Shown one piece after another: positions 1 through 44,779 of a DNA stretch of 44,779 nucleotides (position 1 is the first letter of the stretch; each line of letters begins with the position of its first letter). This stretch comes from Deltaproteobacteria bacterium (GTDB taxonomy: Bacteria; SZUA-79; Acidulodesulfobacterales; Acidulodesulfobacteraceae), in NCBI GenBank assembly GCA_023381755.1, contig JAMCUF010000028.1, forward strand, positions 1 to 44,779, in the 5' to 3' direction. The translations under genes were made by a program, and so were the position numbers. A model generated the notes under the pieces. That model ran no database searches. It saw nothing but the letters and a program-made list of their open reading frames with translations, and was not told where the DNA came from.

Positions 1-33
1 ATATCTCGACAAGCTTTTATAAAATATTTCTTC
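1..33. repeat. 33-bp exact repeat, copy 1 (window edge)
   Basis: The first 33 bases of the window are identical to 1217-1249 inside pabB, in the same orientation and reading frame, and diverge at the next base. In protein terms this appends a PabB segment (EEIFYKSLSRY) to the C-terminus of PabC. An exact repeat reaching the very end of the sequence is typical of a contig that stopped at an assembly-graph repeat. Confidence 0.9.
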
Positions 34-612
34 AAGCATGGCATTGATTAAAGATATTTTTTGAAAATCTTTTAAGCCTTTAACGGAAACCGTTCCTTCG
101 GAGGTAATGCCGCAATCTAAAAGATAACGCCTTTTTACCCCGTTTAACAAAAAAGCGTCCGGCGTAATCCATTTCTTGCCGTTGAATAAAATAACATTGG
201 AAAACGAGGTATCGGTTATTAAGCCGTTTTTTACAATAAGTATATCGGTCGTGTCATCCAATCCTTTTAATAATGAATTTATGAAACTTCTGTCTTCGTA
301 TTTAAATGAATAATCAAATAACCCGCCGGGGGGTAAAAACGGGTAGGTATCTAAATTAACTATTTTTAATCTTTTAATTTTTCTTTTAAAATAAGGGGTG
401 ATTTCAATATCGAAGGTATTGCTAGAATAAACTACCCTGCATTTGTAAATCCCCTGCCGGTATATTTTAGCATCCGGCAAAAAATCCGCAAGCGATTTCC
501 CGCAATCCATATTAAAAAAATGCGCAATGGTTGCGTTAATTCTCTTATCGTGATAATCGATTAACTTATAATTTCCGTCCAATAGTTTAATCGTTTCAAT
601 AAATCGGAACAT
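1..612 (-). CDS. pabC: PabC-like aminodeoxychorismate lyase (class IV PLP aminotransferase), partial at window edge
   Basis: A minus-strand frame starts at an ATG (610-612) and stays open for 204 codons to the window edge, so no stop is seen. Class IV PLP-enzyme features are visible: an early FIETIKLLDG stretch, the KYEDRS motif whose lysine would carry PLP, and LITDTSFSNV followed by KKWITPD. It would release pyruvate from aminodeoxychorismate to give p-aminobenzoate for folate. It overlaps the end of pabB by 17 bp, so the two are translationally coupled. Proteins of this short (about 200-residue) PabC type normally end a few residues after the ISLINAM stretch seen here. The last 11 residues instead equal an internal piece of PabB, which suggests an artefactual junction at the edge. 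Confidence 0.82.
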   Translation of the reverse strand, partial: MFRFIETIKLLDGNYKLIDYHDKRINATIAHFFNMDCGKSLADFLPDAKIYRQGIYKCRVVYSSNTFDIEITPYFKRKIKRLKIVNLDTYPFLPPGGLFDYSFKYEDRSFINSLLKGLDDTTDILIVKNGLITDTSFSNVILFNGKKWITPDAFLLNGVKRRYLLDCGITSEGTVSVKGLKDFQKISLINAMLEEIFYKSLSRY

Positions 613-1588
613 AAATCTTTTCCACCATTTCGTTATATTCCTTTTCTGCGTCGCTATAAACCGTTATCCCGCCGCCGCTTCTATAAAAACAATCATCCCC
701 TTTCTTTTCGATAAATCTTATCATAACCGAGCTTTTAAGATTTTTTCCGTCATATATGCCAAAAACACCGGTATAATAGCCCCTTTTATCCAGTTCCGTT
801 TCTTTAATAATCTCTAAAGTTTGCTTTTTCGGCGCTCCGCAGATGGACCCTGCCGGAAGCATATTAAAGAGAATATCGCCGAAACGATACATTAAATCCG
901 GCTTAACTTTACCCTCAATCTCGGAAGTCATCTGTAATAACTCTCCAAAATTTGTCTTAATTTTGCAGGTAAAGCAAAATCTGTTGACCCTTACATCTTT
1001 AGATACAATACTTAAATCATTCCTTAAAAGGTCCACGACCGTTAAATGTTCCGCTTTTTCTTTTTTATCATTTAAAAGGATTTCTTCCGCACCGGAAATA
1101 TTTGCATCGATTGTTCCCTTAATCGGATAAGTAAATATCCTGCCTTCCGTTATGTTAATAAAAGTTTCCGGAGAAAACAATACAAACTCATTTTCTTCAT
1201 TCTTAAAATAAAGTTTATATCTCGACAAGCTTTTATAAAATATTTCTTCTAAGCTAAAATTAATCTCGACAGGAGTTTTGAAGGTTAAGTTTAAGAGGTA
1301 CGAATTGCCGCTTTTCTGGTTTTCAATGATATTGTCAAAAGCTTTTTTATAAACTTCAAGGGAAATGGGATGTTTTTGAATATTTAATTCTTTTTTATCA
1401 AAAATGTTACTAATATTGTCATCATAGTTTTTTACTCCGTCTATAAAATACTTAATACAAAAACCGTTTAGTTCGGATAACTTTAAAACTATAGGGAATT
1501 CCATCTCGTAATCGATAATAAAAAGAAATTGAATCCCATTTTTTGTGTAAAAATTTATCTTTTTAATCCAATCCAATTCTAAAATCAC
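596..1588 (-). CDS. pabB: Aminodeoxychorismate synthase component I (chorismate-binding enzyme)
   Basis: This 330-residue protein carries the chorismate-binding-domain motifs in order: PETFINI, a YPIKGTI segment, AEHLTVVDLLRNDL, and the C-terminal ICGAPKK and GYYTGVFGIYDG. With a glutamine amidotransferase (PabA, not in this window) it would turn chorismate into aminodeoxychorismate. The length fits the short PabB type, with a reduced N-terminal domain. The start is GTG (1586-1588), preceded by an AGGATGA ribosome-binding site. Trp-type anthranilate synthase is the alternative, but the overlapping pabC makes the folate role much more likely. A candidate promoter lies at 1664-1692. Confidence 0.9.
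   Translation of the reverse strand: MILELDWIKKINFYTKNGIQFLFIIDYEMEFPIVLKLSELNGFCIKYFIDGVKNYDDNISNIFDKKELNIQKHPISLEVYKKAFDNIIENQKSGNSYLLNLTFKTPVEINFSLEEIFYKSLSRYKLYFKNEENEFVLFSPETFINITEGRIFTYPIKGTIDANISGAEEILLNDKKEKAEHLTVVDLLRNDLSIVSKDVRVNRFCFTCKIKTNFGELLQMTSEIEGKVKPDLMYRFGDILFNMLPAGSICGAPKKQTLEIIKETELDKRGYYTGVFGIYDGKNLKSSVMIRFIEKKGDDCFYRSGGGITVYSDAEKEYNEMVEKIYVPIY
1217..1249. repeat. 33-bp exact repeat, copy 2 (inside pabB)
   Basis: Second copy of the 33-bp repeat. Here it is a natural part of the chorismate-binding domain, following the INFSL stretch, so this is probably the original copy. Confidence 0.9.
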
Positions 1589-1614
1589 TCATCCTGTTAT
1601 ATTTAATTTTTTAA

Positions 1615-1638
1615 CTAATAAATATGCTAATAAATATG
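1615..1638. repeat. 12-bp tandem direct repeat (2 copies)
   Basis: The 12-mer CTAATAAATATG occurs twice head to tail (1615-1626 and 1627-1638), about 26 bp upstream of the pabB start codon, in its 5' leader. Confidence 0.8.
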
Positions 1639-1663
1639 GGTAAGAACTCGCAATCCTTATATT

Positions 1664-1692
1664 ATTATAGAAAAATGGTTATAATAAGTAAA
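1664..1692 (-). promoter_or_regulatory. Candidate sigma70-type promoter for pabBC
   Basis: On the minus strand TTTACT (-35, 1687-1692) is followed after 17 bp by a perfect TATAAT (-10, 1664-1669), about 75 bp upstream of the pabB GTG. The -35 matches the consensus at four of six positions. Sequence match only. Confidence 0.4.
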
Positions 1693-1764
1693 TACGGCAT
1701 ATATTATTAACAGGCATCCCCTTCCTTTTGATATAATATTACTTATTATATTTATTTAATACAA

Positions 1765-1812
1765 AAAATTATAACAGTCACTTAGGGAAAAATTATAACA
1801 GTCACTTAGGGA
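1765..1812. repeat. 24-bp tandem direct repeat (2 copies) upstream of the radical SAM gene
   Basis: The 24-base unit (AAAATTATAACA followed by GTCACTTAGGGA) occurs twice without mismatch (1765-1788 and 1789-1812). The second copy ends 30 bp before the TATAAT at 1842-1847, so the repeats cover and flank the expected -35 region. That is a typical place for direct-repeat activator sites. The regulator is unknown. Confidence 0.85.
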
Positions 1813-1841
1813 ACAATTAAATAACCCCGTTTGTGATAAAC

Positions 1842-1847
1842 TATAAT
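1842..1847 (+). promoter_or_regulatory. Candidate -10 element for the radical SAM operon
   Basis: A perfect TATAAT lies 41 bp upstream of the radical SAM start codon. No good -35 hexamer sits at 16-18 bp spacing. The 24-bp repeats lie just upstream, which would fit an activator-dependent promoter, but this is inference. Confidence 0.35.
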
Positions 1848-1888
1848 AAATCTAAAATACAATATATTCTATTCTTGGGAGAATTAAC

Positions 1889-2905
1889 ATGGATGCATAT
1901 AATAATCAAAGCCAAAATAACGAGTTTTATGTCCAATGGCATTTTACCGAATCTTGCAATTTAAGATGTATCCACTGTTATCAAAATGATTATAACCGTA
2001 AAGACTTAGACTTAAATCTGCTTGAATCCATTTTTTTAAAAATAGACGAAGCTATGTCTAAATGGAAAATGGGATGTTTTATTTCATTAACGGGCGGGGA
2101 ACCGTTTTTAAAACCGGACAGCCTTTTTTACTTGGCAGGCTTAATCGAAAAATCGGATAACTTTAAAAATATCGCTATATTGACAAACGGCACATTAATT
2201 GACGATGAAATAATCAATGAGATAAAAAAATACAAGAAGATTTCCGAAATTCAAATTTCTCTCGACGGACACGATGAAAAAACACATGATAGAATAAGGG
2301 GGAAGGGAACCTTTTTAAAATCGGCGGAATCCATTAAAAAACTTAAGAACGCGGGTATCAAAACATCGATAATGTTCACCCTTCATAAAAAAAACGCAGA
2401 GTACGCAGTAAATATGCCGGAACTGGCCGCTTCTTTAAATGCGGATACCCTGACTATCGAAAGAATGACGACCATGAGCAAGACCGAAAAAGAGGAGTTT
2501 TTTATCGAGGCTTCCGAGTTGAAAAGAATTTACTCGGATGTTTATCATAAAGCAAAAGAGGGGGTTTTTAATAAGGGCGTTAAACTTATAACGTCAAGGC
2601 CTTTATGGAATTTGGTGGATGAAAATGCCGGCGGCTACTGTCCGGTTGGGCTTTCTTCGATATGCATTATGCATGACGGAACTTTGCTGCCGTGCAGGAG
2701 GCTTTATCTGCCGCTCGGCAATATTTTATCCGACGGGCTTTTCAAAATATGGTATAATTCCGATATTTTATGGCAAATGAGAAAAAAGAATGGCAAAAAC
2801 AAATGTTCAGGCTGTCCCCATATCGAAAGATGCGGCGGGTGCAAGTCTGTAAGTTATTACTGTAACGGGGATTTCAATACAAAAGATCCCCAATGCTGGA
2901 TATAA
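1889..2905 (+). CDS. Radical SAM/SPASM protein, probable peptide- or cofactor-modifying enzyme
   Basis: This 338-residue protein has an N-terminal radical SAM domain with the CX3CX2C cluster motif (C23, C27, C30) and GGEP at 69-72. A C-terminal SPASM-type region has Cys at 251 and a dense set near the end (C306, C309, C315, C318, C325, C336), enough for auxiliary Fe-S clusters. The ending (CGGC, then GD and DPQCW) resembles PqqE/AhbC/NirJ-type enzymes. The start is ATG with a GGGAGA site. A PqqD-like gene follows 18 bp after the stop. The pair suggests RiPP maturation, as with PqqE and PqqD. No precursor peptide, heme d1 or PQQ genes are present, so the substrate is unknown. Confidence 0.88.
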   Translation: MDAYNNQSQNNEFYVQWHFTESCNLRCIHCYQNDYNRKDLDLNLLESIFLKIDEAMSKWKMGCFISLTGGEPFLKPDSLFYLAGLIEKSDNFKNIAILTNGTLIDDEIINEIKKYKKISEIQISLDGHDEKTHDRIRGKGTFLKSAESIKKLKNAGIKTSIMFTLHKKNAEYAVNMPELAASLNADTLTIERMTTMSKTEKEEFFIEASELKRIYSDVYHKAKEGVFNKGVKLITSRPLWNLVDENAGGYCPVGLSSICIMHDGTLLPCRRLYLPLGNILSDGLFKIWYNSDILWQMRKKNGKNKCSGCPHIERCGGCKSVSYYCNGDFNTKDPQCWI

Positions 2906-2923
2906 AGGGAGGATATAAGATAT

Positions 2924-3187
2924 ATGAAAATATTCAAACTTTCCGAAAATGTAAGCGTAAAACAGGATGGAGAAAATTATATGCTTTTTGATAACCTAAA
3001 TGGAAACATTTATAAATTAAACGCGGTATCATATAAGATTTTATCGTTATGCGACGGGGAAAACACGGATGAGGATATAATACAAAACATAACAAATACC
3101 TTTAATGCCGCCAAGGAAGAGACGGTAAAAGATTTTAACGATTTAATGCAAAACCTTTTAGAAAGACGGTATGTTTCAAATATATAA
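2924..3187 (+). CDS. PqqD family protein (RiPP recognition element-like)
   Basis: An 87-residue protein whose pattern fits the PqqD fold: an N-terminal basic/hydrophobic strand, DNLNGNIYKLNAVSYKILSL, an acidic turn (GENTDED), then a helical half ending in LLERRYV. PqqD-like domains are winged-helix-like modules that bind leader peptides and present them to a radical SAM partner. A strong AGGGAGG (2906-2912) lies directly after the stop of the upstream radical SAM gene, so the two form one operon. The function is inferred from fold similarity and context. A diverged PqqD with a non-peptide role cannot be excluded. Confidence 0.72.
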   Translation: MKIFKLSENVSVKQDGENYMLFDNLNGNIYKLNAVSYKILSLCDGENTDEDIIQNITNTFNAAKEETVKDFNDLMQNLLERRYVSNI

Positions 3188-3329
3188 TATAACCCGGCAT
3201 ATTCATCATTAATGCAATAATACAATGCACAATTACCGGACTTTCCTATAATTTTATATTTTAGCAAAAGTATATGTGATATATTAGCATATATTTAAAC
3301 ATATTTTATCGGGGGGATTTATTTACAAT

Positions 3330-3905
3330 ATGGATATTAAAAATGCGGCTTACCCGGCCCTGCATTTATGGTGGAGATACTACTGGAGAATAGGGCTATT
3401 TCTTTTTGTAATAGGAATCATCTTTGTTATTATAGGAAATTTTATCCTTGGCATAAACGGAATGATGTTTTTTGTTAAAATGATAAAAACCCCTCCGTCC
3501 CATATTGCGCCTTACGGCATGAAAGTATTGAGCGTAATACTGGCGCTAATATTTATATTTTTTATTGCAGCACTATTGTTTGAAATATGGCTATTTCGTT
3601 CCGCGCTTTTTAAGAAAAGTTTCGTTTTTAACGGTAAATCGGAAAGATTTTCGGTAAATTACGACAACACGGTTTTAAATACCCCTTTGGCGTGGGGTAA
3701 TGCGTCGAGGCTTTGGTGGGGCGTTTTCTGGCGCGGATTTGTCCTAAGCATTATTGCGCACTTGCTATTTTTTTGGATGGGCCCTTTAATGATACTAATT
3801 AATATTGCCGTGGGTTATTTGGCGTTTTTATGGCTTTTATCATATAATTATGGAAAGTCTAAGGTAACCGTATCGGCATTAACCGGCGATTCTACCGGTC
3901 TTTAA
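3330..3905 (+). CDS. Hypothetical membrane protein with a duplicated LWWxxxWR motif
   Basis: A 191-residue protein that I do not recognise. It has about four hydrophobic segments (near 21-44, 64-90, 136-150 and 151-172) and a central polar loop (about 95-125). A motif occurs twice, 115 residues apart: LWWRYYWR at 13-20 and LWWGVFWR at 128-135, each just before a membrane segment. This suggests an internal duplication of a two-helix unit. It lies 142 bp after the PqqD-like gene, same strand, with its own purine-rich site (about 3312-3317). It could belong to the radical SAM operon or be independent. No catalytic motif or signal peptide is evident. Confidence 0.65.
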   Translation: MDIKNAAYPALHLWWRYYWRIGLFLFVIGIIFVIIGNFILGINGMMFFVKMIKTPPSHIAPYGMKVLSVILALIFIFFIAALLFEIWLFRSALFKKSFVFNGKSERFSVNYDNTVLNTPLAWGNASRLWWGVFWRGFVLSIIAHLLFFWMGPLMILINIAVGYLAFLWLLSYNYGKSKVTVSALTGDSTGL

Positions 3906-3992
3906 CATCGTAAGGCAATATGAATCAAAAATACATGATGAGCGGAATAGACAGAGGATTTATTATAAATTCGACATAAAACTTTTTGATGA

Positions 3993-4008
3993 TGTTTCAC
4001 ATGAAACA
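3993..4008. promoter_or_regulatory. parS: parS-like centromere site
   Basis: The 16-mer TGTTTCACATGAAACA differs from the widely conserved bacterial parS consensus (TGTTTCACGTGAAACA) at one central base. It lies 14 bp after the mnmG stop codon and about 6 kb from the predicted origin, the usual neighbourhood for ParB loading sites. In many bacteria rsmG, parA and parB follow mnmG. They are absent here, so ParB would be encoded elsewhere. Confidence 0.65.
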
Positions 4009-4021
4009 AATTTTAGCTAAA

Positions 4022-5833
4022 TCAGGGCTTATGGCACCTCATCAATAAAATGCTAACGGCGGCGGGCGTAATACCCGAAATTCTGCCGGCTTCGGCGATG
4101 GTTTCAGGTTTAATTTTATTAAGTTTTTCAATTACTTCGAGCGATAAACCCGGAATAGTATTGAAATCAATATCTTTATTTAACTTAATGCCTTCAAATT
4201 TTTTTAACCGGAGGGTTTCCTCTTTTTGCCTGTTAATATAGCCTTCATATTTAATAAAAAGCTGGACTCTATTTAATATATCCCTGCCGAATTTATCGAT
4301 TTCCGTTCCAAATTCACTCATAAGATTTTCGATGGAAAAATCCGGCCGCTTTAACAGGTCATAATGCTTTCCGTTTTCATATGATTTTAAAAAAGATAAT
4401 AGTTCATTAAACTTGGATAGCCTGTCTTTATATATAGAGTATCTTTCTTCGTCCAACAAACCAACCTTTTTGCCATATTCGCAAAGCCTAAAATCGGCAT
4501 TGTCTTCCCGCAATAAAAGCCGGTACTCTGCGCGCGATGTAAACATTCTATAAGGTTCAGCGGTACCAAGCGTAATTAAATCGTCGATTAAAACCCCAAT
4601 ATATGCCTCATCTCTTGCAAGTATCAAAGGCTTTTCGCCCTTAATCTTTAAAGCGGCGTTAATGCCTGCAATAATCCCCTGGGCCGCCGCTTCTTCATAG
4701 CCTGATGTTCCGTTAATCTGCCCCGCCAAAAAAAGATTTTCTATATTTTTGGTTTCCAAGGAATGTTTAAGCTGGGTGGGCAGGACATAATCATATTCAA
4801 TGGCATACCCCGGTCTCATAATTTTAACATCTTCAAGTCCTTTTATCGTTCTTAAAAATTTAAGCTGGGTATCTAACGGCAGGCTTGTTGAAAGCCCGTT
4901 CGGATAGTATTCGACGGAACCCATGCCTTCCCTTTCCAAAAATATCTGGTGCCTTTCTTTGTCTTGAAATCTGACGACTTTATCCTCTATGGAGGGACAA
5001 TACCGCGGCCCGACACCTTTAATAACTCCGCAATATAAAGGGGATTTATCCAAATCGTTTAAAATTATATTGTGAGTTTTTTTGTTTGTGTAGGTTATGT
5101 AACAGTTTATGCTATTAGTTATATTATTATCTGCAAGGGAAAAAGGAATAAAATCATCCTCGCCTTTTTGTTCTTCGAGTTCCGAAAAATCGATTGATCT
5201 TCCGTCTAATCTTGGGGTTGTGCCTGTTTTAAGCCTTCCGAGTTCAAGACCGTTTTCGATTAAACTTAACGAAAGCTTACCGGCGGCAAAATCCCCCGCC
5301 CTTCCCGCGCTGTAATTAAAGAGGCCGATGTGGATAAGCCCCCTTAAAAATGTTCCGGTAGTTAAAATAACGGCGTTCGAATAAAGCCGCTCGCCGGTCC
5401 ATAAAACAACTCCCGAGGCTTTGCCGTCTTCGACAATTAAAGAATCGGCCATAGATTGAATTATCGTTAAATTACCCGCCGACTCCAAAACCTTTTTCAT
5501 ATAAGTTTTATATTGGAACATATCGGCTTGGGCGCGCGAAGACCTGACTGCAGGACCCTTTTTGGTGTTAAGCGTTCTAAACTGGATGCCTGTTTTATCG
5601 ATAGCCTTTCCCATTTCCCCTCCAAGCGCATCGACTTCCCTTACGAGATGCCCCTTGGCTAAACCACCTATCGCCGGATTACAGGACATCTGGCCGATAT
5701 TGTCTAAATTAATTGTAATGACGGCGGTTCTTAAACCCATTTTTGCGGCTGCCAAAGAGGCCTCTATGCCGGCATGCCCGGTTCCAATAATAATAACATC
5801 AAAAAAATTACCCTTATCTTTTTTTATCATCAT
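4022..5833 (-). CDS. mnmG: tRNA uridine 5-carboxymethylaminomethyl modification enzyme MnmG (GidA)
   Basis: This 603-residue FAD protein works with MnmE to install the (carboxymethyl)aminomethyl group on wobble U34 of certain tRNAs. The FAD-binding Rossmann motif GTGHAG is at 17-22. Family signatures include CNPAIGGLAKG, the conserved CGVIKGVGPRYCPSIEDK segment, LAGQINGTSGYEEAAAQG and TSRAEYRLLLREDNAD. The length is slightly short of the usual 620-630. The start is the first of two adjacent ATGs. It lies downstream of mnmE in the same direction, 156 bp away, in the classical origin-side order. The rsmG partner often found next is missing. Confidence 0.97.
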   Translation of the reverse strand: MMIKKDKGNFFDVIIIGTGHAGIEASLAAAKMGLRTAVITINLDNIGQMSCNPAIGGLAKGHLVREVDALGGEMGKAIDKTGIQFRTLNTKKGPAVRSSRAQADMFQYKTYMKKVLESAGNLTIIQSMADSLIVEDGKASGVVLWTGERLYSNAVILTTGTFLRGLIHIGLFNYSAGRAGDFAAGKLSLSLIENGLELGRLKTGTTPRLDGRSIDFSELEEQKGEDDFIPFSLADNNITNSINCYITYTNKKTHNIILNDLDKSPLYCGVIKGVGPRYCPSIEDKVVRFQDKERHQIFLEREGMGSVEYYPNGLSTSLPLDTQLKFLRTIKGLEDVKIMRPGYAIEYDYVLPTQLKHSLETKNIENLFLAGQINGTSGYEEAAAQGIIAGINAALKIKGEKPLILARDEAYIGVLIDDLITLGTAEPYRMFTSRAEYRLLLREDNADFRLCEYGKKVGLLDEERYSIYKDRLSKFNELLSFLKSYENGKHYDLLKRPDFSIENLMSEFGTEIDKFGRDILNRVQLFIKYEGYINRQKEETLRLKKFEGIKLNKDIDFNTIPGLSLEVIEKLNKIKPETIAEAGRISGITPAAVSILLMRCHKP

Positions 5834-5989
5834 ATTAATTAATAATTAACCTTATTGCTTCCGGGGTATAAAGCCGTTCTTGGCCGGTTAACCTAAATAA
5901 ACCATTTTTACTTATTGTATCATTCTCTTCAACGGAGCACGGCATTTAGCAACACCCAGTAACTATCAACACCTGCAGTCAAAATCATC

Positions 5990-7417
5990 CTATTTTCCGA
6001 TACAAAACTCTTTAAAAAGCGTATTAAGTATATCCTCGTTCGTAACGCCGCCGATAATTTCATCTAAATAACTCATGGCTTCCCTTAGGTCGATTGATAT
6101 AAGTTCAAGGGGCTCTCTATTTTTATACTTCATAACTCCTTTTTGCAATAAGTCATAAGATTTTTCTAATAGCGTCTTTTGCCTTATAGTCGTAATGCCG
6201 ACATCTTCTTTGACACCGCTTTCGATTTTTAAAATTATATCGTAAAGGGTATCCTTTAATAAATCTATCCCGATATTATTTTTAACGCTCATTAAAATTA
6301 ACTTTGACGAACCTGTTCTGTCAATTATACTTTTAAATGGCTTATCTCCTTTATTTGTTAAATCGTCCGGCGATAATAAATCGATCTTATTTAAAACGAA
6401 AATCACATTTTTAAGCCTGAGTACCTCATAATCTGCGTTAAAATCAAAATCGGTAAAATCATCCTGCGCATCGCAAATGTAAATTACTACGTCGGCTTTT
6501 TCGATTTGCCGGTATGTTGATTTTATGCCTTCACTTTCAATTAAATCATGAGATTCACGCAATCCCGCAGTATCGATAACTTTTATGGGTTTATTAAATA
6601 AAAATAAATTGCCTTCTATATAATCTCTTGTAGTTCCCGGCGTATCCGAAACAATCGCCCTGTTTTTCCCCAGCAAGGTGTTCAAAAGACTGGACTTTCC
6701 TGCGTTAGGTTTTCCGGCTATAACAACGCTCAAACCCTGCCTGTTTAAGTTATAATTTTCATAAGAGCCAATCAAATCCTTAATGGAATTAATAAGGCCA
6801 TAACCCGCATTAAAGAATTCTTTATCCAAATCGCGAAACTCCTCCTCGGGAAAATCTATTAAAACTTCCACCGCAGCCAAAAGATACAGATAATCATTCC
6901 TGATTCTTTTTATCCTGTTTTCCAAAAGGCCGTTTAATTCGTTGCTCGCAATCAAAAGCGTCTTTACCGAATTAGCCTTTATAATCTCTAAAATTGCCTC
7001 TGCCTGAATAAGATTAATCTTATTATTAAGGTACGCCCTTTTAGTAAATTCCCCGTTATAAGCAAGCCTCGCCCCGGATTTAAGTATAATTTCAAGAATA
7101 TACCGTGTATTAAATATTCCTCCATGGGGATATATCTCGAACATATCTTCTCCCGTGTAGGAATCCGGACCTTTTATATAAACACAAGCAGCTTCGTCTA
7201 CAAAGGAACCTACAAACGGATCATAGATTCGGCCGGCATAAAAATAACGCGGTTTAAGCGGATAAGCCTTTTTGCCATATGGGCTGAAAATTTTCCGCAG
7301 AATGACTCCGGAGTCTTTGCCCGAAGCCCGTATAATACTTATAGCACCCTCACCTATCGGGGAAGATATTGCGCAAATAGTGTCAATTTCTTCAGCAAGC
7401 GCGGATTTAACAGCCAT
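5990..7417 (-). CDS. mnmE: tRNA modification GTPase MnmE (TrmE)
   Basis: A 475-residue protein with the three MnmE parts: an N-terminal formyl-THF-binding domain (TICAISSPIGEGAISIIR, later EFTKRAYLNNKINLIQAEA), a G domain (GKPNAGKSSLLN near 235, DTPGTTRD, DTAGL, NKID), and a helical C-terminus ending FCIGK. That last cysteine motif is the family hallmark. It is the GTPase partner of MnmG in wobble-uridine modification. It lies between yidC and mnmG, as in many origin regions. The start ATG precedes the first conserved domain by only about a dozen residues. Confidence 0.97.
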   Translation of the reverse strand: MAVKSALAEEIDTICAISSPIGEGAISIIRASGKDSGVILRKIFSPYGKKAYPLKPRYFYAGRIYDPFVGSFVDEAACVYIKGPDSYTGEDMFEIYPHGGIFNTRYILEIILKSGARLAYNGEFTKRAYLNNKINLIQAEAILEIIKANSVKTLLIASNELNGLLENRIKRIRNDYLYLLAAVEVLIDFPEEEFRDLDKEFFNAGYGLINSIKDLIGSYENYNLNRQGLSVVIAGKPNAGKSSLLNTLLGKNRAIVSDTPGTTRDYIEGNLFLFNKPIKVIDTAGLRESHDLIESEGIKSTYRQIEKADVVIYICDAQDDFTDFDFNADYEVLRLKNVIFVLNKIDLLSPDDLTNKGDKPFKSIIDRTGSSKLILMSVKNNIGIDLLKDTLYDIILKIESGVKEDVGITTIRQKTLLEKSYDLLQKGVMKYKNREPLELISIDLREAMSYLDEIIGGVTNEDILNTLFKEFCIGK

Positions 7418-7523
7418 TTTAAACTAATCCAATCTGGTGCATATGGCCACATATTAATAATTATATAACATAACGAACATAACAAAACAACCCCAGACCC
7501 GCCGGTTTTGCCCGCCTAAACCG

Positions 7524-9122
7524 TTAAGCAAATTTTCTATTAATAATATACTGTTGGGCAATGGTTAATACGTTATTAAATGTCCAGTATAAAAGAAGTC
7601 CTGCCGGAAAATGGATAAAAATAAAAGTAAAAACTACCGGAAGAACCAGCATTAATTTGGCCTGGGTAGGGTCCCCGATAACCGGATTCATTTTTTGCGA
7701 TATCAACATGGTTAATCCCATTAAAACGGGCAGAATATAATAAGGGTCCTGGATGGAAAGATTCTGTATCCATAAAACAAACGGCGCATTCCTAAGCTGT
7801 ATGGATATTAAAAGCGTCATATATAAACCGTAAAAAACGGGAATTTGCAGCAACATCGGCAGGCATCCGCCAAAAGGGTTTACCCTGCTTTCTTTATAAA
7901 GTTCCATAATTTTTTTATTTAATTCTGCCTTGTTGTCTTTATATTTTTCCCTTAATTCGTTTATTTTGGGGGTTAATTTTTGCATCTGTTTCATCGATTT
8001 AAAGCCGGTATAGGTAAGCGGATAAAAAACAATTCTTATGGCTAAAACAAGGAGTATTATGGCAAGACCGTAATTATGGACAAAGACGTAAAAAAATTCC
8101 AGTATATGCAATAAAATTATCGAGAAAAACCCAAAAAAACCAAAGTTTAAGGTCGAATTAAGATTGTGCCCCAGCGGCGTAAGCAGAGACAATTTTTTAG
8201 GGCCGCCGTAAACCTTCAGGGAAAGATTGGTGGTTTTTTTCGGAGAAATCAACACCCTTTTGGGAATTATAAGGGAGATTATTTTACCATTTTTTTTAAC
8301 AGAAACGGTATCGCCGGGGGACAGAGCCGAAAGCATAAAATATTTTGAGTCAAAACCGGCGAAAGAAATATCGCCTTTATATTTTGTCGTTTGTATCGCA
8401 CTGGGCGTTACGGAGCTTTTATTTATATAAATAACGGGCGAAAAATTGATATAATCCGAATTTTCAGAAGCAGGTTTTAATGCGGCCGAAAGAATATAAT
8501 AACCTTTAAATACTATGGGTTTGTCTGTAAGGTTGTTGATAGAAATATCATTGGTTAAAAGATATTTGCCGTTTAAAAATTTATAACTCTTTACTAAAAT
8601 TATCTTTTTGCCAAGACTATAAATAAATTTAATCGAATCCCTTCCTTTTTTTATATTTACAAGCTCAACGGATGATTTAATATTGCTGGGGATAAAATTA
8701 ATTATCTGCGCAATATTTTTTGAATTTGCCAGGTTGACTTTGTTTTCTAAGTTTTTTTCGGAGTATGAATAATTTAAAAGATTTAATCGGGAAATAGCGC
8801 CGTTTGGCATGTTAAACCTTGCATAAATTTTGCTCCCTGTATATGACACATTTTTGATAGATTTAATGGATTTTGATACGGCAATGAGTTTTTTAGATTT
8901 AGACGGAGCAAATTTTTTTACGGTTAGCCCTTTGGCTTGAGCCTTTTTTGCTTTCCCCCGCATATTGCTCCTGCCTAATGCCTCTGCGGGAGCGACACGG
9001 CTATGCACCGATACAGGCTTTTTAACTGCAATACCCGTATGTTCCGGGCGGGGCATAAAGTAACCCCATGCTAAAATCAAAATAACAGATAAAATTGATG
9101 CTATTATAATTCTTTTTTCCAA
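7524..9122 (-). CDS. yidC: Membrane protein insertase YidC
   Basis: This 532-residue insertase has an N-terminal membrane anchor (about 5-22), a Ser/Lys-rich linker, a large periplasmic beta-domain (about 90-320) and a C-terminal 60KD_IMP core with five hydrophobic segments. The core includes GLAIILLVLAIRIVFYPLT, the FGGCLPMLLQIPVFYGLY segment and the arginine in the first core helix that forms the hydrophilic groove. The periplasmic domain is typical of Gram-negative YidC. The start codon is TTG (9120-9122), with a GGAGA site 7 bp upstream. It follows yidD by 28 bp. No jag/khpB gene separates it from mnmE. Confidence 0.96.
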   Translation of the reverse strand: MEKRIIIASILSVILILAWGYFMPRPEHTGIAVKKPVSVHSRVAPAEALGRSNMRGKAKKAQAKGLTVKKFAPSKSKKLIAVSKSIKSIKNVSYTGSKIYARFNMPNGAISRLNLLNYSYSEKNLENKVNLANSKNIAQIINFIPSNIKSSVELVNIKKGRDSIKFIYSLGKKIILVKSYKFLNGKYLLTNDISINNLTDKPIVFKGYYILSAALKPASENSDYINFSPVIYINKSSVTPSAIQTTKYKGDISFAGFDSKYFMLSALSPGDTVSVKKNGKIISLIIPKRVLISPKKTTNLSLKVYGGPKKLSLLTPLGHNLNSTLNFGFFGFFSIILLHILEFFYVFVHNYGLAIILLVLAIRIVFYPLTYTGFKSMKQMQKLTPKINELREKYKDNKAELNKKIMELYKESRVNPFGGCLPMLLQIPVFYGLYMTLLISIQLRNAPFVLWIQNLSIQDPYYILPVLMGLTMLISQKMNPVIGDPTQAKLMLVLPVVFTFIFIHFPAGLLLYWTFNNVLTIAQQYIINRKFA

Positions 9123-9150
9123 AAAAATTCTCCATTAAGCATTAAGAATA

Positions 9151-9375
9151 TTAGTGCCTCGGGACGGGGTCGTATCCGCCTTTCGATAAGGGATTGCACC
9201 TTAAAACCCTATAGAAAGAAAGATATAAAGCCTTAAAAAAGTTAAACGATTTAAAACATTCAAGCGCATACTCCGAACAAGTTGGGTAAAACCTGCAGCT
9301 TTGCGGCAATAAAGGGGATATAATTCGCCTGTAAAAATTGATTATTCCTATAAAAATCTTATTTAAAATTTTCAT
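9151..9375 (-). CDS. yidD: Membrane protein insertion efficiency factor YidD
   Basis: A 74-residue protein with the full family signature: an amphipathic N-terminus ([17 protein letters not shown]), the [13 protein letters not shown] cysteine motif, and [17 protein letters not shown] near the end. YidD assists YidC-dependent insertion. Its start overlaps the end of rnpA by 4 bp, the usual tight arrangement. Confidence 0.95.
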
Positions 9376-9701
9376 TGCAACAAAAACTCAAGTTCTTTAT
9401 ATAATTGACACTTGGAAGAAGGCCGCCTCACAATTAAAATTGCGCAATTTATTGTTTTCAGGTTATACTGATTAAGCCTTATGAACTCTTTAATTTGCCT
9501 TTTTAAGTTATTCCGCCTTGCCGAATTTAAAAGCCTTTTTTTAAAAGATATTAAAAATCTAAATTGGGTGGATTTAATATAAAAGACAATGGAACTTTTT
9601 TGAAGTTTTTTATTTCCCGCATTAAAGATATGGCGGATATCTTCTTTGCCTTTTAGTTTAAAACTATTCCTTAATTTAAACCTGGTAGACAAAATAGCCA
9701 T
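9372..9701 (-). CDS. rnpA: Ribonuclease P protein component
   Basis: A 109-residue basic protein with the RnpA pattern: [18 protein letters not shown] at the N-terminus, a central [17 protein letters not shown], and the RNR-type helix [12 protein letters not shown]. It supports the RNase P ribozyme in 5' processing of tRNA. It lies 48 bp downstream of rpmH and overlaps yidD by 4 bp. The conserved AVxRNxxKR motif is loosened to SARRNNLKR. Confidence 0.93.
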
Positions 9702-9749
9702 TAAAGATGTGCCCTAAATAGCCTTTTATGTACGGTAACGGGTAGAAAA

Positions 9750-9899
9750 TTATTTAGAGCTGATAACGGGAATTAGTATTTTGCGCCCCTTTTTTCTGCG
9801 CCTCGACAAAACCAGCCTTCCGGTTCTTGTGCTCATGCGATTCAAAAAACCGTGCGTTCGTTTTCTTTTTAATTTACTGGGTTGAAACGTTTGTTTCAT
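9750..9899 (-). CDS. rpmH: 50S ribosomal protein bL34
   Basis: A 49-codon minus-strand ORF starting at ATG 9897-9899. It encodes a very basic peptide beginning [19 protein letters not shown], followed by [20 protein letters not shown]. That is the conserved bL34 sequence, with a slightly longer C-terminal tail (ILIPVISSK) than the usual 44-46 residues. A GGAGC site lies 5 bp upstream and a strong promoter at 9941-9969. It heads the rpmH-rnpA-yidD-yidC-mnmE-mnmG set. Confidence 0.95.
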
Positions 9900-9940
9900 A
9901 AGTTGCTCCAAGCCAAATTTTGAAATTATGATAAATTTTA

Positions 9941-9969
9941 ATTAAAACAAATAACAATACGGATGTCAA
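9941..9969 (-). promoter_or_regulatory. Sigma70-type promoter for rpmH
   Basis: On the minus strand a perfect TTGACA (9964-9969) is followed after 17 bp by TTTAAT (9941-9946), about 40 bp before the rpmH start codon. Spacing and hexamers are close to ideal, the best promoter match seen in the window. Confidence 0.65.
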
Positions 9970-10217
9970 GGTCTTTTATTTTTACATTAACTCCCATATA
10001 TGATATTATAAGGGCGCGGGAAGGAGCCTATTCCGTAACTTACTAATTTTATTGTAAAAAATTTATTATAATATTATTGAAATATGTTTAAAAATTTGAT
10101 AAGGTTTTAATTATCATACATTTTAATTTATGAATTTTAAAATCCATCAATAAAAAAGCTAAATTTATTTGAATAAATTTTAAAGTATAACTTATCGTAA
10201 TTATTACACTTTTTAAG

Positions 10218-10237
10218 TTATTAACAGTTGTTGATAA
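10218..10237. promoter_or_regulatory. Inverted pair of DnaA-box-like sites upstream of dnaA
   Basis: TTATTAACA on the plus strand and TTATCAACA on the minus strand form an almost continuous inverted repeat. They overlap the -35 of a candidate dnaA promoter: TTAACA (10221-10226), 16 bp spacer, TTTAAT (10243-10248). This arrangement would let DnaA repress its own transcription, as known in other bacteria. Confidence 0.5.
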
Positions 10238-10292
10238 CTTTGTTTAATTCTAATGTTACCGTTATTATAAATAATACTAAAAATTATATATT

Positions 10293-11726
10293 ATGGATTT
10301 TGTCGAGCCTTTATTAGAAGAACTAAAAAAAGAAATAGGCAGTAATAATTTTAATATCTGGTTTATTTCTGCCAATATTACTTTAAATGAAAATACTATA
10401 ACCTTTTCTGTTCCAAATAAATTTTTTAAAGATATTATAAATGAATCCTATAAAGATATTATCTTAAATATTTGGAAAAAATTAAATAATAAGGATGAAT
10501 TAAATTTTGTTTATAATATAAATGATGACACTAATTATGACATTAAAAGTTATTATCAAGGTTTAATGAAAATAGACAATAATAAAATTAACCAGGAAAA
10601 ACATAGTTGTAGCGCGAGTGAGATACCTTTAATAAGCGGCGCACAAACCGCGGTTGATAAGCCGGATATGGAAAATAAACCGGGGAATAAAAAAAATCTT
10701 AAAAAGAATTATATAAATTTAAATCCCAGATATACTTTTGAAAATTTCGTTATAGGTTCCGGCAATCAGTTTGCGCATGCGGCAAGTTTTGCCGTCGCCA
10801 ATCTCCCCGGGCAGACCTATAATCCAATGTTCATATATAGCGATGTTGGGCTGGGCAAAACGCATCTGCTTAATGCTATTGCAAATAAAATAATAAAAGA
10901 AAGGGATTTAAATGTATACCTTGTTTCATCGGAAAAATTTACAAATGAAATGATTACTTCCATAAGAGATGATAAGATGGTGGAATTTAGAAATAAATAT
11001 AGAAACGTGGATGTGCTTTTAATAGACGACATACAATTTATTGCCGGCAAAGAACGAACCCAGGAGGAGTTTTTTTATACTTTTAATGCATTGTATGAAA
11101 ATCAGAAGCAAATTGTCGTTTCAAGCGATAAAATCCCTAAAGATATCATAAGTCTGGAAGAAAGAATAAGGTCGAGATTTGAATGGGGGCTAATAGCGGA
11201 TATTCAACCTCCTGATTTTGAAACGAGGATTGCTATCCTCAAAAAAAAGGCCTTTCTTAATAATATTGATTTCCCCGACGACGTCTTAAATCTTTTGGCA
11301 AATAAAATTAGTTCAAATATAAGAGAGTTGGAGGGGGCAATGATTAAAATAGCCGCTTTCTCGTCATTCACTGGAAAACCTATTTCGACAGACCTTGCAA
11401 GGGAGGCTACTTTAAATATTTTACGGGAAGAAGAGAAGGTTATCACGGTTGAAACAATAATAAAGGTTGTCTGTAATTATTTTAATATTAAAATATCCGA
11501 TATTAAATCAAATAAAAAATTAAAAGAATTTGTAGGTCCAAGGCAGATAGCGATGTATTTAATAAGAAATTACACTACTTTATCATTTCCTGAAATAGGA
11601 GATAAATTTGGCGGTAAGGATCATTCATCAATTATTTATGCAGTAAATAAAATAAAAAAGATTTTAAAAAATAACGATGAATTAAAAAAAAATTTAGACA
11701 ATATTATTAAAATAATAAAAAATTAA
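10293..11726 (+). CDS. dnaA: Chromosomal replication initiator protein DnaA
   Basis: This 477-residue protein has the four DnaA domains: N-terminal oligomerisation domain (1-80), a variable linker (about 85-140), an AAA+ ATPase (from NPRYTFENFVIG), and a C-terminal DnaA-box-binding domain with the GGKDHSSIIYAVNKI signature. Walker A reads SDVGLGKTH (GKT at 188-190), with serine where the first glycine of GxxxxGKT is usual. Walker B is VDVLLIDDIQF. It opens the origin and loads the helicase. No clear Shine-Dalgarno precedes the ATG. Base composition of dnaA, and even more of dnaN, is more AT-rich than in neighbouring genes. Confidence 0.97.
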   Translation: MDFVEPLLEELKKEIGSNNFNIWFISANITLNENTITFSVPNKFFKDIINESYKDIILNIWKKLNNKDELNFVYNINDDTNYDIKSYYQGLMKIDNNKINQEKHSCSASEIPLISGAQTAVDKPDMENKPGNKKNLKKNYINLNPRYTFENFVIGSGNQFAHAASFAVANLPGQTYNPMFIYSDVGLGKTHLLNAIANKIIKERDLNVYLVSSEKFTNEMITSIRDDKMVEFRNKYRNVDVLLIDDIQFIAGKERTQEEFFYTFNALYENQKQIVVSSDKIPKDIISLEERIRSRFEWGLIADIQPPDFETRIAILKKKAFLNNIDFPDDVLNLLANKISSNIRELEGAMIKIAAFSSFTGKPISTDLAREATLNILREEEKVITVETIIKVVCNYFNIKISDIKSNKKLKEFVGPRQIAMYLIRNYTTLSFPEIGDKFGGKDHSSIIYAVNKIKKILKNNDELKKNLDNIIKIIKN

Positions 11727-11951
11727 TTTACATAAATTAATATTAAAATATTGTTGATAAATATGTTGAATTTTTATTTATAAGAAAATTTAGATAAGAT
11801 CTTAAAAATAAAGCATGAAAATTTTACATATTTTTAAACAATATATTACTTAATAATTTTAAGTAATTATAAAGTTATAAACAAATTAAATACTACTACT
11901 ACTAAGTTTTTAAATAATGTTATAAATAAATAATAATAGGAAAATTAAATC
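11727..11951. other. oriC: Putative oriC, right part (dnaA-dnaN spacer) with DnaA-trio-like array
   Basis: A 225-bp spacer, extremely AT-rich. It carries DnaA-box-like TTATCAACA on the minus strand (11752-11760) and TTATAAACA on the plus strand (11875-11883). Seven bases after the latter starts a fourfold TAC array followed by TAA (11891-11905), which on the minus strand reads as repeated TAG triplets. Such triplets next to a DnaA box are the known DnaA-trio element that guides DnaA onto single strands. Together with 9900-10292 this suggests a bipartite origin flanking dnaA. Confidence 0.55.
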
Positions 11952-13181
11952 ATGTTAAATTTTGAAGTTAAAAAACAGAATTTTCTGAATTGTTTATCGA
12001 TAGTTCAGGGAGCAACCGAAAAAAGGGGATATTTACCTATTCTTTCTAACCTATTAATAGAAAATATAGGGAAAAACACTATAAAAATTAGCGCAACAGA
12101 TTTAGAAATTAGTATTATAACATATTGTAAAACTGAAATTATTGAAGAAGGTAAAGTTGCCGTAAATTCAAAAAAAATTTACAATATTATAAAAGAATTT
12201 CCGGAAAGTCAGGATAAGGATGATATATATATAAATTTTAAAGAAAACGATTCGGGAATTGTTATTGTTAATTATAAAAAGACGGTTTTTAAATTAACGA
12301 CAGTTCCGGCTATAGATTATCCGACGATTATTAATTTTAAATCAGAGGACAGCTTTAATATTAATTTAAAAATATTAAAAAAACTTATTAATAATGTTAT
12401 TTTTTCAACAGCTTTAAATGAAGAGACAAAAAGAAACCTTACGGGGGTATTTTTTGTTTTAGTTAATTTAGGCGGACAAGACTATCTTCGATTAGTTGCA
12501 ACCGACGGGCATAGATTAGCCTTGACCCAAGCTGAAATTATTTATAATAGCAATAAAAAAAATGAAGGTATTTATAACGTATTAAAAAATGGAGTAATAA
12601 TACCTAAAAAAATTTTAAATGAAGTTTTAAAATTAGACAATAAATCGGATTTCGTTGATATTTTAATAAATTCAAATAATATATTTTTTAATTTTGATGA
12701 AAAATTTGACGGCTTGGATAATTTAGATATCCCAATAAAAGGAACTGAACTTATATCAAGATTAATCGAAGGTAAATTTCCCGATTATCAAACCGTAATT
12801 CCCAAAGATAATTATAAGACATCGATAATAAATACTAAAAATCTTTTTAATTCAATTAAAAGAGTTTCTTTATTGGCCGAGGAAAAAAGCCACTCTATAG
12901 AATTTAATTTTAATGGTAATAATTTACTAATTAAAACCGTAAATACCGGTGTTGGCGAGGCAAGCGACGAATTAGATATCCAGTATGGCGATAAACCCAT
13001 AAGTATTAAATTAAACTCACGGTATATTATGGATTTTATTTTAAATATTCCGGATGAAAATATAAATGCTAAATTTAATACTATTTATACCCCTTTTGTC
13101 ATCGAGCCATTTGCCGGAGACAATGAAAATAAAAATAAAGCGGCAGAGATTATAGGCGTGTTTATGCCAATGAGATATTAA
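11952..13181 (+). CDS. dnaN: DNA polymerase III beta subunit (sliding clamp)
   Basis: This 409-residue clamp protein shows the three-domain beta pattern: N-terminal FLNCLSIVQGATEKRGYLPILSNLLIE, central TDGHRLALTQAEI, and the C-terminal GEASDELDIQYGD and FVIEPFAG segments ending in VFMPMRY, close to the canonical MPMRL. It tethers polymerase III to DNA. It is longer than the usual 366-380 residues, with extra Asn/Lys-rich loops, and is notably AT-rich. It follows dnaA after the 225-bp origin-like spacer. recF does not follow. Confidence 0.96.
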   Translation: MLNFEVKKQNFLNCLSIVQGATEKRGYLPILSNLLIENIGKNTIKISATDLEISIITYCKTEIIEEGKVAVNSKKIYNIIKEFPESQDKDDIYINFKENDSGIVIVNYKKTVFKLTTVPAIDYPTIINFKSEDSFNINLKILKKLINNVIFSTALNEETKRNLTGVFFVLVNLGGQDYLRLVATDGHRLALTQAEIIYNSNKKNEGIYNVLKNGVIIPKKILNEVLKLDNKSDFVDILINSNNIFFNFDEKFDGLDNLDIPIKGTELISRLIEGKFPDYQTVIPKDNYKTSIINTKNLFNSIKRVSLLAEEKSHSIEFNFNGNNLLIKTVNTGVGEASDELDIQYGDKPISIKLNSRYIMDFILNIPDENINAKFNTIYTPFVIEPFAGDNENKNKAAEIIGVFMPMRY

Positions 13182-13199
13182 TAAATTTAAGCGAGGTAA

Positions 13200-15686
<2,487 letters not shown>

Positions 15687-15735
15687 CAGAATATTTAGCT
15701 TTAGTTTTTGCCTTTTATACCGTAAAAAACTACCC

Positions 15736-16110
15736 CTATTTTTGTTTGGCGGTTTTAGTTTTTGTTTTTTGGGCGACGGTTGTTTTAGGTTTTTTAGGTC
15801 TTTTTTTAGGTCTTATTGTTGCGGTCTTGTTTATAGATGCAGGTGCCGCCTTCCTGGTTGTTTTTCTTTTTGCCGGTTTTTTACCGGCTTTTTCTTCGAT
15901 GAGGTCGGGTGGTGCGGAACTGGTGTAATCGGCATTATGTTCTTCCTCGTTTAAGGGGTTCATTTGACCCCTTAAGCCGGTTGAGGCTTTTTTAAATTCC
16001 CTGATACCCTTGCCGAGGGTTTTGCCAAGCTCCGGAAGTTTCGATGGGCCGAATATTAATAAAGCAACCACGATAATAATAAGTATTTCGGGTGTTCCTA
16101 TTCCAAACAT
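15736..16110 (-). CDS. tatA: Twin-arginine translocase subunit TatA/TatB-type
   Basis: A 124-residue protein with the TatA layout: a short N-terminal membrane helix (about 3-20, IGTPEILIIIVVALLIFGPSK), a hinge (FGPSKLPELGKTLGKGIREFKKA) and an amphipathic helix. The C-terminal half is a Lys/Arg/Ala/Thr-rich tail (about 76-124) without obvious fold. It would form the Tat pore or act as a TatB-like component. No TatC is in the window. It converges on gyrB 49 bp away. The tail is longer and more basic than in most TatA proteins. Confidence 0.88.
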   Translation of the reverse strand: MFGIGTPEILIIIVVALLIFGPSKLPELGKTLGKGIREFKKASTGLRGQMNPLNEEEHNADYTSSAPPDLIEEKAGKKPAKRKTTRKAAPASINKTATIRPKKRPKKPKTTVAQKTKTKTAKQK

Positions 16111-16158
16111 CTTTTATCCTCTATATGGAATTATATAATAATTTTTTAAAATATTCAA

Positions 16159-16836
16159 ATGAAAGAAAATTTAAGGGCTAATTTTACAGACAGGCAAACC
16201 AAAATGTTATTTATAAATGAGGTTTTTTATAGTATCCAGGGGGAGTCCTCTTTTGCGGGTTATCCTTGCAAGTTTATAAGGCTTGCCGGATGCAACCTTA
16301 AATGTTCTTATTGCGATACCGAAGAGGCTTTAACAACCGAAAACTCTAAAAAATTCAATATAAGCGAAATTATAAGCATTTTGCGCACGATGGGCGGAAA
16401 AATAAGGCTTACGGAGGTTACCGGCGGCGAGCCCTTACTTCAGGAAGCCGTATATGATTTATTTGACGAACTGATTAAACTAAACTATGTAATTTTATTG
16501 GAAACCAACGGAACATTGGACATAAGAAATGTTCCAAGGGAAATTATTAAAATTGTCGATATAAAATGCCCTTCAAGCGGGTTTTCTCATAAAAATAATT
16601 ATAAAAACTTAGATTATATCACCGCGATAGATGAATTGAAGTTTGTCATAGGAACGGATGAGGACTACGAATTTGCAAAAGATTTTTTAAAAACCGGAGA
16701 TTTAAGGACAAAAAAGATAATATTTTCTGCGGTTGAAGCCGTTATGTCCTCGACAGACCTGGCATTAAAAATATTAAAAGATGAATTAAACGTAAGGCTG
16801 GGAATACAACTCCATAAAGTTTTACGATTAAAATAA
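16159..16836 (+). CDS. queE: 7-carboxy-7-deazaguanine synthase (radical SAM)
   Basis: A 225-residue radical SAM enzyme with INEVFYSIQGESSFAGYPC, the cluster motif CNLKCSYC (CX3CX2C) and TGGEPLLQ, the QueE signature order. It converts 6-carboxytetrahydropterin to 7-carboxy-7-deazaguanine for queuosine in tRNA. The conserved domain begins at residue 17, so an internal ATG at 16204 is a plausible alternative start. Neither candidate has a clear ribosome-binding site. No queC, queD or folE lies nearby. It converges on the next gene with only 2 bp between stops. Confidence 0.9.
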   Translation: MKENLRANFTDRQTKMLFINEVFYSIQGESSFAGYPCKFIRLAGCNLKCSYCDTEEALTTENSKKFNISEIISILRTMGGKIRLTEVTGGEPLLQEAVYDLFDELIKLNYVILLETNGTLDIRNVPREIIKIVDIKCPSSGFSHKNNYKNLDYITAIDELKFVIGTDEDYEFAKDFLKTGDLRTKKIIFSAVEAVMSSTDLALKILKDELNVRLGIQLHKVLRLK

Positions 16837-16838
16837 TT

Positions 16839-17261
16839 TTATGCCGCTATGCGCCCTCCCTTGCCGGATAACGTCATAACATTATTAAAAACAAAAATAC
16901 AGATACCTGAAAACTCTATGAAGGCAAAAAGGCCGAGGGCTAAAATCGAATAAAATCCGAAGGCAGCATCTTTTGAAATAATCCATGTCAAAGACATGCC
17001 AATTAGACCTATATTGGCAAGGTAAAATTGAATCGCTACAAGTATTTCGCTATAAAGATTAAAGCCGCTAAACCTTGGTAAAACATGGTAACCCACCGAA
17101 TATATCATCATGGCGATGAATCCTAATAAAAGAAAATGAACATGGGCTAAAAGCAAATAGTTAACCCACGGGGGATAAATTGCCATAATCAAGCCGAGAC
17201 CCGTCCCGACAATCAGGTATAATAAAGAGGCTATGGTAAAATATTTTATTATCGGGCTCAT
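16839..17261 (-). CDS. Small membrane protein resembling part of heme-copper oxidase subunit I
   Basis: A 140-residue protein with four hydrophobic segments (about 8-28, 36-57, 72-92 and 100-128). Helix 2 contains LLLAHVHFLLLGFIAMMIYS and then YHVLPRFSG, a His pattern (H40, H42, H59) reminiscent of the CcoN/NorB subunit-I family. It is only about a quarter of a full subunit I and lacks the complete CuB and heme ligand set, so it is unlikely to be an oxidase alone. Related stand-alone proteins are often annotated as cbb3 subunit I-like. A heme-binding or assembly role is possible. It is last in the long minus-strand block, 47 bp after nth. Confidence 0.6.
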   Translation of the reverse strand: MSPIIKYFTIASLLYLIVGTGLGLIMAIYPPWVNYLLLAHVHFLLLGFIAMMIYSVGYHVLPRFSGFNLYSEILVAIQFYLANIGLIGMSLTWIISKDAAFGFYSILALGLFAFIEFSGICIFVFNNVMTLSGKGGRIAA

Positions 17262-17308
17262 TTGGGATTTATTATATCAAGTTAATCTTTTAATTTTTAT
17301 GATTAATA

Positions 17309-17953
17309 TCACAAATTTTTAGACTTATAATTGTAATAAAGGCAGTAATCATTCAAAAAACATTCGTAACATTTTGGATTTTTGGCAGTGCAGTATGTTC
17401 TTCCATGATAAATAAGCCAGCGGTGCATTTTCATCCATAAATTTGGAGGAATTATCGCCGTAAGGTTGTCCTCCGTTTTTTCCGGGGTTTTTGCTTTAGC
17501 AAGCCCTATTCGGTTCGCAACCCGGAATACGTGCGTATCCACCGGCAATCTTTGTTCATTGAAATATGTTCCGAGTATAACGTTGGCAGATTTTCTTCCA
17601 ATGCCGGGAAGGCTTATCAGCGAATCAAAATCCTTGGGGACTTCGTTGTTAAAATTTTCCGCAAGTATCCTTGAGGTTTCAATAAGGTTTTTTGCCTTAT
17701 TATGAAACATACCGCAGGTTTTAATCTCTTCTTCGAAATCTTTTAAATTTTTTTTAGCAAGGTCGGACGGCTTAATATAGTGTTTAAATAAATCCTGAGT
17801 AATTATATTAACACGTTTATCGGTGCACTGAGCGGAAAGAACCACCGCTATTAAAAGCTGAAATGCGTTGGCGAAGCTCAAAAAAGGCTTTAGCTCCCCG
17901 TAATTTTTTTTAAAAAGTTTTATTATGCCGTCTATATCCTGTCCTGAAAACAT
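17309..17953 (-). CDS. nth: Endonuclease III (DNA glycosylase/AP lyase)
   Basis: A 214-residue base-excision-repair enzyme for oxidised pyrimidines. The helix-hairpin-helix motif LPGIGRKSANVILG includes the catalytic lysine, and the following PVDTHVFRV carries the catalytic aspartate. The C-terminal [4Fe-4S] loop has the exact CX6CX2CX5C spacing (CTAKNPKC, CYEC, CFLNDYC). The N-terminal LLIAVVLSAQCTDKRVN is also canonical. It starts 5 bp after the ndk stop, so it is co-transcribed with ndk and probably with the kor genes upstream. Confidence 0.97.
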   Translation of the reverse strand: MFSGQDIDGIIKLFKKNYGELKPFLSFANAFQLLIAVVLSAQCTDKRVNIITQDLFKHYIKPSDLAKKNLKDFEEEIKTCGMFHNKAKNLIETSRILAENFNNEVPKDFDSLISLPGIGRKSANVILGTYFNEQRLPVDTHVFRVANRIGLAKAKTPEKTEDNLTAIIPPNLWMKMHRWLIYHGRTYCTAKNPKCYECFLNDYCLYYNYKSKNL

Positions 17954-17958
17954 TAAAA

Positions 17959-18375
17959 TTATAAAATTTCGAATACGTTAAAAAAATAAGGAATTTCAAA
18001 TCTTGCGGATGCCAAAGAATCGGAGCCGTGCACCACATTTCTTTCGATGCTTTCGGCATACATTTTCCTGATAGTTCCTTCCTTTGCGTCTTTCGGGTTT
18101 GTCGCCCCCATTAACTCGCGGTTTTTTAGAATGGCATTTTCTGCGGATAGCACGATAAGCACAATCGGTCCTTCCGTCATAAAGGAAACTAAGCTGTCAA
18201 AAAAAGGACGTTCTTTATGGACGTAGTAAAAACCCTCAGCCTCGCTTTTCGAAAGACGAACTTTTTTTACAGCTTTTATCTCAAAACCGTTTTCCTCGAA
18301 TAATTGAATAATTTTTCCGGTTAGCCCTGTTTTTACACCGTCAGGTTTTATAATCGAAAGCGTTCGCTCGATCAT
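17959..18375 (-). CDS. ndk: Nucleoside diphosphate kinase
   Basis: A 138-residue kinase that balances NTP pools by phosphotransfer through an active-site histidine (H116 in RNVVHGSDS). [12 protein letters not shown] at the N-terminus, [23 protein letters not shown] and [15 protein letters not shown] are family signatures. The length is normal. It lies 31 bp after korC. In many genomes ndk sits near succinyl-CoA synthetase and could equilibrate GTP or ATP from that reaction, which fits this operon. Confidence 0.97.
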
Positions 18376-18406
18376 TTATGTGCTCCTTTTTTACAAATCC
18401 AAAAGT

Positions 18407-18961
18407 TTATTTATTATTTTTAATTTCTTTTGCAAGCTTGAAACCGATTTCCAGGGCCTTTTTATTATAATCTTCGAAACCCTTGGGCACCCTTTTCATC
18501 AATGCCTGTTCGATGGACTCGTGGGAAACTATACCTGATATTTCAACCAATATGCCAAGAGCGATTATGTTTAACCCCAAGAGTTTTCCCAATTCTTCCC
18601 TTGCGGATTTAACCATATCAATTATATAAAGCTTACCCTTGGCATTTGAAAAATCTGTTACAAGTTCTTTGTCCGCAATTACAATGCCGTCATCTTTAAT
18701 ATCATTTATATATTTATTGAAGGCCTCCTGAGTCAAAGCAACCATATAGTCAACCTTTGTCGCCTTCGGGTATTCGATCGGGCTGTCCGATACAATAACC
18801 TCGGATTTACTTGATCCACCCCTTGCCTCGGGACCGTAAGATTGGGTTTGAACGGCATTTTTATTTTCGTAAATTGCGGCGGCATCGGCCAATATAATTC
18901 CCGCAAGTATTAAACCCTGGCCGCCCGAACCTGAAAATCTGAATTCAGTCCTATCGCTCAT
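18407..18961 (-). CDS. korC: 2-oxoglutarate:ferredoxin oxidoreductase, gamma subunit
   Basis: A 184-residue protein with the gamma-domain signatures RFSGSGGQGLILAGIILADAA and QSYGPEARGGSSKSEVIVSD, typical of the 2-oxoacid:acceptor oxidoreductase gamma fold. It is the small catalytic-complex subunit next to the TPP-binding beta subunit. Gene order korD-korA-korB-korC with 31-49 bp gaps shows one operon. The neighbouring sucCD favours 2-oxoglutarate as the substrate, though the sequence alone does not exclude another oxoacid. Confidence 0.9.
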   Translation of the reverse strand: MSDRTEFRFSGSGGQGLILAGIILADAAAIYENKNAVQTQSYGPEARGGSSKSEVIVSDSPIEYPKATKVDYMVALTQEAFNKYINDIKDDGIVIADKELVTDFSNAKGKLYIIDMVKSAREELGKLLGLNIIALGILVEISGIVSHESIEQALMKRVPKGFEDYNKKALEIGFKLAKEIKNNK

Positions 18962-18997
18962 ATTAAATTATCCCCTTTTTGTAAAATATTAAATTTA

Positions 18998-19825
18998 TTA
19001 TTTTGTTTTTGCTATTTCTAATTCCTTACGATATTCCGAACAAAATTCCGGCATATCCTTTTTTTCGAATAAAATGCCCGTTTTAAACCTGCCTGCCAAA
19101 TCTTCCGGAGACATATTTTGAGAGGACCTTGCAGGAATAGCCTTTTCCTTTTGATATTTAACCATTTCTACCGGAGACTTCATCTTATTTCTCCTTCCGT
19201 ACGAAATATGGCAGTTAGTGATAACGTCGAGAACGGAAAATCCGGTATGATTTAAAGCATCCACTATAAATTTTTCAAGTTGAACGGCATGATATGAGGT
19301 TGACCTGCCGACCCATGTTGCCCCAGCAGCCTGCGCTAAATTACATACGTCAAAGGGCGGCTCGATATTTCCGAAAGGCGTTGTAGTGGAATAGCTGCCC
19401 CGAGGCTGAGTAGGAGAATACTGTCCGCCCGTCATTCCGTACGTGTAATTATTAAAAACAATTAAAGTGATGTCGATATTTCTTCTTGCGGCGTGTATAA
19501 AGTGATTTCCGCCTATAGCCAAGGCATCGCCGTCCCCCGATACCGTAATCACCTTAAGTCTCGGCTTAAACATCTTTATCCCGATTGCAAATGTTAGCGC
19601 TCTTCCGTGGGTTGTGTGTATCGTGTTAAAATCGACATAACCGGGAAGCCTGGAAGCACATCCTATGCCAGAAGTAATGACAATTTCATCTTTAGAATAA
19701 CCGCATTTATCTATGGCTCTTAAAAGTGATTTTAAAATAATTCCGTCTCCGCAGCCGGGGCACCATATATGGGGCAATGTGTTTTTTCGCAAATATTTGT
19801 CATAGTTGAACTTTGTTTTTATCAT
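18998..19825 (-). CDS. korB: 2-oxoglutarate:ferredoxin oxidoreductase, beta (TPP-binding) subunit
   Basis: A 275-residue TPP-binding subunit. HIWCPGCGDGIILKSLLRA is the N-terminal signature. SGDGDALAIGGNHFIHAARRN is the TPP/Mg motif, and NNYTYGMTGGQYSPT completes the site. With KorA it binds 2-oxoglutarate and CoA, giving succinyl-CoA, CO2 and reduced ferredoxin, or the reverse in CO2 fixation. The length is typical of KorB. Confidence 0.94.
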   Translation of the reverse strand: MIKTKFNYDKYLRKNTLPHIWCPGCGDGIILKSLLRAIDKCGYSKDEIVITSGIGCASRLPGYVDFNTIHTTHGRALTFAIGIKMFKPRLKVITVSGDGDALAIGGNHFIHAARRNIDITLIVFNNYTYGMTGGQYSPTQPRGSYSTTTPFGNIEPPFDVCNLAQAAGATWVGRSTSYHAVQLEKFIVDALNHTGFSVLDVITNCHISYGRRNKMKSPVEMVKYQKEKAIPARSSQNMSPEDLAGRFKTGILFEKKDMPEFCSEYRKELEIAKTK

Positions 19826-19858
19826 TTTTATATCTCCTCTAAAATAAAATCAGGTTAA

Positions 19859-20995
19859 TTAAAGACCGGCAATTTCTTTTATTTTGGTATAAATTTGATC
19901 GGGCGCAATGGGTTCGCCGTTTACAATATTAAGCCCATACACCTGGCTTCCGCAAGCGTTTCTTTGAACTTCAAAAATTATTTGCCCCATATTCATTTCC
20001 GGAACCAAGATTTTTCTAATTCTTTTTGAAAGATTGGAAATCTGTTCCTCAGGAAAAGGCCAAATAGTAATAGGCCTGAACATGCCTGCCTTTATACCGG
20101 CGCTTCTTGCCATCATAATAGCCTGACGCGTGGAGCGGGACGTTGAACCGTAAGCTACTATAAGAATTTCCGCATCCTCTGTTTGAAATTCTTCAAACTT
20201 TTCAATATCTTTAATATTTTTATATATCTTATCCATAAGCCAGTTTTGAGCATTTTGGATGACATCGGTTCTTTGGGACGGGAAGCCCGTTTCTCCGTGA
20301 ATAAGCCCCGTAACATGATAACGGTATCCCTCCCCCATTGGCGCCAAGGGGGTTACCTTTCCGCTTGTATAGTTATACGGATTATACTTTTCTGGCGGAA
20401 CATCCGGCAATTTGACATCTATGATGTCAACATCGTTTTTATCGGGAACGACAACCCTTTCCCTCATATGACCGATTATTTCATCCGTTAAAATAAGAAC
20501 GGGCGTCCTATATTTTATGGCAAGATTAAAAGCCCGGATAGTTTCATAAAGAGACTCGTTTACGCTTGAAGGAGTGATGGCAATAATGGCATGATCTCCA
20601 TGCGTCCCCCATTTTGCCTGCATAACATCGCCTTGAGCAGGAAGGGTTGGTAAGCCCGTGGACGGACCGCCCCTCATAACGTTGACAATGACGCAAGGAA
20701 TCTCGCACATTGAGGCATATCCGATATGCTCCTGCTTCAAGGACATCCCCGGACCTGACGAAGCGGTAATAGCCTTTGCGCCGCCAAGCGCGGCGCCTAA
20801 AACAGCGCCAAGCGCGGCAATCTCATCCTCCATTTGAATAAATGCCTTACCGATTTTTGGAAGTTTATTAGACAAAACTTCCATAACTTCCGAAGACGGG
20901 GTTATCGGATAACCGGCAAAAAAATCACATCCTGCTATAACAGCGCCTTCGGCAATTGCTTCATTCCCTTGCATAAGTTTTATATTTTTGGTCAT
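19859..20995 (-). CDS. korA: 2-oxoglutarate:ferredoxin oxidoreductase, alpha subunit
   Basis: A 378-residue alpha subunit with MQGNEAIAEGAVIAGCDFFAGYPITPSSEV, the MEDEIAALGAVLGAALGGAKAITASSGPGMSLK segment and RGGPSTGLPT, all characteristic of the KorA/PorA pyrimidine-binding domain. A transketolase-like C-terminal domain follows (ILIVAYGSTSRSTRQA). It lies between korD and korB in one operon. The length is usual for a KorA without a fused gamma domain. Confidence 0.94.
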   Translation of the reverse strand: MTKNIKLMQGNEAIAEGAVIAGCDFFAGYPITPSSEVMEVLSNKLPKIGKAFIQMEDEIAALGAVLGAALGGAKAITASSGPGMSLKQEHIGYASMCEIPCVIVNVMRGGPSTGLPTLPAQGDVMQAKWGTHGDHAIIAITPSSVNESLYETIRAFNLAIKYRTPVLILTDEIIGHMRERVVVPDKNDVDIIDVKLPDVPPEKYNPYNYTSGKVTPLAPMGEGYRYHVTGLIHGETGFPSQRTDVIQNAQNWLMDKIYKNIKDIEKFEEFQTEDAEILIVAYGSTSRSTRQAIMMARSAGIKAGMFRPITIWPFPEEQISNLSKRIRKILVPEMNMGQIIFEVQRNACGSQVYGLNIVNGEPIAPDQIYTKIKEIAGL

Positions 20996-21044
20996 TTTTA
21001 TCTTATTCCTCCGTTATTAGCTATTTATTTATTATTTATTTGTC

Positions 21045-21365
21045 TTATTCTACGATAATTGAAAAATCCGGGCAGAGATATTCGCAGATATTGCATTTAG
21101 TGCATTTTGAAATGTCAACAACCTCTGCCACCTCTTTATTCATAATAAGAACATCTTCGGGGCAGAAAGCGACGCAAAGCTCACACCCTTTGCAGTAATT
21201 GACTATGATATCGATTTTAACCTCGCCCTTTTTACCTATTCCGGAGACTTCTTTAATGGTAAGGTTATTTATTGTTTTGATTTCCGTTTCAATGCCTTCG
21301 CAGACATTATAGTTCGAGAGAGTAACCGTTGTGTTATTTGAATTTTTGTTATCTTTTTCAAGCAC
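21045..21365 (-). CDS. korD: 2-oxoglutarate:ferredoxin oxidoreductase, delta subunit (2x[4Fe-4S] ferredoxin)
   Basis: A 106-residue protein with two ferredoxin-type cluster motifs near the C-terminus: CKGCELCVAFCP and CTKCNICEYLCP, each CX2CX2CX3CP. It would carry electrons between the KorAB site and ferredoxin. The start is GTG with AGGAGG 5 bp upstream. The first 55 residues form a polar extension without a recognisable motif, longer than in most KorD proteins, possibly for docking. Confidence 0.9.
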   Translation of the reverse strand: MLEKDNKNSNNTTVTLSNYNVCEGIETEIKTINNLTIKEVSGIGKKGEVKIDIIVNYCKGCELCVAFCPEDVLIMNKEVAEVVDISKCTKCNICEYLCPDFSIIVE

Positions 21366-21412
21366 ATTAGCCTCCTGCTAAAATATTAATTAATTTAGAA
21401 ATAACATTAACC

Positions 21413-22288
21413 TTATAAATTTGAAGCTTTTTTTACGGTTTCGGCAATAACGGACGGATTATCGGCGATAAAAACCCCGTTTTTTTCCATTGCCTTAAGT
21501 TTTTCGGATGCCGTACCGACGCCGCCGGAAATTATTGCGCCCGCATGCCCCATTCTTTTACCGGCGGGAGCAGTTTTCCCCGCAATAAAACCTATTACCG
21601 GCTTTTTCATGTTTTTTTTGATAAACTCGGAAGCCTCTTCCTCCGCCGTTCCGCCAATCTCCCCTATCATAACGATGGCCTTTGTTTCAGGGTCATCCTC
21701 AAACATTTTTAAAAATGTAATAAAATGGGAGCCTATTATGGGGTCGCCGCCGATACCAATGCAGGTGGTTTCACCGAGCCCTGCCTTTGTAAGCTGATTT
21801 ACCGCTTCATAAGTTAATGTTCCGCTTCTCGATAAAACCCCGACCCGGCCTTTTTTATGGATAAAGCCCGGCATAATGCCGATTTTACACTCATCCGCCG
21901 TAATAATTCCAGGGCAGTTGGGGCCAATCATTGTAGATTTCGAACAGTTTAACGCAGCCTTGACATTTAACATATCTATTACAGGTATGCCTTCGGTTAT
22001 GCAAACTATGAGCGGAATTTCAGCCTCGATTGCCTCGATTATGCTTGATGCGGCAAAACCTGCAGGGACAAAAATCATCGTAGCGTCTATTCTGTGCTCT
22101 TTTTTGGCTTCCGCTATTGTATTGTAAACGGGAACGGAGTTATTAAAAAGCGTTTTACCTTTAAAGGGGGTAACGCCTGCTATGATGTTTGTGCCATACT
22201 CAATGCATTTTAAGGCATGAAACGACCCCTCCCTGCCCGTAATTCCCTGAACCAAAACATTAGTATTTTTATTTACAAGAATGCCCAT
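21413..22288 (-). CDS. sucD: Succinate--CoA ligase, alpha subunit
   Basis: A 291-residue alpha subunit with [35 protein letters not shown] for CoA binding, GPNCPGII, and [16 protein letters not shown] with the phosphohistidine. It interconverts succinyl-CoA and succinate with ATP or GTP. It lies 53 bp after sucC and 47 bp before korD, linking substrate-level phosphorylation directly to the oxidoreductase. Confidence 0.97.
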
Positions 22289-22341
22289 ATTTTATACCCT
22301 TAACATTGTACCGCATTATGCCGCATTTTTATAATTTCAAA

Positions 22342-23505
22342 TTATCCGTTTACGATATCGGAAATCTTTTTTGCACCGTCCGCTAAACTTTTTCCTACTA
22401 TAAAATTCATTTCCGAACCTTCGATTAATTTTGCCGCAGTACCGGCATTTGTGCCCTCAAGCCTGACGACGACAGGCAGTTTTAACCCTATATTTTTAGC
22501 TGCGGCAATAACCCCTTCCGCAACCATATCGCACTTGACGATTCCGCCGAATATATTTATAAATATTCCCTTAACATTTTTATCGGCCAAAAGAATATTA
22601 AATGCCGTTTCAACCCTTTTGCTATCCGCAGTTCCGCCAACATCGAGAAAGTTGGCAGGCGTTGCGCCAAACTCCTTAATCGTATCCATCGTAGCCATGG
22701 CAAGCCCTGCTCCGTTTACCATACATCCGACGTTTCCGTCTAATTTAATATAGTTAAGCCCGACGCTTTTCGCCTTCACTTCCAGCGGCTCTTCTTCATC
22801 CTCATCGATAAAATCGTTAAAATAAGGATGCCTCATAGATGCGTTATCGTCTAATATAATCTTTGCATCCAAAGGAATAAAGGTATTTGTACTGGTTAAT
22901 ATTAACGGATTAATTTCAAGCATGGACATATCTTCTTTGATAAATGAATCGTATAAGAGGCTTATAAGGTCAGAAAAGTCGCCATAAAGGGTTTTTTCAA
23001 TGCCGAAAAATAAAAACATTTTAAGTGCGTGAAAAGATTTCAAACCGTGCGATGGATTTATTAATACGGTTAAAATCTTTTCAGGGGTACGCTTAGACAC
23101 CTCTTCAATTTCCATGCCGCCTTCGGCGCTAAGGACAAAAGCAATAGACGAGGTTTTTCTATCTATCGTAAGAGACAAATAGTACTCTTTAATTATTTGG
23201 GCACCCTCTTCGATAAGGACCTTCCGGACTATTTTACCTTCTTTCCCCGTTTGAGCGGTAACCAAAGTCATGCCGATCATTTTTCCGGCAATAGATTTGG
23301 TTTCGTCGGCAGATTTTGCAATCTTAACGCCGCCCGCCTTACCCCTGCCTCCCGCATGAACCTGCGCTTTTACGGCAACGACCGGAGACGATAATGTTTG
23401 ATAGGCTTTATATGCATCTTCGGGGTTGCGGCATAAGATTGACCTGAGAGTCTTAATATTGTGATTATTTAAAATCTCCTTTGCCTGATATTCATGAATA
23501 TCCAT
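22342..23505 (-). CDS. sucC: Succinate--CoA ligase, beta subunit
   Basis: The ATP-grasp beta subunit (387 residues from the chosen start), beginning MDIHEYQAKEILNNHNI, with VKAQVHAGGRGKAGGVK, SMLEINPL and the C-terminal NIFGGIVKCD and RLEGTNA motifs. It forms the heterodimer with SucD. The frame extends two codons further upstream to a TTG, but the ATG at 23503-23505 gives the canonical N-terminus. The usual GGGA stretch reads GGTADSKRVETAF, a mild deviation. An acidic insert (DEDEEEP) sits after the metal-binding region. Confidence 0.96.
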   Translation of the reverse strand: MDIHEYQAKEILNNHNIKTLRSILCRNPEDAYKAYQTLSSPVVAVKAQVHAGGRGKAGGVKIAKSADETKSIAGKMIGMTLVTAQTGKEGKIVRKVLIEEGAQIIKEYYLSLTIDRKTSSIAFVLSAEGGMEIEEVSKRTPEKILTVLINPSHGLKSFHALKMFLFFGIEKTLYGDFSDLISLLYDSFIKEDMSMLEINPLILTSTNTFIPLDAKIILDDNASMRHPYFNDFIDEDEEEPLEVKAKSVGLNYIKLDGNVGCMVNGAGLAMATMDTIKEFGATPANFLDVGGTADSKRVETAFNILLADKNVKGIFINIFGGIVKCDMVAEGVIAAAKNIGLKLPVVVRLEGTNAGTAAKLIEGSEMNFIVGKSLADGAKKISDIVNG

Positions 23506-23605
23506 AAACAATAATCCGTTTATAAGTTAATGTTTAATATATTCCAGAAATAAAACCGGTTGTCATTCCAAGGCATGTGCTTCAGTCCGGCGCTTAATGA
23601 ATATT

Positions 23606-24175
23606 TTATACCGCAATAGCGTATTTATTTTCGTACTTTCGCCTGCCCTCTTCGTAAAGGTCTCCACCATATACATCGTTTACGACGATAGCGGGAAAAT
23701 CTTCGACTATAAGCTCGCGGACGGCTTCGGATAAAAGGTCTTCATATGCGATAATCCTGCTGGACTTAATGGTTTTGGAAATTAAAGCCCCTGCCCCGCC
23801 GATGGCGCCGAAATATACAGCCTTATATTTTTTAATAGCGTCTTTTACCTCACCGGATCTTTTGCCCTTGCCTATCATACCCTTTAAGCCGAGCTTAATT
23901 AAGGCGGGGGCATATTTATCCATTCTGTAGCTTGTCGTGGGACCTGCCGAACCGATTACATCGCCGGGTTTTTCAGGGGTAGGCCCGACATAGTAAATAA
24001 CCTGCCCCTGAATATCGAACGGCAATGGATTGTTTTTCTCTATTAGGTTGACTAACCTGAAATGAGCCTGATCCCTTGCGGCATAAATCAACCCGCTGAT
24101 TAAAACCTCGTCGCCCGTTTTTAAACCCAATATTGCATTGTCCGTAAGGGGTGTGGTTATTTTTTTAATGCCCAT
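23606..24175 (-). CDS. fumB: Fumarate hydratase class I, beta subunit
   Basis: A 189-residue C-terminal-type subunit of iron-sulfur hydro-lyases. ITTPLTDNAILGLKTGDEVLISGLIYAARDQAHFRL, YVGPTPEKPGDVIGSAGPTTSYRMDKYAP and GKGKRS are family signatures. With the alpha subunit at 24304-25143 it hydrates fumarate to malate. L(+)-tartrate dehydratase is a related alternative, but the sucCD/kor context favours fumarase. Confidence 0.92.
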   Translation of the reverse strand: MGIKKITTPLTDNAILGLKTGDEVLISGLIYAARDQAHFRLVNLIEKNNPLPFDIQGQVIYYVGPTPEKPGDVIGSAGPTTSYRMDKYAPALIKLGLKGMIGKGKRSGEVKDAIKKYKAVYFGAIGGAGALISKTIKSSRIIAYEDLLSEAVRELIVEDFPAIVVNDVYGGDLYEEGRRKYENKYAIAV

Positions 24176-24303
24176 TTGCCTGATATGAAATGATATTATA
24201 ATTAATAATTAATTAATATAAATAAATTAATGCTTAAAATTAATACAAAATTAATACTTAATAATGTGAAAATGCAAGCGATACAAAAATATAGCAGTTT
24301 ATC

Positions 24304-25143
24304 TTATATCGTTATTTCGGCATGCCTGTGCGAATGGCATTCGATGTTAACGGCAACGGGAAGACTTGCGATATGGCAGGGTTCTTTAATGATATGAACC
24401 CCAAGCGCCGTGCAAATCCCCCCAAAACCCATAGGTCCGGTTCCGATGTTATTTATTCTATCCAATATGACTTTTTCCATTTCACCTAATTCAGGGTCGC
24501 TATTTCTCTCTCCCAATTTTCTAAAAAGGGATTTTTTTGCAAGAACGGCAGACCTTTCAAAATTTCCGCCTATGCCGACCCCTATAATATTGGGAGGACA
24601 AGGGTTTGGTCCCGCCGCCTGCATTATTTGAACGACAAAATCCATAATACCGTCTTTTCCGTCCGAAGGACGCATCATCTTAATTCCACTCATATTTTCG
24701 CTTCCCCCGCCTTTGGCGGCGTACATTATCCTGAGTTTATCGCCACCTGCAAATTCATAATGTATTATTGCCGGCGTATTGTCTCCGATATTTTTTCTTG
24801 TCAGAGGGTCGCAAGTAGACTTTCTTAAGAACCCCTCTGCATAACCCAATCTTGTGCCCTCGTTTATAGCATCCGTTAAATTTTTATCTTTAAAGGCGAC
24901 ATCCATCCCGATTTCCACAAAGAATACGGCAAGCCCAGTATCTTGACATAGCGGTTTTTTTTCTAATCTTGCAACCTCTGCGTTCAGCAGTATCTGACCT
25001 AATACGGTTTTTCCGGATTCGGAAATTTCTTTTTCAAAAGCCCATTTTAGGCTTTTATAGGTATCTTCGGGCAAGCTAATGCTTGAATTAATAATTAAAT
25101 TTTTAACGGCGTTTGATATTTCGTCGGATGTTATAAACCTCAT
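24304..25143 (-). CDS. fumA: Fumarate hydratase class I, alpha subunit ([4Fe-4S])
   Basis: This 279-residue alpha subunit carries the cluster cysteines expected in the family: one in KPLCQDTGLAVFF, one in PNPCPPNIIGVGIGG and one in GFGGICTALGVHI. SGKTVLGQILLNAEVARLEKKP is also conserved. The frame extends to an ATG at 25188, but a good promoter (-35 at 25202-25207, -10 at 25180-25185) overlaps that codon, so the ATG at 25143, preceded by a GAGAA site, is preferred. It is the first gene of the TCA block, and a 128-bp gap separates it from the beta subunit. Confidence 0.93.
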   Translation of the reverse strand: MRFITSDEISNAVKNLIINSSISLPEDTYKSLKWAFEKEISESGKTVLGQILLNAEVARLEKKPLCQDTGLAVFFVEIGMDVAFKDKNLTDAINEGTRLGYAEGFLRKSTCDPLTRKNIGDNTPAIIHYEFAGGDKLRIMYAAKGGGSENMSGIKMMRPSDGKDGIMDFVVQIMQAAGPNPCPPNIIGVGIGGNFERSAVLAKKSLFRKLGERNSDPELGEMEKVILDRINNIGTGPMGFGGICTALGVHIIKEPCHIASLPVAVNIECHSHRHAEITI

Positions 25144-25179
25144 CAATAAAATATTCTCTTTAGGTTTAGCATTATAAAC

Positions 25180-25207
25180 ATTATACACATTTAAAAAATT
25201 ATTTCAA
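25180..25207 (-). promoter_or_regulatory. Candidate promoter of the fumarase/sucCD/kor block
   Basis: On the minus strand TTGAAA (25202-25207) is followed after 16 bp by TATAAT (25180-25185). Transcription would begin about 25173, some 30 bp before the preferred fumA ATG. A second TATAAT lies at 25171-25176. Confidence 0.5.
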
Positions 25208-25234
25208 GTAAAAAGTAAACCGGGATTATAAACA

Positions 25235-26248
25235 TTATGGATTTTGATGGACGCAAAAACTGTTTGTCATATCGCAAGCATCAAATTCGGGCTGAATAAC
25301 GACATGATTTATGTTGAATTTTTTTTCTAGCGTACCTTGGATGTTATTGATAATACAGCATATATCGGATGATTTGACGACGCTTTTCTCCACGAGAATA
25401 TGCGCGCTCAACAGTCTAAAAGATTTTGACATGCTCCATATATGGAGGTCGTGGACGTTTTTTACGCCCCGGGTTTTAAGTATCTCATCTTTAACCATTG
25501 CAAAGTCAATCTCTTTTGGAACGCCTTCCAGTAATATATTTATGGTTTCATTTATGACGGAGAACGCGCCTATTGCAATAATCGGCGAGACTATTAAACT
25601 TATTATCGGGTCTATGTAATAAAATTTTGTAAAATAAATAATTATTCCGGCGGCTATAATCGAAATTGAAATCAAGGAATCTCCCAGTATGTGGAAAAAG
25701 GAGCTTTTAAGATTTAAGTTGCTATGAATATCTTTATGAATTCTCATACCTATTATAATGTTTACAACAAGGCTTATTAAAGGGAAAATAATCATAATTT
25801 CCGAATTAATTATTTCCGGATGGACAAGCCTAAAGTAGCTTTCATAAATCAATATTAAAGATATCACTAAAAGCAAGGACGAGTTAAAAAGCGCTGCAAG
25901 TATTCCCATTCTGTGGTAGCCGTACGTATTTTTTTCGGTGGGCGTTTTTCTTACCTGCATCTGGGCAAACCATGCCAGAAGAAGAGATGACGCATCGACT
26001 AAAATATGGCCGGAATCCGAGTATAACGCCATACTTTTTGAAATAAGCGCCCCGCTGAATTCCGTAATCAGTATAAAAATAGTAAGGAAAAAGGCAATCT
26101 TTAAGTTCCTTTCGGATCTAAAAGACTCGGCGTTTAAATTTAACGAATGGGAATGGGCGTAATCTGCACTTGGGTGGTTATATCCGGCATGTTCGACGCT
26201 GGCATGCAAATTTAGTTTGCCGGGTTTTATTTTTGCAATATCTTCCAT
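25235..26248 (-). CDS. Cation diffusion facilitator family metal exporter (CzcD/ZitB-like)
   Basis: A 337-residue CDF transporter with six expected membrane helices (from about residue 48 to 230) and a C-terminal cytoplasmic ferredoxin-like domain (VKNVHDLHIWSMSKSFRLLSAHI). Metal-site residues are present: SDSGHILVD in helix 2 (HxxxD type) and HILGDSL in helix 5. The N-terminus is histidine-rich (HASVEHAGYNH, then HSHS), common in Zn, Co or Cd exporters. It uses the proton gradient to remove metal ions. The nearest Shine-Dalgarno (AGGAGGGGG) is unusually far from the ATG, about 16 bp. The metal is not certain. Confidence 0.92.
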   Translation of the reverse strand: MEDIAKIKPGKLNLHASVEHAGYNHPSADYAHSHSLNLNAESFRSERNLKIAFFLTIFILITEFSGALISKSMALYSDSGHILVDASSLLLAWFAQMQVRKTPTEKNTYGYHRMGILAALFNSSLLLVISLILIYESYFRLVHPEIINSEIMIIFPLISLVVNIIIGMRIHKDIHSNLNLKSSFFHILGDSLISISIIAAGIIIYFTKFYYIDPIISLIVSPIIAIGAFSVINETINILLEGVPKEIDFAMVKDEILKTRGVKNVHDLHIWSMSKSFRLLSAHILVEKSVVKSSDICCIINNIQGTLEKKFNINHVVIQPEFDACDMTNSFCVHQNP

Positions 26249-26598
26249 AATATAAAAAAATATCCCCCTCCTAATCCCGTAATAGATAAGATTATAGCAT
26301 ATTATATTATTATTTAAAATTACCCCGTTTACTTAATTTACTTCCCTAATCCGATAGCAGAGAATATTTAGATGTTTCTTTTATATGTAAATACTAGGAA
26401 CCGTTGCCGGGATATACCTTTTTTGTTCGGCGCAGGGTCTCTTCCAATCGGCTTTATAGCCGATAAGATTAAATTGTAAAAATCATACCTGATTTAGTGA
26501 TATAATACTTTAAAGCGGGAGATGATTTTGAAGGCGGCTTTAACTTTAAAATGTGCGGCAGGTTTATAAATAACTTCGTAAATTAGCGGGAGGGGGAA
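26249..26598. other. Divergent intergenic region (CDF exporter / proC)
   Basis: A 350-bp region. Visible elements are a 7-bp stem with 4-base loop (26447-26464), a TATAAT at 26501-26506 directed at proC, a possible 13-codon leader ORF with a GGGAG site (26528-26569, TTG start), and a minus-strand TATAAT (26291-26296) toward the exporter. I recognise no known riboswitch. The exporter leader should still be compared with the Ni/Co riboswitch model. Confidence 0.5.
26447..26464. other. Perfect 7-bp hairpin in the proC upstream region
   Basis: ATCGGCT and AGCCGAT flank the loop TTAT. No T-run follows on either strand, so it is not a standard intrinsic terminator. It could be an operator or a leader structure. 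Confidence 0.5.
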
Positions 26599-27450
26599 AT
26601 GTCACCAGCAAACAGGGTTATAGGTTTTATAGGCGCAGGGAATATGGCTTACGGACTTATTAAAGGGATGGTTAGCGTAAAGCCTGATATGGAAATTTTG
26701 ATTTATGATACCGACGTTGAGAGGGTTAATTTTGTAAGCGGTACTTTAAGGGTAAATTCACTAAATAGCATAGGAGAGATTGTTGAAAATTGCGATATAG
26801 TCTTTATTGCCGTTAAACCCTTTTCCGTGGAAAGTGTGATCGGGGTTTCCGTGCAGGCCCTAAATAATTTCAAAGACAATAATGATTTTCCTATATTTAT
26901 TTCTATCGCGGGCGGGATTAAGGTCGGTTTCATGGAAGAGGTTTTCAACCGAACGCTAAAAAACGTTTCCCCGGTAAAAATATTTAGAGTTATGCCGAAC
27001 ATAAACTCTTTGGTTGGAAAGGGGATGAGCGCGATGTGTTATAATAATTATGTCTTAAATGAAGATATAAAAATAGCAACCGAAATAATAGAGATGTCTT
27101 CAAAGGTTTTGGTTATCGATGAGAAATATTTTGATGCCGTAACCGCTTTAAGCGGGAGCGGCCCCGCTTATATTTTTTTAATTGCCGAAGGGCTTATTGA
27201 GGCCGGTGTTAAGCTGGGCCTTCCAAGGGATGCGGCAAAGACTTTGGTGTTTCAAACGCTTTTGGGTTCGGCTGACCTGTTAAACAGTGCGGAATTTTCG
27301 AAAACCTCCACGAAAGACCTCAGGGATATGGTAACGTCTCCCGGGGGAACAACCGCTTACGGTCTTGCAAAACTTGAGGAGGGAAGGATTAAATATATTC
27401 TTGACTCCGCAGTAAATGCCGCATATTTAAGGGCGAAAGGACTAGTTTAA
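26599..27450 (+). CDS. proC: Pyrroline-5-carboxylate reductase
   Basis: A 283-residue NAD(P)H enzyme that makes proline from pyrroline-5-carboxylate. GFIGAGNMAYGLIKGM is the Rossmann motif, FRVMPNINSLVGKGMSAM and ALSGSGPAYIFLIAEGLIEAGVKLGLPRDAA are the family signature, and MVTSPGGTTAYGL completes the active site. A strong GGGAGGGGG site precedes the ATG. The proC-yggS pairing downstream is common in bacteria. Confidence 0.96.
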   Translation: MSPANRVIGFIGAGNMAYGLIKGMVSVKPDMEILIYDTDVERVNFVSGTLRVNSLNSIGEIVENCDIVFIAVKPFSVESVIGVSVQALNNFKDNNDFPIFISIAGGIKVGFMEEVFNRTLKNVSPVKIFRVMPNINSLVGKGMSAMCYNNYVLNEDIKIATEIIEMSSKVLVIDEKYFDAVTALSGSGPAYIFLIAEGLIEAGVKLGLPRDAAKTLVFQTLLGSADLLNSAEFSKTSTKDLRDMVTSPGGTTAYGLAKLEEGRIKYILDSAVNAAYLRAKGLV

Positions 27451-27558
27451 ACCGGATTAAGGTTTGATTTGTTTATGGCAAGATTTGTTAGTCAATTGGC
27501 TTATAATTTATTACATATAACAGTATAACATCATTTATTTAAAAGTCGATAACCTTAA

Positions 27559-28284
27559 ATGCCGGGTTCTTCCTCTGTAATATCGGATAATATAAACAAT
27601 ATAAATGAAAAAGTGAAGGCCGCCGCCGCAAAAAGCGGCCGCGGCCTTTCGGATATAACAATTTTAGCGGCGTCTAAAACAAGGAGTCCGAAAGAGATTC
27701 TGGAAGCCTTTAATAACGGCATAAAGGTCTTTGGAGAAAACTATGTCCAGGAATTTTTGCCGAAGATTGAATCCCTTGTCGATTACAAAGATATCAGCTG
27801 GCATATAATAGGGCATCTTCAAAAAAATAAGGTTAAATATATAACGGGAAAGGTTGGTTTAATTCATTCCGTTGACAGCGTCTTGCTTGCAAAAACCATT
27901 GAAAAACATTCTATTTCCCAAAACATCGTTACGAATATTTTAATCGAGGTAAACCTTGCCGGCGAAAAAACCAAAAATGGCGCAACGATTGACGAAGCAT
28001 ATAATCTGGTTAAAGAAATCAATAAATTTCAGGGGTTGAGTCTGAAAGGTCTTATGGTGATGCCCCCGTTAGAAAAAAATAATAGAAAATATTTTAAGTC
28101 TTTAAGAGAACTTATTAAGGATATAAACGATAAAAACATTTATAAAGCAAAGTTGTCAACCCTTTCGATGGGGACATCGGGCGATTTTGAGGTGGCTATC
28201 GAAGAGGGTGCAACTATAATACGGCTTGGAACTATAATATTTGGAAACAGACCGCCGAAAAACCAAACCCGAATAACAAACTAA
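27559..28284 (+). CDS. YggS-family pyridoxal phosphate homeostasis protein
   Basis: A 241-residue PLP-binding barrel protein. LAASKTRSPKEI contains the PLP-lysine, FGENYVQEFLPK and WHIIGHLQKNKVKY are hallmarks, and LSMGTSGDFEVAIEEGATIIRLGTIIFG is the phosphate-binding C-terminus. The family buffers PLP and has no firmly known reaction. It is the fourth-fold-III PLP family often beside proC, as here (108 bp downstream). It overlaps nothing, and maf starts 6 bp after its stop. No clear ribosome-binding site is seen before the ATG. Confidence 0.94.
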   Translation: MPGSSSVISDNINNINEKVKAAAAKSGRGLSDITILAASKTRSPKEILEAFNNGIKVFGENYVQEFLPKIESLVDYKDISWHIIGHLQKNKVKYITGKVGLIHSVDSVLLAKTIEKHSISQNIVTNILIEVNLAGEKTKNGATIDEAYNLVKEINKFQGLSLKGLMVMPPLEKNNRKYFKSLRELIKDINDKNIYKAKLSTLSMGTSGDFEVAIEEGATIIRLGTIIFGNRPPKNQTRITN

Positions 28285-28290
28285 TTTAGA

Positions 28291-28899
28291 GTGGAATATT
28301 CTAAGGAACCTATAATATTGGCATCCTCTTCGGAAAGAAGGATTTTTCTGCTAAAAAAAGCGGGGATAGATTTTGTTGCCGTAGGCCATAAACTTAAAGT
28401 AGAGCCATCGTTTAATGGATTTGACAGATTTAAAGGAAGTGCGACTATCGGCCGTTTTGCCTGCGATTTGGCATTAAAGAAGGCGGAAAGTTTGCAGGAA
28501 GACTACCCGGGCAACTTTATTATAGGCTCCGATACCGTTATATATCTAAACGGAACGGTTTACGGTAAACCTAAAGGCTTTGACGATGCCCTCAATACGA
28601 TAAAAGAACTTTCCGGTAAAACTCATGAGGTCTATACGGGTATCAGCTTAATCAACAAACTTAAAAACATCTATAAAACCGCTTATGATAAAACCTTTGT
28701 TAAGGTAAGGCCGTTAAATAAGAATGAAATAATGGATTATTTAAATAAATATCCCCCGTTTGATAAGGCAGGAAGTTATGGCATTCAGGATGATGACGGG
28801 ATTGCGGAGTCATACGCAGGCTCTTTTGAAAATGTTTTAGGACTGCCCGTTCAAAAATTAATCCCGCTATTAAAGGAATATCATTTGATATATAAATGA
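28291..28899 (+). CDS. maf: Maf-family nucleoside triphosphate pyrophosphatase
   Basis: A 202-residue Maf protein starting with GTG. ILASSSERRIFLLKKAGI is the N-terminal substrate loop (the usual SPRR is SERR here). IGSDTVIYLNGTVYGKP, LSGKTHEVYTGI and DKAGSYGIQDDDGIAESYAGSFENVLGLPV complete the family pattern. It hydrolyses non-canonical or pyrimidine NTPs. It lies 6 bp after the yggS-type gene, so the three plus-strand genes probably form one operon. It converges on topA. Confidence 0.93.
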   Translation: MEYSKEPIILASSSERRIFLLKKAGIDFVAVGHKLKVEPSFNGFDRFKGSATIGRFACDLALKKAESLQEDYPGNFIIGSDTVIYLNGTVYGKPKGFDDALNTIKELSGKTHEVYTGISLINKLKNIYKTAYDKTFVKVRPLNKNEIMDYLNKYPPFDKAGSYGIQDDDGIAESYAGSFENVLGLPVQKLIPLLKEYHLIYK

Positions 28900-28966
28900 T
28901 ATATGAAAATCCGGGAATATAACCCCTATTCCGCCTACAAGGAGAGCTTGTCGTGTTATTTTATGA

Positions 28967-31324
28967 TTATTCCGAAGATGCACTTGCTGTTTTTGGCAAT
29001 GCCCATGTTGCATAATTGCATTTTGGATAATTTGAGCAGCCGTAAAATTTCCTGCCCTTTTTTGTTCGTTTTTCTACCAAATAACCTCCGCAGCCGGTCG
29101 GACACTCAATTTTGGATTTATTATGTTTAGCGGGCACAGGTTTTATATTTTTACATTCGGGGTATCCGCTGCACGCAAGAAATCTGCCAAATCTGCCCAT
29201 CTTTACTACCATCGGTTTTCCGCATTTCTCGCATACTTCGCCGGTCTCATCCGTTCCGGTGTTATTTTCTATATTTTCTTCTATATTTTCTTTTGGAATC
29301 TCTTTAGTGTTTTTACATTCGGGGTATCCGCTGCACGCAAGAAATCTGCCAAACCTGCCCATCTTTACCACCATCGGTTTTCCGCATTTCTCGCAAATTA
29401 TATCTGTGGGCTCCGAAGCACCCTTTATGTTTTTAATGTTTATTTTGGCTTCCCCAAAGCTTTTCATAAATTGATTATAAAAATTTGTCAGGAGCTCCTT
29501 TCTGCTCGTAATTCCATTTTCGATTCCATCAAGCTTCGATTCCATATTTGCCGTAAATTTTAAATCCACGATATCAGAAAAACCCGCCTTTAAAGTATCG
29601 GAAACTATCATGCCCAGCTCGGTCGGTTTAAACTTTAGCGTGGAACCGCCTCTTTTTGAAATGCCTGCAGATTCTGTCGTCATAGCCACATAATCCTTAG
29701 TTTTTATATTCGCTATGATGCTTTGATATGTGGACGGCCTTCCGATGCCATTTTCATCTAAGGCTTTTACTAAAGTTGCCTCGGTATATCTTGAAGGAGG
29801 GGAAGTAAAATGTTGAAAGGTGTCAACCCTTTTTATATCGGCAGGATCGCCTTTTGCGAGAAGCGCAAAAATTTTTAATATAGGCTTGTCGCGGGATTCT
29901 TCTTCACCCTCTTTATTGGCTGCACCTGTTACAGGTTCATTTATTACTTTTTGGAATCCGTCAAAATTTAAGACACTCTCAGTCATTTTAAAAGTATATA
30001 TATTATTTTTACCGGTTTGCGGTTCGTTGTAATTGCCCTGTATAATTATACTATATTGGTCGTATATGCTTTCGCTCATAAACGAAGCTAAGAAATAAGC
30101 CCATATTAGATTATATAGTTTATATTCATCGTGGCTTAGGTATTCTTTAATTTTTTTAGGCGTCAATAAAACATTGGCAGGCCTTATCGCTTCGTGCGCA
30201 TCCTGTATCTTTCCTACTTTCTCTTTCCTTTTGTTAATTCCGTTTTTGTTTAAATATTCTTTGCCGAATGAATTTTCTATAAATTTTTTAGCTGTCGCAA
30301 CGGATGCCTCGGATATTCTTGTTGAATCCGTCCTCATATAAGTTATAAGACCGATAGGTCCCAAGGGTTTGCTGCCTGCTCCTTCCACCACCCCCAACTC
30401 TACCCCTTCATAAAGCTTCTGGGCTATGAACATTGTTTTTTTAACCGGAAATCTTAAAATTTTAGCGGCTTCCTGCTGTAGCGTACTTGTAATAAAGGGA
30501 AGGGGCGGTTTTCTGGAAAATTGTTTTTTGCCTATTTCGTCTATTTGATAATTATAGGTTTTTAATAGGTTTTTTTTTAATCCGGAAGCCCCTTCCTCGT
30601 TTTTTATTTTAGGTTCTTTTCCGTTGATTTTAACGAGCTCGCCCTCTATACTTATGGTTTTGCCATCTATTTTTGAGCCGTTCCGGACCCAGCTTCCAAT
30701 TTCATTAATTTTCTTGCCCTTTATATCAAAAAGCGCCGTTACCGTCCAAAACTCCTCTTTTTTAAAGTTCTTTATTTCCTTTTCTCTTTCGACAATCAAA
30801 TATAAAGCAACCGATTGAACCCTGCCCGCCGAAAGCCCCCTGCGCACCTTTTCCCATAAAAACGGGCTAAGATTATAACCGACGAGCCTGTCCAAAATTC
30901 TTCTTGCTTTTTGGGATTCATACATAGCCTCGTTCAAGGAAATGGGGTTTTTTATAGCGTTTTTGACGGCGTCTTTTGTTATTTCATTAAAAAGCACTCT
31001 TTTCACGTCCGGTTTTTTACCCTTAATGGTATCGATAACCTCTTTGATATTCCATGCTATAGCTTCGCCTTCCCTATCCGGGTCCGGCGCAAGATATACA
31101 TTTTCCACATTTTTTGCTATTTTTTTAATTTCCTCGATGGTCTTTTCTTTGCCCTTTATAATTTCATATTTGGGTTCAAAGTTATTTTTTATATCTACGC
31201 CAAGGGTATTTTTGGGTAAATTTTTAATATGTCCAACCGTAGCCTTAACTATAAAACCATCGCCCAGATATTTATTTATGGTATGCGCTTTCGATGGAGA
31301 TTCCACAAGTACAAGATTTTTCAT
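28967..31324 (-). CDS. topA: DNA topoisomerase I
   Basis: A 785-residue type IA topoisomerase that relaxes negative supercoils. The TOPRIM domain opens with LVLVESPSKAHTINKYLG and has APDPDREGEAIAW. GLITYMRTDSTRIS contains the nucleophilic tyrosine, and GIGRPSTYQSIIANI is the late conserved segment. The C-terminus holds three four-cysteine zinc ribbons. The first two (in DNA 29310-29395 and 29148-29233) are almost identical in protein and DNA, a recent duplication of 54 codons. It follows the DprA-like gene by 28 bp, the usual dprA-topA order. Confidence 0.97.
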   Translation of the reverse strand: MKNLVLVESPSKAHTINKYLGDGFIVKATVGHIKNLPKNTLGVDIKNNFEPKYEIIKGKEKTIEEIKKIAKNVENVYLAPDPDREGEAIAWNIKEVIDTIKGKKPDVKRVLFNEITKDAVKNAIKNPISLNEAMYESQKARRILDRLVGYNLSPFLWEKVRRGLSAGRVQSVALYLIVEREKEIKNFKKEEFWTVTALFDIKGKKINEIGSWVRNGSKIDGKTISIEGELVKINGKEPKIKNEEGASGLKKNLLKTYNYQIDEIGKKQFSRKPPLPFITSTLQQEAAKILRFPVKKTMFIAQKLYEGVELGVVEGAGSKPLGPIGLITYMRTDSTRISEASVATAKKFIENSFGKEYLNKNGINKRKEKVGKIQDAHEAIRPANVLLTPKKIKEYLSHDEYKLYNLIWAYFLASFMSESIYDQYSIIIQGNYNEPQTGKNNIYTFKMTESVLNFDGFQKVINEPVTGAANKEGEEESRDKPILKIFALLAKGDPADIKRVDTFQHFTSPPSRYTEATLVKALDENGIGRPSTYQSIIANIKTKDYVAMTTESAGISKRGGSTLKFKPTELGMIVSDTLKAGFSDIVDLKFTANMESKLDGIENGITSRKELLTNFYNQFMKSFGEAKINIKNIKGASEPTDIICEKCGKPMVVKMGRFGRFLACSGYPECKNTKEIPKENIEENIENNTGTDETGEVCEKCGKPMVVKMGRFGRFLACSGYPECKNIKPVPAKHNKSKIECPTGCGGYLVEKRTKKGRKFYGCSNYPKCNYATWALPKTASASSE
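29148..29233. repeat. 86-bp zinc-ribbon coding repeat, copy 1 (topA 3' part)
   Basis: Codes on the minus strand for the second CEKCGKP...SGYPEC ribbon. It differs from the copy at 29310-29395 at two positions only, both silent, at a 162-bp period. Confidence 0.9.
29310..29395. repeat. 86-bp zinc-ribbon coding repeat, copy 2 (topA)
   Basis: Codes for the first of the two near-identical ribbons. The 76 bp between the copies encode an Asn/Glu-rich linker that is not duplicated. Confidence 0.9.
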
Positions 31325-31352
31325 ACAGGTTTGGTATTTTTGGTTATTTACA

Positions 31353-32438
31353 TTATTTTGTTGATTTTAATTTTTTAATAATTCCGCCGGGAAATCTTCC
31401 TATTTCCGAATTTATCTCGAGTATCGAAATATTCTTAAGAATTTCATTTGAATTAACGTTAAATTTAATATTGCTCAGTTTGATTAAATTGTCAATAGTT
31501 ATATTTTCTTTTTCTAAAGTTTTTAATATAAATTTTTGAATAGGGTTGCATTCCGTTCTATTTTTAGCCGCATTGTCATCAGTCCGGGTTAAGTTCTTAC
31601 GAATATCTTTGGCATGGCATTCCCCTCCAAATATTTTTACCGGTTTACCCGCATCCTTAAATTTTTTTATAATACTTAACAACGAACTCTTTTCCGATAG
31701 ATAAAATATAGCCATCTCTTTCGATAAATGAAAGGCAAGGCTGTTTCTAAGGGTAAATCCGTACTTTGAAGTTCTACAAAACGGGTCTAACGCGGAAAGT
31801 TGCAGAATGTTTTTAAAATCAAAATTTGAAGCTAACGATAGTCTATTTGCAGTATTGGAATTAAGCAGCGAATAATGCGGCAAGATTACCGGCGGCGAAG
31901 AGCCGTCGGATTTTTCTATAAATTCCATTTCGGCTTCGCTGTTTATTCCAACGCAAATAAAATCGGTTTTTGCTCTATCATTACTATAATAATAATCCTT
32001 AAAATTTTTTAATATATCGTTATTCGGCTTGTAAATTTTAGCATCTTTAAATCTAGACGAGGTTAAAAATAAGCCCCCGGCCGATTTTATGCTTGTGATG
32101 TTTATATCAAAATTGTTATGAGGGCTATAAATATGCAAAAATTGCGGAAGAGCGGGAGCAGAGGGTTTACCCTCGTAATTTTTTATTAGGCAGGTTGTTT
32201 TAATAGGTTTTATGCAGTATTTATCCAATATAGAAATCTCATTCAGGGCTTTTTTTATAAATTTATGGTAGCATTCGGAATTTTTAAAATTATCCTCAGT
32301 CGTTCCGTAATTATTCAGGGTTTTTTTATATACTCCCTCCGCCTTAGCTTTCAGAATAATCCTGTAATTAATATATGATAAGCTTTCGTTAACGCAAGCC
32401 GGAGCCGGCTTATAATCTTTTGCATCTGTCATAGGCAC
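31353..32438 (-). CDS. Strongly diverged DprA/Smf-like protein
   Basis: A 361-residue protein directly upstream of topA, the classical dprA position. Weak DprA traits: a segment like the RNRIIAGLS motif (FTLRNSLAFHLSKEMAIFYLSEKSSLLSIIKKFKDAGKPVKIFGG), and a C-terminal winged-helix-like domain (NPIQKFILKTLEKENITIDNLIKLS, ending SEIGRFPGGIIKKL). The glycine-rich single-strand-binding motif of active DprA (GARGID type) is not seen. It may be a DNA-processing protein that lost natural-transformation function, or a repurposed Rossmann/winged-helix protein. The start is GTG; an ATG two codons later is possible. Neither has a clear ribosome-binding site. Confidence 0.6.
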   Translation of the reverse strand: MPMTDAKDYKPAPACVNESLSYINYRIILKAKAEGVYKKTLNNYGTTEDNFKNSECYHKFIKKALNEISILDKYCIKPIKTTCLIKNYEGKPSAPALPQFLHIYSPHNNFDINITSIKSAGGLFLTSSRFKDAKIYKPNNDILKNFKDYYYSNDRAKTDFICVGINSEAEMEFIEKSDGSSPPVILPHYSLLNSNTANRLSLASNFDFKNILQLSALDPFCRTSKYGFTLRNSLAFHLSKEMAIFYLSEKSSLLSIIKKFKDAGKPVKIFGGECHAKDIRKNLTRTDDNAAKNRTECNPIQKFILKTLEKENITIDNLIKLSNIKFNVNSNEILKNISILEINSEIGRFPGGIIKKLKSTK

Positions 32439-32541
32439 ACCGGGGCATATAAGTAATACCGGTTAAACTTGGAATCATCTGTAACTTATTCAAATAATAT
32501 GATAAAATAAAAAAAATTAAAATGCTTTTTTGTTTATAAAC

Positions 32542-33903
32542 ATGATAACGGATTTTATTTTTATAAAGGGAAACAATGAATTATCCCGGTTTTTGCTAAT
32601 TTGTTTTGCTGTTATGGCATTTTTATTCTTTGTTGTCATTGCACTTCCGTTGTCTTACGGCAATACAATTTATAATAAAAACATGCCGGGCAAAGGCGGT
32701 ACAATAAAAATTGCCGCAGTGCTTCCAGCCAAAGGAAGATTTGCATATTTTAGCAAACAGTTTATAAACGGCTTACTGCTTAGCTCAAATAATCCCAACG
32801 GCTCAAAAATAAGATATATGATCGTAAATTTACCGGCCAATGCCGGTAAAACCAGTATTGGCTACGTGTTTGCCTCTTTGGCAAAAAAAGGGGTAAGCGC
32901 CGTGGTAGGCCCGATTTTTGCGGGTCAATTAAAATATTTTGCTTCTGATTCTGTTAAATTTAAAATTCCAGTAATAACGCCTTCCCCGCTTGTAACCAAG
33001 GAAGACGTTTCGCCGTATATCTTTAGTTACGGTATGACTTTAAAGCAGGAGATTAAAACGGAAATTAAATACGCCATGGATAACGGTATAAGTTCCGTTT
33101 CGGTTATATATCCTTATGACGGCTATGGGCAAAAACTTCTCGCATATATAAGGCATTTTTCAATAAAGTATGGTATTAGCATTTTGAATGCAGCTGCTTA
33201 TACCGACAAAACAACGGATTTTTTTTATAGTTTCAATTCTATCGTCCGGTTTAATAATGTCGGCAAAGGGCATATATCCAAAGCCGAAGAGGCGCAACTC
33301 GGGATTACCCCTTACAATCTTATGCATGGTATAACAAAAGTAAAGCCGCATATCCCCTTTAAAGGGCTTTTTGTAATTGGAATTCCTTCAAAGCTTAAGT
33401 TGATTTTAACTCAGCTCATGTATTACAATATTACGGGATTTCCAATATTTGGCCTGAGCTCGTTTGATTCAAAACTGTTTATAGAAAAATACGGATTTTA
33501 CATGCAAGACGCGATTTTTCCAAACGGGTTTTTTAAGCATAGCGGCAACAATGCCGTTAAAAAATTCGACGCGGCGTATAAAAAATATTACAGAGAAATG
33601 CCGAATATACTTAGCGCCGAAGGATACGACATCGGGGGGATATTGATTAAAGCTGCGGAAAAATTTCCTCTCCGCCGGGCCGCGGTTAGCGGTGGCAGCC
33701 CTATGCCCTTAGGCATAGGGCAATTACAAAACTTGCCGGCCAAAGATGTTAACGGTATTTCATTTTACGGTTCACTTTTAAGCGTTAAGTCGTACAAAGG
33801 GGTATGCGGCATCAGCCGTTTAAGCGGTAACAGGTTTAAAAAAAACCTTTACCTGTTTCAATATAAAAACAATAAAACTTATATCCTTGAAAGTCCGTTC
33901 TAA
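32542..33903 (+). CDS. Periplasmic-binding-protein-like protein (LivK/LpoA type)
   Basis: A 453-residue protein with an N-terminal hydrophobic segment (about 16-38) as a membrane anchor or signal, then a type I periplasmic-binding fold: IKIAAVLPAKGRFAYFSKQFINGLLLSS, VSAVVGPIFAGQLKYFASDSVKFKIPVITPSP, VSVIYPYDGYGQKLL and NILSAEGYDIGGILIKAA. It could bind an amino-acid-like ligand, or act as a penicillin-binding-protein activator of the LpoA kind. No ABC transporter genes lie nearby, which favours the latter. The frame extends four codons to a TTG. Neither start has a clear Shine-Dalgarno. Confidence 0.72.
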   Translation: MITDFIFIKGNNELSRFLLICFAVMAFLFFVVIALPLSYGNTIYNKNMPGKGGTIKIAAVLPAKGRFAYFSKQFINGLLLSSNNPNGSKIRYMIVNLPANAGKTSIGYVFASLAKKGVSAVVGPIFAGQLKYFASDSVKFKIPVITPSPLVTKEDVSPYIFSYGMTLKQEIKTEIKYAMDNGISSVSVIYPYDGYGQKLLAYIRHFSIKYGISILNAAAYTDKTTDFFYSFNSIVRFNNVGKGHISKAEEAQLGITPYNLMHGITKVKPHIPFKGLFVIGIPSKLKLILTQLMYYNITGFPIFGLSSFDSKLFIEKYGFYMQDAIFPNGFFKHSGNNAVKKFDAAYKKYYREMPNILSAEGYDIGGILIKAAEKFPLRRAAVSGGSPMPLGIGQLQNLPAKDVNGISFYGSLLSVKSYKGVCGISRLSGNRFKKNLYLFQYKNNKTYILESPF

Positions 33904-33966
33904 AAAACACTTAAAGTCCATTACATAGGTGCGGTAACGGTATAAGTCGGGATGTTTTAAAAGGAT

Positions 33967-34482
33967 TTATGTCTTAAGTCTTTCCGAAACGATATTTCTA
34001 ACGCTTTCGCTTGCATCGTTTTGCATTAAGGGAAGATATTCCGCAGGTATTCTTTTTGCTACTGCCTTTCTAACCAATGTTTCGCCGTCTTTTATAATAT
34101 CTTTTAAATATTTTTCGTCTATTCTTTCGGCGACTTTAATCCTAACGATAGGTTCTTTATCATCCAAAAGCGAAGGCAAAACAGATTCGTCTATTCTTTC
34201 GGCGACGGCATGCCTTACCCAGAACGATTTATCTTTGAGCATTTTAGGCAGTTCTTTCGCATCTATTCTTTTTGCAACGATTAAACGAATCTCTTTATAC
34301 GGGTCGCTTATAAGAGGCGCTAAATTCTCAGCCGGTATCCTTGAAGCAACTTTATACCTTATATTTTCGTCTTTATCGGTTGCGGCATGGACGAGATAAG
34401 CGGGATTTACCCTGCTTACGGCGTCAAACCTTTCTTTAAAATCGCCCGTTTTTAAAATACTTATAAATTCCTCTTCGGTCAT
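33967..34482 (-). CDS. Leucine-rich-repeat-variant (LRV/HEAT-like) repeat protein
   Basis: A 171-residue protein made almost entirely of 24-residue repeats. Six units run 21-44, 45-68, 69-92, 93-116, 117-140 and 141-164, each with VAxRIxxxxL, then an acidic turn and VRxx. The 24-residue period is that of LRV solenoids, described first in Azotobacter with an N-terminal [4Fe-4S] domain. Here there is no cysteine at all, so the iron-sulfur part is missing. It probably mediates protein binding. Nearby genes give no clue to the partner. The start ATG precedes the first unit by 20 residues. Confidence 0.78.
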   Translation of the reverse strand: MTEEEFISILKTGDFKERFDAVSRVNPAYLVHAATDKDENIRYKVASRIPAENLAPLISDPYKEIRLIVAKRIDAKELPKMLKDKSFWVRHAVAERIDESVLPSLLDDKEPIVRIKVAERIDEKYLKDIIKDGETLVRKAVAKRIPAEYLPLMQNDASESVRNIVSERLKT

Positions 34483-34606
34483 TTTATCTTTATAACTAAT
34501 TAGGTTAAAGTGACTTATTTTTCATTATACCATTAACCATATATCTATTCAAAAATTATGACGCATATTGATAAGCAAATAAAATCATTATATAATTAAC
34601 CGAGCT

Positions 34607-34806
34607 ATGCATGCTTTTATGAAAACCTCTAAAAATATTATAGGCTTAAAAATTTACCGTTCAATAAGATTCTTTTTTGGTCATACGATTTTAATAAAAC
34701 GGAACTGCCTGTATTTTTAATAATGGTTTCCGTAATGGAAAAGGGTGACTTAGACGCTCTGTTTTATGCTTTTTATAGAAAATATTTAGGTAATGTAATT
34801 ATATAA
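34607..34806 (+). pseudogene. Frameshifted small gene, DUF6922-like
   Basis: An ATG (34607, or 34619) opens a frame giving MKTSKNIIGLK. The frame just downstream, shifted by one base, reads LKNLPFNKILFWSYDFNK then TELPVFLIMVSVMEKGDLDALFYAFYRKYLGNVII, stop at 34804-34806. Adding one A to the five-A run at 34648-34652 would join them into a protein of about 60 residues. The LPFxKxLFWxxDF start and GDLDAL motif resemble the short DUF6922 proteins, often antitoxin-like partners of nucleotidyltransferase or toxin genes. A sequencing error, a real inactivation or slippage at the A-run are all possible. No long ORF covers the region. Confidence 0.55.
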
Positions 34807-34829
34807 TTATATTGAGGAGGCAAAGACAT

Positions 34830-35219
34830 ATGGTAAATATAAAAAGGATTTACGACGAACCTTCGGATAAAGACGGCATAAGAATATTAGTTGACAGGCT
34901 TTGGCCGAGGGGAATAAGCAAAGAAAAAGCCAAAATAGACTTCTGGTTTAAAGACATCGCTCCTTCGAGCGAATTAAGAAAGCTGTTTCATGCGGCGGCG
35001 ATCGATTTTAACGAATTTAAAAAAATGTATTTACGGGAACTTTCGGAATACACCCGCGGCCATAATTCCTCCGGCGAAGCCTATTTCGGTAATTCACTGG
35101 CAGAAATATCCAGATTATTAAAAACCAGCCGTAAAAATATAACCCTGCTATACGGCCTGAAAGACGAAATAAACAATAATGCCGCAGTCCTGAAAGAATT
35201 TATATTAAAATCGACATAA
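34830..35219 (+). CDS. DUF488 family protein (YeaO-like)
   Basis: A 129-residue protein with the DUF488 signature: IKRIYDEPSDKDGIRILVDRLWPRGISKEKAKIDFWFKDIAPSSELRKLFHA and, near the end, NITLLYGLKDEINNNAAVLKEFI. The biochemical role of the family is unknown. The chosen start is ATG (34830) with a perfect AGGAGG at 34815-34820. An in-frame TTG at 34812 would place the ribosome-binding site inside the coding region and is rejected. It lies 23 bp after the frameshifted gene on the same strand. Confidence 0.88.
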   Translation: MVNIKRIYDEPSDKDGIRILVDRLWPRGISKEKAKIDFWFKDIAPSSELRKLFHAAAIDFNEFKKMYLRELSEYTRGHNSSGEAYFGNSLAEISRLLKTSRKNITLLYGLKDEINNNAAVLKEFILKST

Positions 35220-35396
35220 AGCGGTACGCTCGCACCGGTGAAGACTTTTATTTTAAGGGTTGCCCTCTGTTTCTGCTTCCACTTTTGCTTTTTCTAGTGC
35301 CGGTAGAAATGGAATAACACATTAATAAATCAAGATGGTTATTTAAGCAATTAATTTAAATATATAAAAATAAGGATTTTCATGGCCATTTTAATC

Positions 35397-36242
35397 TTAT
35401 ATATCCGGTTCCCGCACATCATACCCATTTCGCCTTATTAATTCTTCGCTCAGCCGCCACAATTTTTTTCTTGCATTTATATCGTGGCTCACGGGATTAG
35501 GTTTCACTATTTTAAGGTCGCTGAAGTATTTTCCCGTAATATTTGCCACCTCATCCGAGGTTGCCAGATAAACCGGCGTAATTGCCCCTTCGCCCGCATC
35601 CCTGCTGAAAAACTTGCCGAGCCCGCCCCATCCCGCCCTTAAAAGTTTTGTGTTTATGACTCCCGGATGAAGGCAGTTTACCGTGATATTTTTACCCTTA
35701 AGCCTTTCGCTTAATTCGATGGTAAAATAAATAACGCAGAGCTTGGAAAGGCTATATGCCTTGCGTCCGCCATATTTTGCCGTGTTGATTAAGTTTTCGA
35801 AATCCATTTCCGGGGAATGAGCCATAGAACTTACGTTTATTATGCGCGTGGCTTCTGATTTTTCCGGTTTAATTACGGGAATGAGATTTAATGTCAGAAA
35901 AAACATAGAAAGATAGTTTATCTGCAATGTTGCCTCTATGCCCTCGGGAGAAAGCGTGTAATCGTTTAAATAAACGCCAGCATTGTTTATTAAGACATCC
36001 AGATTATTGTATCTCTTTTTAACCTCGTTGGAAAAGTTAAGAACCTCTTTTAAAGATATTAGGTCGTAATTAAAATAATCCAAGTTTTTATTTTTAGTTA
36101 CGGAGCCAATTTCATCCACGGTTTGCTTGCATTTTTCCCCGCTCCTTCCGTGTATTAACACAAAAAAGCCCTTTTTGGCAAGGATAATCGCCGTCTGCTT
36201 GCCTATTCCGTCTGTCGAACCTGTGATAAGAGCAGTTTTCAT
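35397..36242 (-). CDS. Short-chain dehydrogenase/reductase
   Basis: A 281-residue SDR with the cofactor motif TGSTDGIGKQTA, LDVLINNAG, the catalytic set including the serine in NVSSMAH and YSLSK (Tyr-x-x-x-Lys), and CLHPGVINTKLLR. It resembles the retinol-dehydrogenase/WWOX-like branch of classical SDRs. The arginine after the glycine motif (HGRSGEK) suggests NADP. The substrate is unknown. It is preceded by an unrecognised gene on the same strand 42 bp upstream. Confidence 0.9.
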   Translation of the reverse strand: MKTALITGSTDGIGKQTAIILAKKGFFVLIHGRSGEKCKQTVDEIGSVTKNKNLDYFNYDLISLKEVLNFSNEVKKRYNNLDVLINNAGVYLNDYTLSPEGIEATLQINYLSMFFLTLNLIPVIKPEKSEATRIINVSSMAHSPEMDFENLINTAKYGGRKAYSLSKLCVIYFTIELSERLKGKNITVNCLHPGVINTKLLRAGWGGLGKFFSRDAGEGAITPVYLATSDEVANITGKYFSDLKIVKPNPVSHDINARKKLWRLSEELIRRNGYDVREPDI

Positions 36243-36284
36243 AGTTAAAATTAAAAAATTATATATGTTATTTAATTTTTTATT

Positions 36285-36713
36285 TTAATTGCAATGCCCG
36301 AATCCAGGCAGCTTAAATACCCCTTTCTTTTCAGGTTTTACCAAGGGTTTGTATGATTCCAGTTCGGCTATATCTTCAGGCTTTTCTATCGAAACGATTA
36401 TCCATGGCGGAGGGGTGGATATCGAACAGCCGCCGCCCGACATTCTTGGATGATAAATCTTTATTATGGAAGGATTTTCTTTGGTATGAACATAAAACCA
36501 TCCGCAAATTTTGTCTAACCTTTTTATCTCCTCCATTCTTTCGCTTATAAAATCGGCGGCTTTGCCGGCGCCTAATTCAGCCTTTCCGTCATCAAGCTGC
36601 GTATAGACATAATGCCATGATGAGCCTGAATTTTTGACATCGTTAATTAGCTTTTCGACATCTTCCCATTTCAAAAGACCTGAAAATGCTACGGTATCTA
36701 CTTTATAAGGCAT
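36285..36713 (-). CDS. Unrecognised 142-residue protein
   Basis: I do not recognise the family. It is soluble-looking, with an N-terminal VDTVAFSGLLKWEDVEKLINDV, a Trp-containing WHYVYTQLDDGKAELGAGKAADFI, and a Gly/Cys segment MSGGGCSISTPPPWIIVSI, ending PGFGHCN. The two cysteine-bearing motifs could bind a metal, but this is only suggestive. The ATG has a GGAGAA site a few bases upstream. It may form an operon with the SDR gene downstream. Confidence 0.6.
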   Translation of the reverse strand: MPYKVDTVAFSGLLKWEDVEKLINDVKNSGSSWHYVYTQLDDGKAELGAGKAADFISERMEEIKRLDKICGWFYVHTKENPSIIKIYHPRMSGGGCSISTPPPWIIVSIEKPEDIAELESYKPLVKPEKKGVFKLPGFGHCN

Positions 36714-37058
36714 CTTTTCTCCTTTTTCTAATTTTCTTTATACTTTATAAATATAATACCATTATAAACCTTATGGTTAAGTATAATGTCAAGCTATTTT
36801 TCATTGCAGATCCTGTTAATATATTTAATATATATTTTACGTTTATTATGTTTTCATTTTATTTTATATTGTTTTATTATAACATTTTATCCTATTTCGA
36901 CTAAAAATTTATGATGTTACGATATATATAGTTTATGCCCTTAAAAACCTGTTAAATAATTGTTTCAGCGCCTTAAACTTTTAAACTTAAAATTTATATT
37001 GTATAATATAAAAATGTCTTAATTTTTTAATTTCATTTTTCATTTTGGTTGTGAATTT
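36714..37058. other. Divergent, very AT-rich intergenic region before the PBP1A gene
   Basis: 345 bp with long A/T runs. Apart from a candidate promoter toward the PBP gene (36980-37007) and the start of a hydrophobic ORF rejected as spurious, I see nothing in it. Confidence 0.6.
36980..37007 (+). promoter_or_regulatory. Candidate promoter for the PBP1A gene
   Basis: TTTAAA (36980-36985), a 16-bp spacer and TATAAT (37002-37007), about 50 bp before the ATG at 37059. The start itself lacks a good ribosome-binding site. Confidence 0.4.
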
Positions 37059-39431
37059 ATGCCGGCAGATAAATCGGTAAATAAAAATAAATCTAACAAG
37101 GCAAAAAAAAGTTTACTAAAGACAGTAGTTACGGCCATTTTTGTCTTAATACTTACCCCTATCTTTGTTTTAGCCGTTCTCTATTTTTTGCTTTCATCCA
37201 CTGTTCCAAATATTATTTCTCTTAAAGACTATCATCCGCAGCAGGTTAATTATGTGTATTCTTCCGGTGGAAAACTTGTAGGCTACCTAGGTTCGGTAAA
37301 CAGGGAGGTCGTTCCGTTTTCGGACATTCCTCTGCAGGTCAGGGAGGCTTTTTTGGCGGCGGAGGATAAGAATTTTTATAATCAGGGTCCGCTGGATTTT
37401 AAGGCAATCGCGAGGGCTTTCGTGGTTAATCTTATGGAGGGGCGCATCGTCGAGGGCGGTTCGACAATAACGCAACAGGTGGCAAAAACCCTTCTTGTTC
37501 CTTATGAAAGAACATATATTTGGAAGTTAAGGGAGGCTATTTTGGCTTACCGTATTGCCGACCATTTATCAAAAAACGATATTTTGGATATTTATCTTAA
37601 CCAGATATATCTGGGCAACAACGCATATGGCGTAGAGGCGGCTTCCCTTACGTATTTTGGGGTTCCGGTATGGAAACTCAACCTTGCGCAATCCGCCATG
37701 CTCGGAGGGCTGCCGCAGGCGCCGTCCTTTTTAAACCCTTATGTTCACCTTAGGGATGCCAAAAGAAGGCAAAAATATGTTTTGGATCAAATGGTAAAAG
37801 ACGGGTTCATTACAAAGGTTGAGGCTATAGCTGCATATAATACAAAACTCGTATTTCATAACTATTTTGCATATTACGGAGTTGCGCCTTATTATCTTGC
37901 TTTAATCAAGCAGCAGGTTGTAAATAGATATGGGAAAGCCGTCTATAAAGAGGGCGGACTTAAGATTTATGCCGCCTTAAGCGCGAGAGTGCAAAAATAC
38001 GCAGATGCCGCCGTTAAGCCCCAACTTACCAAACTGTCTCACGAATATGGATACACAGGTCCTGTTAAAAAATTAAGCTATAGTGAAATGCTTAAAAAAA
38101 TTAACAGGGCAAAGGGCCTGATAAATTATTTATATATCGGCAGTATTTACAAGGGTTTTGTTACACAAGTTTCCCAAAACGGCCAGCTTGCATATGTTAC
38201 CGTCGGGAGATTTAAGGGAATTCTTCCGGTTAACAATATGAGGTGGGCATCCCGTTTTGAACGCTATGTTTATTTTGCCTATAGAACAATTAATAATGTC
38301 AACCAAGTCCTAAAGCCCGGATATGAAATATTAGTTAAATTTGACGGCTACGATAAAAACCATATACCAATCTTCTCCCTGGAAGAAAAGGATGTTATCG
38401 AAGGGGCGCTGGTTTCAATCGACCCTAAAAATGGATATGTAAGAGCCATGGTAGGAGGTTATAGCTTTAAAGAAACGCAGTTTAACAGGGCGCTTTATGC
38501 CAAAAGGCAAACAGGCTCCGCATTCAAACCTATTGTATATGCCGAGGCTTTAACGCTTGGATACACCCCTTCTTCTGTAATAAATAACACCCCGGTAATC
38601 TATCCGACGGGGGTACGGGGTAAGTATTATAAACCGCGCAATTTTTCCCGCAGGTTTACCGGTCCCACAACGCTTTTAATAGGGCTTGCGCACTCCATTG
38701 ATGTTGTTGCCGTGAAACTTTTAAAGAGGATTGGCGTGGATAATGTGGCACATTTAGCCGGCGAGATGGGCATCCACCACGTCGTAAGAAACCTGACGAT
38801 GGCTTTGGGCTCTTCAAGCGTAAGGCTTGTCAGTCTAACGGATGCCTATGCCTCGTTTGCCAACGGCGGAAAGGAATGTAAGCCCGTTTTTATTGTTAAG
38901 GTATTGACGCCCGCGGGTAAAACCCTTTATCATAATACGCCTGTTTGCAAACGGGTTCTAACCCCTCAAGTTGCATATGTCCTCACAAATATGCTCGAAA
39001 GAGTCATCACAAACGGGACCGGTGTTACCGTCTCAAAAATAAGGGAAATTACCCCTTATGTCGCCGGGAAAACGGGTTCGTCAAGCCAATATAGGGACGG
39101 GGTATTCGTGGGGTATACTTCTTCTTTGGCAACAGGGGTGTGGACGGGGTTGGACGATTTTCATTCTATGGGAAGGTTTATGGTTGGGGCTATAACGGCT
39201 GCGCCGATATGGTATGCTTACATGTCAAATGCGCTAAATATCTATCCGCCAAAGGCATTTAAGATTCCAAAAGGGGTGGTGTTTGCGGAAATCAACCCTC
39301 ACACAGGTTTGATTGCAAACGCAAGCTATAAAGACCCGATTTTAATGCCTTACGTTTCAGGAACGGAGCCGGTCTTAAACAGAAAGCAAAAAAAGATCGA
39401 GAACCCGCAGTCTTTTTTTGGATTATTTTAA
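37059..39431 (+). CDS. Class A penicillin-binding protein (PBP1A type)
   Basis: A 790-residue bifunctional peptidoglycan synthase. It has an N-terminal basic stretch and one membrane anchor (about 20-46). A GT51 glycosyltransferase domain follows (EDKNFYNQGPLDFKAIARA, GGSTITQQVAKTLL, KNDILDIYLNQIYLGNNAYG). An OB-like insert (about 370-445) precedes the transpeptidase with SAFK (nucleophile S487), SSSVR and AGKTGSS. The GT motif has Q and P where EDxxFxxHxG is usual, though the catalytic Glu is kept. It assembles the periplasmic murein layer. The LpoA-like protein at 32542-33903 may be a partner, by inference only. It is followed by moaA. Confidence 0.95.
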   Translation: MPADKSVNKNKSNKAKKSLLKTVVTAIFVLILTPIFVLAVLYFLLSSTVPNIISLKDYHPQQVNYVYSSGGKLVGYLGSVNREVVPFSDIPLQVREAFLAAEDKNFYNQGPLDFKAIARAFVVNLMEGRIVEGGSTITQQVAKTLLVPYERTYIWKLREAILAYRIADHLSKNDILDIYLNQIYLGNNAYGVEAASLTYFGVPVWKLNLAQSAMLGGLPQAPSFLNPYVHLRDAKRRQKYVLDQMVKDGFITKVEAIAAYNTKLVFHNYFAYYGVAPYYLALIKQQVVNRYGKAVYKEGGLKIYAALSARVQKYADAAVKPQLTKLSHEYGYTGPVKKLSYSEMLKKINRAKGLINYLYIGSIYKGFVTQVSQNGQLAYVTVGRFKGILPVNNMRWASRFERYVYFAYRTINNVNQVLKPGYEILVKFDGYDKNHIPIFSLEEKDVIEGALVSIDPKNGYVRAMVGGYSFKETQFNRALYAKRQTGSAFKPIVYAEALTLGYTPSSVINNTPVIYPTGVRGKYYKPRNFSRRFTGPTTLLIGLAHSIDVVAVKLLKRIGVDNVAHLAGEMGIHHVVRNLTMALGSSSVRLVSLTDAYASFANGGKECKPVFIVKVLTPAGKTLYHNTPVCKRVLTPQVAYVLTNMLERVITNGTGVTVSKIREITPYVAGKTGSSSQYRDGVFVGYTSSLATGVWTGLDDFHSMGRFMVGAITAAPIWYAYMSNALNIYPPKAFKIPKGVVFAEINPHTGLIANASYKDPILMPYVSGTEPVLNRKQKKIENPQSFFGLF

Positions 39432-39477
39432 TTTTATTTATCTAACCTAATTATAGTTATAGAGGGTATAAGTCATT

Positions 39478-40500
39478 TTGGATAAGCTCAAACCTTTGAC
39501 GGACAGTCATGGCAGAAACATAACTTACTTAAGGGTAAGTATAACGGACAGGTGCAATTTAAGGTGTGTTTACTGTATGCCGGAAAGTGGCGTTAACCTT
39601 TTAAATCACGATGAAATAATATCTTATGAAGATATTTTGAGATTTGTTAGCGTGCTGGCGAATCATGGCGTTAATAAGGTAAGAATTACGGGCGGAGAAC
39701 CGTTAGTAAGAAGAGGTGTGGTGGGTTTCATAGAACGCTTGAGTAAAATAGAAGGCATAAGCGATATTTCCATGACCACGAACGGCGTTCTTCTTGATAA
39801 ATTTGTATTGGGACTTTATGATGCCGGACTTAAAAGGATTAATATCAGCTTAGACTCTTTAAGAGAAGATAGATTTCACCGAATAACAAGGTTTGGCGGT
39901 TTACAGTCTGTTTTTAACGGCATAAAGCTTGCGGGAAAAATTGGTTATAATCCTATAAAAATTAATACGGTTTTAATAAAAGGGATAAATGATGATGAAA
40001 TCGAGAGTTTTGTTAATTTCGCAAGGGAATTTGATTTAAATTTAAGATTTATCGAATACATGCCTGTTGGCGGAAATATCACGGAAACTATCATGTCCAA
40101 GGAAATAGAAGAGAAAATCCGGTCGATATTTAGCGATTTTAGCTTAATAGCCGGCAGTCAAAATAATAACGATAATGCCTATGAAAATCCGGTTAGTAAA
40201 GATTTCGGATTCAAAGATAGCAATGCGATTATCGGTTTTATAAGCCCTTTATCCGAGCATTTCTGCGGTGATTGCAATAGGTTAAGGCTTACGGCATCGG
40301 GCAGTTTAAGACTTTGCCTTTTTTATGACAACGAGTACAATATAAGGGAAATTTTGGGCGAGCGGGATGATGAGGTCGTTTTTGAAAAGGTTTCAGATAT
40401 AATTCAATTGAAACAGTATAAACATAATTTTAACGAAAAGGCCAAAAAGCCCGGTTTCTTATCATGGGCTAACAATTTTATGAATGAAATCGGGGGATAA
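39478..40500 (+). CDS. moaA: GTP 3',8-cyclase MoaA (molybdenum cofactor biosynthesis)
   Basis: A 340-residue radical SAM enzyme. DRCNLRCVYCMPESG is the N-terminal cluster motif. RITGGEPLVRRG and MTTNGVLL follow. The C-terminal second cluster is FCGDCNRLRLTASGSLRLCLF, and the chain ends in GG, needed for activity in the family. It turns GTP into 3',8-cyclo-7,8-dihydro-GTP, the first step of molybdopterin synthesis. The start is TTG (39478) with a weak GAGGG site. No other moa genes are in the window. It is upstream of gyrA in the same direction. Confidence 0.95.
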   Translation: MDKLKPLTDSHGRNITYLRVSITDRCNLRCVYCMPESGVNLLNHDEIISYEDILRFVSVLANHGVNKVRITGGEPLVRRGVVGFIERLSKIEGISDISMTTNGVLLDKFVLGLYDAGLKRINISLDSLREDRFHRITRFGGLQSVFNGIKLAGKIGYNPIKINTVLIKGINDDEIESFVNFAREFDLNLRFIEYMPVGGNITETIMSKEIEEKIRSIFSDFSLIAGSQNNNDNAYENPVSKDFGFKDSNAIIGFISPLSEHFCGDCNRLRLTASGSLRLCLFYDNEYNIREILGERDDEVVFEKVSDIIQLKQYKHNFNEKAKKPGFLSWANNFMNEIGG

Positions 40501-40554
40501 TAACAATTTTAAACCTTAAGCGCAAATAGTTTTAAATAGTTTAGAGGAGGAATT

Positions 40555-42999
40555 TTGGACCAAAAGGGCATTATCAATATCGACATAGAAGACGAGATGA
40601 AGCAGTCGTATCTTGACTACGCGATGAGCGTAATTATAGGAAGGGCGCTTCCGGAGGTTAAAGATGGATTAAAACCCGTTCATAGGAGAATCCTTTTTGC
40701 CATGAATGATATAGGTAACGATTTTAACAGGCCTTATAAAAAATCTGCAAGAATTGTCGGTGATGTAATAGGTAAATACCATCCGCATGGGGATGCGGCG
40801 GTTTATGACTCCATTGTTAGAATGGCGCAGGATTTTTCTTTAAGATATCCGCTTGTTGACGGTCAGGGGAATTTTGGCTCCATCGACGGAGACCCTCCGG
40901 CGGCCATGAGATACACCGAAATTAGAATGACCAAACTTTCATCGTTTTTATTGGACGACATAGATTTTGAAACGGTCGATTTTGTTCCCAACTACGATGG
41001 TTCGCTAAAAGAACCTGCTGTTTTGCCGGCTAAGTTTCCAAACCTGCTTATTAACGGTTCCTCAGGTATCGCCGTAGGAATGTCGTCGAATATCCCCCCG
41101 CATAATCTTATCGAAGCCATAGATGCAACACTCTATTTTATGGATAATACGGACGCAGGCATAGATGAATTGAAAACCCTGATTAAAGGCCCCGATTTTC
41201 CTACGGGAGGTATAATTTATGGCGATTCGGGCATAAATAACTATTTTCAAACAGGAAGGGGGCTTGTGAAGGTAAGGGCCAAGTACCATTTTGAGAAATT
41301 AAAAATAATCATAACCGAAATACCGTATCAGGTAAATAAATCAAAAATACTCGAAAGAATCGCCGAACTTGTTAGGGAAAGAAAAATTGAAGGAATATCC
41401 GACTTAAGGGATGAATCCGATAGGGAAGGACTAAGAATAGTTATTGAATTAAAAAGGGATGCCGATGAAACTGTTGTAATTAACAATCTCTTTAAGCACA
41501 CCCAGCTTGAAGAGACATTTGGGGTTATTTTTCTTGCGATAGTGAATAATCAGCCAAAAATATTAAATATAAAGGATATGATATCCCTTTTTGTGGATTT
41601 TAGAAAAGAGGTTGTTATAAAAAGAACCCTGTTTGAATTAAAAAAGGCGGAAGCCCGCCTTCATATATTGGAAGCATTTAAAATCGTAGCTCAGAATATT
41701 GACGAAGTTATCGAACTTATAAAAAATTCACAGTCTCCTGCGGAAGCGCGGGACCGTCTTATAGGTAAATATAATTTTTCGGATATCCAGGCCCGCGCGG
41801 TTCTCGATTTAAAATTGGAAAAGATTACAAATTTAGAACGAAAACATATTATTGAAGAATATGAAGAAATACTTGGCAGAGTCAAAGGGTTAAGAGAGCT
41901 TTTAGGAAGCGAAAAACTTATAAAGGATGTTATTAAGGAAGAGCTTAAACTTATAAAGGATAAGTTTGGCGACAAAAGGAAAACGGAGATAGTAAAGGAA
42001 GAAAGCGAGGTCACTATTACCGATCTTATCCCTAACGAGGCTATGATAGTTATGATAACCCAAAACGGTTATATAAAAAGGACAAAATTATCGACCTTTA
42101 AGACTCAAAATAGGGGCGGTAAGGGGCAAACGGGCATAAAAGCCAAGGAAGAAGATTTTGTTACAAACTTATTTTGCGCAAATGCCCTTGAATCCATTTT
42201 ATTTATTACAAATATGGGAAATGCCTTTAAATTAAATGTTTATGGTATTGCTGAAACGCAAAAGTCATCCAGAGGCAAACCTATTGTAAACCTTCTCAAT
42301 TTAAAGGAAAAGGAATCGGTTACATCCGTTCTTCCTATAGTAAATTTTGATAAGGGTTACTCCATCTTTATCGCAACAAAGAATGGCCAGATTATTAAAA
42401 CTTCCCTTGATAAATTTGCAAATATTAGAAAAAGCGGCCTTATAGCGATAAGACTTAAAGGCAATGACGAGGTTATAGGTACCCAAATTGCCGACAACAC
42501 CGTAAAAAACCAGCTTATAGCAATAGCTACAAAAATGGGCAAGTCAGTTTGCGTTGATATAGGTGGTTTTAGAACGCTGGGCAGGGGAACTATGGGTGTC
42601 AGGGGAATCAGGCTTTCCAAGAACGATAACGTCGTTTCGATGGATTTACTTTCTTCGGAGGAGGATTACCTTGTGGCTTTTACGGAAAAAGGTTATGGGA
42701 AAAAGACAAAGATGACGGAGTTTAGAAAACAAAATAAGGGTGGCAAGGGAATAATTGCTATAAAGACGGGACAAAGAAACGGCTTTGTCGTTTCCGTTCT
42801 GAAAGCATCCGGGAATAATGATATAATAATCATAACCTCCAATGGCAAGGTTATAAGAATAAATGTTTCTGATTTAAGAAGTATTGGAAGAAATACCATG
42901 GGTGTGAAGTTAATAAATCTTGATGAAAACGAAAAGGTTGTCAGCGCCGTAATTGCTCCAGGCGAGCTAAAAGAGGAAGACATACAAAAAATAAAATAA
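40555..42999 (+). CDS. gyrA: DNA gyrase subunit A
   Basis: An 814-residue subunit that cuts and rejoins DNA, with Tyr120 in [10 protein letters not shown] as the nucleophile. [42 protein letters not shown] opens the protein. [20 protein letters not shown] and [17 protein letters not shown] are standard. The C-terminal six-blade pinwheel repeats and a GyrA box [12 protein letters not shown] are present. The start is TTG with GAGGAGG at 40544-40550. It is separated from gyrB by 25 kb, unlike genomes where gyrB and gyrA are adjacent. Confidence 0.97.
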
Positions 43000-43036
43000 G
43001 TTAAATGCAGCAGGTATAACTAAATTAAGATTTGGC

Positions 43037-44068
43037 ATGTTAAATACGCAAAGATCTATCGGCATAATAGGTTCCGGGAGTTTTGGGACAGCGCTTGCAG
43101 TTAATTTTTCAAAATTTGTCCCTTATATTTATTTAAAATGCAGGAGCACGGAATTCGCCGAAAAATTAAAAAGAGAAAAGCAGAATGAGTATTACCTGAA
43201 AGGCGTGCCGCTCAGTGAAAACATAATGGTAACAGACGATTATGAAACTATTTTTAAGAACTGCCATACAATCTTTCTTGCGGTGCCTTCAAATGTGTTA
43301 CAGGATGTTTTATTAAAAATAAAGACCTATAAGGACAAATTCGACCTTTACGATTATGTTTTTATAAATACGGCAAAAGGGTTGGGCGATAAGTCTATGG
43401 ATTTGCCGCATAAGGTGTTTTCCAGAGTGCTCGGCGATTTAATGCTTGAAAGATACGCGATTTTAAGCGGTCCGAGTTTTGCGGTTGAGGTATCTAAACA
43501 TCTTCCCACAGCCGTATGTGTTGCATCTTCTAATATAAAAATTTTAGACGAGCTGAAAAATTTCTTTAAAAATATAGTAAACTTTAGAATATATACCTTA
43601 AACGATGTTATAGGGGTCGAACTTGGAGGCAGCCTTAAAAATATCATTGCATTGGCGGCTGGTATTTCCGATGGGCTTGGATTGGGTAGTAATGCGAGAG
43701 CGGCGCTTTTAACGAGAGGAATCGTTGAGATAACAAGATTTGGCGAGGCCTTTGGAGCAGATAAGCTTACCTTTACGGGTTTGTCCGGATTAGGTGATTT
43801 GATACTCACCTCTACATCTGATTTAAGCAGAAACAGGTCTGTCGGTTTAAGAATAGGAAGGGGTGAAAATTTAGAATCCATTTTAAAGGGCATGAAAATG
43901 GTTGCAGAGGGTGTTGCCACAACAAGATCCGCTCATATAACAGCTAAGGAAAAAAATATCTACATGCCGATAACGGAAGTTGTTTATTCCGTACTTTATG
44001 AGGGGCTAAGGCCGGAGGATGCAATAATTAAGCTTTTGGAAAGGGATATAAAAAACGAATTTATTTAA
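43037..44068 (+). CDS. gpsA: Glycerol-3-phosphate dehydrogenase [NAD(P)+]
   Basis: A 343-residue enzyme that makes sn-glycerol 3-phosphate for phospholipids. SIGIIGSGSFGTALAVNF has the Rossmann motif (GSGSFG at 12-17). INTAKGLGD and SGPSFAVEVSKHLPTAV are catalytic-site signatures, and IGVELGGSLKNIIALAAGISDGLGLGSNARAALLTRGI contains the catalytic lysine. GLSGLGDLILTSTSDLSRNRSVG completes the family. It lies 37 bp after gyrA, same strand. Confidence 0.97.
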   Translation: MLNTQRSIGIIGSGSFGTALAVNFSKFVPYIYLKCRSTEFAEKLKREKQNEYYLKGVPLSENIMVTDDYETIFKNCHTIFLAVPSNVLQDVLLKIKTYKDKFDLYDYVFINTAKGLGDKSMDLPHKVFSRVLGDLMLERYAILSGPSFAVEVSKHLPTAVCVASSNIKILDELKNFFKNIVNFRIYTLNDVIGVELGGSLKNIIALAAGISDGLGLGSNARAALLTRGIVEITRFGEAFGADKLTFTGLSGLGDLILTSTSDLSRNRSVGLRIGRGENLESILKGMKMVAEGVATTRSAHITAKEKNIYMPITEVVYSVLYEGLRPEDAIIKLLERDIKNEFI

Positions 44069-44092
44069 ATTTTAAAATAATCGGAGTATATT

Positions 44093-44515
44093 ATGGGGGT
44101 TAAATTAGAATACCTTAAAGATTTACAATTTAAAGCATATTCGGATAACGGTAACGGCTACTCCGTCTTGCTCGATACCTCGAAGGAGGCCGGGGGAAAT
44201 GGCGAAGGTATAAGGCCTACCGATTTAGTATTGGTAGGTCTTGCGGGATGCAGCTCTATGGATATAGTTTCCATATTAAAGAAAAAGAGGCAGAATATAA
44301 CCGCTTATAGCGCTAATGTTAGCGGCGAAAGAGCGGAAACGCATCCTAAAGTATTTACGAAAATAATTATAACTTATGAAATCAAGGGTAAAAATATTGA
44401 TGAGCAGGCGGTAAAAAGGGCAATTGAATTATCAAAAGACAGATACTGCAGCGTGTGGGCCATGTTAAAAAATGTTGCCGATATCGAGTGGTCATATAAA
44501 ATTGAAAATATTTAA
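44093..44515 (+). CDS. OsmC family protein
   Basis: A 140-residue OsmC/Ohr-fold protein with two conserved cysteines, C53 in LAGCSSMDIV and C119 in DRYCSVWA, which form the thiol peroxidase pair in the family. IRPTDLVLVGLAGCSSMD is the signature. It probably detoxifies organic hydroperoxides. The length fits the short YhfA-like OsmC subgroup. It lies 24 bp after gpsA. Confidence 0.92.
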   Translation: MGVKLEYLKDLQFKAYSDNGNGYSVLLDTSKEAGGNGEGIRPTDLVLVGLAGCSSMDIVSILKKKRQNITAYSANVSGERAETHPKVFTKIIITYEIKGKNIDEQAVKRAIELSKDRYCSVWAMLKNVADIEWSYKIENI

Positions 44516-44528
44516 TTAGAAGTCATTA

Positions 44529-44564
44529 TTCCCCTCCACCTGCGGGAGGGTTTAGGGAAGGGGC
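44529..44564. repeat. GC-rich REP-like palindrome upstream of the AMMECR1-family gene
   Basis: CCCTCC (44532-44537), a 7-base loop and GGAGGG (44545-44550) form a perfect 6-bp stem, followed by TTTAGGGAAGGGG. The layout, a CCCTCC...GGGAGGG palindrome with a GGG-rich tail, resembles widespread REP-type intergenic repeats. It is strikingly GC-rich against the AT-rich surroundings. Its tail also serves as the Shine-Dalgarno of the next gene. Confidence 0.55.
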
Positions 44565-44571
44565 ATATAAT

Positions 44572-44779
44572 ATGAAAAATTTTGATTTAACGGAAAAAGA
44601 AAAGGCCCTTTTGGTAAAAATAGCCAGAAAATCTATCGAGGATACCCTTAATAAAAATAAGAATGAATTTCTTGACTCACAGGAGTTATTATCCGAACTT
44701 ACGGATAATCTTAAAATGAATGCCGGTGTTTTTGTCACATTAAAAACAGGGGGAGAACAATTAAGGGGATCCTCGATAG
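44572..44779 (+). CDS. AMMECR1-family protein (AmmeMemoRadiSam protein A), 5' part
   Basis: Open from ATG 44572-44574 to the window edge (69 codons). FDLTEKEKALLVKIARKSIEDTL and the later GVFVTLKTGGEQLRG match the N-terminal half of AMMECR1 domains, which in bacteria often accompany a MEMO-type dioxygenase-like protein and a radical SAM protein. The family usually continues as LRGCIG; here the last codons read LRGSSI, so a base error at the edge or a variant protein is possible. The ribosome-binding site is the GGG-rich tail of the upstream repeat. Confidence 0.75.
   Translation, partial: MKNFDLTEKEKALLVKIARKSIEDTLNKNKNEFLDSQELLSELTDNLKMNAGVFVTLKTGGEQLRGSSI

Follow-up and report, generated by a model that had tools for sequence, protein, structure and literature searches.

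The locus studied here raises the question of what a radical SAM enzyme and a PqqD-like protein act upon when no precursor peptide is encoded beside them. Both genes lie in a stretch of 44,779 bp (contig C9 of genome G000), here called the window (Table 1). The initial annotation, made from the window alone, had described a SPASM-type radical SAM gene with a PqqD-like gene 18 bp further on, and the open reading frames and Pfam domains agree with this. It had seen no precursor near the pair, and we likewise found no precursor-like ORF in the window, even with TGA codons read through; nor did any Rfam family match within it. The upstream neighbour, on the opposite strand, is pabB, and the downstream neighbour is mnmG.

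Table 1. Features of the pair and its immediate surroundings in the window.
Feature	Position	Strand	Details
Upstream region of the radical SAM gene	1830-1888	+	TATAAT-like box and leader common with G001; sequence match
Radical SAM/SPASM maturase	1889-2905	+	338 aa; Pfam Radical_SAM 4.3e-27, SPASM 5.3e-8
Predicted discrete RiPP recognition element (RRE), PqqD family	2924-3187	+	87 aa; Pfam PqqD 2.3e-11
Membrane protein	3330-3905		191 aa; LWWRYYWR and LWWGVFWR

The membrane protein does contain the duplicated LWWxxxWR motif reported for it, and a Pfam search with it gave no match. Its proposed place as the third gene of the cassette did not survive comparison with relatives: in G001 and G002 its homologues occupy other contigs and are not near the pair, and in no other genome does the gene adjoin it. 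We therefore rejected it as a member of the system.

Some further features of the window were recorded. The first 33 nt of the contig (1-33) occur again within pabB, at 1217-1249, and the contig may therefore end in repeated sequence. Two direct copies of ATAACAGTCACTTAGGGAA (a 19-nt repeat in a 24-nt unit; chance expectation 0) stand upstream of the radical SAM gene at 1771-1813. We considered this repeat as a signature of mobility and discarded the idea as unsupported, the repeat being seen, among the loci fetched, in the window's own sequence and in no other genome. A MoaA-like radical SAM gene at 39478-40500, upstream of a gyrA-like gene, has 25% identity to the enzyme of the pair and is unrelated to it.

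Classification of the radical SAM enzyme and its partner

We compared the radical SAM protein with the curated NCBIfam models, including those for PqqE, AhbC/D, NirJ and GeoRSP that had been suggested as a check, and it fell under every cut-off. The best profiles were GeoRSP (TIGR04303; 136.6 bits) and ACGX (TIGR04340; 135.4 bits), each with a cut-off of 400 bits, followed by SbtM (TIGR04082; 129 bits against 350, covering profile positions 195-515 only). Scores were lower still for AhbD (about 125 bits against 500), AhbC (96 against 650), NirJ (91 against 515) and PqqE (74 against 381). The PqqD-like protein reached 21.5 bits against the GeoRSP PqqD model, for which the cut-off is 100. The pair is thus outside every curated NCBIfam subfamily, and membership of the GeoRSP, ACGX or SCM groups was rejected on the missed cut-offs.

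A role in the synthesis of PQQ, heme d1 or heme from siroheme (as for AhbC, AhbD or NirJ) would account for the weak similarity seen across SPASM proteins, such as the AhbD score of about 124 of 500 bits. However, the closely related genome G001 encodes AhbC (694 bits, cut-off 650) and an AhbD-like protein (485 bits, cut-off 500) as separate neighbouring genes, and the orthologues of the radical SAM gene form a single clade (100/100) far from the AhbC/AhbD-type genes in our tree. Since branches outside the family clade are long, we used only that clade. Given the profile scores, the separate genes and the tree placement, we dismissed a heme or PQQ function, to which we give practically no credence, and the pair stands outside these subfamilies as the initial annotation had supposed.

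The enzyme contains a CxxxCxxC motif (C23, C27 and C30) and seven SPASM cysteines that are invariant among orthologues (C251, C269, C306, C309, C315, C318 and C336; alignment A4). Its AlphaFold2 model (pLDDT 86) is closest, among PDB folds, to SkfB, SuiB and CteB, three enzymes of RiPP maturation. The model of the PqqD-like protein (pLDDT 95.8) gave RRE-leader complexes as its top Foldseek matches, the best being 5v1v (TbiB1-leader; TM 0.84), consistent with a predicted RRE fold.

Of the 30 genomes in the window's family, 23 have an orthologue of the radical SAM gene (61-84% identity); the comparison genomes outside this family are kin at the "same domain" level at nearest. The family probably corresponds to Ca. 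Acidulodesulfobacteriota, known from acid mine drainage. A search for spread on plasmids (tblastn, 1e-30) gave no match. Wherever the contig extends far enough, PqqD follows the radical SAM gene, with the exceptions of G007, where it is missing, and G018. Conservation of the pairing over this range of identity indicates that it is not due to chance, and the loss of pairing in relatives that would have spoken against the earlier reading was not seen. In G018 (L041, L158) the pqqD gene beside the radical SAM gene is broken by stops, and an intact pqqD adjoins the precursor described below on another contig.

The precursor peptide and its genomic location

All small ORFs near the radical SAM orthologues were compared without prior selection, in line with the search for a conserved short ORF that had been recommended from the window. 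Apart from PqqD and from frames that overlap known genes, a single family was common to many contexts, a 39-codon ORF behind PqqD, and no other non-overlapping small sense ORF was common to different contexts around the orthologues. Its consensus is MKKxYxxPLFxEIxAEEFYxLIxExYGxKDSCYS[U]KxCK. Most copies reach a TGA after KDSCYS, the others continuing with CKxCK; if the TGA is read through, the next stop usually follows KxCK or KxCKK. Searches of NCBIfam and Pfam with the precursor gave no significant match.

Of the 30 family genomes, 27 have the precursor, whereas a search of 356 other genomes gave no copy. In 17 genomes it stands directly behind PqqD, with a strong SD site (AGGAGGTGA), in a strict order rSAM-pqqD-precursor that is kept at several different chromosomal sites. 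These genomes hold, side by side, an RRE domain protein and a short precursor with a conserved leader adjoining a maturase, as RRE-dependent RiPPs do. Together with the predicted RRE fold, the conserved ORF behind PqqD bears out the reading of the pair as the core of a RiPP maturation system.

In the precursor leader, Y5 and P8 are invariant (alignment A1) and are followed by x-[F/L/I]. The RREs of lasso peptides recognise [Y/W]xxPx[L/V/I/F/A] (PMC13381572), and a related motif, W/Y/LxxP/L/I, is recognised by PqqD and StsC (PMC12710340). Judged by its aligned residues, the precursor thus carries the YxxPx[LVIF] motif of lasso-peptide RREs.

The window's genome contains exactly one copy of the precursor, with one TGA, encoded in trans (G000:C24:12086-12202, minus strand; 3e-19). 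Thus, the precursor that seemed to be missing exists, and the suggestion that it might be encoded elsewhere was correct. This copy occupies the place at which G001 has the complete arrangement of promoter, rSAM, pqqD and precursor. In both G000 and G002 the precursor directly follows the promoter region of the operon (at least 25 invariant bases), as would result from excision of the pair. The box upstream of the radical SAM gene in the window resembles that of G001 (TATAATAAA.CTAAAATA.AATATATT in the alignment), which suggests that the pair moved together with part of its promoter, and the region at 1830-1888 appears, from this resemblance, to have travelled with it. A pabB or pabC gene lies near the radical SAM gene in three lineages (G016, L044; G006, L048; and the window), a recurrent setting outside the ancestral pal site.

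The precursor is split from the pair, as in the window's genome, in G007, G009 and G011 as well. Five genomes have a precursor and no radical SAM orthologue (G002, 97% complete, L153; G003, L154; G019, L155; G014, L156; G012, L157), three of them with the Cys form discussed below, and G010 has neither gene. These five, and the five genomes in which the radical SAM gene is apart from the precursor, would be explained if the pair matured another, unseen substrate and the selenopeptide were an unrelated neighbour. Such an arrangement is hard to reconcile with the strict operon order in 17 genomes and at different sites, with the match between RRE and leader motif, and with the lack of any other small sense ORF common to the contexts. 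Furthermore, 22 of the 23 genomes with the radical SAM gene have the precursor, and in the one exception that gene runs off the contig end. We consider an unseen substrate very unlikely, and take the 39-codon peptide as the probable substrate of the pair.

Probable selenocysteine at codon 35

Comparison across relatives suggests that the precursor is a selenocysteine peptide, which the reading of the window had missed. Among 31 distinct copies, codon 35 is TGA in 22 and Cys in nine, and is never TAA or TAG. In the core, C32, Sec/Cys35 and C38 are invariant as chalcogens. The in-frame stop after codon 35 is TAA in 16, TGA in 11 and TAG in six of all 33 copies. The four codons past codon 35 have a pN/pS of 0.15-0.17, a value of purifying selection, indicating that they are read as protein.

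A hairpin lies 3' of the UGA in 24 of 24 TGA copies, with a stem of 5-8 bp, a loop of 3-5 nt, a G among the first two loop nucleotides and a distance of 19-26 nt from the UGA to the loop. All 24 fall within the geometry of the bSECIS model, which has a stem of 4-16 bp, a loop of 3-9 nt that has a G within its first two nucleotides and a position 16-37 nt from the UGA (PMC13188914). The same model sets an MFE of -7.5 kcal/mol or lower (PMC13188914), and values of -7.6 in the window's genome, -12.4 in G007 and -5.5 in G006 were obtained, shuffled sequences folding about as well as the hairpin of the window's genome. In the hairpin alignment (A2) 98.6% of cells are paired, against 10-66% in slid registers, and three pairs are changed on both sides; as the sequences are related, we take this covariation as support and not as proof. 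Most of the nine Cys copies no longer have such a hairpin.

Components of selenocysteine insertion are widespread in the family, with SelA present in 19 of 19 genomes tested, SelB above cut-off in 18 of 19 and tRNA-Sec above cut-off in 16 of 19. In the window's genome selA is split between the ends of contig C24, which carries the precursor, and contig C27, at a distance of about 10 kb from the precursor; in many relatives selA is 10-12 kb from the precursor site. Neither SelB nor tRNA-Sec was found above cut-off in this MAG, which is 85.6% complete.

If the UGA were an ordinary stop, the precursor would be a 34-residue Cys peptide ending in KDSCYS, and the hairpin a terminator or regulatory structure. 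Readthrough is predicted here from sequence, and in favour of a plain stop several copies meet another TGA a few codons on. Against this stand the selection past the UGA, the Cys at codon 35 in nine copies and the lack of TAA or TAG at this codon, even though TAA and TAG make up most of the final stops. The loop is SECIS-like, with its G at the right spacing and no long U-run behind it, and the Sec machinery is present in most relatives. We regard an ordinary stop as highly improbable, still more so than an unseen substrate, and favour decoding of the UGA as selenocysteine.

Sec is not needed for the association of pair and precursor, since G005 has the pair and two precursors in Cys forms only. 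Four precursor copies were found in G008 (L047, L163), among them a Sec form (CYVURACF) and a Cys form (CHTCRACF) that share the same hairpin and make up a natural Sec/Cys pair. As the paralogues of this genome show natural Sec-to-Cys replacements, a clean test of what selenium contributes to radical SAM peptide chemistry is possible.

Proposed maturation pathway and related systems

We propose that the pair is, very probably, an RRE-guided radical SAM pathway that matures a CxxUxxC selenopeptide. The PqqD-like RRE would bind the leader of the 39-residue precursor through Y5-x-x-P8-x-[FLI] and present the C-terminal core, KDSC32-Y-S-U35-K-x-C38-K, to the SPASM enzyme, UGA codon 35 being decoded as selenocysteine with the aid of the SECIS hairpin just downstream. 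The enzyme would then most likely form a chalcogen-carbon bond at Sec35, at Cys32 and Cys38 on either side of it, or at both, giving a thio/selenoether or a thio/seleno-heterocycle. We suggest such an RRE-guided bond on the strength of the RRE fold, the leader motif, the SPASM cysteines, the RiPP-maturase-like model and the invariant chalcogens of the core. The ancestral arrangement was presumably a single rSAM-pqqD-precursor operon; in the window's genome the pair sits at the pabB/mnmG site, to which it seems to have moved, and the precursor remains at the ancestral pal site near selA, directly behind the old promoter.

Sec-containing RiPPs are already known. They were proposed by Haft and Basu 2011, as cited in PMC4979651. 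Thio(seleno)oxazole RiPPs and their radical SAM chemistry were later studied by Lewis et al. 2021, cited in PMC13188914, with formation of a thio- or seleno-oxazole reported for SbtM. The SbtA/SbtM system (TIGR04081/TIGR04082) resembles ours in pairing a SPASM radical SAM enzyme with a short precursor that has an in-frame Sec codon. The pair could accordingly be a divergent SbtA/SbtM system whose enzyme makes a thio- or seleno-oxazole, given that Sec occurs in both substrates and that SbtM is the only one of the three best NCBIfam models with reported chemistry. However, the enzyme falls well short of the SbtM cut-off and lacks the fused N-terminal region of SbtM, the RRE being a separate protein here, and the SbtA model had no matches in the family genomes, nor do the precursors match it. 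The leader is of the YxxP type, whereas that of SbtA is hydrophobic, and the core is CxxUxxC, with a Lys directly after Sec and a Cys at both -3 and +3 relative to it, in contrast to the G-U-G-G of SbtA (AAQSG-U-GG, L174). As both the SbtM and SbtA tests failed and the precursor is without a significant NCBIfam or Pfam match, we set the system apart from SbtA/SbtM, and judge a divergent form of the latter unlikely.

The proposed RRE-guided pathway shares individual features with several other systems. ACGX and GeoRSP are its top two enzyme profiles, and GeoRSP also has a PqqD family member, but neither the enzyme nor its partner reaches the respective cut-offs. The RREs of lasso peptides (TbiB1) and PqqD are alike in fold and leader motif, but the partner here is a radical SAM enzyme, and no lasso cyclase or protease was seen beside the pair. 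SkfB and CteB (sactipeptide/ranthipeptide maturases) and SuiB are the nearest solved enzyme folds, and act on Cys-containing cores, but identity is only about 18-23%, the RRE is unfused and the core here would contain Sec. Finally, the UGA with Cys homologues, the hairpin with its loop G and spacing, and, in most relatives, the sel genes are all features of bSECIS selenoproteins, although the product would be a 39-residue peptide with its own maturase rather than a redox enzyme.

There is no conserved exporter, protease or immunity gene, and for this reason the product seems more likely to be an intracellular selenopeptide or cofactor with a redox or metal-binding role than an antibiotic or bacteriocin. 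Very few cases of Sec in ribosomal natural products are known, and here a whole bacterial family keeps a putative selenopeptide precursor together with a predicted leader-binding protein and a radical SAM enzyme. This appears to be a rarely described way of making a natural product or cofactor that contains selenium. Such systems escape notice: with 39 codons and an in-frame UGA the precursor is shortened by gene callers, and it may sit on a different contig from the maturase.

More tentatively, as a possibility somewhat short of even, the pair may represent the first branch to be recognised of a broader class of RRE-guided radical SAM systems in several phyla that act on peptides with Cys or Sec at every third residue (CxxUxxC here, CxxUxxU in G278 and G141, and CxxCxxCxxC in G025 and a paralogue in G009) and that yield a selenium-containing redox or metal-handling cofactor and not a bacteriocin.

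In G278 and G141 (L092, L094), which belong to an unrelated family, a conserved short ORF, MKKE[LF]DKKTLEKETDFWNKIKD[SN]LKKGSGKVCRK-U-KS-U, lies between two tandem radical SAM genes of a related clade and ends VCRK-TGA-KS-TGA-TAG. It is accompanied by a covarying hairpin (AGUUGUC/GACAACU and AGCUGUC/GGCAGCU, with the same AGUUU loop), and may possibly encode a peptide with two selenocysteines (CxxUxxU). Right after PqqD in G025 (L056) and at the G009 paralogue locus (L057) we identified Cys-only candidate precursors with a YxKP leader, ...YEKPILKKE...CRQCSGCHGCR and ...YKKPEIKQE...CRQCSSCHACR, respectively, in clusters that also hold a squalene-hopene-cyclase-like protein, an asparagine-synthase-like protein and a glycosyltransferase.

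Follow-up and report, generated by a model that had tools for sequence, protein, structure and literature searches.

A diverged dprA descendant beside topA in a bacterial phylum with no detectable ComEC

Introduction

Upstream of topA, in a 44,779-nucleotide stretch of DNA (the window in what follows) from a deltaproteobacterium that is probably close to Candidatus Acidulodesulfobacterales, lies a gene that a preliminary description took for a degenerate dprA. Does its product really descend from DprA, and if so, what is the protein for? Colocalization of dprA with topA has been published for 14 of 24 phyla (PMC5817196); the reason for this arrangement across many phyla and the role of DprA in nontransforming bacteria are both described as open questions (PMC5817196, PMC9122126). 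Our literature searches found no prior description of the diverged variant reported here. It bears on these questions in that dprA and topA have stayed together as a unit in a lineage where ComEC went undetected and most of the DprA motifs have been lost, and the residues that are still invariant point to a part of DprA that is useful outside transformation.

Results

The gene and its neighbors

The coordinates of the gene, its parts, and its downstream partner are given in Table 1. The open frame of 361 codons in the preliminary description was confirmed and placed on the minus strand, the only one with an uninterrupted frame over this interval; the opposite strand is full of stops. The start is a GTG at position 32438, with an ATG two codons on. 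The position next to topA was likewise borne out, since topA begins 28 nucleotides downstream in the same direction, the diverged dprA being the first gene of a two-gene unit. Upstream, and divergent from it, is a periplasmic-binding-protein-like gene (32530 to 33903). A 171-residue LRV/HEAT-like repeat protein is encoded at 33967 to 34482, between that gene and a DUF488 gene. No Rfam families or tRNAs were found in the window.

Table 1. Position of the diverged dprA, its parts, and topA in the window, with the evidence for each
Feature	Coordinates	Strand	Evidence and remarks
Diverged dprA descendant	31353..32438	minus	361 codons from GTG, or 359 from ATG at 32432; ORF, orthologs, hhalign to DprA, structure
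topA, DNA topoisomerase I, downstream partner	28967..31324	minus	TIGR01051, 723.7 bits; adjacent in 27/29 loci
N-terminal helical (SAM-like) region, residues 1-95	32154..32438	minus	Predicted helices; covered by DprA structures from residue 12 on (from residue 1 in the G007 ortholog); without sequence signal
DprA-type Rossmann domain, residues 96-275	31614..32153	minus	Structure models; sequence signal alone weak, E 0.0099
TSSR motif, residues 126-129, replacing DprA GSR; R129 = SpDprA R115	32052..32063	minus	SSR invariant in 27/27
RN pair, residues 231-232 = SpDprA R208-N209	31743..31748	minus	Invariant in 27/27
Variable low-confidence linker, residues 276-295, at the place of the DprA dimer helix	31554..31613	minus	Model pLDDT <50 at 272-294; omega 0.59
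C-terminal winged helix (DprA_WH-like), residues 296-361	31356..31553	minus	hhalign E 1.3e-7 alone; Pfam DprA_WH in 8/27 orthologs; omega 0.27

Distribution in the phylum

Of 30 genomes of the phylum, 26 carry the diverged dprA, one of them as a decayed remnant. Wherever topA gave a match over the cutoff, in 24 genomes, the gene or its remnant is there as well, and the four genomes without it (G003, G012, G020, and G022) are also without such a topA match. Because these four have no assembled topA, the absences look like assembly gaps, and we rejected simple absence of the gene from some species. Adjacency to topA holds in 27 of 29 loci; at the remaining two the gene runs up to the end of its contig. 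For canonical dprA, 11 of 28 loci have topA in the flank; for a second DprA of the same phylum, described below, 0 of 29 do. Seven loci from a contig scan (L031-L037) were taken as repeats of included relatives and were not counted again.

Sequence evidence for descent from DprA

The window protein passed none of the curated DprA family cutoffs (PF02481, TIGR00732). PF02481 (DNA_processg_A) gave an E value of 0.14 and 11.8 bits, below the cutoff of 29.6, and TIGR00732 was not listed for it. Its sole NCBIfam match, to TATA-binding protein (E 0.03), and a single phmmer match among PDB sequences (E 0.52) were rejected as chance. The same part of the PF02481 profile gives a weak signal in several orthologs, and 8 of 27 orthologs have a Pfam DprA_WH match, the best at 2e-6.

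Profile comparisons were made with an alignment (A1) of 27 full or nearly full orthologs from 25 genomes, two of which have two copies; a truncated copy in G024 (L030) and the G005 remnant (L022) were left out. Canonical DprA proteins from 27 other genomes, out of 28 loci, formed a second alignment (A2), from which L075 was omitted because it has no start codon before the matched part; alignment A3 leaves out the contig-truncated L059. With hhalign, A1 and A2 aligned in order over 277 columns at an E value of 2.6e-7. Without realignment the score was 60; 100 column-shuffled controls reached no more than 20.7, and comparisons with one side reversed gave 15 to 17. Taken domain by domain, the sequence signal comes from the winged helix (E 1.3e-7); the Rossmann domain gives a weak match by itself (E 0.0099), and the N-terminus gives none. 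Among PDB sequences the A1 profile found nothing up to an E value of 10, a negative result for sequence-level homology. Beyond the phylum, a search of 386 genomes with this profile returned only the family itself and one weak match outside it (2.2e-4), which covers the RN-motif region of a 364-residue frame; to judge from its sequence, that frame encodes a canonical DprA.

The weak similarity claimed in the preliminary description is therefore real, given the 11.8 bits to PF02481, the DprA_WH matches among orthologs, and an hhalign score far above the shuffled controls. Common descent with canonical DprA, also proposed there, is well supported by the controlled hhalign comparison, the winged helix, the topA synteny, and the structure matches that follow.

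Predicted structure

An AlphaFold2 model of the window protein built on A1 (pLDDT 72, pTM 0.65) had DprA 3maj (3.9e-9), Streptococcus pneumoniae DprA (SpDprA, 3uqz), and ShosA 8zva as its top Foldseek matches in the PDB. With VIA-align, the same model gave Z scores of 14.7 to ShosA (231 residues, rmsd 4.5), 13.8 to SpDprA (228 residues, rmsd 4.4), and 13.0 to both 4ljr and 3maj. A second model, of the ortholog from G007 (pLDDT 83, pTM 0.72), gave 16.8 to SpDprA (249 residues, rmsd 3.7) and 16.2 to ShosA and 3maj, with 3maj at 4.7e-10 in Foldseek. Winged-helix rows aside, the next listed fold was YpsA (2nx2) of the SLOG superfamily, with Z scores of 10.4 for the window model and 10.2 for the G007 model. 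The likeness to YpsA is confined to the Rossmann domain (rmsd 3.6 over 149 residues for the window model); YpsA is a single domain without a winged helix, and it is a weaker match than DprA.

DprA crystal structures were thus the best or tied-best matches for two independent models. An extended Rossmann domain with an N-terminal helical domain and a C-terminal winged helix was found in the predicted models, in the structure matches, and, for the last part, by the winged-helix profile, and the three-part architecture of DprA is predicted to be kept. The preliminary description had named absence of the DprA Rossmann fold as the finding that would refute descent; in the predicted models the fold is there.

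Residues kept and lost

Residues were mapped onto SpDprA, with numbering of the window protein from the GTG, through an alignment whose Rossmann part alone is marginal. Invariant in all 27 orthologs are R129 (SpDprA R115), R231-N232 (R208-N209), S215 (S192), and S251 (S228). The glycine of the GSR motif, SpDprA G113, is serine in 27 of 27 orthologs, and G229 is serine in 25 of 27. Also lost are the SGLAxGID loop, the PG motif, and the third residue, arginine, of RNR, together with the dimer helix, the dimer-zone residues I263 and L269 having no reliable counterpart in the ortholog alignment. In the 27 canonical DprA sequences, the GSR, SGLAxGID, and RNR motifs, the PG motif, and the dimer zone are invariant or nearly so: G113, S140, G141, D147, and G229 are invariant, and I263 is isoleucine or leucine in 26 of 27. 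The motif set GSR...SGLAxGID...RNR as a whole is absent from the orthologs, together with the PG motif and the dimer zone. The statement in the preliminary description that the glycine-rich core is unrecognizable thus stands for single-sequence searches and fails once orthologs are aligned, when TSSR appears in the place of GSR, RN in the place of RNR, and several pocket positions prove invariant.

R115 (R52 in Helicobacter pylori) is reported to be important for single-stranded DNA (ssDNA) binding, and I263, Q264, and L269 are reported to lie in the dimer zone, which may also engage RecA (PMC4066776). An inversion of the acidic RecA-binding triad to basic residues was considered and dropped, the triad being unconserved in the 27 canonical DprA sequences too; for that reason nothing is drawn from a near-invariant lysine at the position of SpDprA K202. 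Orthologs of genus g2 (L020, L021, and L023-L027) are about 100 residues longer than the others, at 449 to 473 amino acids from the first ATG, and carry long insertions ahead of the Rossmann core and within the linker that leads to the winged helix.

Selection

Nei-Gojobori omega was below 1 in 49 of 49 close pairs, with a median of 0.34. Pooled by part, it was 0.39 for the N-terminus, 0.36 for the Rossmann domain, 0.59 for the linker, and 0.27 for the winged helix. Across the 33 pairs in which all three genes were unsaturated, the medians were 0.342 for the diverged dprA, 0.075 for topA, and 0.101 for the second DprA; the diverged dprA had the highest value in 33 of 33 pairs, which share ancestry and are not independent. 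The protein is clearly but loosely constrained, relaxed in comparison with topA, and so is presumably still made. Some selection, as claimed in the preliminary description, is thereby established, and it extends to all domains.

ComEC, RecA, and a second DprA

ComEC (PF03772) was detected in 0 of 30 genomes of the phylum (G000-G029), although the ComM/YifB model was over the cutoff in 26 of them, the window's own genome not included; the same PF03772 search was positive in 10 of 14 control genomes. The preliminary description had suggested a role perhaps unrelated to natural transformation, and the ComEC result supports this in the sense of a gene unlinked to ComEC-type transformation. RecA was over the cutoff in 26 of 30 genomes and RecR in 30 of 30.

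A second, motif-intact DprA is encoded elsewhere, over the cutoff, in 29 of 30 genomes; the exception, G028, is 65% complete. In the window's genome this protein is a PADLOC ShosA (5e-56) beside a phosphoribosyltransferase (PRTase) matching ShosT (6e-15). A PRTase neighbor was found at 28 of 29 such loci, the remaining locus starting near a contig end. The order pheS-helicase-PRTase-dprA2-pheT-rseP-tsaB is common to three genomes from two genera, with names read from translations except for the PRTase and DprA. Aligned with canonical DprA by hhalign, the second DprA stops before the winged helix.

We rejected the possibility that the diverged dprA is itself a ShosA. It shares with ShosA (8zva, 9vzo), a DprA-like antitoxin, the predicted fold (Z 14.7 and 16.2), but it has no PADLOC match and no adjacent PRTase, its neighbors are topA and the periplasmic-binding-protein gene, it ends in a winged helix, and a ShosA-like protein is encoded separately in the lineage.

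Discussion

Most likely, the gene encodes a DprA-derived putative DNA-binding protein that is no longer used for transformation. Stated more fully, and held with slightly better than even confidence, this is a positional dprA ortholog that lost its transformation role and would now serve chromosome maintenance as a DNA-binding accessory, monomeric or assembled in a different way, made with TopA and without classical RecA loading. The dprA of a dprA-topA unit would have lost its role in transformation in bacteria that have no detectable ComEC, and its sequence would have changed rapidly. Nucleic acid would probably still be bound by way of the winged helix, the RN pair, and the arginine that was kept (SpDprA R115); the loop for phosphate or ligand would have been rebuilt, GSR becoming SSR and SGLAxGID being lost; and the helix for dimerization and RecA hand-off would be gone. 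From a rebuilt loop and a missing dimer/RecA helix we infer an accessory that is monomeric or assembled in another way and does not load RecA classically. DNA binding, loss of RecA loading, and a link to TopA activity are all suggested by which parts were kept and which were lost. Compared with DprA/Smf (PF02481 plus PF17782; TIGR00732; S. pneumoniae 3uqz, Rhodopseudomonas palustris 3maj, H. pylori 4ljr), the protein is alike in domain order, predicted fold (Z 13 to 16.8), winged helix, place before topA, and the invariant R and RN; it differs in falling below every family cutoff, in having SSR for GSR, in lacking SGLAxGID, PG, and the dimer helix, and in belonging to a lineage where no ComEC was found.

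Against this explanation stand the fast evolution (omega of 0.342 versus 0.075 for topA), the G005 remnant, and the marginal match of the Rossmann domain when its sequence is taken alone. Dimerization is reported to be necessary for stable DNA binding by other DprA proteins (PMC12386762, PMC5817196), which weakens the suggestion that the diverged DprA binds DNA.

A serious, though in our judgment unlikely, alternative is slow decay, the gene being a relic of dprA that the cell could do without, kept open in frame chiefly as a leader cistron for topA, whose ribosome start would be supplied by the translation and the 3' end of the relic. The junction with topA fits such a role: in 20 of 27 orthologs the stop codon and the start of topA overlap in the sequence ATGA (for L019 no topA start was in range, one being found farther away, and L024 ends at a contig end), and in 16 of 27 rows, among them that of the G005 remnant, the codons for PGG read GGAGG ahead of the start of topA. 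So do the relaxed omega and the remnant itself. In G005 (genus g3; L022:1-1640, C3), a broken copy lies upstream of topA, and its last part, where the topA ribosome-binding sequence lies, can still be recognized, and the gene is therefore dispensable there. But coupling requires an open frame and not specific residues, yet the Rossmann domain has an omega of 0.36 and its pocket residues are invariant; moreover, the overlap is absent in the window's own genus, where the gap to topA is 28 to 29 nucleotides. A leader-cistron role is thus a partial rival in the genera with the overlap and leaves the constraint on the Rossmann domain unexplained. The remnant-bearing genus offers a natural comparison.

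The retained accessory could also be cast more broadly, in a form that we put forward only tentatively and think doubtful. The ancestral dprA would have been repurposed throughout the phylum after loss of the import channel, becoming a RecA-independent DNA binder with a rebuilt pocket (SSR / RN / SSL), its translation coupled to that of topA in most genera; no motif-intact DprA would remain but the chromosomally fixed ShosA type with its phosphoribosyltransferase, and the two descendants would divide the ancestral domains between them.

A different use of the rebuilt pocket, which we consider quite unlikely, would be to bind a ligand resembling a nucleotide, a role proposed for other members of the SLOG superfamily, with the winged helix signaling to DNA, possibly together with the ShosA-like DprA and the PRTase. 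In its favor, the predicted pocket is lined by an invariant signature of its own (SSR, RN, SSL), ShosA is among the top or tied structural matches, and the two proteins could complement each other, the second DprA having no detectable winged helix. The ligand is purely hypothetical, the two genes are unlinked, and the second DprA persists in G005, where the diverged dprA is broken.

That the protein is still an ordinary DprA, protecting ssDNA and loading RecA in conjugation or repair, for instance, with only its sequence diverged, seems improbable. RecA in 26 of 30 genomes and the invariant arginine important for ssDNA would suit it, and DprA is reported to be able to stimulate recombination outside transformation (PMC12386762). 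The SGLAxGID loop, PG motif, and dimer helix are lost, though invariant or nearly so in the 27 canonical proteins, and RecR of the RecFOR loader is present in all 30 genomes. A protein unrelated to DprA, like it by chance and next to topA by coincidence, would pass no family threshold and find nothing among PDB sequences with its A1 profile, as observed, but is extremely improbable given that profile, winged-helix, structural, and positional evidence all agree on DprA.

ShosTA is a known toxin-antitoxin and defense pair. The ShosTA-like pair found here (L131:3788-5399, G000:C15) lies between pheS and pheT, looks fixed in the phylum, and has an omega of about 0.10; a core-genome version of ShosTA is unusual.
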